A stretch of 64,000 nucleotides of DNA from Symmetrospora coprosmae. Taxonomy: Eukaryota; Basidiomycota; Cystobasidiomycetes; Symmetrosporaceae. Position numbers and translations under genes: made by a program. The notes under the pieces are model-generated. The model saw only the letters and a program-made list of their open reading frames with translations. It was not told the DNA's origin and ran no database searches. The stretch covers positions 1 to 64,000 of the forward strand of contig VUYT01000040.1 of NCBI GenBank assembly GCA_008802785.1, given 5' to 3'. This document shows positions 1-64,000 of the stretch, piece by piece; position 1 is the first letter of the stretch, and the number at the start of each line of letters is the position of its first letter.

Positions 1-219
1 GACGCAGGTGAGGATCGCCGATCCAGGCCAAATTGACGACATGTGTTTGGCATGTGTTACTGGTGTTTGGGCCTGAAAGCTGCTGCAGCCCACGGCGGCA
101 ACGGGCGGCCATCTGCCCCCTATCCAGCCAGGCCGCACCCTGCACCCTCTTTGCTCTTCTGCATCGACGAACGGTACTTCTACACGTACACAAACGCATA
201 CACATATACTCAATACATC

Positions 220-2196
220 ATGGGACTCGCCAGCAAAGTGCGTCTCCCTTCCTGCCCGGAGTTTTCAAGCGGGCTTTCCGAACTGGAGGATGCCCCGCAT
301 GCATGACGGAAGACTGATGCGATACCCTCCCCCGTGCTTCTCCAGCTCGCAGCCGCAAACGCAGGCGCCGCAGGAGGCGCACCTGGTGGAGGAGCACCTC
401 CCTCATCCTACGGCCAGGCTCCTCCCACGCAGACCTCAAGCTACCCTGGACAGCAGCCACCGCAGCAGCAGTACGGTGCGCCCGCTGGTGGTCCGCCCGG
501 ACAGAGCAGCTACCCCGGCCAGCAGCCTCAGGGTCAGGGACAGTCCAGCTACCCTGGCCAGCAGTCTGTTCGTATTGTATTCTCCCGTTATTCAAGGTCA
601 TTCTTTTGCCTTTCCTGACATAACCCTTCCTTCCTGTTCCAGTACGGCGCACCTCCCGGAGCTCCTCCCCGTCCTGGATCGCAGTACGGCGCTCCTCCAG
701 GTGCACCACCCGCCCAGTATGGCGCACCAGCTGGTGCTCCTCCTCAGCCCGGAAGCCGACCCAGCTCGATGGGCCAGGCTCCCGGAGGCTACGCCCCGCC
801 CGGAGGTGCCCCGCCTCAGTATGGCCAGCAGCCGCCTCAGCAGTACGGCCAGCAGCAGCAGCAGTACGGTCAGCCCCAGCAGCAGCAGTATGGACAGCCT
901 CCTCAGCAGCAGTACGGCGCGCCGCCTGCTCAGGGCGGTGGCAACACTGGCGACTCGCGCTTCATCCTGAACATCCTGACTACGTGTGTCCAGGAGCAGA
1001 AGATTACCGCCTTCTACCCACCGGGATCTCTCGAGCCCATCGCACAGCGAATTGCGCAGTCCGGCGCTCTCGATAGAATCGCTACCGAGTGGCGCATGCC
1101 GAAGGAGATCGCCTCCGACCTGGCCAGGCTTGCCCTCTTCGACATCGTCCTGTACATCGACGACAGTGGAAGCATGGCTTTCGAGGAGGGAGGTGAACGT
1201 ATCGACGATATGAAGCTCGTTCTCGAGCGTAAGTCGCGTCCTTTTGGATCCCGGTGACTTGCCTGACTTTCGGGTCACGATTTCCAGGCGTGGCCTTCGC
1301 GGCCAGTCTCTTCGACTCGGACGGCATCCAAGTCCGCTTTATGAACTCGCAGGTCGATGGAAACGGCATTCGCAACTCCAAAGATGCTACGGATCTTGTA
1401 CAGCGCGTTCGCTTCTCCGGTCTTACCCCTCTGGGAACGTCGATGGACAGGAAGATCTTGCAGCCTCTGGTCCTCGGTCCTGCACGAGCGAACGCTCTCC
1501 AGAAGCCAGTACTCATTCTTACAGTCACCGACGGAGCGCCCGCCGGAGAGGATAGATACGCCATTGTCAAAGTCCTCGTCAACGCCACAAGAGAGCTGGC
1601 CCGAACGCGATATGGCCCAGACGCCATTTCTTTCCAGTTCGCCCAAGTCGGACAGGACCAGAAGGCACAAGACTTCCTCGCTGAGCTCGACAACCATCCC
1701 GAGATCGGTGGCATGGTTGATGTCACATCTAACGTAAGTCCCTCGCAGTCCACTGTAGGAGCGGTGGACCCATGCCATTACCATAGGCCCATGGGAAAAG
1801 CTCTTCGCAGCTGGCAGGATCCTCTGCAGGTGCTAGTCAGTCTGACGGGGCATGATTGCTGATCACCTGCGCTGCCGACCCATTTTGCACCGCCGTCCGC
1901 AGTACGAGCTGGAATCGGCCGAGATGCTTCGCAAGAGTGGTCAGGAGCTCACTCCAGAAACTTGGCTTGTGAAGATCCTTATGGGGTGATTGCTTATCTT
2001 ATTGATTTCCAGCGGCTCTGAGCTTCCGCTTACATTCCCATTGCATTGCCCAATGTCCTGTGCTTGTGATATTTTTCCCGACCCTGCTCACAGAGGCATC
2101 GACGGTACGTGAGGAAGACTCTGTCTGCTATTATTGCTCGGTGATCTGATGCCTTTCTTGACTTCTCCAGACTCGTACGACGAGAAGGACGAGTAA
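220..2196 (+). CDS. vWA (copine-like) domain protein with Q/Y/P-rich N-terminus
   Basis: Model: exons 220-237, 346-567, 643-1228, 1288-1733, 1903-1985, 2094-2104 and 2171-2196; 463 aa. Residues 7 to about 185 are low complexity, built from repeats such as SSYPGQQP, QYGAP and GQPQQQQYG. A von Willebrand A fold follows from about residue 245. Its MIDAS is complete to the eye: DDSGS for the DxSxS motif, then TPLGTS and VTDGAP for the Thr and Asp positions, so metal-dependent ligand binding is plausible. The C-terminus after a very short 11-base exon reads GGIDDSYDEKDE. Copine-type vWA proteins with disordered tails are common in basidiomycetes, but I know of no assigned function for this form. 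The start at 220 is the first ATG that splices into the repeat frame; exon 1 is only six codons, so it is the least certain part. Confidence 0.8.
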
Positions 2197-2614
2197 TCGC
2201 CTTGCCGGGCCTGCCACCCCCAGACGAGCGAGGCCACTTCGGACTGCCAATACGCAGCGCCCGCCCACAAAGAAGCTAGTATGAGTACAATCGTCATGGA
2301 TAACAATTTTACACTACTGCTCGAGCAGTATGAGCGCAATGTAGCCTTGAGTATCGATCAGAGGCGGCCGTCCCTCGTACATACCTCTCAGCCGGATATG
2401 TCTGACGCATATGAAATGAGCACCTAACGCATACCGAGACGCTCTCTCCTACCTCATAAGGCCCACAAGCTTTGTACTCCTACCATCGCCATTCCTGCAG
2501 AGAAGGCTCGCAGCTCTCTTTCAGTTGGCTCCGCACATTCAGCGCACATCGACACACCTCAGGTCACACAGCGGTCACAGCAGCGTCGTTGGCAGAAGCA
2601 GCAACGTCGCAACC
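2197..2614. promoter_or_regulatory. Upstream region of the eS6 fragment
   Basis: This 418-base stretch separates the vWA gene from the eS6 fragment. It ends in a pyrimidine-rich leader just before the ATG at 2615, as expected for a ribosomal protein gene. It contains no convincing ORF or RNA gene. It suggests the fragment kept its own promoter. Confidence 0.4.
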
Positions 2615-2962
2615 ATGAAGATTAACGTATCTTTCCCTGCAAACGGCACCCAAAAGGTGTGTTGTCCTGCGTTTTTTCCAGGTCTTTTCGAGGCCTGGGA
2701 GGCCCTGTAGCCTGAGATGGCTCCAGGGACCGCAAAACACGTCCAGAGGTGCTGAAATCACTCCCATTGAACGCAGCTCATCGACATTGACGATGAGCGA
2801 AAGGTCCGAATCTTTTACGAGAAGCGCATGAGCCAGGAGGTCGCCATTGACGCCCTCGGAGACGAGTTCAAGGGCTACGTCGTCAAAATCACCGGCGGTA
2901 ACGACAAGCAGGGGTAAGTGAGGCTGCTTCCTGACTGACGAGTCCGATGTAGATACGTCTAG
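2615..2962 (+). pseudogene. RPS6: 5' fragment of the 40S ribosomal protein eS6 gene
   Basis: Exon 1 (2615-2656) encodes MKINVSFPANGTQK and exon 2 (2777-2913) continues [17 protein letters not shown] through GGYVV-type residues to GGNDKQG. This matches the first 60 residues of eS6 almost position by position, including the intron after the QK codon. A donor (GGTAAGTG) and an acceptor (GATGTAG, ending at 2952) follow. The next exon should read FPMKQGV, but it reads only Y-V-stop (TAG at 2960-2962). The remaining three quarters of eS6 is absent from the window. The surviving codons have no stop or frameshift, so the truncation is recent or the short ORF is maintained. The 3' end of the opposing Yip1-family gene lies 24 bases further on. 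eS6 is essential, so an intact copy must exist elsewhere. An assembly join is the main alternative. Confidence 0.8.
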
Positions 2963-2985
2963 TATGTATTGCACGACCTAGGCCT

Positions 2986-4077
2986 TCATGACAGCATCGT
3001 AATCCAGGCCAGCAAGAAGTACAGAAGGATGGCTGGGTAGACACCTAGGAAAGCTCGCGAGTCTTCTAGTCGCGTCCCTCCGAGGAAGTTGACCGCAGCT
3101 GCGTGCGTTTTCGAAATCAGCTTGGTTACCACGCTCGTCGTGCTGTGGTGCTCACCCCAGACGCTCCAGCCAAAGCAGAGGATGCAGACGGGTATGCGAA
3201 TCCAGAGTATCCGGACGAAGGTTGCGATAAGCGCTGCCACATCCAGGGGGAACAGGCAGTAGCCCAGAGCGCAGAGCGATTGCAGGAAAGAGCTGTTGGT
3301 AGTAGGGCGTCAGCGGCGTTCGTCCGGCACAGGTACAAGCTGCACTTACACCTTGCCGCCCAGTAGTTTGCAATTGAGCGTGACAACAACGCTGCCTACA
3401 CTGACGATAACGAACACGCCCGTAAAGACGGGTAGTGACTGCTCGGTTGGCGCGTCCAGCGAGAGGAGGATGGCGAGTGTGATTGTGAAGAGCAGCGGAC
3501 CCCAAAGATCCCAGTCGCGCAAGACGGCATTCCCTGCAGTAGGATGGAGTACTTGTAGCATCTTCATGTAGATAGCTGTCCATGGGAAGCGTTATTGTCA
3601 GCCCTGTGCCTGAACAGAGCCGTCCCGGTCCCGCTCACCTCGGAGGTCCCGCAGCTACGACGAGCGAGGCGGCAAGGCGTCAGCTGTAACGTCGCGCCCA
3701 CTCGACTCGAGAGGCCCGAGAGGCCCTCTCATACTCACAATGCTGTCCCCGACCGACTCGTCCAAGCTGTCGACGCCCGAGTAGCGCATCTCGACCTTGA
3801 TGCCGCCAATCTCGTGACGGAGGGCTCTTGTCCCAGCTCCTCCTCCTCCAATCTTGCCGGATACGGCGGGCGACGTGGAGCCCGACGAGCCGGCTGCGCG
3901 CGACGGCGGTGCTAGCGTGTTGCTGTTGCTGCTGCCGCCTCCGCTGCTGCTGTTCCCTGCCCGGCCCTTGCCCTTGTCGAGCTGCTCCGCCGAGATGGCG
4001 ACGAGGTCATCATCGTCCGGCTCAATCTCGTCGTTCGTGTTCTGATGCGAAGGGATGGCGTAGCCTGACTTGGACAT
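2986..4077 (-). CDS. Yip1-domain Golgi membrane protein (YIPF6/Yip4-like)
   Basis: Model on the minus strand: exons 4077-3739, 3654-3639, 3575-3350 and 3292-2986; 295 aa. The first 113 residues are polar and disordered with Ser/Gly/Asn runs. The Yip1 domain follows and begins LRDLRAIYMKMLQVLHP, characteristic of the YIPF6 branch, with five hydrophobic segments to the end. The family sits in Golgi/ER membranes and binds Rab GTPases in vesicle traffic. Exon 2 is just 16 bases and is supported by the reading frame across both junctions and by the conserved LRDLRA motif it helps encode. The start is the first ATG of the long frame. The gene converges on the eS6 fragment, leaving 23 bases between stop codons. 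Confidence 0.88.
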
Positions 4078-4248
4078 GATGGAAACGCAGTGGACTGGTC
4101 TGCGTGAGGCCGAACGCTGGGAGTCAAGCTGCGAAGTTCGGGCACGGGCACGCGACAACGGGCCTTGCATGACCGTGAAGTCCAGGATAGAGACGCAACG
4201 AAGAGAATACACTGCTATTGCAACTGCAAGTGATTACTGACGATCCTT

Positions 4249-6292
4249 TCACTGAGCCAGAATGCCCTCGACCCAATCTCCCAACTTCTGCTCCAGCTCA
4301 AAGCGCAACGCGAACGTGTTCAGCTCGTCCGGGAAGTCCTGAGAGTTCGTCAAGTGGTCAGCCTTTCCCTGCGCAGGCAGATGTGTCCAAGACTCACCTC
4401 TGACAGCTTCTTCACGAAGCGCTTCACGCGATCGGGCTTAATGACGCGTTTGAGCGTGACGGCATCTTTAACACCCGCCTTCGCAAGAACGCCCTTGAAT
4501 AATCGCAGTTCGGCAGGGAGTGCACACCTGACCTTCCTCTTAATCTCCGCCAGGCTGTCCCTCTGCGCTTCCCAGTCCATCAGCGATTCGGTGTCCGAGA
4601 GATCCGACTCGGTGTCGAGGTACGGCATGTCCGCGTACAGGCGCTCGGGCGAGCGAAGCTTCGAACGGTCCAGACGGGCCTGAAGAAGCGCGACCGCTGT
4701 AGGAGGAATCGTTGCAGTTCGCTGTGAACCGGAGCTCGCTGATCTTGCATCCCGCAAACGATCCAAGGCGGCTGCTTTAGGAAGAGAAGCAGGCGGTCGC
4801 TCTGCCTCCGAGCGACCAGGAGTCTCGGCGAGAGCGGTGCCTTGAGAGGAACTTTTCGTCGTTTGTCGAGCCCGAGGTACGGCAGGGATTTCGATGACCA
4901 CCTCAGGAATTCCTCTCTTTCGCTTCCTAGCGAAAGCAGCGGCACGCCTTTTACGTTTAGTGATGACGAGGTCAGCTTCGATAAGCCACGATGACCGCTA
5001 GCATGTAGACTCACTCTGTCAGCGGTCGAGTATGACGAGCGGAGGCGGTGACACGCATGCTCTCGTCTTCAGATGAGGATATAAGCACGACGCGGCGGAC
5101 AGGCCGGCTGGACTTGCGAGCCGTCATGCCGGGCTTCTTCACAATTGCTCTGCGACAGTGTCAGACGTTTGAGACAAACCCGAAGCGCATATAGAGCATT
5201 GCTCACCTGTGCGTCCTGGGCTTGAGAGGCACATCGTTGTTGTCCGAGCTCTCCGAGGCCTTCTCTACCCGTCGAGTATGGGCGTGATGTTCAGACTTTC
5301 TATCCTGAGGTCGCTTGATTGCCTTGCTTGGATGATCATGCACACTCGAGCGGGAGGAGTCGGCGTGCTGCGTGGTAGCCTCGGCCGCTCCACTGGCGAC
5401 GGCGAGGACTTGCCACGCCTGTCTGTCTACGCATCTGCTGGCCGATCGGCTTGAGCCGTTTATCAGGCTTTGATGGGAGTGATCCGAATCGACCGACAGT
5501 GACTGAACACTTGCATCCGTGTCCACGAGCCCTTGTGATTCACTTGCTTTCCCTTCTGGTCGAGCAGTGCTCGCTAATTTGCGCCGCAGTCTCGACCTGG
5601 CTTCAACCTCCCTCATGTACCTCCTCCTCTTCTCGGCATATTGTGGATTCATGCGCTGCAGTTCCTTGATCTTCGCTCGCTCTTTCCGGCCATTGAGTGT
5701 GCGCTTATCGAGGATGCTTCCACCGACCGAGTGAAGCGCTTCTGCGAGGAGGACTTGCTCCGCCCCGCTCAGCGCTGGGCAGAACGTAGCGATGTGACGG
5801 TAGATGATGGCGATATGTACATGTCGAAGATGCCTGTATGGGGCTGTACGACTGAAAGGCCCTTTGCAGATTCTACAGACTGGACCTGGGGTCACAATAT
5901 CAGCTAACGTCGGTAACAGCTAGACAAGTACTTGGTGCGGCTTACAAGCGTAAGGATGCGCTTCCCCGCTACAAAGGAAGCTAGGAAAGCAAGTCTCGTC
6001 AGAGCCTGGGCACCTTGGGCGTGCACGTCCGTCGACCTGCAAGTCGAGGCGACCGCTTTGCGGCTTACTCGCAGGATGCTTCAGCATGAGTGTACTCCAC
6101 AGCGCTTCTCTGCGCGGCGTAAAGTCTGACTCGCGTTCCCTTGTGCTGACGAGGTTCGAGGGCTTGGCCTGGCGCAACGCCTTCACGAAGCTCTCGTAGA
6201 ACCTGCTCCAGCGGTTTCATCGGTTGTTTGACGCCGCCGACCACGCTATACTGATTCGCGAGCCTGTCCGGCTGTCTATTGCTGCCAGCCAT
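4249..6292 (-). CDS. Unknown family, copy A: C2HC finger-like protein
   Basis: Six exons on the minus strand: 6292-6069, 5980-5946, 5885-5207, 5149-5015, 4926-4398 and 4338-4249; 563 aa. I do not recognise the family. In order: a conserved head (MAGSNRQPDRLANQY, then LEQVLRELREGV); a short exon-2 segment FLCSGEAHPYA; a probable finger CRIC-x23-H-x4-C ending IYRHIATFC; a basic stretch with NPQYAEKRRRYMREVEAR; a Ser/Arg-rich linker; ARKSSRP followed by RRVVLISSSEDES; PEVVIEI; and a C-terminal helical block with VIKPDRVKRFVKKL. Copy B downstream aligns through all of these. Introns have canonical ends and the same phases in both copies. The composition (finger, basic patches, acidic Ser clusters) suggests a nuclear DNA- or chromatin-associated role, but this is inference. 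No transposase, reverse transcriptase or terminal repeat is seen. Confidence 0.75.
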
Positions 6293-6780
6293 GGTAGGCA
6301 GTAGTCGTCAGCGGTGGAAGCCATCGACTTTGAGTCTTTCGCGGACCGGTCTCCTCGTCTGCCCGCGCGGTTGTATACGTGTTGCAGTATCGCGAAGAGA
6401 AGCGGGAACGGACAACGGGGATATAGGAGTGAATTTACAGCGTGAGGAGTCAACCCGACTCGGAGCACCCGATACACGGCTTACGGCTGCCCCATTTGGC
6501 CGCCTGGGATGTTCTCAAGAAGGCTTCCATGTGCCCGTCGTGTCTGTGACGCTCAACAGGCTTGATGAGGCGATAGAGCGTACTGGTAGCACTGTGGCCG
6601 CCGGCGCGGTCTGCAGAAGCCAATGGTCGATTGACGCCTAGGAGCGCAATATGCAGGATCGAGGGAGATCCTAGCGGCAGTGGACTGTGACGAAGTGCCA
6701 CCATGGCACTGTTATACAACCGAGCGAAAGGCTAGGGGCCCTTTCGAAAAATCCGAGCTACGATGACAACGTGCTCCGAC
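6293..6780. promoter_or_regulatory. Spacer between the two copies of the unknown family
   Basis: This 488-base stretch lies between the start of copy A and the stop of copy B, so it holds the copy A promoter and copy B 3' end. Open frames here are short and resemble neither copy. I see no repeat that would mark the duplication junction. Confidence 0.4.
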
Positions 6781-8759
6781 TCAGGCAGGCGCCGCTAGAA
6801 GCACGGTCAACGTTTCAGAAAGGTGGAAGCGGAAGGCCATGTCCTTTAACTGCTCGGGACAAGCCTGCACAAGACTGTCAGTTTGAGGTGCGTTACTCCT
6901 GCGCCGCCGCCACCACGCACCGCTTGCAAGTCTTGCACAAACTTGTCGACCCGGTTCGGTTTGACTACCTCCCGCAGCCGCGCCTCATCAGCGAAACCTG
7001 CTTTCTTGAGAAGCGGTCGAAACTCGTCAAGCACGGCTGGAAAGGCCTCGCGCGCGGCTTTAACCCTGCGCTTCAAGAGGTATTGCTCCTCGCGATTAGC
7101 GTTCCATGCCTTTTGCTCTTCATCTCCCGAGGAATCGGTCTCAACGCGGGGCACATCGCAATCGTCTCCCGGCAGGCGTTGCTTTCGTTCTGCAAGTGCT
7201 GCCTGCAGGACTTCCGCTGAAGTTGGAGGGGCGCGCCCAGCAGCCTTTGCAGCTGACGTGGACGATTTGTCTGTCTGCCGGAGACCAGAAGCGATCGCAG
7301 CCGCTGGTGTCGCAGGGATCGCACTAACCAGTCGCGCAGCGGGAGTAACCGCTGGCAGGGTGCTCTGGGAAGTACTCGTACTCGATTGCCGCGCCAGCCT
7401 TCCGGCCTGTATCTCGATGACCACTTCGGGAATGGCTTGCACACTTCTTTGCAGCGGTCTCGTCTCTCCCCTTTTCCTATGGAAAGGGCAGCTAACACGA
7501 TCAGACAGCTGTCACAATCGCGAGTGTTCCGATATGTCGATCGACGAAAGCTTACCGCGGACGTGGGCGCAATTCGCTGGCCGAAGCCAAGATGGGCATG
7601 CTTTCGCTTTCTGACGAGGATATATGGACGACTCTACTGGCCGGCCGGCCTGATTTGCGAGCACCCCTGCCCGGATACCTCTCCGGTACCCTGTGGAAAT
7701 GATCAGTTGATTCATCTTCACATCAGATTAGACAGCGAGACGTACGTCTTGCTCAATGCCCCATGAGGCATGTCGTCATCCTGAGAGCTATCTGAGCTTG
7801 TTTCTACTTTCTTGCTCTTGACGGCAGACCTCTCCTTCCTCAGCCGCAGAGCTTGTGCAGCCTCTGCTGCGACGCTCGGATAGTCGGGCAGCGTGGTATA
7901 TGAAGACCCGGAGTCGCTCATACTACTGTGACGACGCTTCGGACGAGACGATCGCTCATGTGACCGCCGTGGCCGACCACGGCCGCGTGGCGGCGGTTCC
8001 GACTGGACGTCGCTATCTCCGGGACCTGGGGTGTCGGGCGAGGCCATCCGGCCGTCGACCGCACTTTTACGCTGATAGGCCCGTCGAGCATATTCTCGCG
8101 ACTGTCGTCGCCAGTTCTCGGCAAAGTCTGGTTCGTTACGGCGGCGTTGCAGGTTTCTCTCAACCGCCCTCTTCACTCTTGCTGCCTGTGACTCGATGAT
8201 TTCCACATCCAGTGCATATATGGCTGCTGCGAAAAGGCCTCGTTCGTCCGCAGTGAGACCTGTACATATGTCCCGCAGATGCTTGTAGATGGTGACGGGC
8301 TGTACGCTGCGGCTGTCCTTGTGCGCAAACGTGAAGCGCTCTTTGCATATTCTACAGACAGGGCCTGTTATTCGTAATGAGCTCTCCTCTGCAAAGCATT
8401 CGTTGCGTCAAGGACTCAGCCCCTACCAGCATGTAAGTGCGCCTGGCCATCGCAGAGATAGCTGATTTCGCCGTTACAAGCGAGGTCAGCATTGAGGCCA
8501 TCCTCCATCATGTGAACACGCAAACTCACCCACACGCCCTTGGAGCGTGCGAGTCGTCCGCAACGCTTCGCATAGCTGCATATACGTTGACCCGCGCACT
8601 TCGAACCCTGGTGTTCGGCTCGACCGCCTCACCCGGCTCGACGCCGTCTCTGAGCTCTCGAAGCACCTGCTCGAGTAGCTTCATGGGTCGCTTCATTCCG
8701 TTCGGCAGCATTATGTACTGATTGGCGAGCCTGTCAGGCTGACGACTACTGCCAGCCAT
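6781..8759 (-). CDS. Unknown family, copy B: C2HC finger and AT-hook-like protein
   Basis: Six exons on the minus strand: 8759-8530, 8461-8427, 8364-7746, 7690-7556, 7476-6921 and 6864-6781; 552 aa. It is a diverged tandem paralogue of copy A. Exon 2 (35 bases) and exon 4 (135 bases) have exactly the same length in both, and all five intron phases match. Shared blocks include MAGSSRQPDRLANQY, YLCDGQAHLHA, CRIC-x21-H-x4-C ending IYKHLRDIC, ARKSGRP with SRVVHISSSESES, IPEVVIEI, and VVKPNRVDKFVQDL. Copy B also carries RGRGRPRRS, an AT-hook core that copy A lacks. The last exon (ACPEQLKDMAFRFHLSETL) aligns with copy A's DFPDELNTFALRFELEQKL. Function is unknown; DNA binding is inferred from the hook and finger. 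The start is the ATG aligned with copy A's start. Confidence 0.75.
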
Positions 8760-9518
8760 GACAGGCACCTCGCGTCAGACGTCTGCTTTCCCGAGACCGC
8801 GATTTCCGAAGCGGTTGCTGCGAGCGGAGTCAACCCGAAACCGCGTTGCTTTGACCGCTCCGCGTTCGCGAGGTGGCGTGATCCGCCTTCGTGCATCTGC
8901 TCTCGTGCTGCAACGTGCGAGCCCAGCGCATCATCGGACCTGAGCACATGTGCGGCGTCGCGCAGGGGTTGCTGGCAGGATGCGCAGGCGAGTCCGAGCG
9001 CGGCTCTCAGACGAGACACGTGCACACTGCGGGCACGCCACCATTTGCACTTGGGCCTCGTAGACAAGCAGATACTACTGTAGGAGGACACCTCTGCATT
9101 GCTACGGTCGGGCAGCGACAGGCGTGTCTATTGGGCGAAGCTAGTGCGCTGGACATTTTCGGGGTCAAAGGGAACAACAGGGTAGGTGGGGTAAAAACGG
9201 ATGTGCGGCAAGGGTGCACGCGGAGAAAGCGAAACAACACAGGGTTAAAGCCAGCCAGATGCTTGATGGGCTATGACGACGAGGATTGGGGAGGACTGAC
9301 GCGTGAGGACGCCAGGAGCCGGAACTATTCACGTAAGGGGGTAAAAGTGGTGCGAAGGGGCAGGACGACGATGCGGGCTGAGCGTGCGCGGCAGACGAAC
9401 GAGGCCGAGCAGCACATGCTGGCGGGGGTGTGCAGGTACTGATGGTCGGACGAAGGTCGTCGGAGTCGGGTCGAGGTCAATCAAGAAGGTTCGTCGGGCG
9501 AAAAGTCGGAATGCTCTT
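8760..9518. other. Intergenic stretch before the cyclin 3' end
   Basis: This 759-base stretch holds the copy B promoter and the cyclin 3' flank. Open frames on both strands are low in family-like features. A minus-strand frame near 8950-9010 contains CASCQQPL, loosely like a finger, but nothing around it aligns with copies A or B. No RNA gene seen. Confidence 0.35.
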
Positions 9519-11928
9519 CTACTTCATCGATAGTTCGTGTGCCCGCGTGGCGCTCTCGAGCGTCTTCTGGGCCCACTGGCGCGCAAAGATAGAAGCCTTG
9601 AGGAACTTCTTCGAGCTGTACTTCTGGTACACGAACCGCTCCTCGAAGTCGGTCGCCGCAATGGCAGAGAGGAGGAAGGATGTGGGCGTGGCGAGCTGAG
9701 CCTCGGTGTACTTGGAATAGTAAATGAATGGCTCGGACTGTGCAGCATGATCGTTAGCCGATGTTCATCACAATGGGGACAGGGGCACCCACCCAATCAC
9801 CACCGAGCATCTTTCGGGCGAGGTACATGCCGACGGCAGCAATCATGCTGGGCTTGGCTCGGAGGAAGCGGTGGTCAAGGAGCGTGACCTCCATGAGGAA
9901 CTTCGACAGCGTCCTCGTCTGGATGTCGTAGTCGTCGGCCTTGCTAATCCTGCGGACCCACGAGTACGGCGAGCAATACGTCGAGATCTTGAAGTCGAGG
10001 GACTGCGGGCAGGAAGCCAGTCAGACACAGCAGGCATGACGCGAGACGAAGAAAGCTCACCGCCAGGATGATACGCTCTCCCTTGAGGATCTCCTCCCGA
10101 GAGTAGTTGTTCTCGGTCATGTAGACAAACTCGTCGACCGAGGGCGCCATGATCTCCTCGTACTTTGCAGCGACGAACATGGCCGTGATGCCGACGAGCT
10201 GAAGCTTGACGAGCGAGACGATCCGGTTGCTCAGGAAGCGGTCGACGAGGTTGATGGTGATCCACAGCGTCTCTGGCAGCATGTGGTAGCGCATGTGCAC
10301 CTGGAGCAGCCAGTCAATGAGTGTCGAGCGCATCGGCCATTCAATCTCGGTCTGCGAGTCCATGTAGTTCGGGTTCGGCATCGATTCGAGCTGCGAGGGG
10401 TAGACTGGATTAGCGGCTGGACAGACGGCGCGAAGATACGAAACCCACCTCCAGCTCCTCCATGTAGTCGAAGATCTCATCAGCGTACTCGGCGACCATG
10501 GACGTGTCCCACACGTCGAGCTCCTCCTTGTAGTCCTTCTGCACCTCGAGGACACGCTGCTCTGCCTCCCTCTGCACCGTCTGCCTGAGCGCAAGCCAGT
10601 CCTCCGGGTCTCGCTCGCGAGACATCTTGGACGCCGATCCTGCCGCAGCCGTTGAGGCCACGCGCTTCCTGCTCTGCTTGTTGTCGACCTGCATGGCCGA
10701 CTCGACAGCGGGCTTGGCGGCATCCTCAAAGTGCTGGTCGAGGTCGAGCTCAAACGTCTCAGCTGACGAGTTGTCGTGGTGCGTCTGAACATCCATCAGC
10801 GACTCGGCCGCAGACGGGATGGCAGCAGCCTCGTTGCCCTGCAGGTCGATGCCGAGGCCATCCTGCGGCGCAACCTGCTCGAACGAGTCCCCCTCGACGA
10901 CAGTGTCGAGAAGCTCCTCCTGCTGCTGACCATCCTGCTGAGCATTCCAATTGCCTGTCCCGATTCGCGGGGCGTTGGGTGCAAGGGATGCAGTGTTGTC
11001 CGAGGCAGTTCTGCTTCGGCGGTGCGCGCCAGCGGCAGTCTCGGTAGCAGAGTGGAGAGACGTGTGCGAGGACTTTTGAGAAATGACAGAGTGACGCGAG
11101 GCATTCGAGGCGGTGCGTGAGTGGGCAGTCGAAGCGGTGGCGGCGGCAGAGTTGGAGACGGCAGAGACGGACTTTGGTGCGAGTGGCTTGGAGGAAAGGG
11201 TGGCGGACGAAGAAGTGTTTGAGCGGACGTGGACGCTGCCAATCTTGGAATCCTTGTCCTTGCCGCCTGCACGCTGGTCGAGCTGCTGCAGAAGAGATTA
11301 GGAAGGTTTAGTACTGGGGAGGAGGGTGGGACAACCAGCAGAAAAGCACCAACCTTGGTGGCATTGCTCAGATCACCGAGAACCCGACGAGGTCCACCAG
11401 TTGCTGCCTTGCCATCCTTGCCAGTCGCATTCTCCTTCCCTGGAGCGGCTGCAGCAGCCGTTGTGCCTTTTCCCTTGCCAGTGAGGCCAGTGGCGGTCGA
11501 GTTGTTCAGGACGGCCGAGCTGGACGAGACGCGGGCGAGCATGCTCGAAGGCCGCGAGAAGCTTCCAGCTGCAGCACTGCTGGTTGCTCCAGTGGTGGAG
11601 AGGACCGTCTCGTCGACGCTCATCGACTTGGATAGGGGAGCTCGGGATGCTCGTCGCGCTCGAGGCTGCGGGCCACGGGCCCCGACGACGGCAGAAGCAG
11701 GCGACGAGGATGTGGTGGAGGACAAAGAAGGAGCGGCAGAGGGTTGGATGGAACCCAGATGAGCTCCGAACAGCATTCTCATGTCTGTCTCCTGTCTGCT
11801 CCTCCTACCCTTGCAGAGGGAGGAGCAGACCAGATCACTCTCGCTCGTCCGCCCCTCGGCTCGGACACACTCACCTTTGCGATCCCGACACCGGCGCCGC
11901 TCTGTTGTTGTTGTTGTGCTGAAGCCAT
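9519..11928 (-). CDS. B-type mitotic cyclin
   Basis: Six exons on the minus strand: 11928-11875, 11791-11354, 11285-10449, 10390-10061, 10002-9793 and 9737-9519; 695 aa. The long N-terminus is Ser/Ala-rich and carries two APC/C degrons: KEN at about residues 137-139 and a destruction box RRVLGDLSN at about 153-161, both typical of B cyclins. The cyclin N-box begins near residue 460 with MRSTLIDWLLQVH and LETLWITINLVDRFLS-type sequence, followed by KYEEI and the C-terminal cyclin fold ending HELSMK. It would bind and activate CDK1 and be destroyed at mitotic exit. Length is typical for a fungal B cyclin with an extended tail. Exon 3 begins at a tandem CAGCAG acceptor, which could give two isoforms differing by one Gln. 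Confidence 0.92.
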
Positions 11929-12524
11929 GACACTGTAATCCGACAGCCTAGCCCTGTGCTGATCTAACTGGTTGCAGATGGGACTGGGTCGCGCTGGTCG
12001 CTGGGCTGGCAGGCTGAAGCGGGAACAACAAACGTCGGCGGGGAGGGCGGGGGCGGCCGCCGACGGGAGAACCGACGAATGGGCGAAGGATGCAGACAGG
12101 CAGCGGGACGACTGGTATGGCTGGCTCGGACTGCTCGACTGTACCCGCTCTGACTGCTGTCAAATGCGAAGGAGAAGGGTGGGAGGCAAGGGTGGAAGGG
12201 AGGGAGAAGGGAGAAGGGGGGAGGAGAGCTTCAACATCCACACGCCAAAAACAAGGAGGCACGTGACTTGGTACGACGACCTTTCGGAGATGAGGTCAGA
12301 GGGAGGCGAAGGGAGCTCGCAATGGGCAGTGGACACCATCTGTGTGGTCCGTCTTCACTGCGCGAGAGACGGCTGCTTGGTGCCCGACTACGTCTGGGCA
12401 ATGAGGATGGCCTCTTCAGCCCGCCCCAGATCCGGACCGCCCGTACATCTGGGACTTGCAACAGCCTCAACTGGACCGTGTGCAGGCAATGGATACATCT
12501 GACAGACTGGCACTCGTGACACTC
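11929..12524. promoter_or_regulatory. Cyclin upstream region / ARPC2 3' flank
   Basis: This 596-base stretch lies between the cyclin start and the ARPC2 stop. A 176-codon open frame on the plus strand here is rich in Gly/Arg and has no recognisable motif, so I treat it as chance in GC-rich DNA. No clear promoter element identified. Confidence 0.35.
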
Positions 12525-13841
12525 CTAGCTACGGACAAAGCTCCTCCCGCTCGCCGTCTTCTTCTCCTTCTCGGCCACCTCGGGCTTTGCTCGGTTCAGC
12601 ACCTTGAGGAACTCGGCAACCCGCGCTCGCATCCGGCTGTGCATGTAGGCCTTTGAGCACTTGATGTGGTAGTGCAGGTAGTCGCGGAAGAGCTGAATCT
12701 GCGAGATGGTCTTTGCTGCCGTTGCTGGGTGGGCAAAGTGTCGCGGAAAGAGGACTGCAGCAGGCGGTGGGTGTGAGCATAGCGCAGGAATCTACGCATG
12801 TTAGCGAGAGAGAGAGAGAGAAGCTAGACCCACCGAACGTCACGTATCCGACATTCTCGTCGCTACTCAGGCCAGAGATGTGCCGGATCTCGCTCGGCGG
12901 CTCTCGGTTGCTGTACAGCACCTGCGGAGCGCTCTGCAGACTCGGCAAACGTCTCGCATCGTAGAATTCTTGCAGGAACACCTTGCCAAAGATCCGGTCC
13001 GTCTCCTCCTGGAAGACAGTGCTAAAGATGACTGTCACTCGGTCGTCCGATGGGATGACATAGATGGCCTCGTTCTCGCTGTTGGCGGGGTTGGAATGTC
13101 GCCAACGAGAGCAGGACTCAGTTCGGGCACACGCATAAGACAGAGTACGCTGGGAGGATGCGGCACACGCACCGGTAGTGCACGGTCATGAGGTGCTCGG
13201 ACGGGCGGGCTGTGCCGTCCTCGTTCTTGGGTGCCGTCTCGCCGGCCTGCTCTAGCTGCTTCTGCAGGTCGAAGGCGCGCTCAAATGGTGCAGCGAGAGC
13301 GTTCCTGCATCGATGCAATCATAGAAGCAGCCTACGTCAGCATGCTATCCTAGCCTGCCCGGTCTCCGCAGTTGCCATGCGCGATAACCTCGCAGGCAAC
13401 GCTCGCATTGCCTGAGAGGGCGCCAACTGCACGCAAGCACACCCACCTCTTGAGCATGCTGAGCTTGCGGATAGCCTCCCTCGCCTCCTCCACTGGCAGT
13501 GCCCCAAGCCCTTCTGGGCCAATGTCGAATCGCAGCGTGACGTCCCAGCTGAGCACGCTCCCGTCCGACCTGAGCGTGTTCCCCTCGGCCTCTGCCTGGA
13601 GGTAGTCGCCGTACTCGCGGCGGAGCGAGTCGAGCGCGCCGTACGCCACGACCTCGTCCCAGCACGCCTTGCGCATCCCCATCGAGAGCAGCACAATGCC
13701 CCGGTTCCCCTTCTCCGGCGTGCTCAGCCGGTACGCCACGCTGTCAAAGTCGACAAACAGCTGGTCCATCGACCCGGGCTTGTCGAGCTTCTCGAGCAGC
13801 AGCGACTGGATCAGAGTGTTGGTGTCCTCGAGGAGAATCAT
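12525..13841 (-). CDS. ARC35: ARP2/3 complex 34 kDa subunit (ARPC2)
   Basis: Four exons on the minus strand: 13841-13447, 13304-13173, 13078-12834 and 12754-12525; 333 aa. The protein starts [18 protein letters not shown] and contains the family blocks [45 protein letters not shown], and [20 protein letters not shown] followed by FLKVLNRA, all in the order seen in human ARPC2. With ARPC4 this subunit forms the core that contacts the mother actin filament during branched nucleation, in cortical actin patches. The length is close to the usual 300-340. A GA repeat lies in intron 3, forming part of its pyrimidine tract on the coding strand. The gene is divergent from the ArAE-type gene 507 bases away. 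Confidence 0.94.
12805..12821. repeat. (GA)n microsatellite in ARPC2 intron 3
   Basis: A run of GA dinucleotides within intron 3 (12755-12833). On the coding strand it is a CT run and lies near the donor side. Confidence 0.7.
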
Positions 13842-14348
13842 GACGGTGGAGGGATGTGATTGGGGTGGGGCGGTGATGCGAGAGCAGAGCGAAGCGGGGC
13901 GGCAGCCGTGCCTGGAGGCGACGGCGAGCTCTCTTCACCTGCTCGACGCGGGTCTGCCTTCGCACAACTGACTATACCAGTACAGCTGCTTAACTTGCAA
14001 GTCTTCGAGCAGGACAACTACATCTCAAAAGCTCGGGCTTTTCTTCCTGTGCCAGATTGTGCCTTACATCGCTTGAGCGCGACCGACGAGCTTCGACTGA
14101 TGAGACAGCTGCGACAGGGTCTCTTGAGCAAGTGCACAAAGAAGAGAGCGCTCACACCCCTTTCTGGCGTACTCATGAGCAAACACGGTCGCTATGATGG
14201 ACTCCAAGGCTGACTTCCGGACCCTTATGTGTCTCGCACGTCGTGCTCCCTTTATGCCGGCTGGCCACTGTGCCTGCGCTGATGCTGATGCCCGTTTCGC
14301 GTTGCGTACAGCCTTCGCTCTCAACTGACCTAGTATATTTCATCGACC
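13842..14348. promoter_or_regulatory. Divergent promoter region of ARPC2 and ArAE-type gene
   Basis: This 507-base stretch separates two divergently transcribed genes and must hold both promoters. No convincing ORF, TATA box or repeat is evident. Confidence 0.45.
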
Positions 14349-17300
14349 ATGGATAGCAGCGACGAAAAGCCATTCTCGATGCCCGGTGGGCACGAGGGCC
14401 GCACTCGCGCTCGCTACGAGCCTATCGAACCGCCTACCTACAAGTCCGAGCTGCCAGCCGTACCACCTGTTGGGTCGACACAACGCGCATCGGTGCATCC
14501 ACTCTACGCGCTTTTCAAGCGGCTCACTCCCTCGACGCTTTCCATCCTCCTCTGCACGACCCTCGTCGTCATCCGCCCAGTCGCCTTCATGTCAGGCATC
14601 GCAGATCACACCCTCCTGATGCCAGTCATGTATATTCTCTGCTTTCATTCGCTCGGCAACCCCGTCGGCAAGCACATCCAGCAGACGCTCATGGGCATCG
14701 CGGGAGCGGGAGTTGGCATTGGCTGGTCGGCCGTTGCAGTACAGCTGAGCTGTGTCGCGAACCGCAGGACAACCATCGCCGAGCCGATCGAGAGCAGGCT
14801 CATCCCCGCACTTTTCCTCGCAGCACTCGCTTTCGTTTCTGCCTACCTGCGTTCGCGGTTTCCTATTACAAACGCGGCTGGCCTGCTGGCCGTCTTTACG
14901 TGTCTTTGGTTTACATCATCCACGGTGTCCGAAACGCAGGTGAGCTGAAACACACCAGAAGCGCAATGCGCAATGAAAATTATGCTGATAAGGCGATCAT
15001 CTAGATCGAAGTCGCCCCTTTCCTCTGCATGCTGTACGCGGCACTCCTCGCTGCGGGCGTCTCGCTCATAACAGTGCTGGTAGCTTTCCCAGCAACCGCC
15101 AACGGTCTGCTGGCGAACAAGCTCTGCGACACTCTCGGCACTTCCTCCGAGCTGCTGCTTGCCAGTCTCCACCTCTACCAGGTTGACATCCGCAAAACAC
15201 CCGAAGATCTGCAGAAGCTCAAAGAGCAGGTCTCAAGCTTGCGCAAAAAGTTCGCTAGTCAGGTCGCACAGCTGCGTCCGGCGTACGAGGAGGCAAAGTA
15301 CGAGATCACATATTCTCGCTTCCCGATGCAGCGGTATGATGCTCTCATCGCTGGGTGCCAGAAGCTGGAGAACCTCCTCGTTTCGCGCACCGGTCTCACA
15401 ACGACCGAGTCGATCCCTCGCGAAAGGCATAACCCGAATGATCTGCGCAGTCTAGTTGACGAGCTCGGCACGATTCATCTTGCGTGTATCAACCACGTCC
15501 GGACGAAGGTCGCCAAATCGACTAGCCTTGGCAAGATCCTCAGCGTCAGCCTCGGTAGACGAGCCACCGACGATGTTGGCAAGCTCAATGCTGCTATCGA
15601 GGATGCCGTTGCGGAGCTCAAGGATAGCGTCGTCGAAGCAATGGACTCGGCTCTTCGCACGACAGATTACGAAGACGATGATCATACGCGGCTCTTTCAG
15701 GCTAATGTGAGTCCCGCACCAGGACAAACCTCCAGCTTTACTTACATTCAGGAAGGTCGACAGGCCTTCCGGGACTGCTTCTTCTTGACATCCCTTGTTG
15801 AGCTGTCTGGCGACATTAGCCAGCTGTTGCTCGAGGCTGAAGGCCTGCCAGAGCCGGGCGACGGCTCGAGCCGGCGCTTCTGGTTCCCGGCCCTCTCGAT
15901 GGCACTCTTTGCGTCGAAACAGGGTGAAACCGACAATGTGCTCGATGCCGGAGGTTCGTCTCGGGCACCGAGTTGGCAGAGAAAGATGACAAGCTCACGG
16001 TGCGCATTCCCTCCACCACAGACGCAATGGAGGAAGACGACCCGGAGCAAGAGCGGCAGCATCTCAAGCAGATCACAGCCACAATTGAGCTCAGGAACGC
16101 CATGCTTCCGCTCTTCTCGGCGTATCAACCGCGGGAGAGGCTACGAGATCGCTTCTTCACACGCACATATCACGTCGAGCTGGTTCGCGCGGCATTCACA
16201 CGGCTGCATGCATGGATCAGGAGCCCCAAAATGTACGCCCGCAGAATCAAGCTCCATGAGCTTGCCGACAAGATGCGCCATTCGCGGCACCTCAAGTACG
16301 GCGTCAAGTGCTCCTTAGGCATCTCCCTTCTCACCATTCCAGGTCATTTCCCGACCGACTCGCCTGGCTATCGATGGTTCCAGGCAACAAGGGGCCCATG
16401 GATCGTCACAGCCTTCCTATACTGCTTACAGACCACCACTGCGGCGACATACCGTGATACGCTCTGGAGGACGGTCAGTCGTTTGTAAGCGGATCTAGGC
16501 ACGGTAGGTAACGACTGACCGATGATGCGCTCATTCTGAAACAGTTCGGCACCATCCTCGGAGCTACATGGGGCATCGTCGGCTCAAAAATCACGCAGAA
16601 CAATCCGTATGGCATCGTCGCTGTCATGACTCTGCAAGCGCTAAGCTCCAACTACCTGATCATCAAGATGCCATCCAGCGCGGGTCTCGGTACTGTTTGG
16701 TTAGTGGAAAGACAGCCAATGTACACGCGTCAAGAGACTGCAACTGACCAAAGTTGCACACACGAATACAGCCAGCTGACTGCGCCGGCCATCCTCCTTC
16801 TACCGTACCTGGACCTTCCGTACAATACTGTCGTCAAGCTTGGCCTTCTTCGAGCGCAGGATGTGGAGCTGGGCATCGTAGCCGCCCTGCTGTTGAACAT
16901 CACCCTCTGGCCGTATCATGCAAGGGTCCAACTTGTCGTCACTTGCGCGAAGGTGAGGCTTGAGCGGTGACTGCTGTCAGCAGACCCACCGCTGACCGCC
17001 TCACTGCGTGGGCCTGCAGGTGGTCGACAAGCTCACAAAGCTATACCTATCGATGTCGAAGTGAGCGGGCTGTACATCAAAGGTGTGCCAATGGCTTTGA
17101 ACTAATATTCCTCGCGTCCACTCTAGACAACTTTTGCAGAAGACCTACGACCTCAACGACGACACGTTGGCGCGATATGAAGCGCTGGAGAATGTATCAA
17201 GAGTAAGTACCGCTAAAAGCAGAGTTCGTCTAATTTGATGCCAAGCTAACGTTATCGGTACAGGCTGCGCTCGGTCGAGCTTCTAACCTCTGCTCAGTCC

Positions 17301-18104
17301 TGCATCTAGAACTCTCTCTCATGCCCAAGCCTGTCGCGAAGTACCGCGCTCTCATCGCCAATCTGGAGCAGCTATTGAACCTCTTTTCCGGGCTCAAAGC
17401 AATTCGTCATCATGTTCCACGAAAGGTTACGGTAACGGACGTAGTGGCCGAGAGGACGGAGCTGGTGCGTATTGCTTTCGAGGTCTTGAGATCCCTGCAC
17501 CGGCTGATGGAGTATGCATGTGCTCGCAAAGACAAGCGCTATGCTCATATCGCTCCTGGCGGTCTCGCACTCGCTATCGTCGAAGGCGCCAGTGCCGCAA
17601 TTCCTGCCAGCTTCACGCGTGGCTCTCGAGGCGCTGATAGCTGCTATCGAGAGTCACGTCGAGTGTGCACTGATACCTCTCCCGGACAGCATCGGTCGTT
17701 CGCAAGCCAGCACATCCGCCACACTCGTGGCATCTCTGCCTGGCGTTGTGCCGCCTATATTTACTTCGACCGTCAAGGCGTCGTCAATGTTCCCCGGTCC
17801 GTCTTCGTCAATGTCGTCTCGATGCCCAACGCCCACCGGAGGAGGTGGTGACAGGAGCTTGAGGCAGATGGGCTTTGACTTTGCCTTTGCGCTGGCGGAG
17901 TACCAGGCCATTAGCGAGGCAGTCGACCTTCTGGAGAACTGCAACGAAGTCTGTGCAGAACTGTTCGGCAAGGCGACGTTCATCGAGCAGGAGGACATGG
18001 AACACCGACTCTCGCTCGTGCGCAGCTTTGCGAACACGCCTGTCCTGGCTAGAACGCCCACGACCAGATCTGCGCGGCCTTCCATGGTGCTGCATCGAGA
18101 GTAG
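14349..18104 (+). CDS. ArAE/FUSC-type membrane protein (BRE4-like putative transporter)
   Basis: Ten exons: 14349-14939, 15005-15706, 15752-15923, 15980-16473, 16545-16699, 16772-16952, 17020-17060, 17127-17202, 17264-17464 and 17532-18104; 1061 aa. An N-terminal hydrophobic bundle of about six segments (from residue 60) is followed by a long helical cytosolic region. A second bundle contains GYRWFQATRGPWIVT and FGTILGATWGIVGS, and a C-terminal domain carries PVPQFLPASRVALEAL. This order fits the fungal ER/vacuolar aromatic-acid-exporter-like family that includes yeast Bre4. Substrate is unknown. The third intron (15924-15979, donor GTGAAA) and the ninth (17465-17531, acceptor AAAG) were placed because the frame and the conserved PQFLPASR block require them; they are the weakest joins. 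Two introns (45 and 72 bases) are multiples of three without stops. Confidence 0.82.
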
Positions 18105-18826
18105 TCGTTCTAGAGCTCGCTTCATCAGCAGTAGAGGCCAGACGGAATGATAGACCGTCAGTATGAGAAGTCAAGCACAGTTAGTCACTTCAAGGCGGTG
18201 TCAGTCGCGTATGTATAGATAGATCCGCAGCGCTGCAGACAAATCAGTAACGACACCTGACGAGTGTGAGGAGACTCGCTGCAAGGACATAGGGCCGTCG
18301 GATTTTGAGGCCAGCTGTTTCTCTGTGCAGCCTGGTGGTGACCCTGACAGGGCCAGGACGTCTCTCTGCAAAGTCATGGAAAATCTGCACTGATCTGCGA
18401 GGTGAAGCCGTGCCTGGATGACTGTGCGATGACCTGCGCCGCGCCAAAGCGCACGCGCACGCGGCCGGCCATCGGGAATGACGGAATGAGGGGGATGACG
18501 CGACCCTTCGGATTTAGAGCTCGGTTATCCCCGCCCGCCCAGATTTCAATGACTAAAAAGGAGCCGGCCCTGCTGATGCGCGACGCAGTCACAACAATTC
18601 CCTCAACCTAAGCGACCAGTTGGAGCTTCCTCAATTGCATCTCATCGTCCTGCTTTCTCCTCTCCTTTCCGCTGCCGACATCCCTTCGCCTTCCCTCCTC
18701 CTCCCCTCCCCTGACCGCCGTCCCTTTGCGGCCCAGGCGCGCCACGCAGCCTGCGCCCGTGCTGCCGACGCAAGCAAGCGTGACCGGGCGATTCCCACCT
18801 CGCATAGCGATCTTCAAGCTTCAAAG
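18105..18826 (+). promoter_or_regulatory. Upstream region of PDR transporter 1
   Basis: This 722-base stretch precedes the first PDR gene. It includes a C/T-rich leader (about 18640-18720) and one TGACTAA heptamer at 18550-18556, which matches the T(G/T)ACTAA element used by yeast Yap-type bZIP factors. An in-frame open stretch continues upstream of the chosen ATG but has no conserved residues. Confidence 0.4.
18550..18556. promoter_or_regulatory. Candidate Yap-type bZIP response element
   Basis: TGACTAA lies 270 bases upstream of PDR transporter 1. It matches the yeast Yap1 T(G/T)ACTAA element found in multidrug and oxidative stress promoters. A seven-base match is expected by chance about every few kilobases, so it is only suggestive. 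Confidence 0.25.
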
Positions 18827-21800
18827 ATGTCAGGACTCATGCCCTCAGCGGCTGAGGCACAAATGTACCTGGTCGGCACAGACTCTCAGGAGATGAACGG
18901 CAATACTGCTGCTCGCACGCCAGATTCGCCCATCACTTCCGACTCTGACGAGGATGCCACCACTCTCGCCCCGACACCAGCTCCAGCTGCATCGAGCAGT
19001 GGAGGAGCATCACCGCCAAAGCCTTTGCACGGCACAAAACCGCACAATGATGAGGAAGCCGAGTTGCTCAACCGAGCGCGACCTCGTGCGACCTCGCGTG
19101 CTTCCACCCGCTATATGACTGCAGAGGACGTCACCGAGCTTCACCGACAGCTCTCTCGCGTCAACTCTGGCAGATCTGGCGGAACGAGCGGCAGCGTCTA
19201 CAACCCGGAGTCGGACAACTTTGAGCTCGAGCGATACCTTCAGCAGGTTTTCCGCAAGCGCGAGGAAGCCGGACTCGTCGGACGAGATGCCAGTGTCGTC
19301 TTTGAGGATCTCTGCGTCGACGGCCTGGGATCTGGTGTCACCTTTGGCGAGACGCTGGGAAGCCTCTTCGCCAAGCCGATTGAGCTGCTCCGCAACTTCA
19401 ATGCCGTTCGGCACCCGCCCACCAAGCACATCCTGCAGAACTTCACCGGTGCCATCAAGCCTGGAGAGATGCTGCTCGTCCTAGGACGACCAGGCTCTGG
19501 ATGTTCTTCGCTGCTCAAGACGATTGCCAATCACACCGCATCCTTCAGTGACGTGCGAGGAGAGCGAAGCTACTCGGGCATCACACCAAAGGAGATGCTC
19601 AATCACCACGCCGGAGATCTCGCCTACCTACCCGAGGACGACATCCATCTCCCGGTTCTGACTGTCGATCAGACTCTGTGAGTCGTCGCTGCAGCAATCT
19701 AATCCGCTGGTCAGGCACTGACCGAGTCATTTACATACAGCGACTTTGCCGCACACTCGCGAGTTCCCGCCAAAGCAGGTCGTCTCGGTGACAGGAAGGA
19801 GTATGCCGATACGGTCAAAGCAGTCCTGCTCGCAATCTTCGGACTCCGTGCCACTGTCGACACCAAGGTCGGAAATGACTACGTCCGGGGTATCTCGGGA
19901 GGGCAGCGGAAGCGTGTCAGTATCGCAGAGGCCATGCTCACCCGCGCCCGCATCATGTGCCACGACAATGCTACCCGAGGTCTCGACTCGTCTACGTCGC
20001 TCGAATACGTCCAGTCCCTACGAGTTGCCGCGGACATCACGAAGGTCACGACCGTCGTCTCGCTCTACCAGGCCGGCGAGTCGCTCTGGGAGGAGTTTGA
20101 CAAGGTGCGTTAACCTCATTGCATAATGTGGTCTGGAACCTGCTGACTAAGTTGCGCTTCATTTGTAGGTCTGCCTCATCTACGAGGGACGACAGATCTA
20201 CTTCGGCCCTCGAGAGAAGGCATTCGACTACTTCCACGGACTCGGCTACGAGCCGCAGCCACGACAGACCACGCCTGACTTCCTTTGCGCCATCACGGAC
20301 CCCAAGGCCCGTATCGAGCGAGAGGACTTTGAAGGCAGCCGGCCCAAGACTTCGGAGGACTTTGCTCGTGCTTGGACCGAATCCAAGCTCGGCAAGGCCA
20401 ACCTCAAGGAGGTCGCTGACGTCAAAGCCTCTTTCAGCGAGGAGCACCAGCAGAACTACCGTTCGAGCGCAAAGGCCGAGCGAGTCAAGGGTCTTGGCCG
20501 AAAGGCCAGTGAGAAGGAGGCCGACAAGCACGCCAACCCTTACGTCATCTCGTACTGGCAGCAAACCAAGCTTTGCATTCGCCGTCGAGTGCAGCTCCTC
20601 ATGGGCGACCTGCCATCGTTCCTCATTCCCATCGTCGCATCCGTTATCCAGGCCATCATCATCGGTTCCACCTTCTTCCGCATCACCGAGAGCACGATTG
20701 GATTCTTCAGTCGTGGCGGTGTCATCTTCTTTGCCATTCTATTCAACGCACTCCAGGCTCTTGCCGAGATCACCACCTCCTACGCTCAGCGGCCGATCGT
20801 CGTTCGCCAGAGAGGCTTCGCCATGGTCCACCCGTCGTGTGATGCGCTCGCCCAGACATTGGTCGACCTCATTCCCAAATTCCTCCTCGTCTTGGTCTTT
20901 GACATCATCCTCTATTTCTTCACCAACTTGAGCACCGCTCTGGCCAGCCAATTTTTTGTCTTCCTCCTCTTCACCTATATCACCACTCTCACGATGATTG
21001 CGTTCTTCCGAGCTCTCGCTGCCATCACCAAGGCCGAGAGCACGGCGACGACCATTGGTGGTATCGGTGTTCTGGTCTTCGTCATCTAGTGAGTTGGGTG
21101 CCCATAGTTATCGCGGACTATGCTGACGTTCAATGGCACCCCTCTTCAGCACTGGTTACGCTATTCCTCGACCACAGATGCGCATCTACTTCCAGTGGAT
21201 CTCCTACGCCCACCCCATCTCATTCGCCTTCGAGGCGATGCTGGCAAACGAGTTCAGAACAAGGACGGCTACTCCCTGTGCCAACCTGATTCCCACGAAC
21301 GCACCGTCCGTAGCCAATCAGGTCTGTGCTGTGGCTGGCTCGGTACCCGGCCAGGCCACCGTCAACGCCAACGACTATCTCGCCATCAACAACGGCTACT
21401 ACTGGAGCAATGCATGGCGTAATTTAGGGATCCTTCTGGGCTTCTGGATGTAGGTTTTGAGTTCTGCCTATACCGCTTGCCGGGCTACTTTGCTGATCAT
21501 GATCCTGATCGCGCCCCACAGCTTCTTCCTGATCGTCTTCGCTGTCGGAACCGAGTACCAGGTCGACCTCGGAGCCAAGCCCTCCATCATGCTGTTCAAG
21601 CGCGGCAAGGGCAACAAAGACGTCAAGGCGCTCATCAACGCCAGCGGCTCCGACGAGGAGAAGCTGAACAGCGCTTCCGGACCACGCATTGAGGATCAGC
21701 ACGACGACCAGGCTCAGAACGAGGCAGCAGACCAGCTTGAATCGTCAAGCGATGTCTTCATGTGGAAGGGCGTCACGTACAAGGTGCCGACCAAGGACGG

Positions 21801-23959
21801 AGACAGGACCCTTCTCGACAACGTCAACGGCTTCGTCGTCCCTGGCAAGCTTACAGCGCTCATGGGCGAATCAGGCGCAGGCAAGACGACTCTGCTCAAC
21901 GTGCTGGCTCAGCGCGTGACAATGGGAACCATCACCGGAGATATGCTCGTCAACGGTCGACCTCTTCCCAACAGTTTTCAGCGCCAGACCGGCTACTGCC
22001 AGCAGCAGGACGTCCACTTGCCCACCACCACCGTCCGCGAGGCTCTCGAGTTCTCGGCACTCTTGCGACAGCCCAAGTCTACGCCAAAGAAGGAGAAGCT
22101 GGCTTACGTCGACAATGTCATCAAGATGCTGGAAATGGAGTCTTTCGAGAACGCCCTCGTCGGAGAGGTCGGAGAGGGTCTCAACGTCGAGCAGCGCAAG
22201 CGTCTCACCGTTGGTGTCGAGCTCGCTGCCCGACCTGCTCTCCTCGTCTTCGCCGACGAGCCTACTTCCGGTCTCGACAGCCAGTCGGCCTGGTCGATCG
22301 TACAATTCCTCCGCAAACTCGCCGACCATGGACAGGCCATTCTCTGCACCATTCACCAGCCCAGTTCGGAGTTGTTCCAAGTCTTCGACCGCCTCCTCCT
22401 CCTCAAGAAGGGAGGCAAGACCGTCTACTTTGGCGACATCGGCAAGAACTCGCGCACCCTTATTGATTACTTCGAGTCGCACGGCGCCAAGAAGTGCGAG
22501 GAGTCGGCCAACCCTGCCGAGTACATCCTCGAGTGTGTTGGAGCAGGTGCAACAGCAAAGGTTTCTGAAGACTGGGGAGAGATCTGGCAAAAATCCGACG
22601 AGCGCAAGGCTGTTGACAAGGAGCTGAACAGGCTTACGGAAGAGTACAAGGACAAGAAGTCGCAGGCGGAGGATGCGCCCGACGCTGGCCGGAAGTACGC
22701 TGCGTCCTTCGGCACCCAAGTCGGCGTCGTAACCAAGCGTGTCTTTGCCAATTATTGGCGCGACCCGACTTACCTGATTGCCAAGTTGGCTCTCAATATC
22801 ATTGCCGGACTCTTCATTGGTGAGTGCAATGGAAGCATCGGACTATCGAGGGGGGTTTCTGACCAAGACTCGTGCTCTCTTCACAGGCTTCTCCTTCTTT
22901 ATGCCGCCCAACAACCAGTCAGGTCTCCAAGTCTACCTCTTCTCCGTCTTCATGGCCGTTGTTCTGTCCGCCACCCTGGCCCAGCAGATTCAGCCCAAGT
23001 TCATCCAGCTCCGAGCGCTCTATGAGGTGCGAGAAAGGCCGTCCAGGATGTACAACTTCTACGTCCAGACTCTGGCAAGCATTCTCGTCGAGATTCCCTG
23101 GAACATCTTCGCGGGCACGCTCTTCTGGGCGTGCTGGTACTTCACCGTTGGAGGTCAGGCTGGCGAGCGCGCCATCTACGCTTGGGTCACCTATGCTGTG
23201 GCGTTCGAGATCTACTGGCAGACCTTCGCCCAGGCCGTCGCTGCTTTCTCGCCTAACGCCCAAATCGCCTCCGTCATCTTCTCCGGGCTTTTCTCCTTCG
23301 TCATCGTCTTTAACGGTGTCCTGCAGCCTCCTGCTCAGCTTCCCTATTTCTGGCGATCGTGGATGTAAGTCGGCGTCGGGGTGGACCGGGACCCGACTCA
23401 GTTTCTGACAACCTTCTTCCATCTAGGTTCCCGCTCACTCCTTACAGGTACCTTATTGGCGGTCTGCTGTCCAACCTTCTCGGTGGTGTCCAATTGACCT
23501 GCACGGAGCAGCAGACACAGTTCGTCACCCCGCCCGCGGGAGTTGCCAATTGCGCCGCCTACCTCGGAGAGTTCGTCAGCACCGCGACGGGCTTCATCAC
23601 CAACCCAGATGCCTCTGGAGTTCCTTGCGGTTACTGCCAGTACCAGGCTGGTGACGAGTACCTCGAGACGGTCCAGACGCGCTTCAGCGAGAGGTGGCGA
23701 AGTGAGTCACCTTCCACATCATAAGTCTTGATGAATACCCACACTGACGTACATGCAACGCTTAGATCTAGGCATTCTTTTCGCGTACGTTGCTTTTAAT
23801 GTGCTCGTGGTATTTGCCTTCATGGCTCTCCGTTATGTCTCCCTGCCCAAGCTCGGTGGAAAGGGCAAGAAGAGCGGCAAGCAAGACAAGGACAAGAGCG
23901 GACAGCAGAACAAGGAGTTCAAGCAGGAGGAGAAGAGCGCTCGCGGTGAGATTGTCTAG
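18827..23959 (+). CDS. Full-size PDR-type (ABCG) multidrug transporter, copy 1
   Basis: Eight exons: 18827-19677, 19741-20104, 20169-21088, 21150-21449, 21522-22819, 22887-23364, 23427-23701 and 23766-23959; 1559 aa, near the PDR norm of about 1500. Domain order is NBD1-TMD1-NBD2-TMD2. NBD1 has the degenerate Walker [10 protein letters not shown] (about residue 219, Cys instead of Lys), signature GISGGQRKR, and Walker B-like [13 protein letters not shown]2 has a full Walker [10 protein letters not shown] (about 928), the PDR-type signature NVEQRKRLT, and Walker [14 protein letters not shown]. This asymmetry is the family rule. It should pump hydrophobic compounds or lipids across the plasma membrane. 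The start is the ATG that begins [17 protein letters not shown], a head shared with copy 2. A tandem paralogue follows 932 bases downstream. Confidence 0.93.
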
Positions 23960-24891
23960 AGAAGCCCCGCTTCCATCAGCTTCACGTCAACTTTCCTTGT
24001 ACATTGTATCACTGTCTCTAGTTCGCTACCCTTCTAATGCCGTTCAGAGCTCTCATATAATGCAGCAGTATAGACGCCTTGAATTATATGAATGGCTGCT
24101 GGTCCTGCTGAGGAGTCCTGGAAGTAATCCGCACTTCGACCAGTCCCGGCCCGCCGTCTGCAGATTGCCCTTCTCTCCGCACTCCGGTACCCAGACACAG
24201 TGTCCATTCGAGTACATGTCGCCTGTAGGCACGGGACAACACGTCTAGCCTCTGCGTTTGTAAGCTATTCAAACAATCTAGATCTTCCGAACACACGATG
24301 CTGCAGAAGAATCTGTCGGGCCCGTTCAGCCCGAGCAGGAGGAGGACGCTCGGACGTCGGTGGAAACTCGCCAGAGATGAACGTTCACTCGCGTAGACCA
24401 AAAGAAGAGCCAATGAAGCTGTGCAATAATAAGCAATACTCCATCAAGCCCGAGCTGCCCGCTGCCTGGCCATGGCTTGGTCCCCAGATCCTCGGTCACT
24501 GGCACCGAGCGTCGGCCTCGGCCGGAGCGGGCAACTCGCCGAGCGACTACTGCCCATATCCTCCTTGCCTGGGCTTGCGACGCTGCCGTACACCGGTGCT
24601 AACGTATTACTATACTGTACGAGCGGGGCGAGGCCAGCCAGCCATCACGCGTTCCCCGGGTCGCGGCGTGCGCTTGCATCAGCATTGTCGCCCGAGGCTG
24701 TCTGCACCGAGCCTCGATGCTCAGCGCTGTTCAGAATCGCACCGGGCACGCCTTCTGCCTGATCAGAGCAGCTTCTCTTCCCTTCTTACAGTACCTCTTC
24801 TTCTCTTTCTTTCTTACCAAATCGTCATAACACCCCTCCTCTAGAACAGTCCGCACCTTGGACGCGTTCTCGACTGATCAAGCCAAAAGCC
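23960..24891. promoter_or_regulatory. Spacer between the tandem PDR genes
   Basis: This 932-base stretch holds the 3' end of copy 1 and the promoter of copy 2. A pyrimidine-rich run (about 24775-24840) sits just upstream of the copy 2 ATG. No ORF with family features, RNA gene or repeat is seen, and it does not resemble the copy 1 upstream region by eye. Confidence 0.4.
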
Positions 24892-27800
24892 ATGCAGGGC
24901 TCGACACAACAGTCGCCCCAGATGTATCTGGTCGGCGATGAGCAGGCAGGACTGGCAGAGCGACAGCTAGGTCACACAAGCTCCGTGCGCTCGGACGATG
25001 ATGGGACAACGCTAGCTGGGTCTGCTTCTACCCCGGGGGCTACCGGTGTCCATCCCGAAGGGGACGGGAAAGGCGGACTGCACAAAGAGGACCGGCCTAC
25101 AGTTCAGTCCCTGTCCTCAACAAGGCACATCCCCGCAAGCGATATGGCCGAGCTGCACAGGCAGCTCTCCCGCATCGAGACCGGACGTACTGGCAGAACC
25201 AGCGCCAGTGCGTACAACCCAAAGTCAGACAACTTCGAGCTCGAACGCTACCTCAAGCAAGTGTTCCGTGAGAGGGAAGAGGCCGGACTTCTGGCACGCG
25301 AGGCCACTGTGGTCTTTGAGGACCTGTGCGTCGACGGAGTCGGATCGGGCGTCAACTTTGGCGAGACCGTAGGCAGCATCTTCGGTGCGCCTTTGCGCGG
25401 TGGTGGAAAGGCACCAGTCAAGTACATCCTGCAGAATTTCACGGGCGCGGTCAAGTCTGGAGAGATGCTTCTCGTACTTGGTCGACCCGGCTCCGGCTGC
25501 ACATCGTTCCTCAAGACCCTCGGCAACCAGACAGCATCCTTCAGCGAGGTCAGGGGTGACCTGAGCTACTCTGGCATCACTCCGGCCGAGATGCTCGCAC
25601 ACCACGCCGGTGACGTTGCTTACTTGGCTGAGGACGACAAGCATCTGCCAATCCTGACCGTTGATCAAACGCTGTGAGTGTCTACAGGCTGCTCTCGCGG
25701 TCCGGGAGGCGTTACTTGGCACAGCTGACGCGTTCTGCGCCCGCAACAGAGACTTCGCCGCCTCAGCCAGAGTACCAGCCAAGCAAGGCCGAACAGGAGG
25801 GAGAAGGGAATACGCCGATGCTCTCAAGAATGTCTTGTTGGCCATCTTTGGTCTCCGATCAACGGTCGACACCAGAGTCGGGGACGATTACATCAGAGGT
25901 ATATCTGGGGGTCAGCGCAAACGAGTCAGCATTGCCGAAAACATGCTCACCCGGGCTAGGGTCATCTGCCACGACAATGCGACTCGTGGGCTGGACTCGT
26001 CCACGTCGCTAGAATATGTCCAAGCCCTACGAGTGCAGTCGGACATCACCAATATCACGACCATCGTTTCACTGTACCAGTGCGGACAGCCACTCTACGA
26101 AATATTCGACAAGGTCAGTCGGATCCGTTGAACACGCTCATCCATGCAGAGACTGACCAACCCCCTCCCTGCAGGTCTGTCTGATTTACGAGGGTCGACA
26201 AATTTACTATGGTCCAAGGGACAAGGCCTTCGACTACTTCTATGAGCTCGGGTACGAGCCGCAGCTTCGACAGACCACGCCCGACTTCCTCTGTTCCATT
26301 ACAGACCCGAAGGCACGTCTCGTCAGGAAAAACTTCGAGGGCAGTAGGCCAAGGACCTCTGAGGACTTCGCCCGCGTTTGGATTGAGTCGGACCTCGGAA
26401 AAGCCAACGCCAAGGAGGTCGCCGATGTCAAAGCCTCTTTCAGCGAGGAGCACCAGCAGAACTACCGCTCGAGCGCCAAGGCTGAGCGCGTCAAGGGCAT
26501 TGGCTTCAAGGCCAGTCCGAAGACCAAGAAGTCGGGCAATCCCTACGTGCTCTCCTACTGGCAGCAGACCAAGCTATGTGTGCGCCGAAGGGTACAACTC
26601 GCTCTTGGCGATCTGCCGTCTCTGCTCATTCCCATCGCAGCCTACATCATCCAGGTCAGTACCTACATCGCACCCATGTCCGCACCACATCGTCTAATCG
26701 CTCTTCCCCTGCAGGCCATCATCATTGGATCCACCTTCTACCGTATCACCAATGCAAACACTGGCTTCTTCAGCCGTGGTGGCGTACTGTTCTTTTCCGT
26801 CTTCTTCAATGCACTGCAGGCGCTTTCGGAGATCACCACGGCCTTCTCACAGCGGCCAGTGGTCGTCCGTCAGCGAGGCTTTGCGATGGTCCACCCGTCG
26901 TGCGACGCCCTAGCCCAGCTGCTTGTCGACATTCCAGTCAAATTCGTCACAGTACTCATCTTCGACATCATCATCTACTTCTTCTCAAATCTCAGCACCG
27001 CCTTGGCCAGCCAATTCTTCGTCTTCCTCCTCTTTACTTACCTCATCAGTCTCACCATGATCAGTGAGTCTCCCAGCTCTTCGCCTGCTTGAAGAAGTCG
27101 ACCTGACTCGCCCTCTTTTGCAGCCTTCTTCCGCATGGTAGCTGCTTTGTGCAGCAACGAAGCCGACGCTACGACTATCGGAAGCGTAGGCATTTTGTCA
27201 TTCCTGATCTATACCGGTGAGCACCGGTAACAGCAAATCAAGCGGGTGGCTGCCGACAGGCTGACTCGCCTCCCCTCTCGTGCAGGCTATGCTCTGCCGA
27301 GGCCAGACATGCGCGTCTACTTTAGATGGATCTCGTATGCCAACCCTGTCTCGTTCGCGTTCGAATCGGTGCTCTCCAACGAGTTCAGGACCAGGACGGC
27401 CACGCCTTGCGCCAACCTCATCCCGCCAGGTGCACCATTGGCTAACCAGGTCTGCCCAGTGCCCGGCGCCATCCCCGGCTCTGCAACTGTCGATGCTACG
27501 CTCTACTTGGATCTGGCTTTCGGGTACTCGTACAGCAACGTCTGGCGCAGTGAGCCTCTGCCGCTTTGCATGCGATTGGCTCCCCTGCTGACACGCTGCT
27601 TCTGAACGGCAGACCTCGGGATCGTGCTGTCGTTCTGGGTTGTTTTCATTGTCGGCCTGGCACTCGCGACCGAGAAGCAGGCGGACCTCGGGGCAAAGCC
27701 GTCCATCATGCTCTTCAAGCGAGGCAAAGGGTCGGAAGATGTTAAAGCACTCATCGAAGCAAAGGCAGGAGACGAGGAGACCCTCAACAGCGCCACCGGG

Positions 27801-30257
27801 CCTCGCATCGAAGACGCTCACGATGGAAAGGCACAAGATGACGCGGCCAACCAGCTCGAAGCTGCCAGCGATGTCTTCATGTGGAAGGGCGTCACGTACA
27901 AGGTGCCCACCAAGGATGGAGACAGGACCCTTCTCGACAACGTCAACGGCTTCGTCGTCCCTGGCAAGCTCACCGCGCTCATGGGCGAGTCCGGTGCAGG
28001 CAAAACTACCTTGCTTAACGTGCTGGCTCAGCGAGTGACAATGGGAACCATCACCGGAGACATGCTCGTCAACGGTCGACCTCTTCCTGCCAGTTTCCAG
28101 CGCCAGACGGGCTACTGCCAGCAGCAGGATGTCCACTTGCCCACCACTACCGTCCGCGAGGCTCTCGAGTTCTCCGCCCTTCTCCGCCAGCCAAAATCCA
28201 CGCCAAAGAAGGAGAAGCTGGCTTACGTCGACAATGTCATCAAGATGCTGGAAATGGAGTCGTTCGAGAATGCTCTTGTCGGAGAGGTCGGAGAGGGTCT
28301 CAATGTCGAGCAGCGCAAGCGTCTCACCGTTGGTGTCGAGCTCGCTGCCCGTCCTGCTCTCCTCGTCTTCGCCGATGAGCCAACTTCCGGTCTCGATAGC
28401 CAGTCGGCCTGGTCGATCGTACAATTCCTCCGCAAACTCGCCGACCATGGACAGGCCATTCTCTGCACCATTCACCAGCCCAGTTCGGAGTTGTTCCAAG
28501 TCTTCGACCGCCTCCTCCTCCTCAAGAAGGGAGGCAAGACCGTCTACTTTGGCGACATCGGCAAGAACTCGCGCACCCTTATTGATTACTTCGAGTCGCA
28601 CGGCGCCAAGAAGTGCGGAGAGGAAGCCAACCCTGCCGAGTACATCCTCGAGTGCGTTGGAGCCGGTGCAACAGCAAAGGTCTCGGAAGACTGGGGAGAT
28701 ATCTGGCAGAAGTCCGAAGAGCGCAAAGTCGTTGACAAGGAGCTCGAGCGACTCGTCAACGAGTACAAGGGCAAGAAGTCGCAAGCGGACGATGCGCCAG
28801 ATGCTGGACGGAAATACGCTGTAAGTGGCTCCTCGTGGTTGCCCCCAAGAGCTCGACTGATCTGGCACGTATGCTTTCAGGCCGGCTTCGGCACGCAACT
28901 CAGTGTTGTCACCAAGCGCATCTTCCAGAACTACTGGCGCGATCCCGTATACTTCTTCGGCAAGCTCTCGAACAATATCCTGGCAGGTCTCTACATTGGT
29001 ACGGCTGACACTTTCACAACAAGATGACTTCGGCAGAGCGCTGACGCGTGCTCCCTCTGTCTCACCAGGCTTCAGCTTCTTCATGCCCAAAGACACTCAA
29101 GCTGGGTTGCAGGTGTACATGTTCTCTGTCTTCATGGCCGTCGTCATCTGTTTCCCGCTCGCACAGCAGATCCAACCCAAGTTCATCCAACTCCGGTCAC
29201 TCTACGAAGTCCGCGAGCGGCCCTCGCGGATGTACAACCTATACGTTCAAGCTGCCGCATCGATTGTCGTCGAGATGCCCTGGAACTTCTTGACGGGGTC
29301 GATCTTCTGGTGCTGTTGGTACTTTGCCGTCGGCGGTCAAACCGGCGAGCGCGCCATCTACTCGTTCATCACCTACACGGTGGCTTTCGAAACGTACTGG
29401 TCGACGTTCGCCCAGGCCATCGCCGTGGTGTCACCGAATGCACAAATCGCCTCCGTCATCTTCTCCAGCCTTTTCGCCTTCGTGATCGTTTTCAACGGTG
29501 TCCTGCAGCCGCCTGCGCAGTTGCCAGGTTTCTGGAGGTCGTGGATGCGAGTGCTTGCTGTTCACGCAGTGGCCGCGGGCCGGAACTATCGGAGCTGACT
29601 TTGGCATCTCGAATCCCGGCATTCCGCGTAGGTTTCCGCTATCCCCGTTCCGATGGCTCATCGGTGGCCTTCTGTCGAATCAACTGGGCGGGCTGGAGTT
29701 CCGATGCAGAGACCAGGAAGTGACCTTCGCCACACCGCCAGCCGGAGCCGGCACCTGCAGCGACTTCCTGGGCGACTTCGTGGCTGCTAGCACGGGATTC
29801 ATCACCAACCCAGATGCCACGGGCGTACCGTGCGGTTACTGTCAGTACGCGACCGGAGATGAGTACCTGAACACCCTGGAAACCGCCTTCAGCCAGAGGT
29901 GGCGAAGTGAGTCGGACTCGTCGTTTTCGCCCCTACCACGCTCGGAGACAGTGCTGACTGTGCTTTCCTTGCGTACGAAGATATGGGCATAGTCTTCGGC
30001 TACGTTGGTGAGCCATGCATTTCTAGATCGCATCGAGGCCCGGTCTCGCGATACTGACTATTCATCCGTCCGGATCCCATGCAGCCTTCAACATCCTCAT
30101 GGTGTTCCTCTTGATGTCGCTCCGATACGTCGATCTGCCCAAATTCAGCTTCGGCGGCCGCGGAACCAAGAGCGTCGAGCACGCGGAGGACGCGACGAGC
30201 GAGCCCGAACACCCGGTGGCCAAACAGGAGAAGGAAGCCGGCACGGAGATAGTGTAA
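24892..30257 (+). CDS. Full-size PDR-type (ABCG) multidrug transporter, copy 2
   Basis: Twelve exons: 24892-25673, 25750-26113, 26175-26654, 26715-27063, 27124-27216, 27286-27549, 27613-28820, 28881-28998, 29069-29546, 29632-29906, 29981-30007 and 30085-30257; 1536 aa. The NBD1-TMD1-NBD2-TMD2 order matches copy 1, with Walker A GRPGSGCTS in NBD1 and GESGAGKTT in NBD2. Exons 2, 9 and 10 have the same lengths as copy 1 exons 2, 6 and 7 (364, 478, 275), but copy 2 has additional introns and one at a different site. Intron 9 (29547-29631) has a GC donor; the paralogue has GT at the same position, so the join is firm. Part of NBD2 is base-for-base identical with copy 1. The exported substrate cannot be read from the sequence. 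Confidence 0.92.
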
Positions 30258-30572
30258 GGACTCGTCCGCGAGCTCGTGGGGACCGTGTGGGATCCACCTG
30301 TTCTCTCACACTTCTCCACATCCTGGCCCTCCTTGATCGCTTGCACACCTCTATTAACTCTCTGCTCCGAATGTCCTGCTTCTCGCTACATCATAATCAC
30401 CGTAGACAGTCGTTTCAGTGCTCTTGATCTGTTCGTCCTCACGGAGAATGGCTGTAACTACGTGCATGTGTTTGCATGACCTGCAACTGCTCTCCGCTTG
30501 CCCAGTCCCCACCCCGCTGGGAACGTCGTGCAGCTCGCTTCACCTTACGCGCGCAATACTAGTACTGTCCAG
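30258..30572. promoter_or_regulatory. Upstream region of the UBX gene
   Basis: This 315-base stretch lies between PDR copy 2 and the UBX gene. The UBX frame stays open upstream to about 30498 but without an ATG. A 5' exon encoding a ubiquitin-like domain, as in TUG proteins, is not recognisable here. Confidence 0.35.
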
Positions 30573-31954
30573 ATGCAGGTCGGCCATATGGACGTAGATC
30601 AGAGGCTGCCTTCTCACGCACAGGACAGCGAGTCGTCAATGCAGGCGTCTGCTGCGCCCGCCGCTGATGCTGCTCCCACATCTGGCTCGACAGCGCGAAG
30701 CGATGACGCAGTTGCGGGTGGCGACACGAACGCGTCCAGCTCGCATATTGCAGGCGGTGACAGCATCATGACGGAGACTGCTGCAAAAGAAGAAGCTATT
30801 CCCACAGAACAGGCGTCTGATGCGCTGGGTGTGGAGGAGTCAGCAGCACCGGGAATGGGTGCAGAGGCGGACAGTGGGACGAGCGAGGTTCAGGCGACAC
30901 AGGCAGCACCAGCGGCAGCAAGCGCAACCAAGAAAGCGGACGCTAACCTCAGAGTGTGGAAGCCATTCTCGGGCATGCCGCCGCGCATACGTGAGTGATG
31001 CTGCAGTGATGCTGCCGCTGCTGCTGCTGCTCTCGGCGAGCTGCACGTCCGAGTGGTGCTGACCTCTCGGGACACCTTGCCTCACCTCGCCCATCAGCCG
31101 ACCTGCCAGACTCGTTCTATAACCCTACTGCAGGTCAGCTTAGAGCTGCACAAGCGGGCCAGAGCAGTCGCCTCAAGTCCATGGGTGTCGGGACGGACTT
31201 CAGCACGCGAAAGCAGCGCGAGGACGAGCAGCGAGAGAAGGAGCTTGCGCGGATACGCAGGTACCCAAAGGTATGCGACGTAATCCTTCCTACATTCCTA
31301 CTCAATGGGACCATGTCAGCTGATGCGCTTGGCAACTCCTACAGACCATCATTCGCGTCCGCTTCCATGACCGCCACCAGATAGAGACCATCTTCCCCTC
31401 ATCAAGTACGATAAAGTCCGTCTATAACTTTGTCAAGGCAGCTCTGAATGAGGAGACAAGAGCGGAACCCTTCCTACTATGTGGGCATTTGCTACCGCGG
31501 TTCGATGATGCAACTGGCCATTACTGACTTTGGCCGCCATGCTTCGCGGCGCTAGATACACCACCAAGAACGGAATACAAGCTGACGGACAAGCAAGTCG
31601 AGGGAAAATCGCTGCTGGATCTACAATTGGCGCCTTCCTCCATCTTGCTCGTGCGCTTCTCCAGAGACACACTCAATGGTGAGCTGGCTTTACTCAACGG
31701 CTACCAGGCGATGTCAACGTCCAACCAAAGCTGAGCCTTACATGCGTTCCGATATAGACTCAAACAAGACTGCGCCGTTGAAAGCGGAACTGCTCGAGCT
31801 TGCGCAGGACCTGCCTCAAGCACCGACCTTCGATCAGACGGCGGAGCAAACAAAGGGTGACTCGTTGGAGAAGCCTGACGACGGTAAAGGCAAAGGGAAG
31901 ACGCTGGGAGAGGGCAAGGTTCCAAAGTGGTTGCAAAATGCAGTCAAGAAGTGA
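30573..31954 (+). CDS. UBX-domain protein, TUG/ASPSCR1 (Ubx4)-like
   Basis: Five exons: 30573-30990, 31098-31270, 31345-31480, 31556-31678 and 31758-31954; 348 aa. The first 125 residues are Ala/Ser/acidic low complexity. Next come LRVWKPFSGMPP and LPDSFYNPTAGQLRAAQ, blocks conserved in TUG/ASPL proteins. The UBX domain follows at about 190-275 (IIRVRFHDRHQIETIF, then SSTIKSVYNFVKAAL), and the tail ends KVPKWLQNAVKK. UBX proteins recruit the Cdc48/p97 ATPase to ubiquitin or membrane-traffic substrates. The N-terminal ubiquitin-like domain usual in TUG is not found upstream, so this may be a shortened Ubx4-type form or a missed 5' exon. A second in-frame ATG lies at 30588. Confidence 0.8.
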
Positions 31955-32165
31955 CGTCACCATAAGCAGTGGCTCCGCATAGTGTGGGCGCGATCCTTGA
32001 GGCTGTCACCCCCACATTTCTGGCATCGATCGAACATGCACACATACGGGTATCCTACTGCAACCTCTACTGTTGCTACATCAGGGTCAATTAGGACCGA
32101 TACATCGCTGCTACCTTGATCATCGAGTACATTTGCCTGTGCTAGGCACGGTTCCGGGTCGGTAT

Positions 32166-34870
32166 CTATCGCTGTGCCTCGGCAGGCGCGACAGTAGGCC
32201 GCTCGCCGAACAGCTCCTCAAAGTCGTCGAGCGTGCTGCGTACGCTGCCCACCGTACTGTGCGATAACTGAGACTGCAGCCTGTGCTCTTCGTAATGACT
32301 GGAAGGCCCTTCGAGCATACTCGGGAGTGAAGGCAGCTTCGTCCCGCGAGGTTCGCAAGGCGAGCGACCAGCGCTATGCAGCGGCGTGCGTTCCTCCATC
32401 TGAACATCGCTGTGCCCACCCGCATGGCGGTCGAAACCATCCGCAGCGTTCTCCTCATATCGCTCTTCGTCCAGGAACTGCGGAGACGATAGCGGGGAAT
32501 TGACGAGCGGCTTTGACATGACTGAACCATGCTGCTGATCTTCTCCCTCCTCCTCCATTTTGTCTGAAAGTCGTGTCGCCGATGAAGGGTACTGCGCTAC
32601 CGGCGCTCGAGGCGAGCTGGACAGGTGCTGGTAAGGTGCAGTCTGGGGCACGCCCAAGCCCGCTCCGGCTTCCCAAGACGCCGACACTTTGGAGTGACCT
32701 CCTTCTCGATGTGCGGCATACATCTGCCCTAATGGCGGCAGCTGCACTCCCTCGTAGTCCGTAGCAGTGACCGGGAAAGACGAAGACTTCCCCTTTCCGT
32801 TGCGTGTCAGCAGCTGAGCATGCCGGCTGTGCGGCGGCGGCAGAGGCTGCCCTGTACTATGCCCATCGAGTCCAGAGGGAATATATGCACCTCCTTCTCC
32901 GAGCTCGCTGCCACGTTTTGTTTCTGCGTGGTGGATGAGCGGTCCCGAGCGCATCGGAGGTAGTACATTCCTGGGAGACGCATGCGTGCCCTTGCCATAG
33001 TGCTCGTACTCTGATGTGGGCCGGCTGAGCATGGGGCTTGGACCGCGACTCGGTGCAGATGCGGATAGGGTCTCGGGTTCGTAGGCCGATGAGCGAGGGT
33101 GGTCGTCGCGGAACAAGGGTCGATCCGCCTCTGTCGGCTTCTGCATGTAGCACGAGCATGAGGGGTCGCGGCACTCGTTCTGAGGTTGCATGTGAGTAGC
33201 CAGCGCAGGATGGCTCAGAGTGGGCGAGACAGACGTGAGATGGCTCGTGCTAAAGTGACGCGACCGGTCCGAGCGGTGGTCTTGCTCATATTGCGACGAC
33301 CGGTGAAATGCCTCGTGCGTGGTGAGATCTGACATTTGCGACTCGATAGCGAGCGGAGAGCCGACGAGCGGGGTATGCGAGTACGAAGATGCCCCAGAGA
33401 CCTGAATGCGGTCGTCACCGATGTCAGCATGTTTCGACCAAAATCCTGCGGAGGCGGGACACCCACATAGCGTCCTTCCTGGCGCGGAGCGGAAGTCGAC
33501 GGTCCAGAGAATGAGGAGAAAGCCGAAGGGGGCTGCGGCATTCGCAAGTTAGCGGGAGAGGACCGACTGCATGTATGCGCAAGGCAGCGACTCACCGAAG
33601 AGGGTGGATATGAAGATTGTGAAGAGGTCCTTGTCGGTATGCTTGAGCTGCTCGATGTCGGGTTGCTGCTTCTCGACGTTGTTGTCGTCGAGATCGTTGA
33701 TGTACGCGTGAGATCTCGGGAAGGCAGGCTAGCTAGGACCGTCGTGGTCGATGACGCTGTTGACCCCGGCCCTGTGGGTACGACGCTTTCGTACGACAGA
33801 GGACCCTGCAGTACGCTCGGCCTCGGTCGCGAGCCCGGAGCAGACAAAGGTGAGGCGTGTGCTGACGGTCCGGAACGGGGATGACCGCGAGTGACGGGAA
33901 AGGCGAACTCGCCAGCGAGATTCTCTTCCGTAGGTGCTGGTGTTATGGACGGCTTGCGCTTGCCTAGCACGCTCGTGCTGTCACGGTGCCTAGAGGAAGT
34001 GGACGAGCTGGATGAAAAGCGATCGTCCTCGAGCGCGGTCATTTGCATGTGCTCATCCGTAACCACTGCCGCAGACGAGGAGGAAAGTCTCCGGCGTCGA
34101 CGCGGAGGCGTAGGCCTTCGTGTCTCGAGGACAGTGCCACTACTTCCGCTGCCACTACTGCTTGCTGCGTTGCCTTCGGGTTCCCGGTGGTCGTCCATAT
34201 GTGGTGGCGCGACATGCACATGACTAATGTGCTCCGGCGCACGTTGCGGGAAGTGGAAGGCGAAAGACGAGGATGCTGATGTAGCGGGGTAGGCAGGGAG
34301 AACGGGTGTCTTTTCTTCGTCTTCTTGCGCAGCCGCTGCGGCTGCCGCTGCTGCAACGCCTTGCAGTCCGTCGACAATGAGCGTCCTGCCCATACCAATT
34401 TTAGGCTTGGCCAGCGGCTGCTGCTGGTGATGCTGGAGGTAGGGTCCGCATGTGCAATGCGCGAGCTTTTCACGGAGAACCGCATTCTCCTGCTCGACGC
34501 TCTCGAGCATTGAGCGCAGCCGTTGCATCTCGCCTTCCTGCAGGACCACCTTGACCTCGCTTTCCTGGAGCCGCGTGGCCTTCCGCTTTCTGATGGCGCG
34601 CTGAGTCTCCCTGTTCCGGCGCCGGCGGTCTTCCAGAGCGAGCTCCTCCTTTGTAAGGGCGGCAGCTCCTGATTGTGCAGCGTCATCTCCTTCGCTCGTC
34701 GATGCTGCCGTTGTCGCTGCGGCAGTCGCTTGACCACCTCCGCGAGTGGCGGAATTAGACACCGAGCCGTCGGCGGAGGCTGCTGAGCCTGACATCTGCC
34801 GCATCCTGGACGATGACGAGGACGAGGATGCTGCTGCTGCTGCACTATTCGCCTGTCTGTCCTCCATCAT
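32166..34870 (-). CDS. Yap/Pap1-like bZIP transcription factor
   Basis: Three exons on the minus strand: 34870-33596, 33532-33467 and 33401-32166; 858 aa. The basic region, at about residues 82-98, reads RRRRNRETQRAIRKRK: Asn and Arg keep the N-x7-R spacing, and the Gln after the Asn is the hallmark of the fungal Yap/Pap1 class. A heptad zipper with leucines follows to about residue 140, then a Cys cluster CTCGPY. The rest is Ser/Thr/Pro-rich, with basic RRRRR and KRK patches and a second Cys cluster CRDPSCSC near residue 500. Paired Cys-rich regions in Pap1/Yap1 control nuclear export by redox, so a stress role is possible, but these clusters do not match the canonical ones. The start is the first of two adjacent ATGs. 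Confidence 0.78.
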
Positions 34871-35537
34871 GGCCCGTTCCTCTGTGCGACTGCAAAGTGG
34901 GTGACGGAGAGCCAAGCAGGGAGGATCTCCCAGCTGATGAGGTGCAGTCGCGAGTTGGTTGTCGGAGGAGCTGACAAGACACCGAGGTTTGCAATTGAAG
35001 CGGGTGGCCCAGCTGCCGACTCGAGCTCGCGCGCGCCTGCACCAAGCGAAAAGGCAATGATGCGCGCACTCTCTCTCCGTATCTGTCCGAAACAGCGCTT
35101 ATGTGCGAGTCGGAGCAGGAACAAGAGAGAATGAGAGTGACTGTGCGCGTCGTGTCCCCCCTTCTCGCTCCGCCGTTGTCGTCCTCTGCAGCCTCTCCGT
35201 AAACGCTTGGCCTGCTGATATTCTTGGTGCTGCCGAGCAGGAAAGCCCACGCGGGAGGCGACCCGTAGAGAGCAAGATACGAGCTGCAGACTGCGCTTGT
35301 TACGAGAAGCCAAGGAATGCGTGTATCTCGTATTGCCCTCTGACACTGCGCGACAAGACGCAGCCCAGCGCAGTGACAGCGTCGAGCCACGCGAATGACA
35401 GGGCCTTTCTGTCGTCATCAGCCGGTCCGCAAGAAAGGGCCTGCCGAAGCCAAGTCACCGAGGAAGCCGGACGCGCAGAGAGCACAGGATGGAAAGCGCG
35501 CCCATGCTCAGGTCCGAGAATGCCCAGTTTGACAGTC
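34871..35537. promoter_or_regulatory. Upstream region of the bZIP gene
   Basis: This 667-base stretch lies between the bZIP start and the SET-domain gene stop. Both genes read leftwards, so it holds the bZIP promoter and the SET gene 3' flank. Several open frames cross it, none with recognisable motifs. Confidence 0.35.
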
Positions 35538-38107
35538 TCACGGACCACCGTCCAGCGACTCCCAGATCTTCTGCCAGCCCTGCTCCTGCACGAGTCCTTG
35601 CATGCGCAGCCGAAAAATCTTCGGTCCGAACTCCAGCTCATGCAGCTTCCCCGCCTCTACCAACCACGCTCTGCCCATGGAGATGTCAAGTCAGATGCTC
35701 CACTTCGCTTGCTCCTTTCTAAACTCACCTGGCAGTCTCGTCATTCGAGGAAGACTGACACTCGTGCGCCAGCTTGAGGCAAGATATCGTCGCATCCTGA
35801 AGAGCCACGACCGGATTCTCCAGGAATATCTTCGTCCGGAGATCCAGCTTCTGCGATCTCCGAGCGGGCCTCTCCAAGCTGAAGACGGCACCCAGAGCTT
35901 CGAGAGCGCAGATGTCTGACTCGTACGCTTCGTCTTTCCTGTCCGCAGCGGAGAGCGTACGGCTGTACAGCCTATAGGCACAATAGAGCTCGGGCCGGAG
36001 GCGTGTTCGCTTGGGCGCGTATGTCGCGTCTATCCGCCTGATGAGCTGGAGGACACGCTCGGGTGTGTCCGACCGCGAGGAGCCTGCCAGGGCGGTATAC
36101 TCCTCCATCAGGCGGCCCCGCTCAGCGATCCTGCTGGCGCCCTCTCTGGCATCCATGTCACAAAGACTGCATGTGCACTCGAAGCCGTACCGCCGCAGAT
36201 GAGCACGTCGCTCGGGCAGTGGCGAGGCGGCATCGCAATAACTGGAGGTGCATCAACGAGGTAGGGTCAGCTCAGGCGTTTAGAGAGAGGGTTCCCACCA
36301 AGTCAGACTCGAATAGCCTACGAGAATAGCACTTCCGTCCCAGCTTCCATGTTCCGACATGCTCTGACGACCAAGACGTCTCCGAAAAAGACGAAGGAAG
36401 CATTGCCAATGCATGCGTGGTTGATCATGCTTGGCAGATGGTAGAGGGCGGACGACGAGTGTAGATGCTGCTCTTCGAGGTCTTCATGCTCGTCGCTCGC
36501 CTCGAAGCCTCTGGTAATGCACTCTGGCTTGAAGGAATTGAACGTGCAGATACCCTCGAGACGTCCAGCATCGATACCCGTGCTGAAAGCGGCCCTCGAA
36601 GGCGCAGAGCCTGGCAGCGTTGGCTCAGCGAAGCCGTCTTCTGAACCCGCATAAAGATTCGCCAGCCTGTATGCCAGGTTGCCGTCGTCTGCTGCTCTGT
36701 CTATCAAGCGCCCAACGACCTCGACTTGTGTGTAGGTGTCGAGGCTCTCGCTAACCAGATTCAGCCCGAGAGTAAGGCTCCTCCGGCCCTTGTCGGGATG
36801 CACCAACGCCAGAGATTGTGCCACAAGGAGCAGCTCTCCTGTGTTGATCGCGCGCGTCGAAATCAGACCGCGTCCCTTGCCCTTGAAGTGGCGAGTCTCT
36901 ACAGGACCACAGTACTCCGCCACATCCTCGTCATCAGCCTTCGGCGGCGATGCATAAAGAGCCTGCCAGTCGTATCGTCCTGTTTGCACTTCGTGTAGGC
37001 GGCGATGCGCGCGCTGCAGGAGGGCTAGCGGTTCAGGTCCGGCGTCGGAGCTGCATGACACCAGGGCGGCTACGCAGTCCTCGTACCTCTGCAGGCGGTA
37101 CAGAGACAGCGCTTCCCGGTAGAGCCGCTTCTGCCTTTGTGTGGCACTCAGATCCTGCGGCAGGGCGGCCTGCGCATGCGCAAGTGCGTGCCCTGGCATT
37201 CCAATGGCTAGATACGCTGCAGCAGCGTTGAGGCGCATGACTGATAGCACGCTTTCCTCCCCGCTGTCCGAGTAGTGGAAGAGCCCAGCTTCGTAGCATG
37301 CGCTGGCTGCCTCTGCACATCGTTTGGCTATGAATGCCACACTGCCCGACTTGCGGTACTGCTCAAGACTGCGATGCGTGCGAAAGGCCTGAGGTATCCG
37401 GTGCACTTCAGGCCAGATATGGAGGTCGGATGGCGAGTCGATGCGGATAAAGTAGCCGTCGCGACCTTCCTTGAGCCAAGGCTCGGCCACGACTGTCCCG
37501 TTCGAAGAGAGTTAGCTGGTCCCGCCTAGATGGCTGGGGTGCAGTCCACGCACGGACAATGGTATCAGGCAGAAGGAGCGACTCGAGCTTTGCCGATGCG
37601 TGATAGATGGAGACAGGCACCGTCCAGTCATTCTCATCTTGAGCGAGGACTTGCAGAGCGGTGGTTCTTGCGCTACTCGAGCTGGAGATTCTGAGGAGGA
37701 TCGCCTTGCCTGTCGAAGTAGCGTGACCGCAGAGCTCGAGCAGTCAGTAACATGCAAACTGCGTATCTAGCGAGCACGAGCTTGTCCGCCCATATGTGAG
37801 CTCGCGTCGCACCTCGATTCCGGCCAGGCACGCTCAATTCGCGCAAAGGCATCATTTCGAGACGGTCCAAGCTTCGCGAGGCGCAGTAATGTTTCGGACC
37901 TCCGGCGATTATCATTCTGCGAGTCTTCATCTGTCCGGATGTGCTTGCCTCGCGCTGGAGAAGGTCCTCGTGTGCGTCGCGCAGCGTTGTCGATGGCATC
38001 CGGTACGCCTTTGCGGCTCCTCCAACAGGAGCGTCTGCATCGCGTCTGTCCTCGTTGAAGATCCGGCGAGCGAGCGCAATTGTCTCTTCAAGCGAGCCGT
38101 CAGACAT
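35538..38107 (-). CDS. TPR-SET domain protein (SMYD-like putative methyltransferase)
   Basis: Five exons on the minus strand: 38107-37813, 37709-37554, 37492-36322, 36241-35729 and 35670-35538; 755 aa. The N-terminal region contains AILLRISSSSSARTTALQVL and VAEPWLKEGRDGYFIRIDSP, blocks shared by fungal TPR-SET proteins. TPR-like helices cover about 195-320. A split SET domain runs from about 350 (HFKGKGRGLISTRAI) through LPSMINHACIGNASFVFFGD to GTEVLFSYCD. It is followed by the post-SET Cys cluster YGFECTCSLC. These are the cofactor- and zinc-binding elements of SMYD-type lysine methyltransferases; the substrate is unknown. The intron inside the FSY motif (36242-36321) is required to join the SET core to its zinc cluster. 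The start, at MSDGSLEETIALARRIF, is the least certain part. Confidence 0.82.
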
Positions 38108-38386
38108 GCGCACTAAAGAAGCCTGCTGCGTTGAGCGATGGGCGAGGTGCACCGGCTTGCGAAGTCTCGGTGGTACAGACGTCCTCAACGCTTACATCGG
38201 CGCCGGCTCGATCCCGACAACCATGGTTTACATCTGTATGAAAATCGCTGCATTGCAGATCTGGCTACAGGACTGAAGTAATGACAGGAATTTGAATGTT
38301 GGGAACTGTCAAGTGCACCGAGACCTCTGTTGAGAGTGAAAAGACCAAGAGCGGGCTACAGGAAAAGGCACGATGGACCAAGATGC

Positions 38387-40428
38387 TCAAGCCCAGAGAG
38401 TCTGGAAGTACTCGAGCTGTCCATCACGAGTCTCCTGAGCATGGCGATGGTGACCAGCGTGCTTGCGATTGGGCTCTGCGTCGGCCTTTCGGCCCTTTCC
38501 GCGACCCTTGAAGAGGCCACGCTCGCTCTCGCCCTCACGCTTGTGGTCGTGATCGTGGTCGTGGTCGTGCTTGGGCATCACAGGTCGGATGATGCTGTTG
38601 ACAGCGTGGACGGCTCCGCCCCATGCGACTCCATCGGCAATCCAGACCTGGGTATACTCCTTCTCGTCCTGCTCCGAGTTCCCGACGGAGATGGTCTTGG
38701 TCAAGGGTCCCTTGCCGAGTGCCTTCCTGTACGAGTAGACGCTGATGTAGAGTGACTGGTTCTTGGCATCACCGAGAACGGTGGGCAGGACGTATCGCTC
38801 GACCTTGGCCTCGTCGGATGCGGCGTGGGGAAGGAACGAGGTCGACACGCTGCCGAGCGAAGTAGCGTGCTCGACTGGCTCGAGGTGAGCGGGGAACTTG
38901 ACACGCTCCGTTGAGATTACAGCCGCGTCCTTCCCGTCGCCACGAGTCGCGTTCAGCTGGTAGTCGGTGTGGAAGATGTACTGAGGCACAACGTGGTACG
39001 AGAGGAGCTTCTTGAGGTAGCCTCTGCCGAAAGGCGAGAAGAGGAAGGTGCGAATGCCGAAAGGAATCTTGGCGAAAGCGAGGTTGGTAGGTGCGAAGAT
39101 GGTGAACGGCAGGTCCTTGAGCTCGGGGCGGTTGGGGAGGTTGGGCCCCTCGTTGGACGATACAGCCTCGGCGACCAGCTCCTTGAGGACTTCGAAGGCG
39201 ATGGAGGCCTCGTCACCTAGGTTCTCGGCGACAAAGCTGGAGACTGCCGACTTGTCGTCTCCCTCTGGCTTCTTGTGCTCGAGGTGGTGGTGCAGCCAGG
39301 GTGCGAGAGCGACGTCGAGCTCGGTCTCCTGAACGGCCGAAGTCAGGGTGGAGAAGGGGACGGGGAAGGCCAGAAGCTGGTCAAGAGCTGTAAGAGGCGG
39401 CAGCAGGGGCGCCGAGAGCTAGCACGTAGGGCCATGTATTAGCACTGTGACGGAGGGAGGCAAGTCTCTCCACAGTAGACCCACCAGGTAGATCAGGCCG
39501 TTCTTGGCCTTGATGGCGGGTGCCTCTCGGATTCCAGCGTAGAAGTTCAGCTTGACGTTATACGACGGCGGCAACAGCTGGAACTTTGGCGAGGACCTGA
39601 TCCTGAAGGGGATGTCGGCATCGCGCGTCTGGTTCAGGCTCGTAGCGATCGTCTGCTTGTCAACCAAGTCCGAGTAGGCAATCTCGGCAGGCGCAATGTG
39701 GTAGTGCAGGATGGCAGTGACCAGCATTTTGATGAAGCGACGCTTCTCCTCATCGGTTGGCTCGTGGTGGTCTGAGCCGTCCATGGCGTAGAAAGGGTGG
39801 TCAAGCGGGGCAGATGCCTCCTCCTCATCGATCTCGGCGGAGAAGTCGAATCGGTGGTGGTGGGGAGGAGGACCGTGACCGCGGGGCGGAGTAAGAGCCT
39901 CGTCGTCGGGTGCGAAGAGGGTCTGTGAGGATGGCATGAGTGTTGCGCTGACAGCTATCCGAGCTGAGCGCCACTCACAATGGCGACATTAGGGTCGTCC
40001 AGGTATTCCTTGATCTGACAGTATGCAGTACCTTTGTCAGTCAGTAGAAACTCAAGGACTGCTAAGCGCAACAATGCACTCACGCTCTCCGTTCTGTTCA
40101 CCACGTAAGCGAGCTTGTGGAGAGGTGGTCCTCGAGGGCGCTCGCCACCATCGGGTCCGCCACCGCGCTGGTGCTCATGTTCGTGGTCGTGGTCGTGATC
40201 ATGGTGGTGGTGACCAGGGTGGTGCAGGGTGTAGTTGAGGATCTCCCAGATAGTGTGCTTGCTGAGGTCGATGACCTCTCCTGGTCCTCCGTGGGGTGGA
40301 GCAGGACGGTGATCCCCGTCGCCGGATCGGCCAGGGAAGGGGAATTGAGGGAAGCTCGGGGCTGCAGCGACAGAAGCGACTGCTCCTGCGAGCAGAGGGA
40401 GGTAGGCAATGAGTGATTTGCCCAGCAT
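38387..40428 (-). CDS. Secreted FAS1 (fasciclin) domain protein with His clusters
   Basis: Four exons on the minus strand: 40428-40084, 40014-39979, 39922-39485 and 39418-38387; 616 aa. A signal peptide (MLGKSLIAYLPLLAGAVASV) is followed by a FAS1 repeat with the H1 motif TLFAPDDEAL and a YHIAP motif in its H2 region. A second FAS1 repeat has LPFTIFAPTNLAFAKIP and LSYHVVPQYIF. FAS1 proteins act in cell adhesion at the wall or matrix. Two His/Asp/Glu clusters stand out: HHHHDHDHDHEHEH near residue 75 and KHDHDHDHDHK near the C-terminus; they suggest divalent metal binding. The C-terminus has no clear GPI site, so it is probably secreted rather than anchored. Exon 2 has only 12 codons. Confidence 0.88.
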
Positions 40429-40759
40429 CTTTATGGCAGATTTGATGCGATGCTGTGATGGAAAGCAGAGGCAAGCAGGGGAGTCGCAAGCGATGTGAGT
40501 GCCTGGCTCGCCCGACGGCCTCTCCGCAGCAGCGCTGCGGCTTCGTCACCCTCGACTTCCCCAGATCCCAACTGCGGATCCGGCGCAAAAGGCGACTCTG
40601 CGGACCGCGGACATCACACATTCGCAGATGCATCTCTACAAGCCAAGCAAGCTAATCTCATACTCCGCAGTCCCTGTATGCTCTCCCGTTCCGCCGCCTT
40701 GCCCGCTCCCCGAACCCATTTACGCGTGCGAGCCGTGCTTGCGCCGCAACCGCAGTCAC
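40429..40759. promoter_or_regulatory. FAS1 gene upstream region / ALO1 3' flank
   Basis: This 331-base stretch holds the FAS1 gene promoter and the 3' flank of the lactone oxidase gene. Nothing else is recognised. Confidence 0.35.
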
Positions 40760-42308
40760 TCAAGCCAGCTCGAAATGCCTTCTCGCATACTCGTTGACGA
40801 ACATGCCGTCTTGATCAACCTCTCGTCGAACAGCTTGAAAGTCGTCCAGCTTCGGATACAACGCTCGGAGCTGCTCGAGCGTGTATGTGTGTCGCTTGCC
40901 CCAGTGCGGTCTGGAGCCATGCTTCGCCAGGATCTCTTCCAGCTTCGTGTAGAAGGCGACGTGAGGCACGTCTCTTCCGAATGGTCTGGTCGTAGGCATG
41001 GGAATCCGATCAGCTAGCTGCCGCCCGGCCGGATCAGCGTCGCGTCACTCACAGAAGCAGCGTCGCGCCGATATAGACGCTCTTCCTCTCGTACGCCGGA
41101 CTGAGCCAGATGTCATCCTTGTCGCAAACGCGAATCCCAAGGGGCAGAACGCAGCGCCAGCCGTCCGGCTTCTCTCGCTCCTCGTCAAGCCAAGCCTGAA
41201 TATCGAGTAGGCACGCAGCAGCGTTTTCGAGCGGGACACTCCCTTCGTACGTTCGCTGGCGGATATCGTTCGGGCCGTTGAAAAAGGCGACTGAATGCAG
41301 CCCTCGCTGCTTGCCGGCGTTGGTAGCGACCTGCAAGAACCTCGAGTGATACAATGAAGCGGCGGACAGCCATCTCGAAGGGTAGAAAGTGGCGATGTAG
41401 CAGGTCACTTCCTCCTTGAAGAGACTCCATTGATGGACGAGCCACCCGAGCCTTGATGCAGGCGGGGCAGGCTGCGTAGGCTATACTCGCTGACGTATCA
41501 GCGACGTTACACAGTCTGGAAGAGTCAACTTGTGATTGACTGACCTCATTCGTCCTGTCGCCCTTCTTGAGCGTGACAGCGTCTTCCTCCGGCCACCACA
41601 TCATGGCAACGTGCTCAGCGCTCTCCAGCTCCGACTGGAAGCCTTTCAGAAAGTCACGCAGATTGTATTTGACGTCCGTGACAGCCCTAACGCTGAACTT
41701 GCTCTCGCACTGCAGTTTCACCCGCAGTATGACACCTGTCAGACCGAGACCGCACAGCGAAGCGAAGAAGAGCTTCGGGCGCTCCATTCGGCTGTAAGTA
41801 ACGACAGTCCCATCCGCTAGAGCGATGGTGAGCGACAGAACATACGCCGAGAACGTGCCGAAGTTGAGACCAAAGCCGTGCGTCGATGTCGAGATGGTTC
41901 CAGCGATAGACTGCTCGGAGATGTCGGGGAGGATAGTCGCAGCCAGTCCATGCTCTTCCAGAACAGTATTGAGACGGTCTGCACATCTGACAATCTCAGC
42001 CAATGAAAGGGGGGGACGCGATCGCAGAGAGCACACGCACAGAGACGCATCCCAGCTCCGACCTCGACGGTGGCGGCGGCCTCATCGACGTGGTAGACCT
42101 TGTCCAGCTCGTCGGTCTTCAACAGCAGTCCACCATAGTCCACACAGAAAAGGTCGCCTGGCGTGTGCCGCGCTCCGATGACACGGACTTTCAGGCCGTC
42201 CTGTTTGGCTCGCTGGAGAATGGCAACGACGGCTTCATCGTCTCGAGGGCTGAGGACCTCACGAGGCTCGCAGGAATAGGTCGTCGCCCAGTTGAAGATG
42301 GTCGGCAT
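40760..42308 (-). CDS. ALO1: D-arabinono-1,4-lactone oxidase
   Basis: Four exons on the minus strand: 42308-42041, 41978-41545, 41480-41053 and 40985-40760; 451 aa. The N-terminal FAD-binding domain has VRVIGARHTPGDL, where His48 sits at the position that carries covalent FAD in this family, and GTISTSTHGFGLNFGT. The C-terminal ALO domain ends HWGKRHTYTLEQLRALYP and GMFVNEYARRHF, diagnostic of aldonolactone oxidases. The enzyme makes D-erythroascorbate from D-arabinono-1,4-lactone at the mitochondrial membrane. It is somewhat shorter than yeast Alo1 (526 aa). The join between exons 3 and 4 was chosen by frame; it loses the Arg usually present before PFGRDV, so a nearby alternative acceptor is possible. 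Confidence 0.85.
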
Positions 42309-42850
42309 GGTGGAATGGGTTGGTAGGACGCAGGGAAGGAGTCAGTCAGTATCGGTCAGACATGTCACTCGGAGCGGACTTCCGTTGAAGGACGGCGGGT
42401 CGGACGGCGGTCGGAACGTGGACGGCTGGCGCGCATGTAGAGAGAGAGGGCGTCGCCTGTTGATACGACATAGTGGGGATAGTCGAACCGTGTGTGCGCT
42501 TCGTGGCCTGTGACATAATGCGGAGGCGACGTCCCGTGGAAACATGTCCGGCCGTGGATCATCCAATTCGGTTCAAAAAGACAGGTCTGACTATCGTGCG
42601 AAGCAGCCAGCACTGCTGAGCCGTCGACTAATAATAAACGGCATGCCTTGCGTGCCGGGTGCGAGTACGCTGCCTTGCCGCAGGCGGTAGCGCAGAAAGA
42701 AATCACTTTCTCCGAATTTCGCGGAGACACCGTCAAATACCCTGGATCAGACTAGACTGTGAGCCGTGATGCTGGACGCGTCTCTCGCTGTTTCTTCATC
42801 CAGATGTGGATATCTTCTGCTACAACATTCCTGATCTGCGCTTCGCACGC
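42309..42850. other. Intergenic stretch between ALO1 and the aldo-keto reductase
   Basis: This 542-base stretch holds the ALO1 promoter and the reductase 3' flank. A 123-codon open frame on the minus strand (42365-42736) has no recognisable motif and I regard it as chance. Confidence 0.35.
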
Positions 42851-44038
42851 CTAACCGAAGACATCGTCGCCCTTGCCACGGTATCGTCCGCCGATGACGT
42901 CCGCATTGTCGACAATCTTCCTGATCTCGTCCAGCTCCTCCTTGCTGAGTGTCACCTTGAGCGCACCCAGAGCCTCGTTGACACCCTCTACTCGCGTAGA
43001 CCCAGGGATCGGGTAGATGAGGTCGCACTGCTGTATCTCCCAGGCGAGGGCAAGCTGAGCGGGCGTGATGCCTTTGTTCTTGGCAATGGATACGAGCTTG
43101 TCGACCAGCTCGAGGTTCTTCTCGAAATTGCCCGGCTGGAGGACAGCAAGGAGTGTCATCGGGATCAGCCGAGTATTTTCCGAGGCGTAGCTTGGGAGAC
43201 CCACCTGGAATCGCTCAAAGTGCTTCCGGTGGTCGCCCTCGGGGATGTCCTCAGGAGACTTGAGGCTGCCAGTCAGGAAGCCCTTGCCGAGCGGCGAGTA
43301 TGCAATGATGGGAATGTTGAGCTCCTTGCACGCGTCAACAACGCCATTGTGCTCGATGTTGAGAGACCAGGGTGAGTACCTGCGGTGATGCCTGTCAGAT
43401 AGCTTTCTCAAGGACGCGGGAGAGCTCACGCACTCGACTTCAACACCGGAAATGGGTGCGACCTTGGCTGCACGGCGGATCGTCTCAGCTGCGGACTCGG
43501 ACAGAGCGATATCCTTGAAGTGCCCTTCGTCCCTGAGCTTGAGCAGGGTGCGCATGGCGTCCTCGATGGGGATCTTCTGATCGACGCGGGCCATCTCGAA
43601 CATGTCCATTTTCTTCTTGCCTCCGAGGATCTTGTTGATGTTGGTGACAGAACGTCGCAGGTTCTCCTCCGAGGCGTTAGGCGTGAAGTCTATGGCTCCA
43701 TGCTTGAACCCAAGCCCGCCTTTGACCGAGAGATACGTCTTGTCGACGTACTCTGGGTGCGCATCGTAGAAGCGCTTGAGCAGCTGCAAGTTCAGAGTTG
43801 GCTCCGGCTGCCCATAGAATTCGCCACTGTTCAGCATCGTGCTGCCGGCATCGACAGATGCTCGAATGGCAGCGAAAGCTTGTTCATCGGGGGTCTGGAC
43901 GTTGCCGGATAGGTAGAAGCGTCTATTAGCATCAAGAGCAAAGTGGGTACGGGCTAATGGCGGTCACCGTACCTGTTTCGGCGCCCAAGTATGATTCATC
44001 AAGCCGTATCCAATGCGGCAGTCTGTTGGAATGGGCAT
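42851..44038 (-). CDS. Aldo-keto reductase, pyridoxal reductase-like (AKR8)
   Basis: Four exons on the minus strand: 44038-43973, 43894-43434, 43379-43205 and 43135-42851; 328 aa. It follows the fission yeast Plr1 pyridoxal reductase pattern closely: GYGLMNHTW, QTPDEQAFAAIRASVDAG, GEFYG, LSVKGG, MDMFEMARVD (where many aldo-keto reductases have HRPD), LSESAAETIRRA, IIAYSPLGKGFLTG and IPGSTRVEGV. These residues form the TIM barrel, the Tyr/Lys catalytic pair and the NADPH site. The likely reaction is NADPH-dependent reduction of pyridoxal to pyridoxine in vitamin B6 salvage, but related enzymes reduce other aldehydes. It lies beside ALO1 on the same strand; a role in the D-arabinose route is possible but not indicated by its motifs. 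Confidence 0.88.
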
Positions 44039-44389
44039 GGTGGACGGACGGTGCGTGTATTGAGGATGGACTCCGTGGAGATCCTGCTTGGAACGTGGAG
44101 AGGGATGAATGCGTGAAGCGGGGTAAGACGGCCTAGGTTGGTGATAACGGAGGAGAGGGAGGAAGAAGAGAGCGACAGACGTCTGTGCGTATTTATATCA
44201 GTTGGTGTGGAGCATGCGTGTGCTTCCGGCAACCAGGAGTGTGCCAGGCGACGTCGCTGTCGGCGTTAGAGTGCTGGCAACGGGATCTGCTCTTCGCCGA
44301 CCTCCGACAGAGCACGAAGACGACGGCAGGAAGCGGCCCAGCGCGTATATCCGACCGTCATCTCCGGTGTACACGCACGCGTTGGTAAT
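44039..44389. promoter_or_regulatory. Divergent promoter of the aldo-keto reductase and TRM61
   Basis: This 351-base stretch separates two divergent genes and should contain both promoters. No ORF or repeat of note. Confidence 0.45.
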
Positions 44390-46387
44390 ATGGTCGACGC
44401 TGCGGGCAGTGCTGCGCCGAGTGCGCCTGCAGAGGCGACGGAGTCTGCAGCGGTGCTGCAAAAGCGACAACGCAACATCTTCTCGGCAGCCAGGGATGAG
44501 CTCGTCATCAAAGAGGGTAGCCTCGTCATCCTGTACCTGGTCTGTAGGATGGCCGGAGACATTGCACATTGATGCCCCCCCCTTTCATGCTGACAGTGCT
44601 GGCTTTCCAGGCTCGAGATTCAATGCAGCCCGTGACGGTCACGCGCGATGGGACACAACACACGCGATTCGGCAGCTTCAGGCACGATGAAATGATTGGC
44701 TTGCGCTTCGGATCAAAGGTGTGTTCACTCTGAGCCGGAGGTCCTGCTCGCCTCAGCTACACTCGCCCGCTGGCTGCTGACAACCTCCTCGTCCTGGTCG
44801 AAACGAAAGATGATCGCATCGAGCGTCCGAGGAGGCTTCTGCTACCTATTGCGCCCAACGCCAGAGCTGTGGTGAGGAGTATCCCAGGCCGGCACATCGA
44901 TCCTAAGCGACCGCCTGCCGACACACTCCTCTGGCACGCAGGTCTACAGCGCTCCGGCATCGCACCCAAATTCTCTACATGCCAGACATCGCCTACATCA
45001 CCTCCTTCTTGGATCTAAAGCCCGGAACGCGCGTCATAGAGGCCGGTGGGTACCTGCGAAACTGTATGTAGAGCAAGCTCGCAGACACTGACGCGCCGCT
45101 GTCGCCTCCAGGAACCGGCTCGGGATCCTTCTCACACGCCCTTGCACGGACGGTCGGCCCGCAGGGCAAGGTCTTCTCCTTCGAGTTCCACGAACAGAGA
45201 ACTGATCAGGCACGGTGAGTGGGGCTAGTGCAAGTCTTGCGGGCTTGTTGCTCAGAGCCTCGTGCTACGGAGCCTGAACGTATTCCATATCTCCCCCGCA
45301 GCACCGAGTTTGAGGAACACGGCTTGATGGATACCATCGAGCTCGAACATCGCAATGTCTGCAAGGACGGCTTCGGTACAGCGAGTGACGTGGATGCTGT
45401 TTTCCTCGACCTCCCGGCGCCATGGGATGCCATCGCGTCCGCGAAAGGGGTCCTCGCAGTAAGTAGCTTCCGCATCTACGATCGAGCAGTCGCCAATCTG
45501 ACTGGCTTATCGCCTGTTCAGAAGGACCGCCACACGCGGGTATGCTGCTTCAGCCCGTGCATCGAGCAGGTCACGAAGACTGTGACCGCGCTGCACGAGC
45601 ACGGCTTCCAGAGCAAGTCTCAAGCTCGTCGAAAGCTTTGCATACGCTCGGAGACGTACTGATGGCTCCTTTCCCCCTTTCAGACATTACAATGTACGAG
45701 ACATTGATACGGCAGCACGACATGGTCTCATACCCTGTGCCGACCATAGACGACGCCATCGACAAGCTCAAAGAGATCGAGGGAAAGAAGCGGCAGCGGC
45801 ACGAACTGCAGATGGCGCACTCGAAGGCGCAGAAGGAAATGAGGCAAAAGGCAAAGGAGGCAAAGGAGGCGAAGCAAGCCGCGACTGCTGCCGACGGGGC
45901 TGCTCCCCAAGCGGAGACTGGTGCAGACGCCGAGATGGCCGATGCATCCGCAGCAGAGGGCAAGGAAGCACTGTCGACCAAGAAGCGGAAAGCGGAAGAG
46001 TCGACTGCAGACGACGCAGAAGGTCAACCCGACGCGAAGAAAGCCAAGGAGGAAGAAGGAGAAGGGCTGGCTGCCGCTTCGACCGCACCTAGTGAGACGT
46101 CTGGCACCGCTACTCCCGCGATCGAAGAAAAGCTAGAGCCAAAGCAGCAGGCAGGCCGCGCAACGAACGGGAAAGCGAAAGACGAGCGGAAGGAGACCAA
46201 CACCAAGCCAACCCCGCAGATCCGGGGTCACACGTCCTACTTGACCTTCGCCGTACTCCTGCCAGAGGCGGTCTCGGCCAAAGCGACTGCCGGGCTTGCG
46301 CAGCCTGTCTCTGTCACTGACAAGCTGGAACCCACCGAGGTGGCTGGGACTGCTGAGGAAGGCGCCGTGCCTGCAACAGTCGCATAA
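44390..46387 (+). CDS. TRM61: tRNA (adenine-58-N1)-methyltransferase catalytic subunit
   Basis: Eight exons: 44390-44539, 44611-44718, 44810-44871, 44942-45045, 45112-45214, 45302-45458, 45522-45612 and 45684-46387; 492 aa. Conserved blocks in order are [41 protein letters not shown], the SAM motif [25 protein letters not shown] and [10 protein letters not shown], ending with [10 protein letters not shown] near the C-terminus. Between the last two lies a charged, Ala/Lys/Glu-rich insertion of about 140 residues, as in other fungal Trm61. With Trm6 it makes m1A58 in nuclear tRNAs, needed for initiator tRNA stability. Intron 7 (45613-45683) has a GC donor with consensus GCAAGT; no GT donor in reach keeps frame. 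Confidence 0.88.
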
Positions 46388-46725
46388 CGCGGGGCAGGTA
46401 CGACTGTCTGGCGCATGGTCCGATCTTGATGTTGTAAAAGCGTAGCCGTATGCTCGGTCACACACATACAGCGTGAATGTACACGCGGTTTTGCAAAAGG
46501 CGGTCGTTCCAGGTAGCGCTGAGTACACTGCACTACGGTACATAGGAGAATCCCAGGGTGACTAAGGAAAAGGAAAACGGGTGTGCGATTGTCTTGACGG
46601 AGACACGAGGTTAACGACTAGTGCGGCAAATGCGACAAGTGGACATATGAATGTGAATCGTGTACGATGGGTGGAGACGGGATGAAGGGAAAACGATCTG
46701 GACGAGTAAGACGAATGAAGCCAGA
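46388..46725. other. Convergent 3' region of TRM61 and the family X polymerase
   Basis: This 338-base stretch lies between two converging genes. It holds only untranslated 3' sequence as far as I can see. Confidence 0.4.
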
Positions 46726-49700
46726 TCAGGGCAGCCTTTCAGTCGGCGGCCGCCAAGGGGTGCCGAGAACCCTGAAGATTTCCTGCTCAGTGCGGGCTGC
46801 TCGTAAGTTGCATTAGCGACGGTCAGTGCAAGGTCTCTGCGATTGGATACGGAAAGACTGTACGCACATGCGATACAGGTCCCGGCAGTATACTTGAGGC
46901 CCGTCTTGCGGTCTCGAATGACGTCTTTGAAGAGGCCTGCATCGTGATAGCTCCACCTTCAGATGCTGTCTGAATCAGCACGAAGGGTCAGCACCGCAGA
47001 CTCACCATGCTGATTAAGCGAGTAGCCCATGTGCCTGGCCTTGAGGCGCAGCGAGCGGTTGAAGATGTCGTTCCCGGTGAAGTAGATGAGAGCCGCGCCG
47101 AGCTCATTGTACGGCACGCTGAGGATGTCGATCCTGCGCATCTTGCCATTTGCGCCGTTGATCAGGCCCATCCACTTTGCGTCGAGGCTGTTCCAGTCCT
47201 CCGGGTTCGACAGCGTGTGCGCGATGCTTCCGCGCGCGCAGAGAAGCTTGACGAGCTCCTTGATAGCGCCAGAGTGATCCTTGCCGTCGCCCGTGTCGCG
47301 CGTGAGAAGGATGTCGATATCGCCACAGTCGGCCTGTCCGCGGCGGAACGAGCCCATGCATTCGACGCGCAGGTGAGGGTCAATGTCGAAGGCTGCGGTG
47401 ACATCGGGGGTCCGAGAAGAGCGTCAACCGCAAGCCGAGAGTCGTTTCAGAAGTCACCAACGCACCAGCGCCCTGGATACCCTTGAAAAGCTGAGCCACT
47501 TCGGCGCGGGGGATGCGCTCTTTGAGATCGTCATAGTATTTGAGACCGAGCTTCATGCCCTCGGTCACGCTGATGCCAAACCGACCGGCATTATGTGCAT
47601 CTGCTAGAGTTCGGATTCCGGCATTGTACCATTCTGTCGCTTTACTCGGACCGACCCCTGAAGGCGGGAACGTATCCGCACCCGTACAGATGTGTCAGAT
47701 ATGTCTAGCTTCGATTCGCCCTGCGCGGTCACTCACCATAGATGTCAGTAAGCATGAGCTCGACCTTCTCCCTAGGTGATTTGTTGTCGAGCTTGCTGCA
47801 TCTGCCAGTCTGTACAATCTCGATGAGCTTGATGGCCGTCTTCTCGCCAATCCCGGGCAACTTGACGGCATCTTCGAACGTGTCGACAGTTCGGCCGACA
47901 TTCCGCAAGGCGCCCGCAGCGGTCCTGTAGCCTTTGACGCGCCACCAGGCGTTGTGCTCCTTGCTCTTCTCGTACCAACTTGCGAGTGCATCGAAGATGC
48001 GTGCCGTCTCTTCGTTGAATGCCTGCCCTGCGCCACCTGCCGCGTTCGACGCGTCGCAGCGATACTTTGAGCCCGACCTGCGCTTCTCCTCCCGAGCCGC
48101 CTTCGTGATGTCCCTCTTCTCCTGCTCCTTCCGCGCGCGGTAAGCGTCCTCCTCGTCGCTGTCGCACTCGTCCGACTCGATGGGCGCCGAGCGCTTCGAG
48201 GGCAAAATGTAGTTGTCGTCCGTGACCCAGCCACGGCCCGACGAAGTCTGACTCGCGTGCACCTCACCAAAGGTACCCTCGACGTCGTCCTCGTCGTCGA
48301 CGTACGCGTCCAGCCCACTGCGCGCCATGTCGATCTCGACGGCGATGTCCGAGAATGAGAGGGGCGATTCATTGTAGGGGACGGGAATGTGCGACTGCCA
48401 AATCTGCTGCAATTGTGAGCCTTCGTCGAGAGGCGGACTGGCTTGCGGGCGGTGCAGTCGCCTTTGCTCTTCGCTGTGGATGCAGGTAGCGGAAAGTGGA
48501 TCAGCGCACTGAAGGCAGATCACGACATGCTATACGCGAGGTAAGCGAGGCAACAAACGTCGACAGCTGGGACCCGGGCATATGGTACTCCTCCATGCCT
48601 GGAATGATGCCGACCCTGTCGGAGGTCTCTGCCCCGCTGCCAAAGTTGCCCGAGGAGCGCTTCATCTCCAGCTTTGCGCGCTTGCTGCGCTGTTTGTCCC
48701 CGGCGCACTGGACGAGATGGGCGAACTCGGGCTTCCTCCTCGCCAACGCTGTCGATGCGCGCCCGGCGCCTGTGCCCTCTCTGTGGGCATCGATGAGCTT
48801 GCACGTCTCGACGAGCCACTCGTGCTGCACCACCCAGACAGGCCGGGAGCGGGCGGACGTGTCTCCCCGTGCGACTTCGGCACCCACGAGCGCTGCATCG
48901 TCCTGCAGGCCGAGGATCTTCAGGATGTCTTTGAAGCGTAGCTCGAGATCTCCAGCTGGCTTGTAAGCAATTACGTGCGTGGTCGCATTCTCGGGAGGCA
49001 TAGTCGTGCCGAAGGCAAAAGAGGGCACGAAAGCGGACTGGACGAGCCCGCCGTGCCGTGTGATGTTATCCATCTGAATTGCGAGTGACTTTGCGAGCGT
49101 CTTCTCCGTGGTGACAAAGTAGGCTCGCACTCCAGCGAGGGCAGCAGCCTTGTGGGGTCGCATCGGGTGCCTGTCCTCCGGGGCGCGCCTGAGGTAGAGA
49201 GCGTAGGCTTGAGCGGTCGGGAACTGCTTTGAAAACTCTGAAGCTTTCATATCGCTGGGGACCGGGATCTTCTTCTTCTTCTTTGCCTTGGAGTCTTTCG
49301 CCTTTGCTTTGGCCTCTCCTGTGGCCTGATCCTTCAGCGTGCTGCCATCCTTGCCAGCCTCGACTGCTTGTCCAGCAGCTGATGCCGCAGACGCAGTGCC
49401 CGAGTCCGTCTCGTTCGCGAGGTCGTTGGTGATATCTGCGTCTAGACCAGACGCGTCCGAGACCGACCCGGCGGATGTCATCGTGACATCTCGCTGGTCG
49501 TGTTCCACTCTTGGGCGCTTCGCAAACCGCCTGCCGGGTCTGTCTGGCTCGCCGCGGCTCGCAGATCGCTGATTGTCTCCCTTGTTGTACGCAATTGCCT
49601 GCTCGCGTCTTCGGGTGTTCTGTAACTCTCGCAGCTGCAACTTGCCGCCTGTAGGGGTGTGGAGCGGGCGACTCAGCCTGGTAGGATTATGCAAAGCAGG

Positions 49701-49853
49701 CGTCAAGGATGCCAACGCACGCTCATTGACAAAGCGCAGCAGGGCTTCGTCCTCTGCCTGCTCAGACTCGTCCTTCTCCGTCTCGTCGCCACTGTCGGGG
49801 TCAGTCCGTCCGAGGATGGCGGCGGGCTCGTAGACAGCGGGTGGGAGAGCCAT
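46726..49853 (-). CDS. Family X DNA polymerase with BRCT domain (Pol lambda/Pol IV-like)
   Basis: Six exons on the minus strand: 49853-48559, 48473-47737, 47657-47466, 47392-47006, 46936-46868 and 46796-46726; 916 aa. A BRCT domain at about 240-370 ends WVVQHEWLVETCKLI. A linker follows. The 8 kDa domain and helix-hairpin-helix units include NAWWRVKGYRTAAGALRN, KLPGIGEKTAIKLIEI and GVGPSKATEWY. The palm has GSFRRGQADCGDIDILLT with the two metal-binding Asp residues, and RRIDILSVP with the third. YFTGNDIFNRSLR and the tail TEQEIFRVLGTPW complete the fold. Pol X enzymes with BRCT fill gaps in end joining and base excision repair. It is longer than yeast Pol4 (582 aa) because of disordered linkers. 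Intron 1 uses the less common donor GTTTGT. Confidence 0.9.
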
Positions 49854-50290
49854 GGTGCTCTTTCTGGGCGATGGTTCAGGTCATGCGTGTCGATTGTGGT
49901 GTCCTCGTCTGCCCTGCGGCGCTGCCTCTTTGAGGCCAGTAGGTTGCCCCGCCTCGAGGCCGGACGCGTTGGTTGTCCACGCCGGTGGCGGCCAGCGAGT
50001 CGGGCAGCAGCGACGGCCCCCTTCCTTCGAGCTGGCCACTACTCTCTTTTATGAGGGGGAGTCCCCTGCACAGGCTTTTATCTGATATGTGATGTCTCGG
50101 ATCTGGCAGTGGAGGGGAAGCCGGCTGACAAAGGCCAGAGCTATGGCCCATTGCCGTCATTTCGTCTGGCCCGTTGTTCCCCCTCCCTGCGTTGCTCTCT
50201 CGCCCCAATCGACCTCAAAAACGTGGAAAAGCTCTGCATCTGCACGACCAACACAACAGCAGCAGTGTACCCTACTCTAGCCAAAGCACC
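49854..50290. promoter_or_regulatory. Divergent promoter of the polymerase and haem lyase genes
   Basis: This 437-base stretch separates divergent genes and should contain both promoters. Nothing else is recognised. Confidence 0.45.
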
Positions 50291-51378
50291 ATGGGCAACT
50301 CTTCCTCGACGCTCAGCGATGCGGCCGCCCCTCCTCCCCAGCACCCTGCAATGGCCGCGAGCGCGACGGCGACGGCAAGCTCAAGCTCTTCGTCCCCTGC
50401 GCCGCCACCAGGATGTCCGATGCACGAAAAGGCGCCCGAGAACTCGACGGGAGGGCTGGTGGATGCCCTGAACCCGCTGAACAACATCCCTACGCTGGCA
50501 CAGTCGCGCACGTCATCCAGCCAGCGCGGGACGCTGCCTCTGGAACGCACGGCCTCGTCCATTCCGCGCGTCCGCTCTAACTCGACATCCTCCAGCAACG
50601 GCAACGGCGCCGCCGCCGCCGCAACGAGTGCCTGCCCAGTCGTGCACACAGACGGCGCAAAGGCTCCCCCAGCTGCGCCAGAGGCCACCGCAGACGACGC
50701 AGACGCAGAGAACTGGGTGTACCCGTCGCCGCAGCAGTTCTACAATGCCCTCGCGCGCAAGGGCAAGGAAGCGCCAGAAGAAAGCATAGAAGTCATGGTG
50801 CAGATCCACAACTTCCTCAACGAGCGCGCGTGGGATGAGGTTCGCAGATGGGAGGACCGCCGCAATCCGGGGGAGCGCATCGAGCTCGCTCGGTTCGCAG
50901 GGAGACCGCAGGACCTCAGCCCGCGTGCACGGTGGCATCTCTGGCTCGGCAGCTTGTTCCCAAATACGTACAGGTGCGCCCCACATCCTGCCATTGCAGC
51001 ATAGGACGGCTCACTGACGATGATCGTCTCGCTCTACGCCGATGCAGCTCAACGCCACCGTTCGATAGACATGACTGGTACGTCCGGAGACCATCGGACG
51101 ACTCATCGCAGCGCTACGTCATAGACTACTACTCGGCACCAAACGACGAGATGGGGTGGGTTCTCTAGTCAGCGCTAGGCCGTGTCCTACAAGGCATCAG
51201 TAGCTGATCCGTCAATCGTTGCTTGCCCACTCGCAGCAACCCGGTCTTTTCGCTCGACGTACGGCCAGCTGTCGACTCGCCAGCGGCAGTGTACGACCGT
51301 ATGACGGAATGGGCGCGGCTGAAGCGGGAAGCCTGGGCAGAATCGAGCAAAGCGACAGATCAGAGCAGCAAAAGCTAG
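50291..51378 (+). CDS. CYC3: Cytochrome c haem lyase (holocytochrome c synthase)
   Basis: Three exons: 50291-50973, 51048-51155 and 51237-51378; 310 aa. The disordered N-terminus has a haem-regulatory Cys-Pro motif, GCPMHEK, at residues 41-47, and a second CP at SACPVVH. The catalytic part includes NWVYPSPQQFYNALARKGK, VQIHNFLNERAWDEV, DRHDWYVRR and YVIDYYSAPNDEM, followed by PVFSLDVRPAVDSP, all standard for HCCS. The enzyme attaches haem to apocytochrome c in the mitochondrial intermembrane space. The protein begins MGNSSST, which also fits an N-myristoylation consensus, unusual for this enzyme. The stop is 138 bases from the sirtuin stop on the other strand. Confidence 0.92.
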
Positions 51379-51516
51379 CCCTATCTCCCTATTCGTCCGC
51401 GCATACACGCGGTCTGTGCCGCAGCTTCTATCGCTACATAGTCGCTTTGCAGTTGCCATGTTGTCAGCACGCTACCTATCTTAGGTTTGTAACCCATCTC
51501 ATTCGCCATTCACAGC

Positions 51517-53186
51517 TTACAGCCCGGCCTTCTTTTCTGTTGGCGGACGTGCAGGATTCGTATCCGTGGCTGTATCGGCGGGCTGATCGGCAGTTGCTGT
51601 CGCTGATTGCGCTCCGGCACCCTGGGCCACATCCAGCTCCTCCAGTCTTTGTGCGAGCTCATCGAAGTCCTGCGAGTCCTTCGCCTCCCCAGCTGCCACT
51701 TGGGCTGGTTCCGCCGAGCCTGTCACAGCTTCCCCTACACGCTTTGCGACACTGTGTGCCGTCTCTGCAGCCGCTGCATGTGTCTCCTCCTCTCCCTTGT
51801 CCTCGTCAACCGTCCCCGCACCGACTGGCACCTCCGCAGACGCTGGGCCAGCCGACTGCGCACCCTGTCCCGCTTCCTTGCGCTGCAGCTCCGCCCTCCC
51901 TTGTTCGTACATGTCCTGCAGCTCGTCCTCCCATCCCAGAGCTTTAGCGAGCGCGACAATCCCCTTGTCCGCCTCGCCCAGCCAGCGCACGTCTCGCGCG
52001 TACTCCCTTCCCCCACGGGCGAGGCCATCAAAGTCGAAACCTTCGTCGCGATATCTCAGCGATACACCTCCGTCGTCGCTGTCGTCGTCGACTTCGCCGA
52101 TCGCACCCACGCTCTCAAGGTTGATGAGCACTCGCGGGCAGTCGTCCGGCACGCGCTCGATCAGCGAGGCAAAAGGTTGGACTTTGAGGGAGGTCCCAAT
52201 CGTGATGAGCAGGTCGCAGGTGCGCAAGTCCGACATGCGCTTGAAGAAGAGGGCGGGCAGTCCCTCGCCGAAGACTGCCAAATTGCGGGGGAAGAGACGT
52301 AGACGTCAAGCTTCCATCGTGGCGGGGCGGCTCGACGTCGACAAGGGGACGCGGAGCAGGAGCGCAAGAGGAAAAAGGCACGCACAGACAATGTCGCTCT
52401 TGATGAGGGCCGTTGACGATTTCCTGCAGCTCTCGGTGGCAATACACCGCAGCACCTCGCCTTTTGCGATTCTCGGCTTGAGCTCGTGCGCCGTGTGCTT
52501 TGCCCCGCACTTCGTGCACGTTGCGGTCGCAAAGCTCCCGTGGGCCTCTACGATCCTGTCGTCGTGCAGTCCCGCGATGCGCTCGAGCGTGTCGACGTTC
52601 TGCGTAAAGACGCGCGTGAGGAGCTGCTTGCGCGCGAGGAGGACAAAAAAGTAGTGCGTCAAGGTGGGCAGGTAGTTGCCTGGGAAGATCTCACGCGCGA
52701 GCGTGAAGAAGGCTTCTGGGTGTCGGAAGAAGTAGGACAGCTCGAAAATGGCTTCAGGGTATGGAAGCTGGTACTGCTCCAGGTTGGCGTAGAGCCCTGT
52801 TTCAGGCGAGCGGAAGTCTGGGATGCCGGCGGCTGTGGGCGGGAAGAGAGCATCACTGTGGATCAGCTTGTTGGACGTGAATGCGGATGCTGCACGCCGC
52901 TATGAGGCAGCACGCAGCTATGGCCAGTCCCGTCCTGGAAACGCTTTTCCCGGCAACGCACCGGTGGAGATACCCGCTCCGACGAGGAAGATGATGCGCT
53001 TGGCTGCAGCCGCGATGAGGGGCGACGAGAAGTACACAGAGAGACGTGAGCAGTGTCGTCTGACGCCAGGCCTAGTTGAGTGGCTCGCGCCGGACCTTTG
53101 CCGTCCTTGATGAGCTGGGCCACATCGTCCAGCGTTGGGCCTTTCTCGGCCGTGGCGCCGTGGAAGATCTTGCTGGCTGATGGCAT
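51517..53186 (-). CDS. HST2: Sirtuin deacetylase, HST2/SIRT2-like
   Basis: Four exons on the minus strand: 53186-53096, 53003-52962, 52832-52386 and 52274-51517; 445 aa. The NAD-binding motifs are IIFLVGAGISTAAGIPDFRS and TQNVDTLERIAG, then the catalytic VEAHGSF and IVFFGEGLP with IGTSLKVQPFASL. These define class I sirtuins of the HST2/SIRT2 type, which deacetylate histones and tubulin and are mainly cytosolic. The zinc site is CTKC-x20-C-x5-C, so the second Cys pair is spaced wider than the usual x2. An acidic, Ala/Glu-rich tail of about 120 residues follows the catalytic core. Intron 1 uses the weak donor GTCCGG, placed because the frame and motif continuity require it. Confidence 0.9.
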
Positions 53187-54205
53187 GGTGAAGGCTTGTG
53201 CTGTTGCCAGAGTACGCGTCTCCGTATCTAGAGGGGCTGCTTGTTATCCCGAGTCTACCGTAGATCTGCGCGAGCGTCGGTCGCAGTCGCATGAACCGCT
53301 GCTCGCACGTGACTGAAGTGCGAGCACGCGGGCCGCCACTGGCAGCAGCGGGGAGGGCTCCAGGGCAGTCGCAGCTGCGTCAATATGTACCGGCCTGCAG
53401 TATGCACACGAGCAGAAGCTATTATATGCACTGAAAGCGTACTGGTGTAAATACACTGTGCCACAACCCGGCTTGAGCGGAGGCAGTGACGAGCATAAAG
53501 AGTCAGAAGAGAGACGGATGACATCCGACTGGACTGATCGAGCCAATGAGGGCGGCTTGCCCGCTCTACTCGTAGCTCTGCGTGTCCCCTGTCCCCCCCT
53601 TGCGCACGGTCCCCTGCGCACAGTGCTGCTCCGCGTCGCCCATACTGACAATGGCGAGGTGCACAATGCGGTGGTGCTGAGGGGGCAGCAGCATAGAAGA
53701 AGGGCACGTATCACATCATTGCAGGAGAGGGGACATCGAGCAAGTCAGCATCTGTCCTCAGGCCACAGCGCAGCAGCCCGCAGCCTCGCTGGCCGACCAA
53801 CCGGTCCAGCTCCAGCCTCAGTGCGGATCCCGTCCCGCGCCTCCCGTTCACGCTGCCCCTCTCAACAACAACAGCAGGAGGGACGACGAGGAGGAGCATT
53901 GCAGGGATAGTCATCCATCCGGATATACACCTCTCTGCTCACTGCCTGCATATCGCTCGTTCAGGAGGGAGGGAAACTCCAGCTCGACCATCCCGCATTT
54001 GACTCACCCGCCGGTCGCCGCCACACTCGCTCGCTCTCCCTTCACTCGCCCTCATCTCGGGCGACGACGACGCCGCACGCTCACACTCGCAGCACACGCG
54101 GCAGTGCAGTGTGACTCAGCCGCCCAGGACTGGTCAGACCACACACACACAAACACACACGCACATTCCTTTTCTTTGTCGCAGTCTGCAAGGGATAGCC
54201 TCACC
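53187..54205. promoter_or_regulatory. Divergent region between the sirtuin and MUB1-like genes
   Basis: This is the longest gene-free stretch in the window (1019 bases). It contains both promoters and a (CA)n repeat at about 54139-54166 just upstream of the MUB1-like ATG, followed by a pyrimidine run and CAG that could be the acceptor of a 5' UTR intron. A 150-codon open frame at 53458-53910 has no recognised motif. Confidence 0.4.
54139..54166. repeat. (CA)n microsatellite in the MUB1-like leader
   Basis: An imperfect CA dinucleotide run ending about 40 bases before the ATG at 54206, probably in the 5' untranslated region. Confidence 0.75.
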
Positions 54206-57108
54206 ATGCGCGAATCGTCGCACAGCTTCCCGGGCCTCAACAGGGCCTGCGTCGTCATCTCGTCGCAGCTCTACGACAGGCGAGGTGAGCATGTATCGTG
54301 ACACAGTGTCGGATGGAGGGAATCTGCAGTGCTGCCGACGCTAATGCTCGCCTGTCTGCACCTGCCTGTCTGCTCACAGCCATCGACTCGCCACTCCCGA
54401 CCCTGCCACTGCTTACGTCCCTCCAGCACCTCGCCTACCTCACATCGACCTCGCCCCGCATCCGCGAGATACTCACCCTGGACGGAGGACTGGAGCGTCT
54501 CATCAGCATTGTCGGAGGCTGCTTGGACCTGGCCATCTCACCGTCGCCCGCCGCTTCGTCAGCCCCTGCCGCCACATCCGCCCATGCAGCCCCGGCGCCC
54601 GCGCGACGTCGCAAACGGGCCCCTTTCAAGCCGTTCAGCGCCTACCGCGATGTCATCTGTGCGCTCATCAAGGAGGCAGACGGGGAGCTGTCGCAGGAGA
54701 ACCGGACCCTGCTCAAGCGCGGGAACGATTGGATCGATCTTCCCGCCGTCCTGCACACCTACGGGTATGCATTGCAGTGCCTGGTCAACGTCGGCGTGCG
54801 CGGGTCAGAGCAGATCAGGACCCGCGTCGTAGAGGCTGGCGTGCTGGGCGTGGTTGCGCGCATTCTAGGAGGATTCCTCAAGAACAGGCAGATCGAGAGG
54901 GAGCGCCGGCTGGCTCTCCTCGAACCGCAAAAGAGCATTACCCTGTGGCAAGAGGGAGCAACGAGTGAAGTCAGCCGCAGCCACGCGCCACACGCCTCTC
55001 GTGAGCGTACGACGTCCCAGGATGGAGACGACGAGGAAGGGGAAGGAAGCATAGTCATTACAGCCTCCACGCCGACGGCCCGCTCCACTCAGGCGCACAC
55101 ACACACCACACCGCAGCGCCAGGCATCGCACTCCGCTTTCGACCCGAATGCGCAAATCACAACGTCGTACGCCGAGCTGCTCCTTTCCGGTGGCTCCCGC
55201 CGAGCTGCCGCACAACAGCAAGAGGCCATTCCGTCGCAGCCCGCTACTCTCCCTCCGTCCGCCTCGCGACTCCCACTGCCCCTGTCGATCAACCGTACAA
55301 ATACGCCAGACACGATTGCGTCCGTCGACGACCAGGAGGAGGAGGAGGTCTGCTCGTCCGGGCAGGAGAATGAGAATGAACAGATGGATACAGAGGAAGA
55401 GACGGCCTCGGCTACGTCGTCTGGCAGTCGCGCAGCAAGCCGGTCCAACAGCACAACGAGACGATCTCAACGACAGCGTCGAGGCACAGTGAAAGCTGCC
55501 CCTGGCGCTGCAGTGTCGGACATTGTGGCGTCCGCTGTCATTGCGCAGCGCAGCGGTGACGAAAGCATGCAGACACCTCCGCCTGCACCCACCCCGACCG
55601 CCACTGCCGGGCGGGACGAAGACGGGGACACTGTTATGGGCGCGCAAGCGTCATCGCGCGACAGCGTCACACCGCTCGCCGACGCAGATGCTACACCCGT
55701 ATCGGCCAATCTCCCTCTACAGGGTACCGACCATGCCGCAGTTGCGCCTAGCTTTGCGCATCCTTCCATCCTCATGCCGCAGCCCGTGTCTGCACCTACA
55801 CCGTCCATCCCTTCAACCAATGTTGCAGCAGGCGCATCGTCTTCTGCGTCCGCTTCCTTGAGCGCGGCTCTGCAAGCCTTTGGATCACCCTCGGACCATC
55901 TGCTCAAGGACGACGACGTCCTGCACTGCCTGCACCTGCTCGCCTACCTCAGCAAGTACCCGCACGTCCGTGCCGTCTTTCACGACCCAGAGAACGAGAC
56001 GTGCCGTCCTCCTCCACCTTCCTCACCCTCGCATGGCGCTTCGTCGTCCGTCGCTGCGGCCTGCCCGTCGGGCAGTGCGTGCACGCGCAGCGACGAAGGA
56101 GAATGCAATACATGTCCCAGGAAGCGGCAGCGCTGTGGCGAGAATGGCGAACGCTGTGCAGGCGGAGCGTGCGCTGCAGCCGCAACGACCGGCAGCCGAG
56201 CTGCGCACTCAGAGGAGAATGATCGCGGCGAGGGGTCCTCGAGTGGCGCGCGTCACGCGCCTGGGCACGCGCACGCGCACGCGCACACCCATACACATGC
56301 GCACGAGGTAACCCATGCACACGCCCACGGGAGCGACAACGAGGACGAGGTGGACGATTTTGAGACTGCCGCTCTGGCTCGTGCGCGAGCCATGGCTGCT
56401 ATACCGCTCAAGGACCGCCAGCCCGCGGCGGAGCCGATCCGGCCTCCACGCAGCACGGCCAACAACGTCTTCTCCCTCGTCGAGCAGTTCACCTTCCGCC
56501 CTTCTGGCGCGGCAGACCGGGCGATGCGCCTGCCCACGGACATTCAGTACTGGGCGGGCGTCATCATGCGCAACGCGTGCCGGAAGGATGAGAATCGCGG
56601 GGGCATTCGCCAGTGTGCGAACATGGGCTGCGGAGTGTGGGAGAAGTTCCCGCGCGAGTTTGCGAAATGCAGGCGGTGCAGAAAGGCAAAATACTGCAGC
56701 AAAGGGTGCCAGCGACGCGCGTGGCAAGCCGGCCATCGGTGGGTAGTGCCCGTGCTGCGCTGGTTCCATGCCTACACCTATCACACGCTGACTGTGAGAC
56801 TGACCGGTGCCCCGTTTCGCAGGTACTGGTGCTCGGCCCGCAACGACACCCCGCCGCAGCAGCCGCACGCGACCGAGGGCGCCAGCCAGGCTGCCGACAA
56901 TGTGGCTGTGCAGATTGCCAACGCTGCTGCACACCCGCACGAGCACGAGCACGCACACGGCCGACACCACCACCACCACCATGCGCTCGCGCTCGGCGTC
57001 GACGACATTGCGCTCGATGGCGCAGAGCCCGTCGGACAGGTCGGCGGACCTGGGATCGGCCTTGCTGTACCAGCGAATGACGTCCGAGTCATTGGTGGAG
57101 AGCTTTGA
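54206..57108 (+). CDS. MUB1: MUB1/SamB-like MYND zinc finger protein
   Basis: Three exons: 54206-54284, 54380-56738 and 56823-57108; 907 aa. An N-terminal helical repeat region (LPLLTSLQHLAYLTSTSPRI, later YALQCLVNVGVRGSEQIR) is shared with yeast Mub1 and Aspergillus SamB. A long disordered middle follows, and near residues 770-815 a MYND finger: CANMGC, CRRCRKAKYCSKGCQRRAW, then H and RYWC. Mub1 partners the Ubr2 ubiquitin ligase to degrade Rpn4; SamB affects growth polarity. His-rich runs with alternating Ala, Thr and Glu occur near residue 690 and near the C-terminus. Intron 2 splits the MYND finger just before its last Cys; it is 84 bases long and open in frame. Confidence 0.88.
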
Positions 57109-57737
57109 CCTGTCGCTTTGCCAGTCTCGCGCAGTCTTACATATCGCATTGCAAGCATTTGCTGTCGATGGCAATGATCGCTCATTGTGATGGTGCACAG
57201 CTCGACTGTGGCGCGCTCCCCTGTTATCTTGGGGCGATGATGCAGTCAGTAACGTACGTCGCACTCGACTCGTGTATCACGCAGTACCTTTTTGTCTCCT
57301 TACACTTCCATTTATCTGTACCACGCTGCAATGACCGTATCTGCCTTCGTCGGCGTTCCTGTTCGCCTGCAGCTAGGCATGTCTCGTCCTGCGCCTCTCC
57401 TGAGACTACGCGCCGGGACCGTCAACAATATGGGGATTATGCGTTCGCAGTTGCATTTGCAGTACGATATGCGGATGGGCAGGCAGAGTATTACAGGCTG
57501 CACTGTCTGCAAGCCGCTAGTGCGCGTAGTGTACAGACAACAATGTGGACAGGCAAGGATGATGTGCTACAAGCGATCCACATTACGGCGGGCGGCTCCA
57601 GTACCGCCCGGGGACTGCCATGCTGGCCAACACACCACACAGATGCGGAGCACATCAACCCATTCTGTCCCGCAGAAGGCCAAAGCGTCAGGCCACGTCC
57701 GAAAACATGCAGATCACTCGAGCCTCTCTGCGCTCGA
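57109..57737. other. Convergent 3' region of MUB1-like and PRP18 genes
   Basis: This 629-base stretch lies between converging genes. Open frames on the plus strand (up to 246 codons) overlap the PRP18 last exon and show no family features. I see no RNA gene. Confidence 0.35.
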
Positions 57738-59337
57738 TCAGATGACGCACCTCTGGCTCAGATCGTCCGGTGGTCGTATGCTCTGCGCAAAGGTCAGAAG
57801 CCGCTTGAGCGATTGGATGTACTTGCGCGATACCTCGTCGTTTAGAACGTGTGCGACGTTGTTGCTGAAAATCTGGGTGCGGCAGTGACGTGGGCGTGGA
57901 CATGGGACGCCAAGCGGTGTCAGCTGCCGCCATTTGCACGACTTTCGCGCTATGGGTATGCTCGGGAGGGACACACCTTCTCCCGTCCGGACCGCTCGTG
58001 AATGCCAACCATGGTGACTCCGATGGGCCAGGGCGCGTTCCCGATGCTGAGGCGGAGGTACGAGTCGTTGGACTTGAGGTACTCGCGCTTCTGCATGTAG
58101 TAGACAATCTCTGCCAGGCCCTGGAGGACGTCTGGCTCGAGCTGGCGCTTGCGCAGCGACTTGAAGAGCGGCTTGAGGTACTCTGCGGACTGGAGCTGCA
58201 TGGCCGCAGCCAGTTTCCCCTGCTGGGAGCGCTTGACGGCGTCTGGGCAGCCAACGCACCGTGGTGGAAGAAGGTTTCAGCTACTATGCGTCTCGACTGC
58301 ACTGCGGACAGAAGGGGAGGCCGCGTGCACGCACCCGGCCGCTCTGCCATGGACTGCTCCCACTCCTTGAGGACGCGCTTGATGCCAAAGTAGATCTGCG
58401 GGTAGACCCTGCTGGGGTTCTTCTTGACGAGGGCGAGGTCGACTTCACGGTTCTCTGGCGCGTCGATGGCGTCGACCTTGCCCTCCCCCGCTAGCTCGGC
58501 CTCGCTCTCGCTGTTTCCTAATGGTCCTGCCGACCCTTCTCTGCTGGTGCTGGTGCTGCTCGCTGCGTCCGCAGCATCGCGCAGCTTCTGCAGCGCCGGA
58601 TTGGCCACGCGCCGCTGGAGCTCTTCGAGATCCATGCCTTTGTCCATCCCTTCGAGGGCGCGCATAAAGTCGTTCCGCTGCCCTTCTGTGCGCTCCTCGA
58701 TGAGCTCGATGGCGCGCAGGCGCAGGCGTCGCTCCTTGTCGCTCTCGCCGAACAGGCGGATGGGCTGATCCTTTGCGCGCAGCCGGCGGATCGCCTCGGT
58801 GTTTGAGATGTTGAAGGCTTCGGGCTTTGTCGAGGCTGACGACGAGCTGGCCGTCGGTTCCGATGTTCCAGCAGCGCCCGCGCCGGCTGTCAGACTCGAG
58901 GCGTCGCCGGCCGACGTCGAGGAGAAGGCCGTGTCTCGCGCTTCCTCGTCGACAATGTCATTGCCCGCTCTGACCTTGCCCTTGTCCTCGCCCTTGCCGT
59001 TCTTGAGCGTCTTTGCAGCGGCCTCTTCGGCTGCTGCGACCTATGTCCACAGACAGACAGACAGACAGACCAGTCAGCCACCGGCGACGACGACATGGGC
59101 ATGGGGACGCGGCGCACGCACCCGCTTTGCGCCTTCAAACAGCTTCCTCTCGCGCTCCTCCCTTGCGCGCTGCAGCCTGTCCTGCTCTGCCTTTTTCGCC
59201 TCGTCCCTCTTGATCCTGTCGAGGTCGGCCTTGCGCATGTACTTTTTGGCTGGCGGCGCCTCATTGACCGTCCCATTGCCATTCCCACTGTCGAGCGTCT
59301 TGCGCTTTGTGGCAATCTCTGCCTTGAGGAAGTCCAT
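57738..59337 (-). CDS. PRP18: Pre-mRNA splicing factor 18
   Basis: Four exons on the minus strand: 59337-59122, 59040-58335, 58242-57977 and 57872-57738; 440 aa. The N-terminus is a charged helix ([13 protein letters not shown]). The SFM/PRP4-like motif is [19 protein letters not shown] at about 195-215. The PRP18 domain follows: [58 protein letters not shown] and [20 protein letters not shown]. Prp18 acts with Slu7 in the second catalytic step of splicing. The final domain is almost invariant between fungi and man, so identity is secure. Exon 2 begins at CATAG|GTCGCAG, chosen over a nearby CAG for frame. The pyrimidine tract of intron 1 is a tetranucleotide repeat. Confidence 0.95.
59049..59070. 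repeat. (CAGA)n repeat in PRP18 intron 1
   Basis: Five to six CAGA units on the plus strand within intron 1 (59041-59121). On the coding strand they read (GTCT)n and lie directly before the acceptor. Confidence 0.8.
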
Positions 59338-59531
59338 GTCTGATATGCGGCGATAGGGTGGATGGTCAGCCCCTCAGCCTCAGCCACAGCGCTGAGGGAG
59401 AGCATCCCTGTCCCTGTCCCTGTCCCAGACGAGAGAGCGTGCTCCCTCCCTCCTTGCTTGACATCTCCGCAACTGCACCCGTCGATAGCACACGTACACA
59501 CACACATATATATACACACACACACACAGAC
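59338..59531. promoter_or_regulatory. Compact divergent promoter of PRP18 and COX12
   Basis: Only 194 bases separate the two start codons. The COX12 side is a CA/TA dinucleotide repeat (59495-59529) that ends two bases before the ATG. Confidence 0.5.
59495..59529. repeat. (CA)n(TA)n(CA)n microsatellite at the COX12 start
   Basis: A compound dinucleotide run immediately upstream of the COX12 ATG at 59532. It includes a short TATATATA core that is the most A/T-rich spot in this promoter. Confidence 0.8.
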
Positions 59532-60571
59532 ATGTCCGAGTCCAACTCTTACGTCCTCCAGACGGCTGGTTTCGGTGCGTCGCCCTGCCAGAGCCGCCGC
59601 CGTCTAAGCGCAAGCCGGCCCAATCGCCCCTGCCCATGTCAAGCCGCCAGAATGGGACGGGTCGGCGAGGGCATCGCAGAACTGGGAAACTGACACAGTC
59701 TCATGCCATCCTCTCCTTTGCAGATGCTCGGTACGTGGTCTCCCCGCCCTGGCAGCGTGCTGCCGCCAGCTTCCCCCGACGCACGAGCTCGAGCTGGAGC
59801 TGATGGCGATGGGATGCGATGCTGATCTCCTTCCTCCTTTCCGTGTCGGACTCTGTACATCGCCTGCCATTCATACCCGGGAACGCCCTCCACTGCTGCA
59901 CAGCTTCCCAAACACAAACCAGACCAAGCACTGCGTCAGTGACTGCTGATGCTGCTTCTCGAGACCGCCTACCTTGAAAGCCGCACTGCTGACTTCCCGT
60001 ATCCATTCCGCTCGCTCCAACGTTCGCACAACGTTTGCACGAAACAGTGGCAGAACGTGAGTGTCTGATCGCCAGCTGTGATTCAGCAGCTGCATCCAAG
60101 CAGACCACGCCCGCTTGGCTGACTCTTCTGCTGTCATCGCTGCTCCTCACGTATCAGTACGTCGACTACTTCCGATGCACCGCAGCAAAGGGAGAGGACT
60201 TTGCCCCGTGCAAGCAGGTGGGCATTGCACTGAAGCGCTTGTATTGCATTCTTGGTGCACGGCGCTGACAAGCTGAAAACGTCTCTTCTGCCATCATGTT
60301 GCAGTTCTTCCGAGCCTACCACAGCTTGTGCCCCAGTGCGTGATGAGGGAACGGAGCGAATGCCGACAGGAGCATCTACTGACGTGTGCGCCCTGCTTGC
60401 ATAATGCTGCCGTACTGGTTCCTAGACGAATGGGTAGGTTGCCTTCTTGCAGGTCTAGCACGTTCTTTCCGCAGAGCGTGGATTGGCTTACTTCGAACCC
60501 CCCGTCGACAGGTCTCGCGATGGGATGAGCAGCGGGACCAGGGAAAGTTCCCTTCGGACCTGTCGGCGTAA
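59532..60571 (+). CDS. COX12: Cytochrome c oxidase subunit VIb, with micro-exons
   Basis: Eight exons: 59532-59574, 59724-59730, 59904-59934, 60048-60056, 60158-60217, 60305-60335, 60426-60433 and 60512-60571; 82 aa, close to yeast Cox12 (83 aa). The product reads MSESNSYVLQTAGFDARFPN, then TNQTKHCWQNYVDYFRC, KGEDFAPCKQFFRAYHSLC, and PNEWVSRWDEQRDQGKFP. The twin Cys pairs are CX9C and CX10C, the signature for import by Mia40 into the mitochondrial intermembrane space, where this subunit clamps the oxidase dimer. Exons 2, 4 and 7 are only 7, 9 and 8 bases long and encode DAR, WQN and NEW. All seven introns have GT-AG ends, and skipping any micro-exon removes conserved residues or breaks frame. 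Confidence 0.9.
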
Positions 60572-60822
60572 AGGACCCAACTCCCTTCACTAGCCACGCC
60601 TCTCGTCGCCTGTCTCTAGCCCAAAGCGCGTCCGTGCGAACCATGCGAACCGCTCATCTTCTGCAATAATGGAGTCATTCTTTGGCGTGCTCTTTCCTCC
60701 TTTCCGTGCACGCTCCATGCGAGCTGAGCCTTATCAATGACACGATTGCCCTTTTGCAGTCTATTCTATTTGCAATGTGGGCATGCTGACTTTGCTGGGT
60801 ACCGGCAGACGCGGGTGAGCCA

Positions 60823-63125
60823 TCATCTGCCTTTCCGATTCTCCGTCGACCCGCTTTCACTCCTCTCGGCTAGTCGACCCTGCAGACTGTTCAGCGCCAT
60901 GCTCACACCGGCATCACTTATGCCGTTCCCGTTGCCCTCCCGCTCCCGCGAGACAGGCGTGTTTCTCCCACTGCTGCGCTTCGGTCCTCTCGCCGACGAA
61001 GATGCTGACGACCAGGGCAGCCCAAAGCGCGCGAGCGGGTACACGACGAGCGCCGTGGCCAGGCAGCTCCAGAAGAGCTTTACGTGCAGCGGAGCCGGGT
61101 CTGGGAACTTGCCTGTCGACCACTTGAGCACAATGAGCGACTCGAGCTGGCGGGAGAGTCAGCTGTCGCATGTCAGCGAGGCAGCATGAGAGATCATTGT
61201 GTCGTGTACGGAAGAGGAGTGGCGCTCACCCCAACGGTCGAGAACAGCATCACGGCGTGTGAGCCCATGCGCTTGACGCGGCGGGAGTACGTGACGTAGT
61301 GGTAGAATTCGGCCTGCGAGGAGAAGGCCGGCACGCAGCTGTTCAGCAAGCTGGTTGCCAAGTAGGTGCGGGAATGTGCGGGCTGGGAAGCCCACGTACC
61401 ACTGCAGGCAGAGCCCACGCGAACGCGGCAGCCAAACGGATGGTGACGACTGAGTTGGGTTGTACGGAGAGAGCGCGACATAGCTGTCAGCTATCATGAC
61501 CCGTGCCACCTTGTGCAAGGCACTCCCCGAAGGACAACGCGCTTACTGGGATGCTCGGCAGGTAGCCAGAGGAGCGTCTTGAGGTAGAAGACGTTGAGCT
61601 CGCTCAACAAGAATGTCGTGAGAAGCGTGATCACAGAGATGTAATTGCGCAGGCGCTTCGTGCTCTTCCACTCGAAGCGTGTCCACTCGGATGGGCTGCA
61701 ATCGATTTCTCCCAGTCAGCTGTCCAGGCCGCCTACTCAACTGCCCATCGATTCATCGATTCAATGACGTACGTCAAAGGCTCAATCATCCGCCCAAATC
61801 GGCGCTTGCGGAACCCACGCCACGAGAAGGGCGCCACATCGACATAGTGGCACGTCAGGAGGCCGATGAGCGTTCCTGCGAGATTGCACACCGAGACATC
61901 CAGGATCCACCGATCCCACCAGCACTCTATACGCAATGCATATTATTTCAGCATGTTTGGCGATCTCCTGGTCAGCATGAGCAGAGGAAGGCACTCACCC
62001 CTGAAATTGTCAATCTGATGGCTGAGCGAGTACTCGGTGATCTCGAACATGACGCTGAGGATTGTGCACGCCCAGAAATCGCGGAGGATGACGGCTTTTC
62101 CAAACCAGCCGATAAAGTGCGCGAACGCAAACAAGTCTAGCCCATCATAGAGGTTCGCAGCCGTGAAGGCGCAGTTCTGCCCGTAGTTCTTCTCGCTCGC
62201 GGGCGCGGTGAGACTCGGGTCGAACCACTGCACAAACTCGCGCCCGTGAGCGTCGTCTTGCCAGAGAAGGTAGGTCAACGTGATGCAGTAGAGAACGTTC
62301 GTGCCGAGGATCGCGCCTGTGGTTTCACGCGCGAAGGTGCCAGGATGTCATGAGGCGAAGATGAAGAAGATGAGGAGCAGATGCGCGGACTTACGCCAGA
62401 GAGCTGGGTGAGGCCGTTTGTAAGGGCCGTCCCTGAAGTTTACAACTGCAACGAGCAGGCTACGAGTCAGGCGATGGCGAGCCGAAAAGGAGCCCGAGCC
62501 CAGGTTTGAGTGTTGTAATCAGCGTCTCGTGAGGCAACGAAGGCCATATATGACGAGACAGAAGGACTACTCACAAGCCTACGACGGCTGTAATGAGGCC
62601 GGATTGGCGTTTGACTCGAGGTGGCAAGGTCAAGTTCTCCGAGTGGTAGCCGAAAAGTACGACGGCGGCTACAGCTGCGCCAAGGCAGGCCAGTACGGTT
62701 GGACGGTATGCCCACGCGACCGTCTGGTCCATCTCCATTTCCATCGGCTGTATGCGCGTATTGCCACTCGTAGCTGTCGGGCCGCTGCGAGCGCGCGATC
62801 TGGCCGCCGACGATGCTGCTGGATTCACAAAGCCGCCATTTGCCGAAGATGTTCGCTTGTGCGTATGCTGGGTCGACTGCTCGTGCTCGTGCTCGGTTTC
62901 GGTCCCTTGGTCGTCGTCCGCGCTGAATGGCTCGCCCTCGCTCGTCGACGTCAGCGTTGCAGAATTGTACGAGGTGAGGAAAGGACGCGTTGCGAAGGAG
63001 GATGTCGCGAGAGAGGACGATGAAGAGGAGGAGGGAGCAGCATCGCGAGAAGCCGTCATGTCTGGGCTTCCGACCCGTGGAGTCGCCATGGGGTCTTCGT
63101 CATCGTTCTGCGTAATGTTGCGCAT
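60823..63125 (-). CDS. Phosphatidylserine synthase, base-exchange (PTDSS) type
   Basis: Eight exons on the minus strand: 63125-62575, 62432-62395, 62316-61999, 61926-61773, 61695-61547, 61449-61400, 61313-61230 and 61146-60823; 555 aa. A Ser-rich cytosolic head of about 130 residues is followed by a multispan membrane domain. The conserved blocks are YKRPHPALWRAILG, WFDPSL, FAHFIGWFGKA, FEITEYSLSHQIDNF, ECWWDRWILDVSVCN, LTPSEWTRFEW, LSELNVFYLKTLL, and the final hydrophobic segments. They match animal PTDSS1/2 in order and spacing. That family swaps the head group of PC or PE for serine in the ER, whereas model yeasts use the unrelated CDP-DAG enzyme Cho1. Exon 2 uses the acceptor AACTTCAG because an earlier CAG breaks the RPHPALW frame. 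Confidence 0.9.
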
Positions 63126-63405
63126 CGTTGCCAGGTATAGACTTTGCTCGTGCAGTGAGCTGATCTCCAGTGGAGCCTAGATGTAGGAGGGTACAGCGGT
63201 CCTACACAAACGAAAAAGCTGTGCTCCTGCTACTTTGCCATTGGAAGGCCTCAGATGGGAAGACCAGAAGCGCGCGTAAGGCCATTCAGTTCGTACCTGT
63301 ACCTGAAGCCGAATATTGCCACCTCGGGTCAGACCCGAGGGGGACGTCTTCGTCGCTCGACCTCTCCGCCTCTGTGCACACCTTCCTTGGCCCATCGCGT
63401 TGATC

Positions 63406-64000
63406 ATGAGCGGGCAAGCAGCGGCAATGTCGTCGCAGTCCAGTCCGCGCGCGTCGGGCAGCAGCGCCAGCAATCGAATCAACGTGCTCGTCTATTCCGG
63501 ACCAGGCGTTTCCGAGACAAGCCTGCACCACCTGAAGCAATCGTTGCGCGCGCTGCTGTCAACACGGTACGACGTGCTCTCCGTGACGGCCGAGTCGCTC
63601 ATCAACGATCCCTGGACGCACAAGTGCGCTCTGCTCTGCTTCCCAGGCGGCCGGGACCTCGGCTACGTCTCGTCGCTGGGCGAGGCGGGTTGCGAGCGCG
63701 TCTCGCGCTGGGTGCGCAATGAAGGCGGTCGCTACCTCGGCCTGTGCGCAGGCGCGTACTTTGCCTCTGCGCGCGTCGACTTTGAGCGCGGCAGGGAAGG
63801 GTTCGAGGTGCGCGGCGAGCGGGCCCTGCGCTTCTTCCCGGGCGCATGTACGGGTGCAGCGTATCCGGGCTTTGTCTACGACTCGGAGGAGGGTGCGCGG
63901 AACGCAGCTATCTCCCTCGAGGCAGAAGAGCTATGGGATGCGGCTTGGCCGGAGAGGGTTAAAGGTGCGATAACGCCGCTGCGCATATATCACAATGGAG
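63406..64000 (+). CDS. BPL1: Biotin-protein ligase, N-terminal part (cut by window end)
   Basis: An open frame begins at ATG 63406 and runs off the window with no stop; about 198 residues are visible. After a Ser/Ala-rich head it reads INVLVYSGPGVSETSLHHL, CALLCFPGGRDLGYVSSL, and GGRYLGLCAGAYFASARVDF. This is the BPL_N domain, a glutamine-amidotransferase-like fold found at the N-terminus of eukaryotic biotin-protein ligases. The nucleophile-elbow Cys of that fold is kept (LCAGA). The catalytic ligase domain would lie beyond the window. The full protein would biotinylate acetyl-CoA and pyruvate carboxylases. An upstream ATG in this frame is not seen. The gene is divergent from the phosphatidylserine synthase, 280 bases away. 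Confidence 0.82.
   Translation, partial: MSGQAAAMSSQSSPRASGSSASNRINVLVYSGPGVSETSLHHLKQSLRALLSTRYDVLSVTAESLINDPWTHKCALLCFPGGRDLGYVSSLGEAGCERVSRWVRNEGGRYLGLCAGAYFASARVDFERGREGFEVRGERALRFFPGACTGAAYPGFVYDSEEGARNAAISLEAEELWDAAWPERVKGAITPLRIYHNG

Follow-up and report, generated by a model that had tools for sequence, protein, structure and literature searches.

Two neighbouring minus-strand genes, here called A and B, raise a double question: whether they are real genes of common descent and, given that a sequence-only reading could place them in no family it knew, what kind of protein they encode. The evidence comes from the window (the whole stretch of 64,000 nucleotides that was analysed) and from searches with the two predicted proteins.

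Gene models and splice structure

Reading the minus strand of positions 3001-10000 and fitting splice sites yields two complete gene models.

6292-4249, minus strand: gene A, six exons, 570 aa (splice-site fit, tblastn, constraint, codon usage)
6292-6069, 5980-5946, 5885-5207, 5149-5015, 4947-4398 and 4338-4249, minus strand: exons 1-6 of gene A (224, 35, 679, 135, 550 and 90 nt)
8759-6781, minus strand: gene B, six exons, 552 aa (splice-site fit, tblastn, constraint, weakly codon usage)
8759-8530, 8461-8427, 8364-7746, 7690-7556, 7476-6921 and 6864-6781, minus strand: exons 1-6 of gene B (230, 35, 619, 135, 556 and 84 nt)

The refitted models agree with the sequence-only reading in coordinates, strand and exon count, in the equal lengths of exon 2 (35 nt) and exon 4 (135 nt), and in the match of all five intron phases (coding phases of 2, 1, 2, 2 and 0 after exons 1-5 in either gene). 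The motifs it had placed at the two ends, MAGS.RQPDRLANQY and V.KP.RV..FV..L, are found in both proteins. Its count of seven recurring blocks was not reproduced; the alignment gives five runs of at least five identical residues.

All 10 introns of the two genes have GT-AG boundaries, with lengths of 55-88 nt. Introns 1, 2, 3 and 5 interrupt A and B at the same alignment column. The positions of intron 4 are nine columns apart (365 vs 374), beside an alignment gap, and exon 4 is still 135 nt in both genes. We infer the splicing of both genes from conservation. For each gene, the proposed frame has the best codon-usage score of the six, at 0.116 in A and 0.025 in B, where the yardstick is the 95th percentile of random stretches of the window (0.053). 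Scores are negative for exons 2, 4 and 6 of gene B and for exon 2 of gene A. On codon usage alone gene B would fail as coding, and the coding claim is therefore carried by homology.

An old tandem duplication

Identity between proteins A and B is 42% across 529 aligned residues. Their global alignment score is 770, whereas 500 shuffles average 26, with an sd of 11 and a maximum of 72. When the window is searched by tblastn, exons 1, 3 and 5 of one gene hit the other gene with E values of 1e-12 to 1e-25. Both results bear out the earlier contention that these are not chance ORFs. No third copy was seen in the window with the same queries; the best match elsewhere is at E 0.038.

Differences across the 529 aligned codons number 219, 208 and 344 at positions 1, 2 and 3, respectively. 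Overall dN is 0.57 and dS is 4.20 (0.29 and 2.21 in exon 1), and four of the eight blocks tested have an infinite dS. Among 126 fourfold sites of matched codons 83 differ, and synonymous differences are near saturation. ABC-transporter ORFs that form a neighbouring pair differ at 56 of 200 such sites, so the duplication of A and B looks older than that of the ORF pair. An old duplication with selection on the protein, as first proposed from the letters, is upheld by the shared splice structure, the excess of third-position differences, dN below dS and the divergence at fourfold sites. Together, the sequences support A and B as real spliced paralogues, derived from an old head-to-tail tandem duplication and kept by protein-level selection.

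Conservation, which rests on the two sequences A and B, is uneven along the proteins. The N-terminal 73 residues form the best conserved block (62% identity). Exon 4 ranks second among the eight blocks, with 58% identity between flanking blocks of 26% and 41%. A third conserved part lies at the C terminus.

4249-4553, minus strand: C-terminal conserved region of gene A (alignment; exon 5 part modelled)
6781-7085, minus strand: C-terminal conserved region of gene B (alignment and constraint)

Structure models were built from two-row alignments. That of the exon 5 part of the region in gene A is of low confidence, with a mean pLDDT of 61.8; it has four predicted helices and no fold match at E ≤0.001 by Foldseek against PDB (two matches up to E 10, the best at 6.4).

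The setting of the pair includes an upstream gene on the same strand with a Cyclin_N domain (Pfam E 2.9e-40) and a downstream gene to which Pfam matches Yip1 twice, each time in part and once below its cut-off. Pfam was run on 20 stretches of the window, five of which have no match at all. At E ≤0.001, matches in the window include ABC transporters (weak PDR_CDR) and aldo/keto reductase, SET, SIR2, MYND, fasciclin, PRP4-like and biotin-protein ligase domains. A match to ArAE_2_N/BRE4 is also among the Pfam matches of the window; like the PDR_CDR match and the shortness of the introns, it would be in keeping with a fungal source. G+C stays at 57-62% across the window in 4-kb steps, and no tRNA or Rfam family was found in it. 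A pattern scan located the same short sequence upstream of both genes.

6446-6458, minus strand: TCGGGTTGACTCC upstream of gene A
8826-8838, minus strand: TCGGGTTGACTCC upstream of gene B

With at most one mismatch allowed, the window has no further copy of TCGGGTTGACTCC; 0.17 occurrences would be expected, for a pattern that was picked after the match was seen.

Searches for relatives

The sequence-only reading held that a confident full-length match to a known domain family would speak against an undescribed family; searches of Pfam, NCBIfam, PHROGs and PDB sequences returned none for A or B. Its remark that neither protein fits a family it knew stands as far as full-length matches in these collections go, but the proteins are not featureless, as they have eight Cys/His residues in common and a motif like the SUMO-interacting motif (SIM) of human PML.

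Up to E 10, Pfam gives only DUF6284 (B, E 0.96) and RUBY_RBDX (A, E 0.75), both below the cut-off. Single matches in PHROGs (E 0.14) and NCBIfam (E 0.58) were judged to be chance. Nothing known in Pfam or among PDB sequences matches the N-terminal 73 residues. For the C-terminal part the best PDB sequence match is to a chain of 1593 residues at E 0.49, and the exon 4 peptide of gene A has no match among PDB sequences up to E 10. In viral contigs and prokaryote genomes, 51 and 55 stretches, respectively, fit a pattern and none was confirmed as a relative, which says little because these collections are not fungal. No description of such a family was found among the paper titles listed from one open-access library, a scope that cannot prove the family unpublished.

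A shared Cys/His cluster in the N-terminal third

Cys or His is present in either protein at 35 alignment columns. Eight columns are common to both proteins and all eight fall within residues 71-122 of B. Inside this region 8 of 14 Cys/His columns are common, versus 0 of 21 elsewhere (Fisher p 0.00013, an optimistic value because the region was picked after seeing the data and only two sequences are compared). The common spacing is H-x4-C-x3-C-x4-H-x6-C-x2-C-x21(B)/23(A)-H-x4-C.

5779-6088, minus strand: gene A Cys/His cluster H69 C74 C78 H83 C90 C93 H117 C122, exons 1-3 (alignment)
8264-8549, minus strand: gene B Cys/His cluster H71 C76 C80 H85 C92 C95 H117 C122, exons 1-3 with two introns inside (alignment)

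The eight common residues suggest zinc binding; if all act as ligands, their number would fit two zinc ions. The exon 3 part of gene B was modelled with AlphaFold, leaving out the four residues of the cluster that exons 1 and 2 encode. The model has a helix across the H of the H-x4-C half (block pLDDT 77-83) and only single bridge residues near C-x2-C (mean pLDDT 75.3, pTM 0.39). Two long helices rich in Arg and Lys follow the H-x4-C helix. Foldseek finds no PDB fold match for this model at E ≤0.001 (11 matches up to E 10, the best at 4.6).

Curated zinc-finger profiles of Pfam do not match A or B, even at E 10; the long loop in C-x2-C-x21/23-H-x4-C may defeat such profiles. Like zinc fingers of the C2HC, BED and UBZ4 types, A and B have a C-x2-C and then an H-x4-C, whose H may lie on a helix according to the model. 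Unlike those fingers, A and B have a loop of 21-23 residues, four extra common Cys/His residues ahead of it and no Pfam match. A rubredoxin-like domain was another candidate, with PDB profile matches at E 0.029 for the N-terminal third, around CGYLC...PVC..C, and 0.15 for the full length; the sub-threshold Pfam match of gene A to RUBY_RBDX belongs here as well. Rubredoxin needs two C-x2-C knuckles, whereas the first pair in A and B is C-x3-C and the CPVC of A is GPVC in B. Given this poor fit of the Cys pairs, the match was judged to be chance.

A SIM-like motif in exon 4

Exon 4 of both genes encodes RVV(L/H)ISSSE(D/S)ES, with the core RVVLISSSEDES in A and RVVHISSSESES in B. A motif scan locates a SIM-like sequence in each.

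5068-5091, minus strand: SIM-like VVLISSSE, gene A exon 4, residues 333-340
7609-7632, minus strand: SIM-like VVHISSSE, gene B exon 4, residues 315-322

A and B thus have, at the matching place, a hydrophobic [VI][VI]x[VI] core with acidic residues or Ser after it; in gene B the third core position is His. A strict version of the pattern, which requires four D/E/S residues after the core and was written after the motif was seen, occurs in 3 of 2000 shuffles for A and 1 of 2000 for B; a looser version occurs in 52 and 45 of 2000, respectively. A six-frame scan of the window over every stretch of at least 40 residues (96,117 residues in total) finds the strict pattern only at the two exon 4 places. 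Raising the minimum to 60 residues leaves no match, because both exon 4 frames are shorter. CK2-like [ST]-x-x-[DE] sites overlap the SIM-like motif in both proteins. Of the eight blocks, exon 4 also has the lowest dS (1.22; dN 0.39), so protein identity there may partly reflect less divergence of the DNA.

Another block recurs without change in both proteins.

4887-4910, minus strand: IPEVVIEI, gene A, directly after KRKR (NLS-like) (alignment)
7410-7433, minus strand: IPEVVIEI, gene B, identical to A; VIEI weakly like a SIM core (alignment)

As a candidate second SIM it was not counted, since a VIEI-type pattern appears in 385 of 2000 shuffles for A and 277 of 2000 for B.

The peptide that represents the human PML SIM in NMR work is WGEAEERVVVISSSEDSDAEN, as printed in PMC5646861. 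The SIM of human PML, RVVVISSSEDSD, has the same order as A and B of Arg, a VVxI core and an SSSE(D/S) tail. PML is a RING/B-box/coiled-coil (TRIM, RBCC) protein, and A and B resemble it in the motif alone. Neither protein has a Pfam match to a RING or B-box up to E 10. SUMO-targeted ubiquitin ligases of the RNF4 or Slx5-Slx8 type also carry a SIM and a Cys/His cluster in one protein. In contrast to these ligases, A and B have just one strong SIM-like motif and no RING match, and their eight common residues run H C C H C C H C, where RING fingers have C3HC4. As the defining features that were tested are absent, we do not file A and B as PML-like, RING-ligase or rubredoxin proteins.

Proposed function and alternatives

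Both proteins are laid out as a conserved N-terminal part, the Cys/His cluster, a basic stretch (predicted helix), a linker and the conserved C-terminal part. The linker is poorly conserved and Ser/Arg-rich, and it holds the PML-like SIM motif. Candidate nuclear signals differ, with KRRR and KRKR only in A and an AT-hook-like RGRPR only in B. We suggest, with a probability of about 0.5, that A and B are nuclear SUMO-reading zinc adaptors, whose zinc and SUMO binding, phosphorylation, nuclear location and partners are all predicted from sequence features. The SIM of exon 4 would dock on SUMO or SUMOylated partners in the nucleus, and CK2-type phosphorylation of its serines would perhaps tune this docking. 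The zinc part and the basic stretch would hold DNA or another partner, which would make each protein a SUMO-dependent nuclear adaptor.

The main rival is that A and B are transcription regulators that bind DNA through a C2HC-type finger and basic helices, with the SIM-like block being incidental or a minor docking site. The resemblance of C-x2-C-x21/23-H-x4-C to C2HC and BED-type fingers, the long Arg/Lys-rich helices that follow in the exon 3 model of gene B and the AT-hook-like site of B are consistent with such a role. However, protein A lacks the AT-hook-like site, Pfam gives no zinc-finger match up to E 10, and exon 4, which encodes the SIM-like block, ranks second in conservation. We regard this alternative as possible and clearly less probable than the adaptor. 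A scaffold for other protein interactions, neither dependent on SUMO nor binding DNA, would have N- and C-terminal parts that bind unnamed partners, and the most conserved part of the proteins, the N-terminal 73 residues, is indeed without a match, as is the C-terminal part. This reading leaves the closeness of exon 4 to the SIM of PML unexplained, and we consider it unlikely.

Orphan zinc proteins can descend from transposases, and gene B, together with the intergenic stretch, lies between the arms of an inverted pair of 30 nt (87%; 6283-6312 and 8738-8767), as might be seen if the proteins were domesticated from a mobile element or were its own genes. Yet the pair consists of the near-palindromic start regions of genes A and B themselves, so paralogy explains it. 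The four other inverted pairs listed (14-20 nt) flank no gene, A and B share five introns, Pfam gives no transposase match and the window holds no third copy. An origin from a mobile element is therefore very improbable.

The proposed nuclear SUMO-reading zinc adaptors lend themselves to specific and cheap tests, namely binding of the exon 4 peptide to SUMO and of two zinc ions to the N-terminal third, which is more than an anonymous gene pair would allow. Should both kinds of binding hold, a function could be assigned to a protein family that Pfam does not match, and a genome that is probably fungal would provide a documented case of a motif known above all from human PML. To our knowledge, fungi lack PML. 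More tentatively, A and B may represent a fungal family of SUMO readers, paired and so far undescribed, whose unusual N-terminal module would bind two zinc ions and bear a phospho-SIM of the PML type, in which case PML-like SUMO docking would have arisen or persisted in fungi.

Genes A and B, two neighboring six-exon paralogues on the minus strand that arose by an old tandem duplication, are accompanied by further features within them and elsewhere in the window:

6283-6312 and 8738-8767, surroundings of the start codons of genes A and B, respectively
8722-8792, minus strand, predicted strong RNA hairpin enclosing the start codon of gene B
6850-7611, plus strand, stop-free frame of 254 residues antisense to exon 5 of gene B
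18500-29700 (approximate), plus strand, another tandem pair, of PDR-like ABC transporters
6446-6458 and 8826-8838, minus strand, sites of the 13-nt sequence TCGGGTTGACTCC upstream of genes A and B, respectively

The surroundings of the two start codons are reverse complements of each other (87% over 30 nt) because each is itself nearly palindromic. Centered on the ATG, 16 of 24 positions pair in gene A, a value matched by none of 1,000 shuffles, and 14 of 24 pair in gene B (matched by 67 of 1,000). The hairpin at the start of gene B has a predicted folding energy of -33.3 kcal/mol (z = -2.93 relative to shuffles), and an equal fold was reached by 1 of 200 shuffles. The same prediction for the corresponding region of gene A showed no unusual folding (z = -0.34). 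The antisense frame probably shadows the coding frame of exon 5 on the opposite strand.

The tandem pair of ABC transporters is apparently younger than that of genes A and B. One pair of its ORFs is 85% identical over 453 aligned residues, with differences at 56 of 200 fourfold sites.

Local alignment of the regions upstream of genes A and B yielded a score attained by 1 of 200 shuffles. With at most one mismatch allowed, TCGGGTTGACTCC has no further site in the window. This 13-mer may be a control element common to both genes, retained since their duplication.
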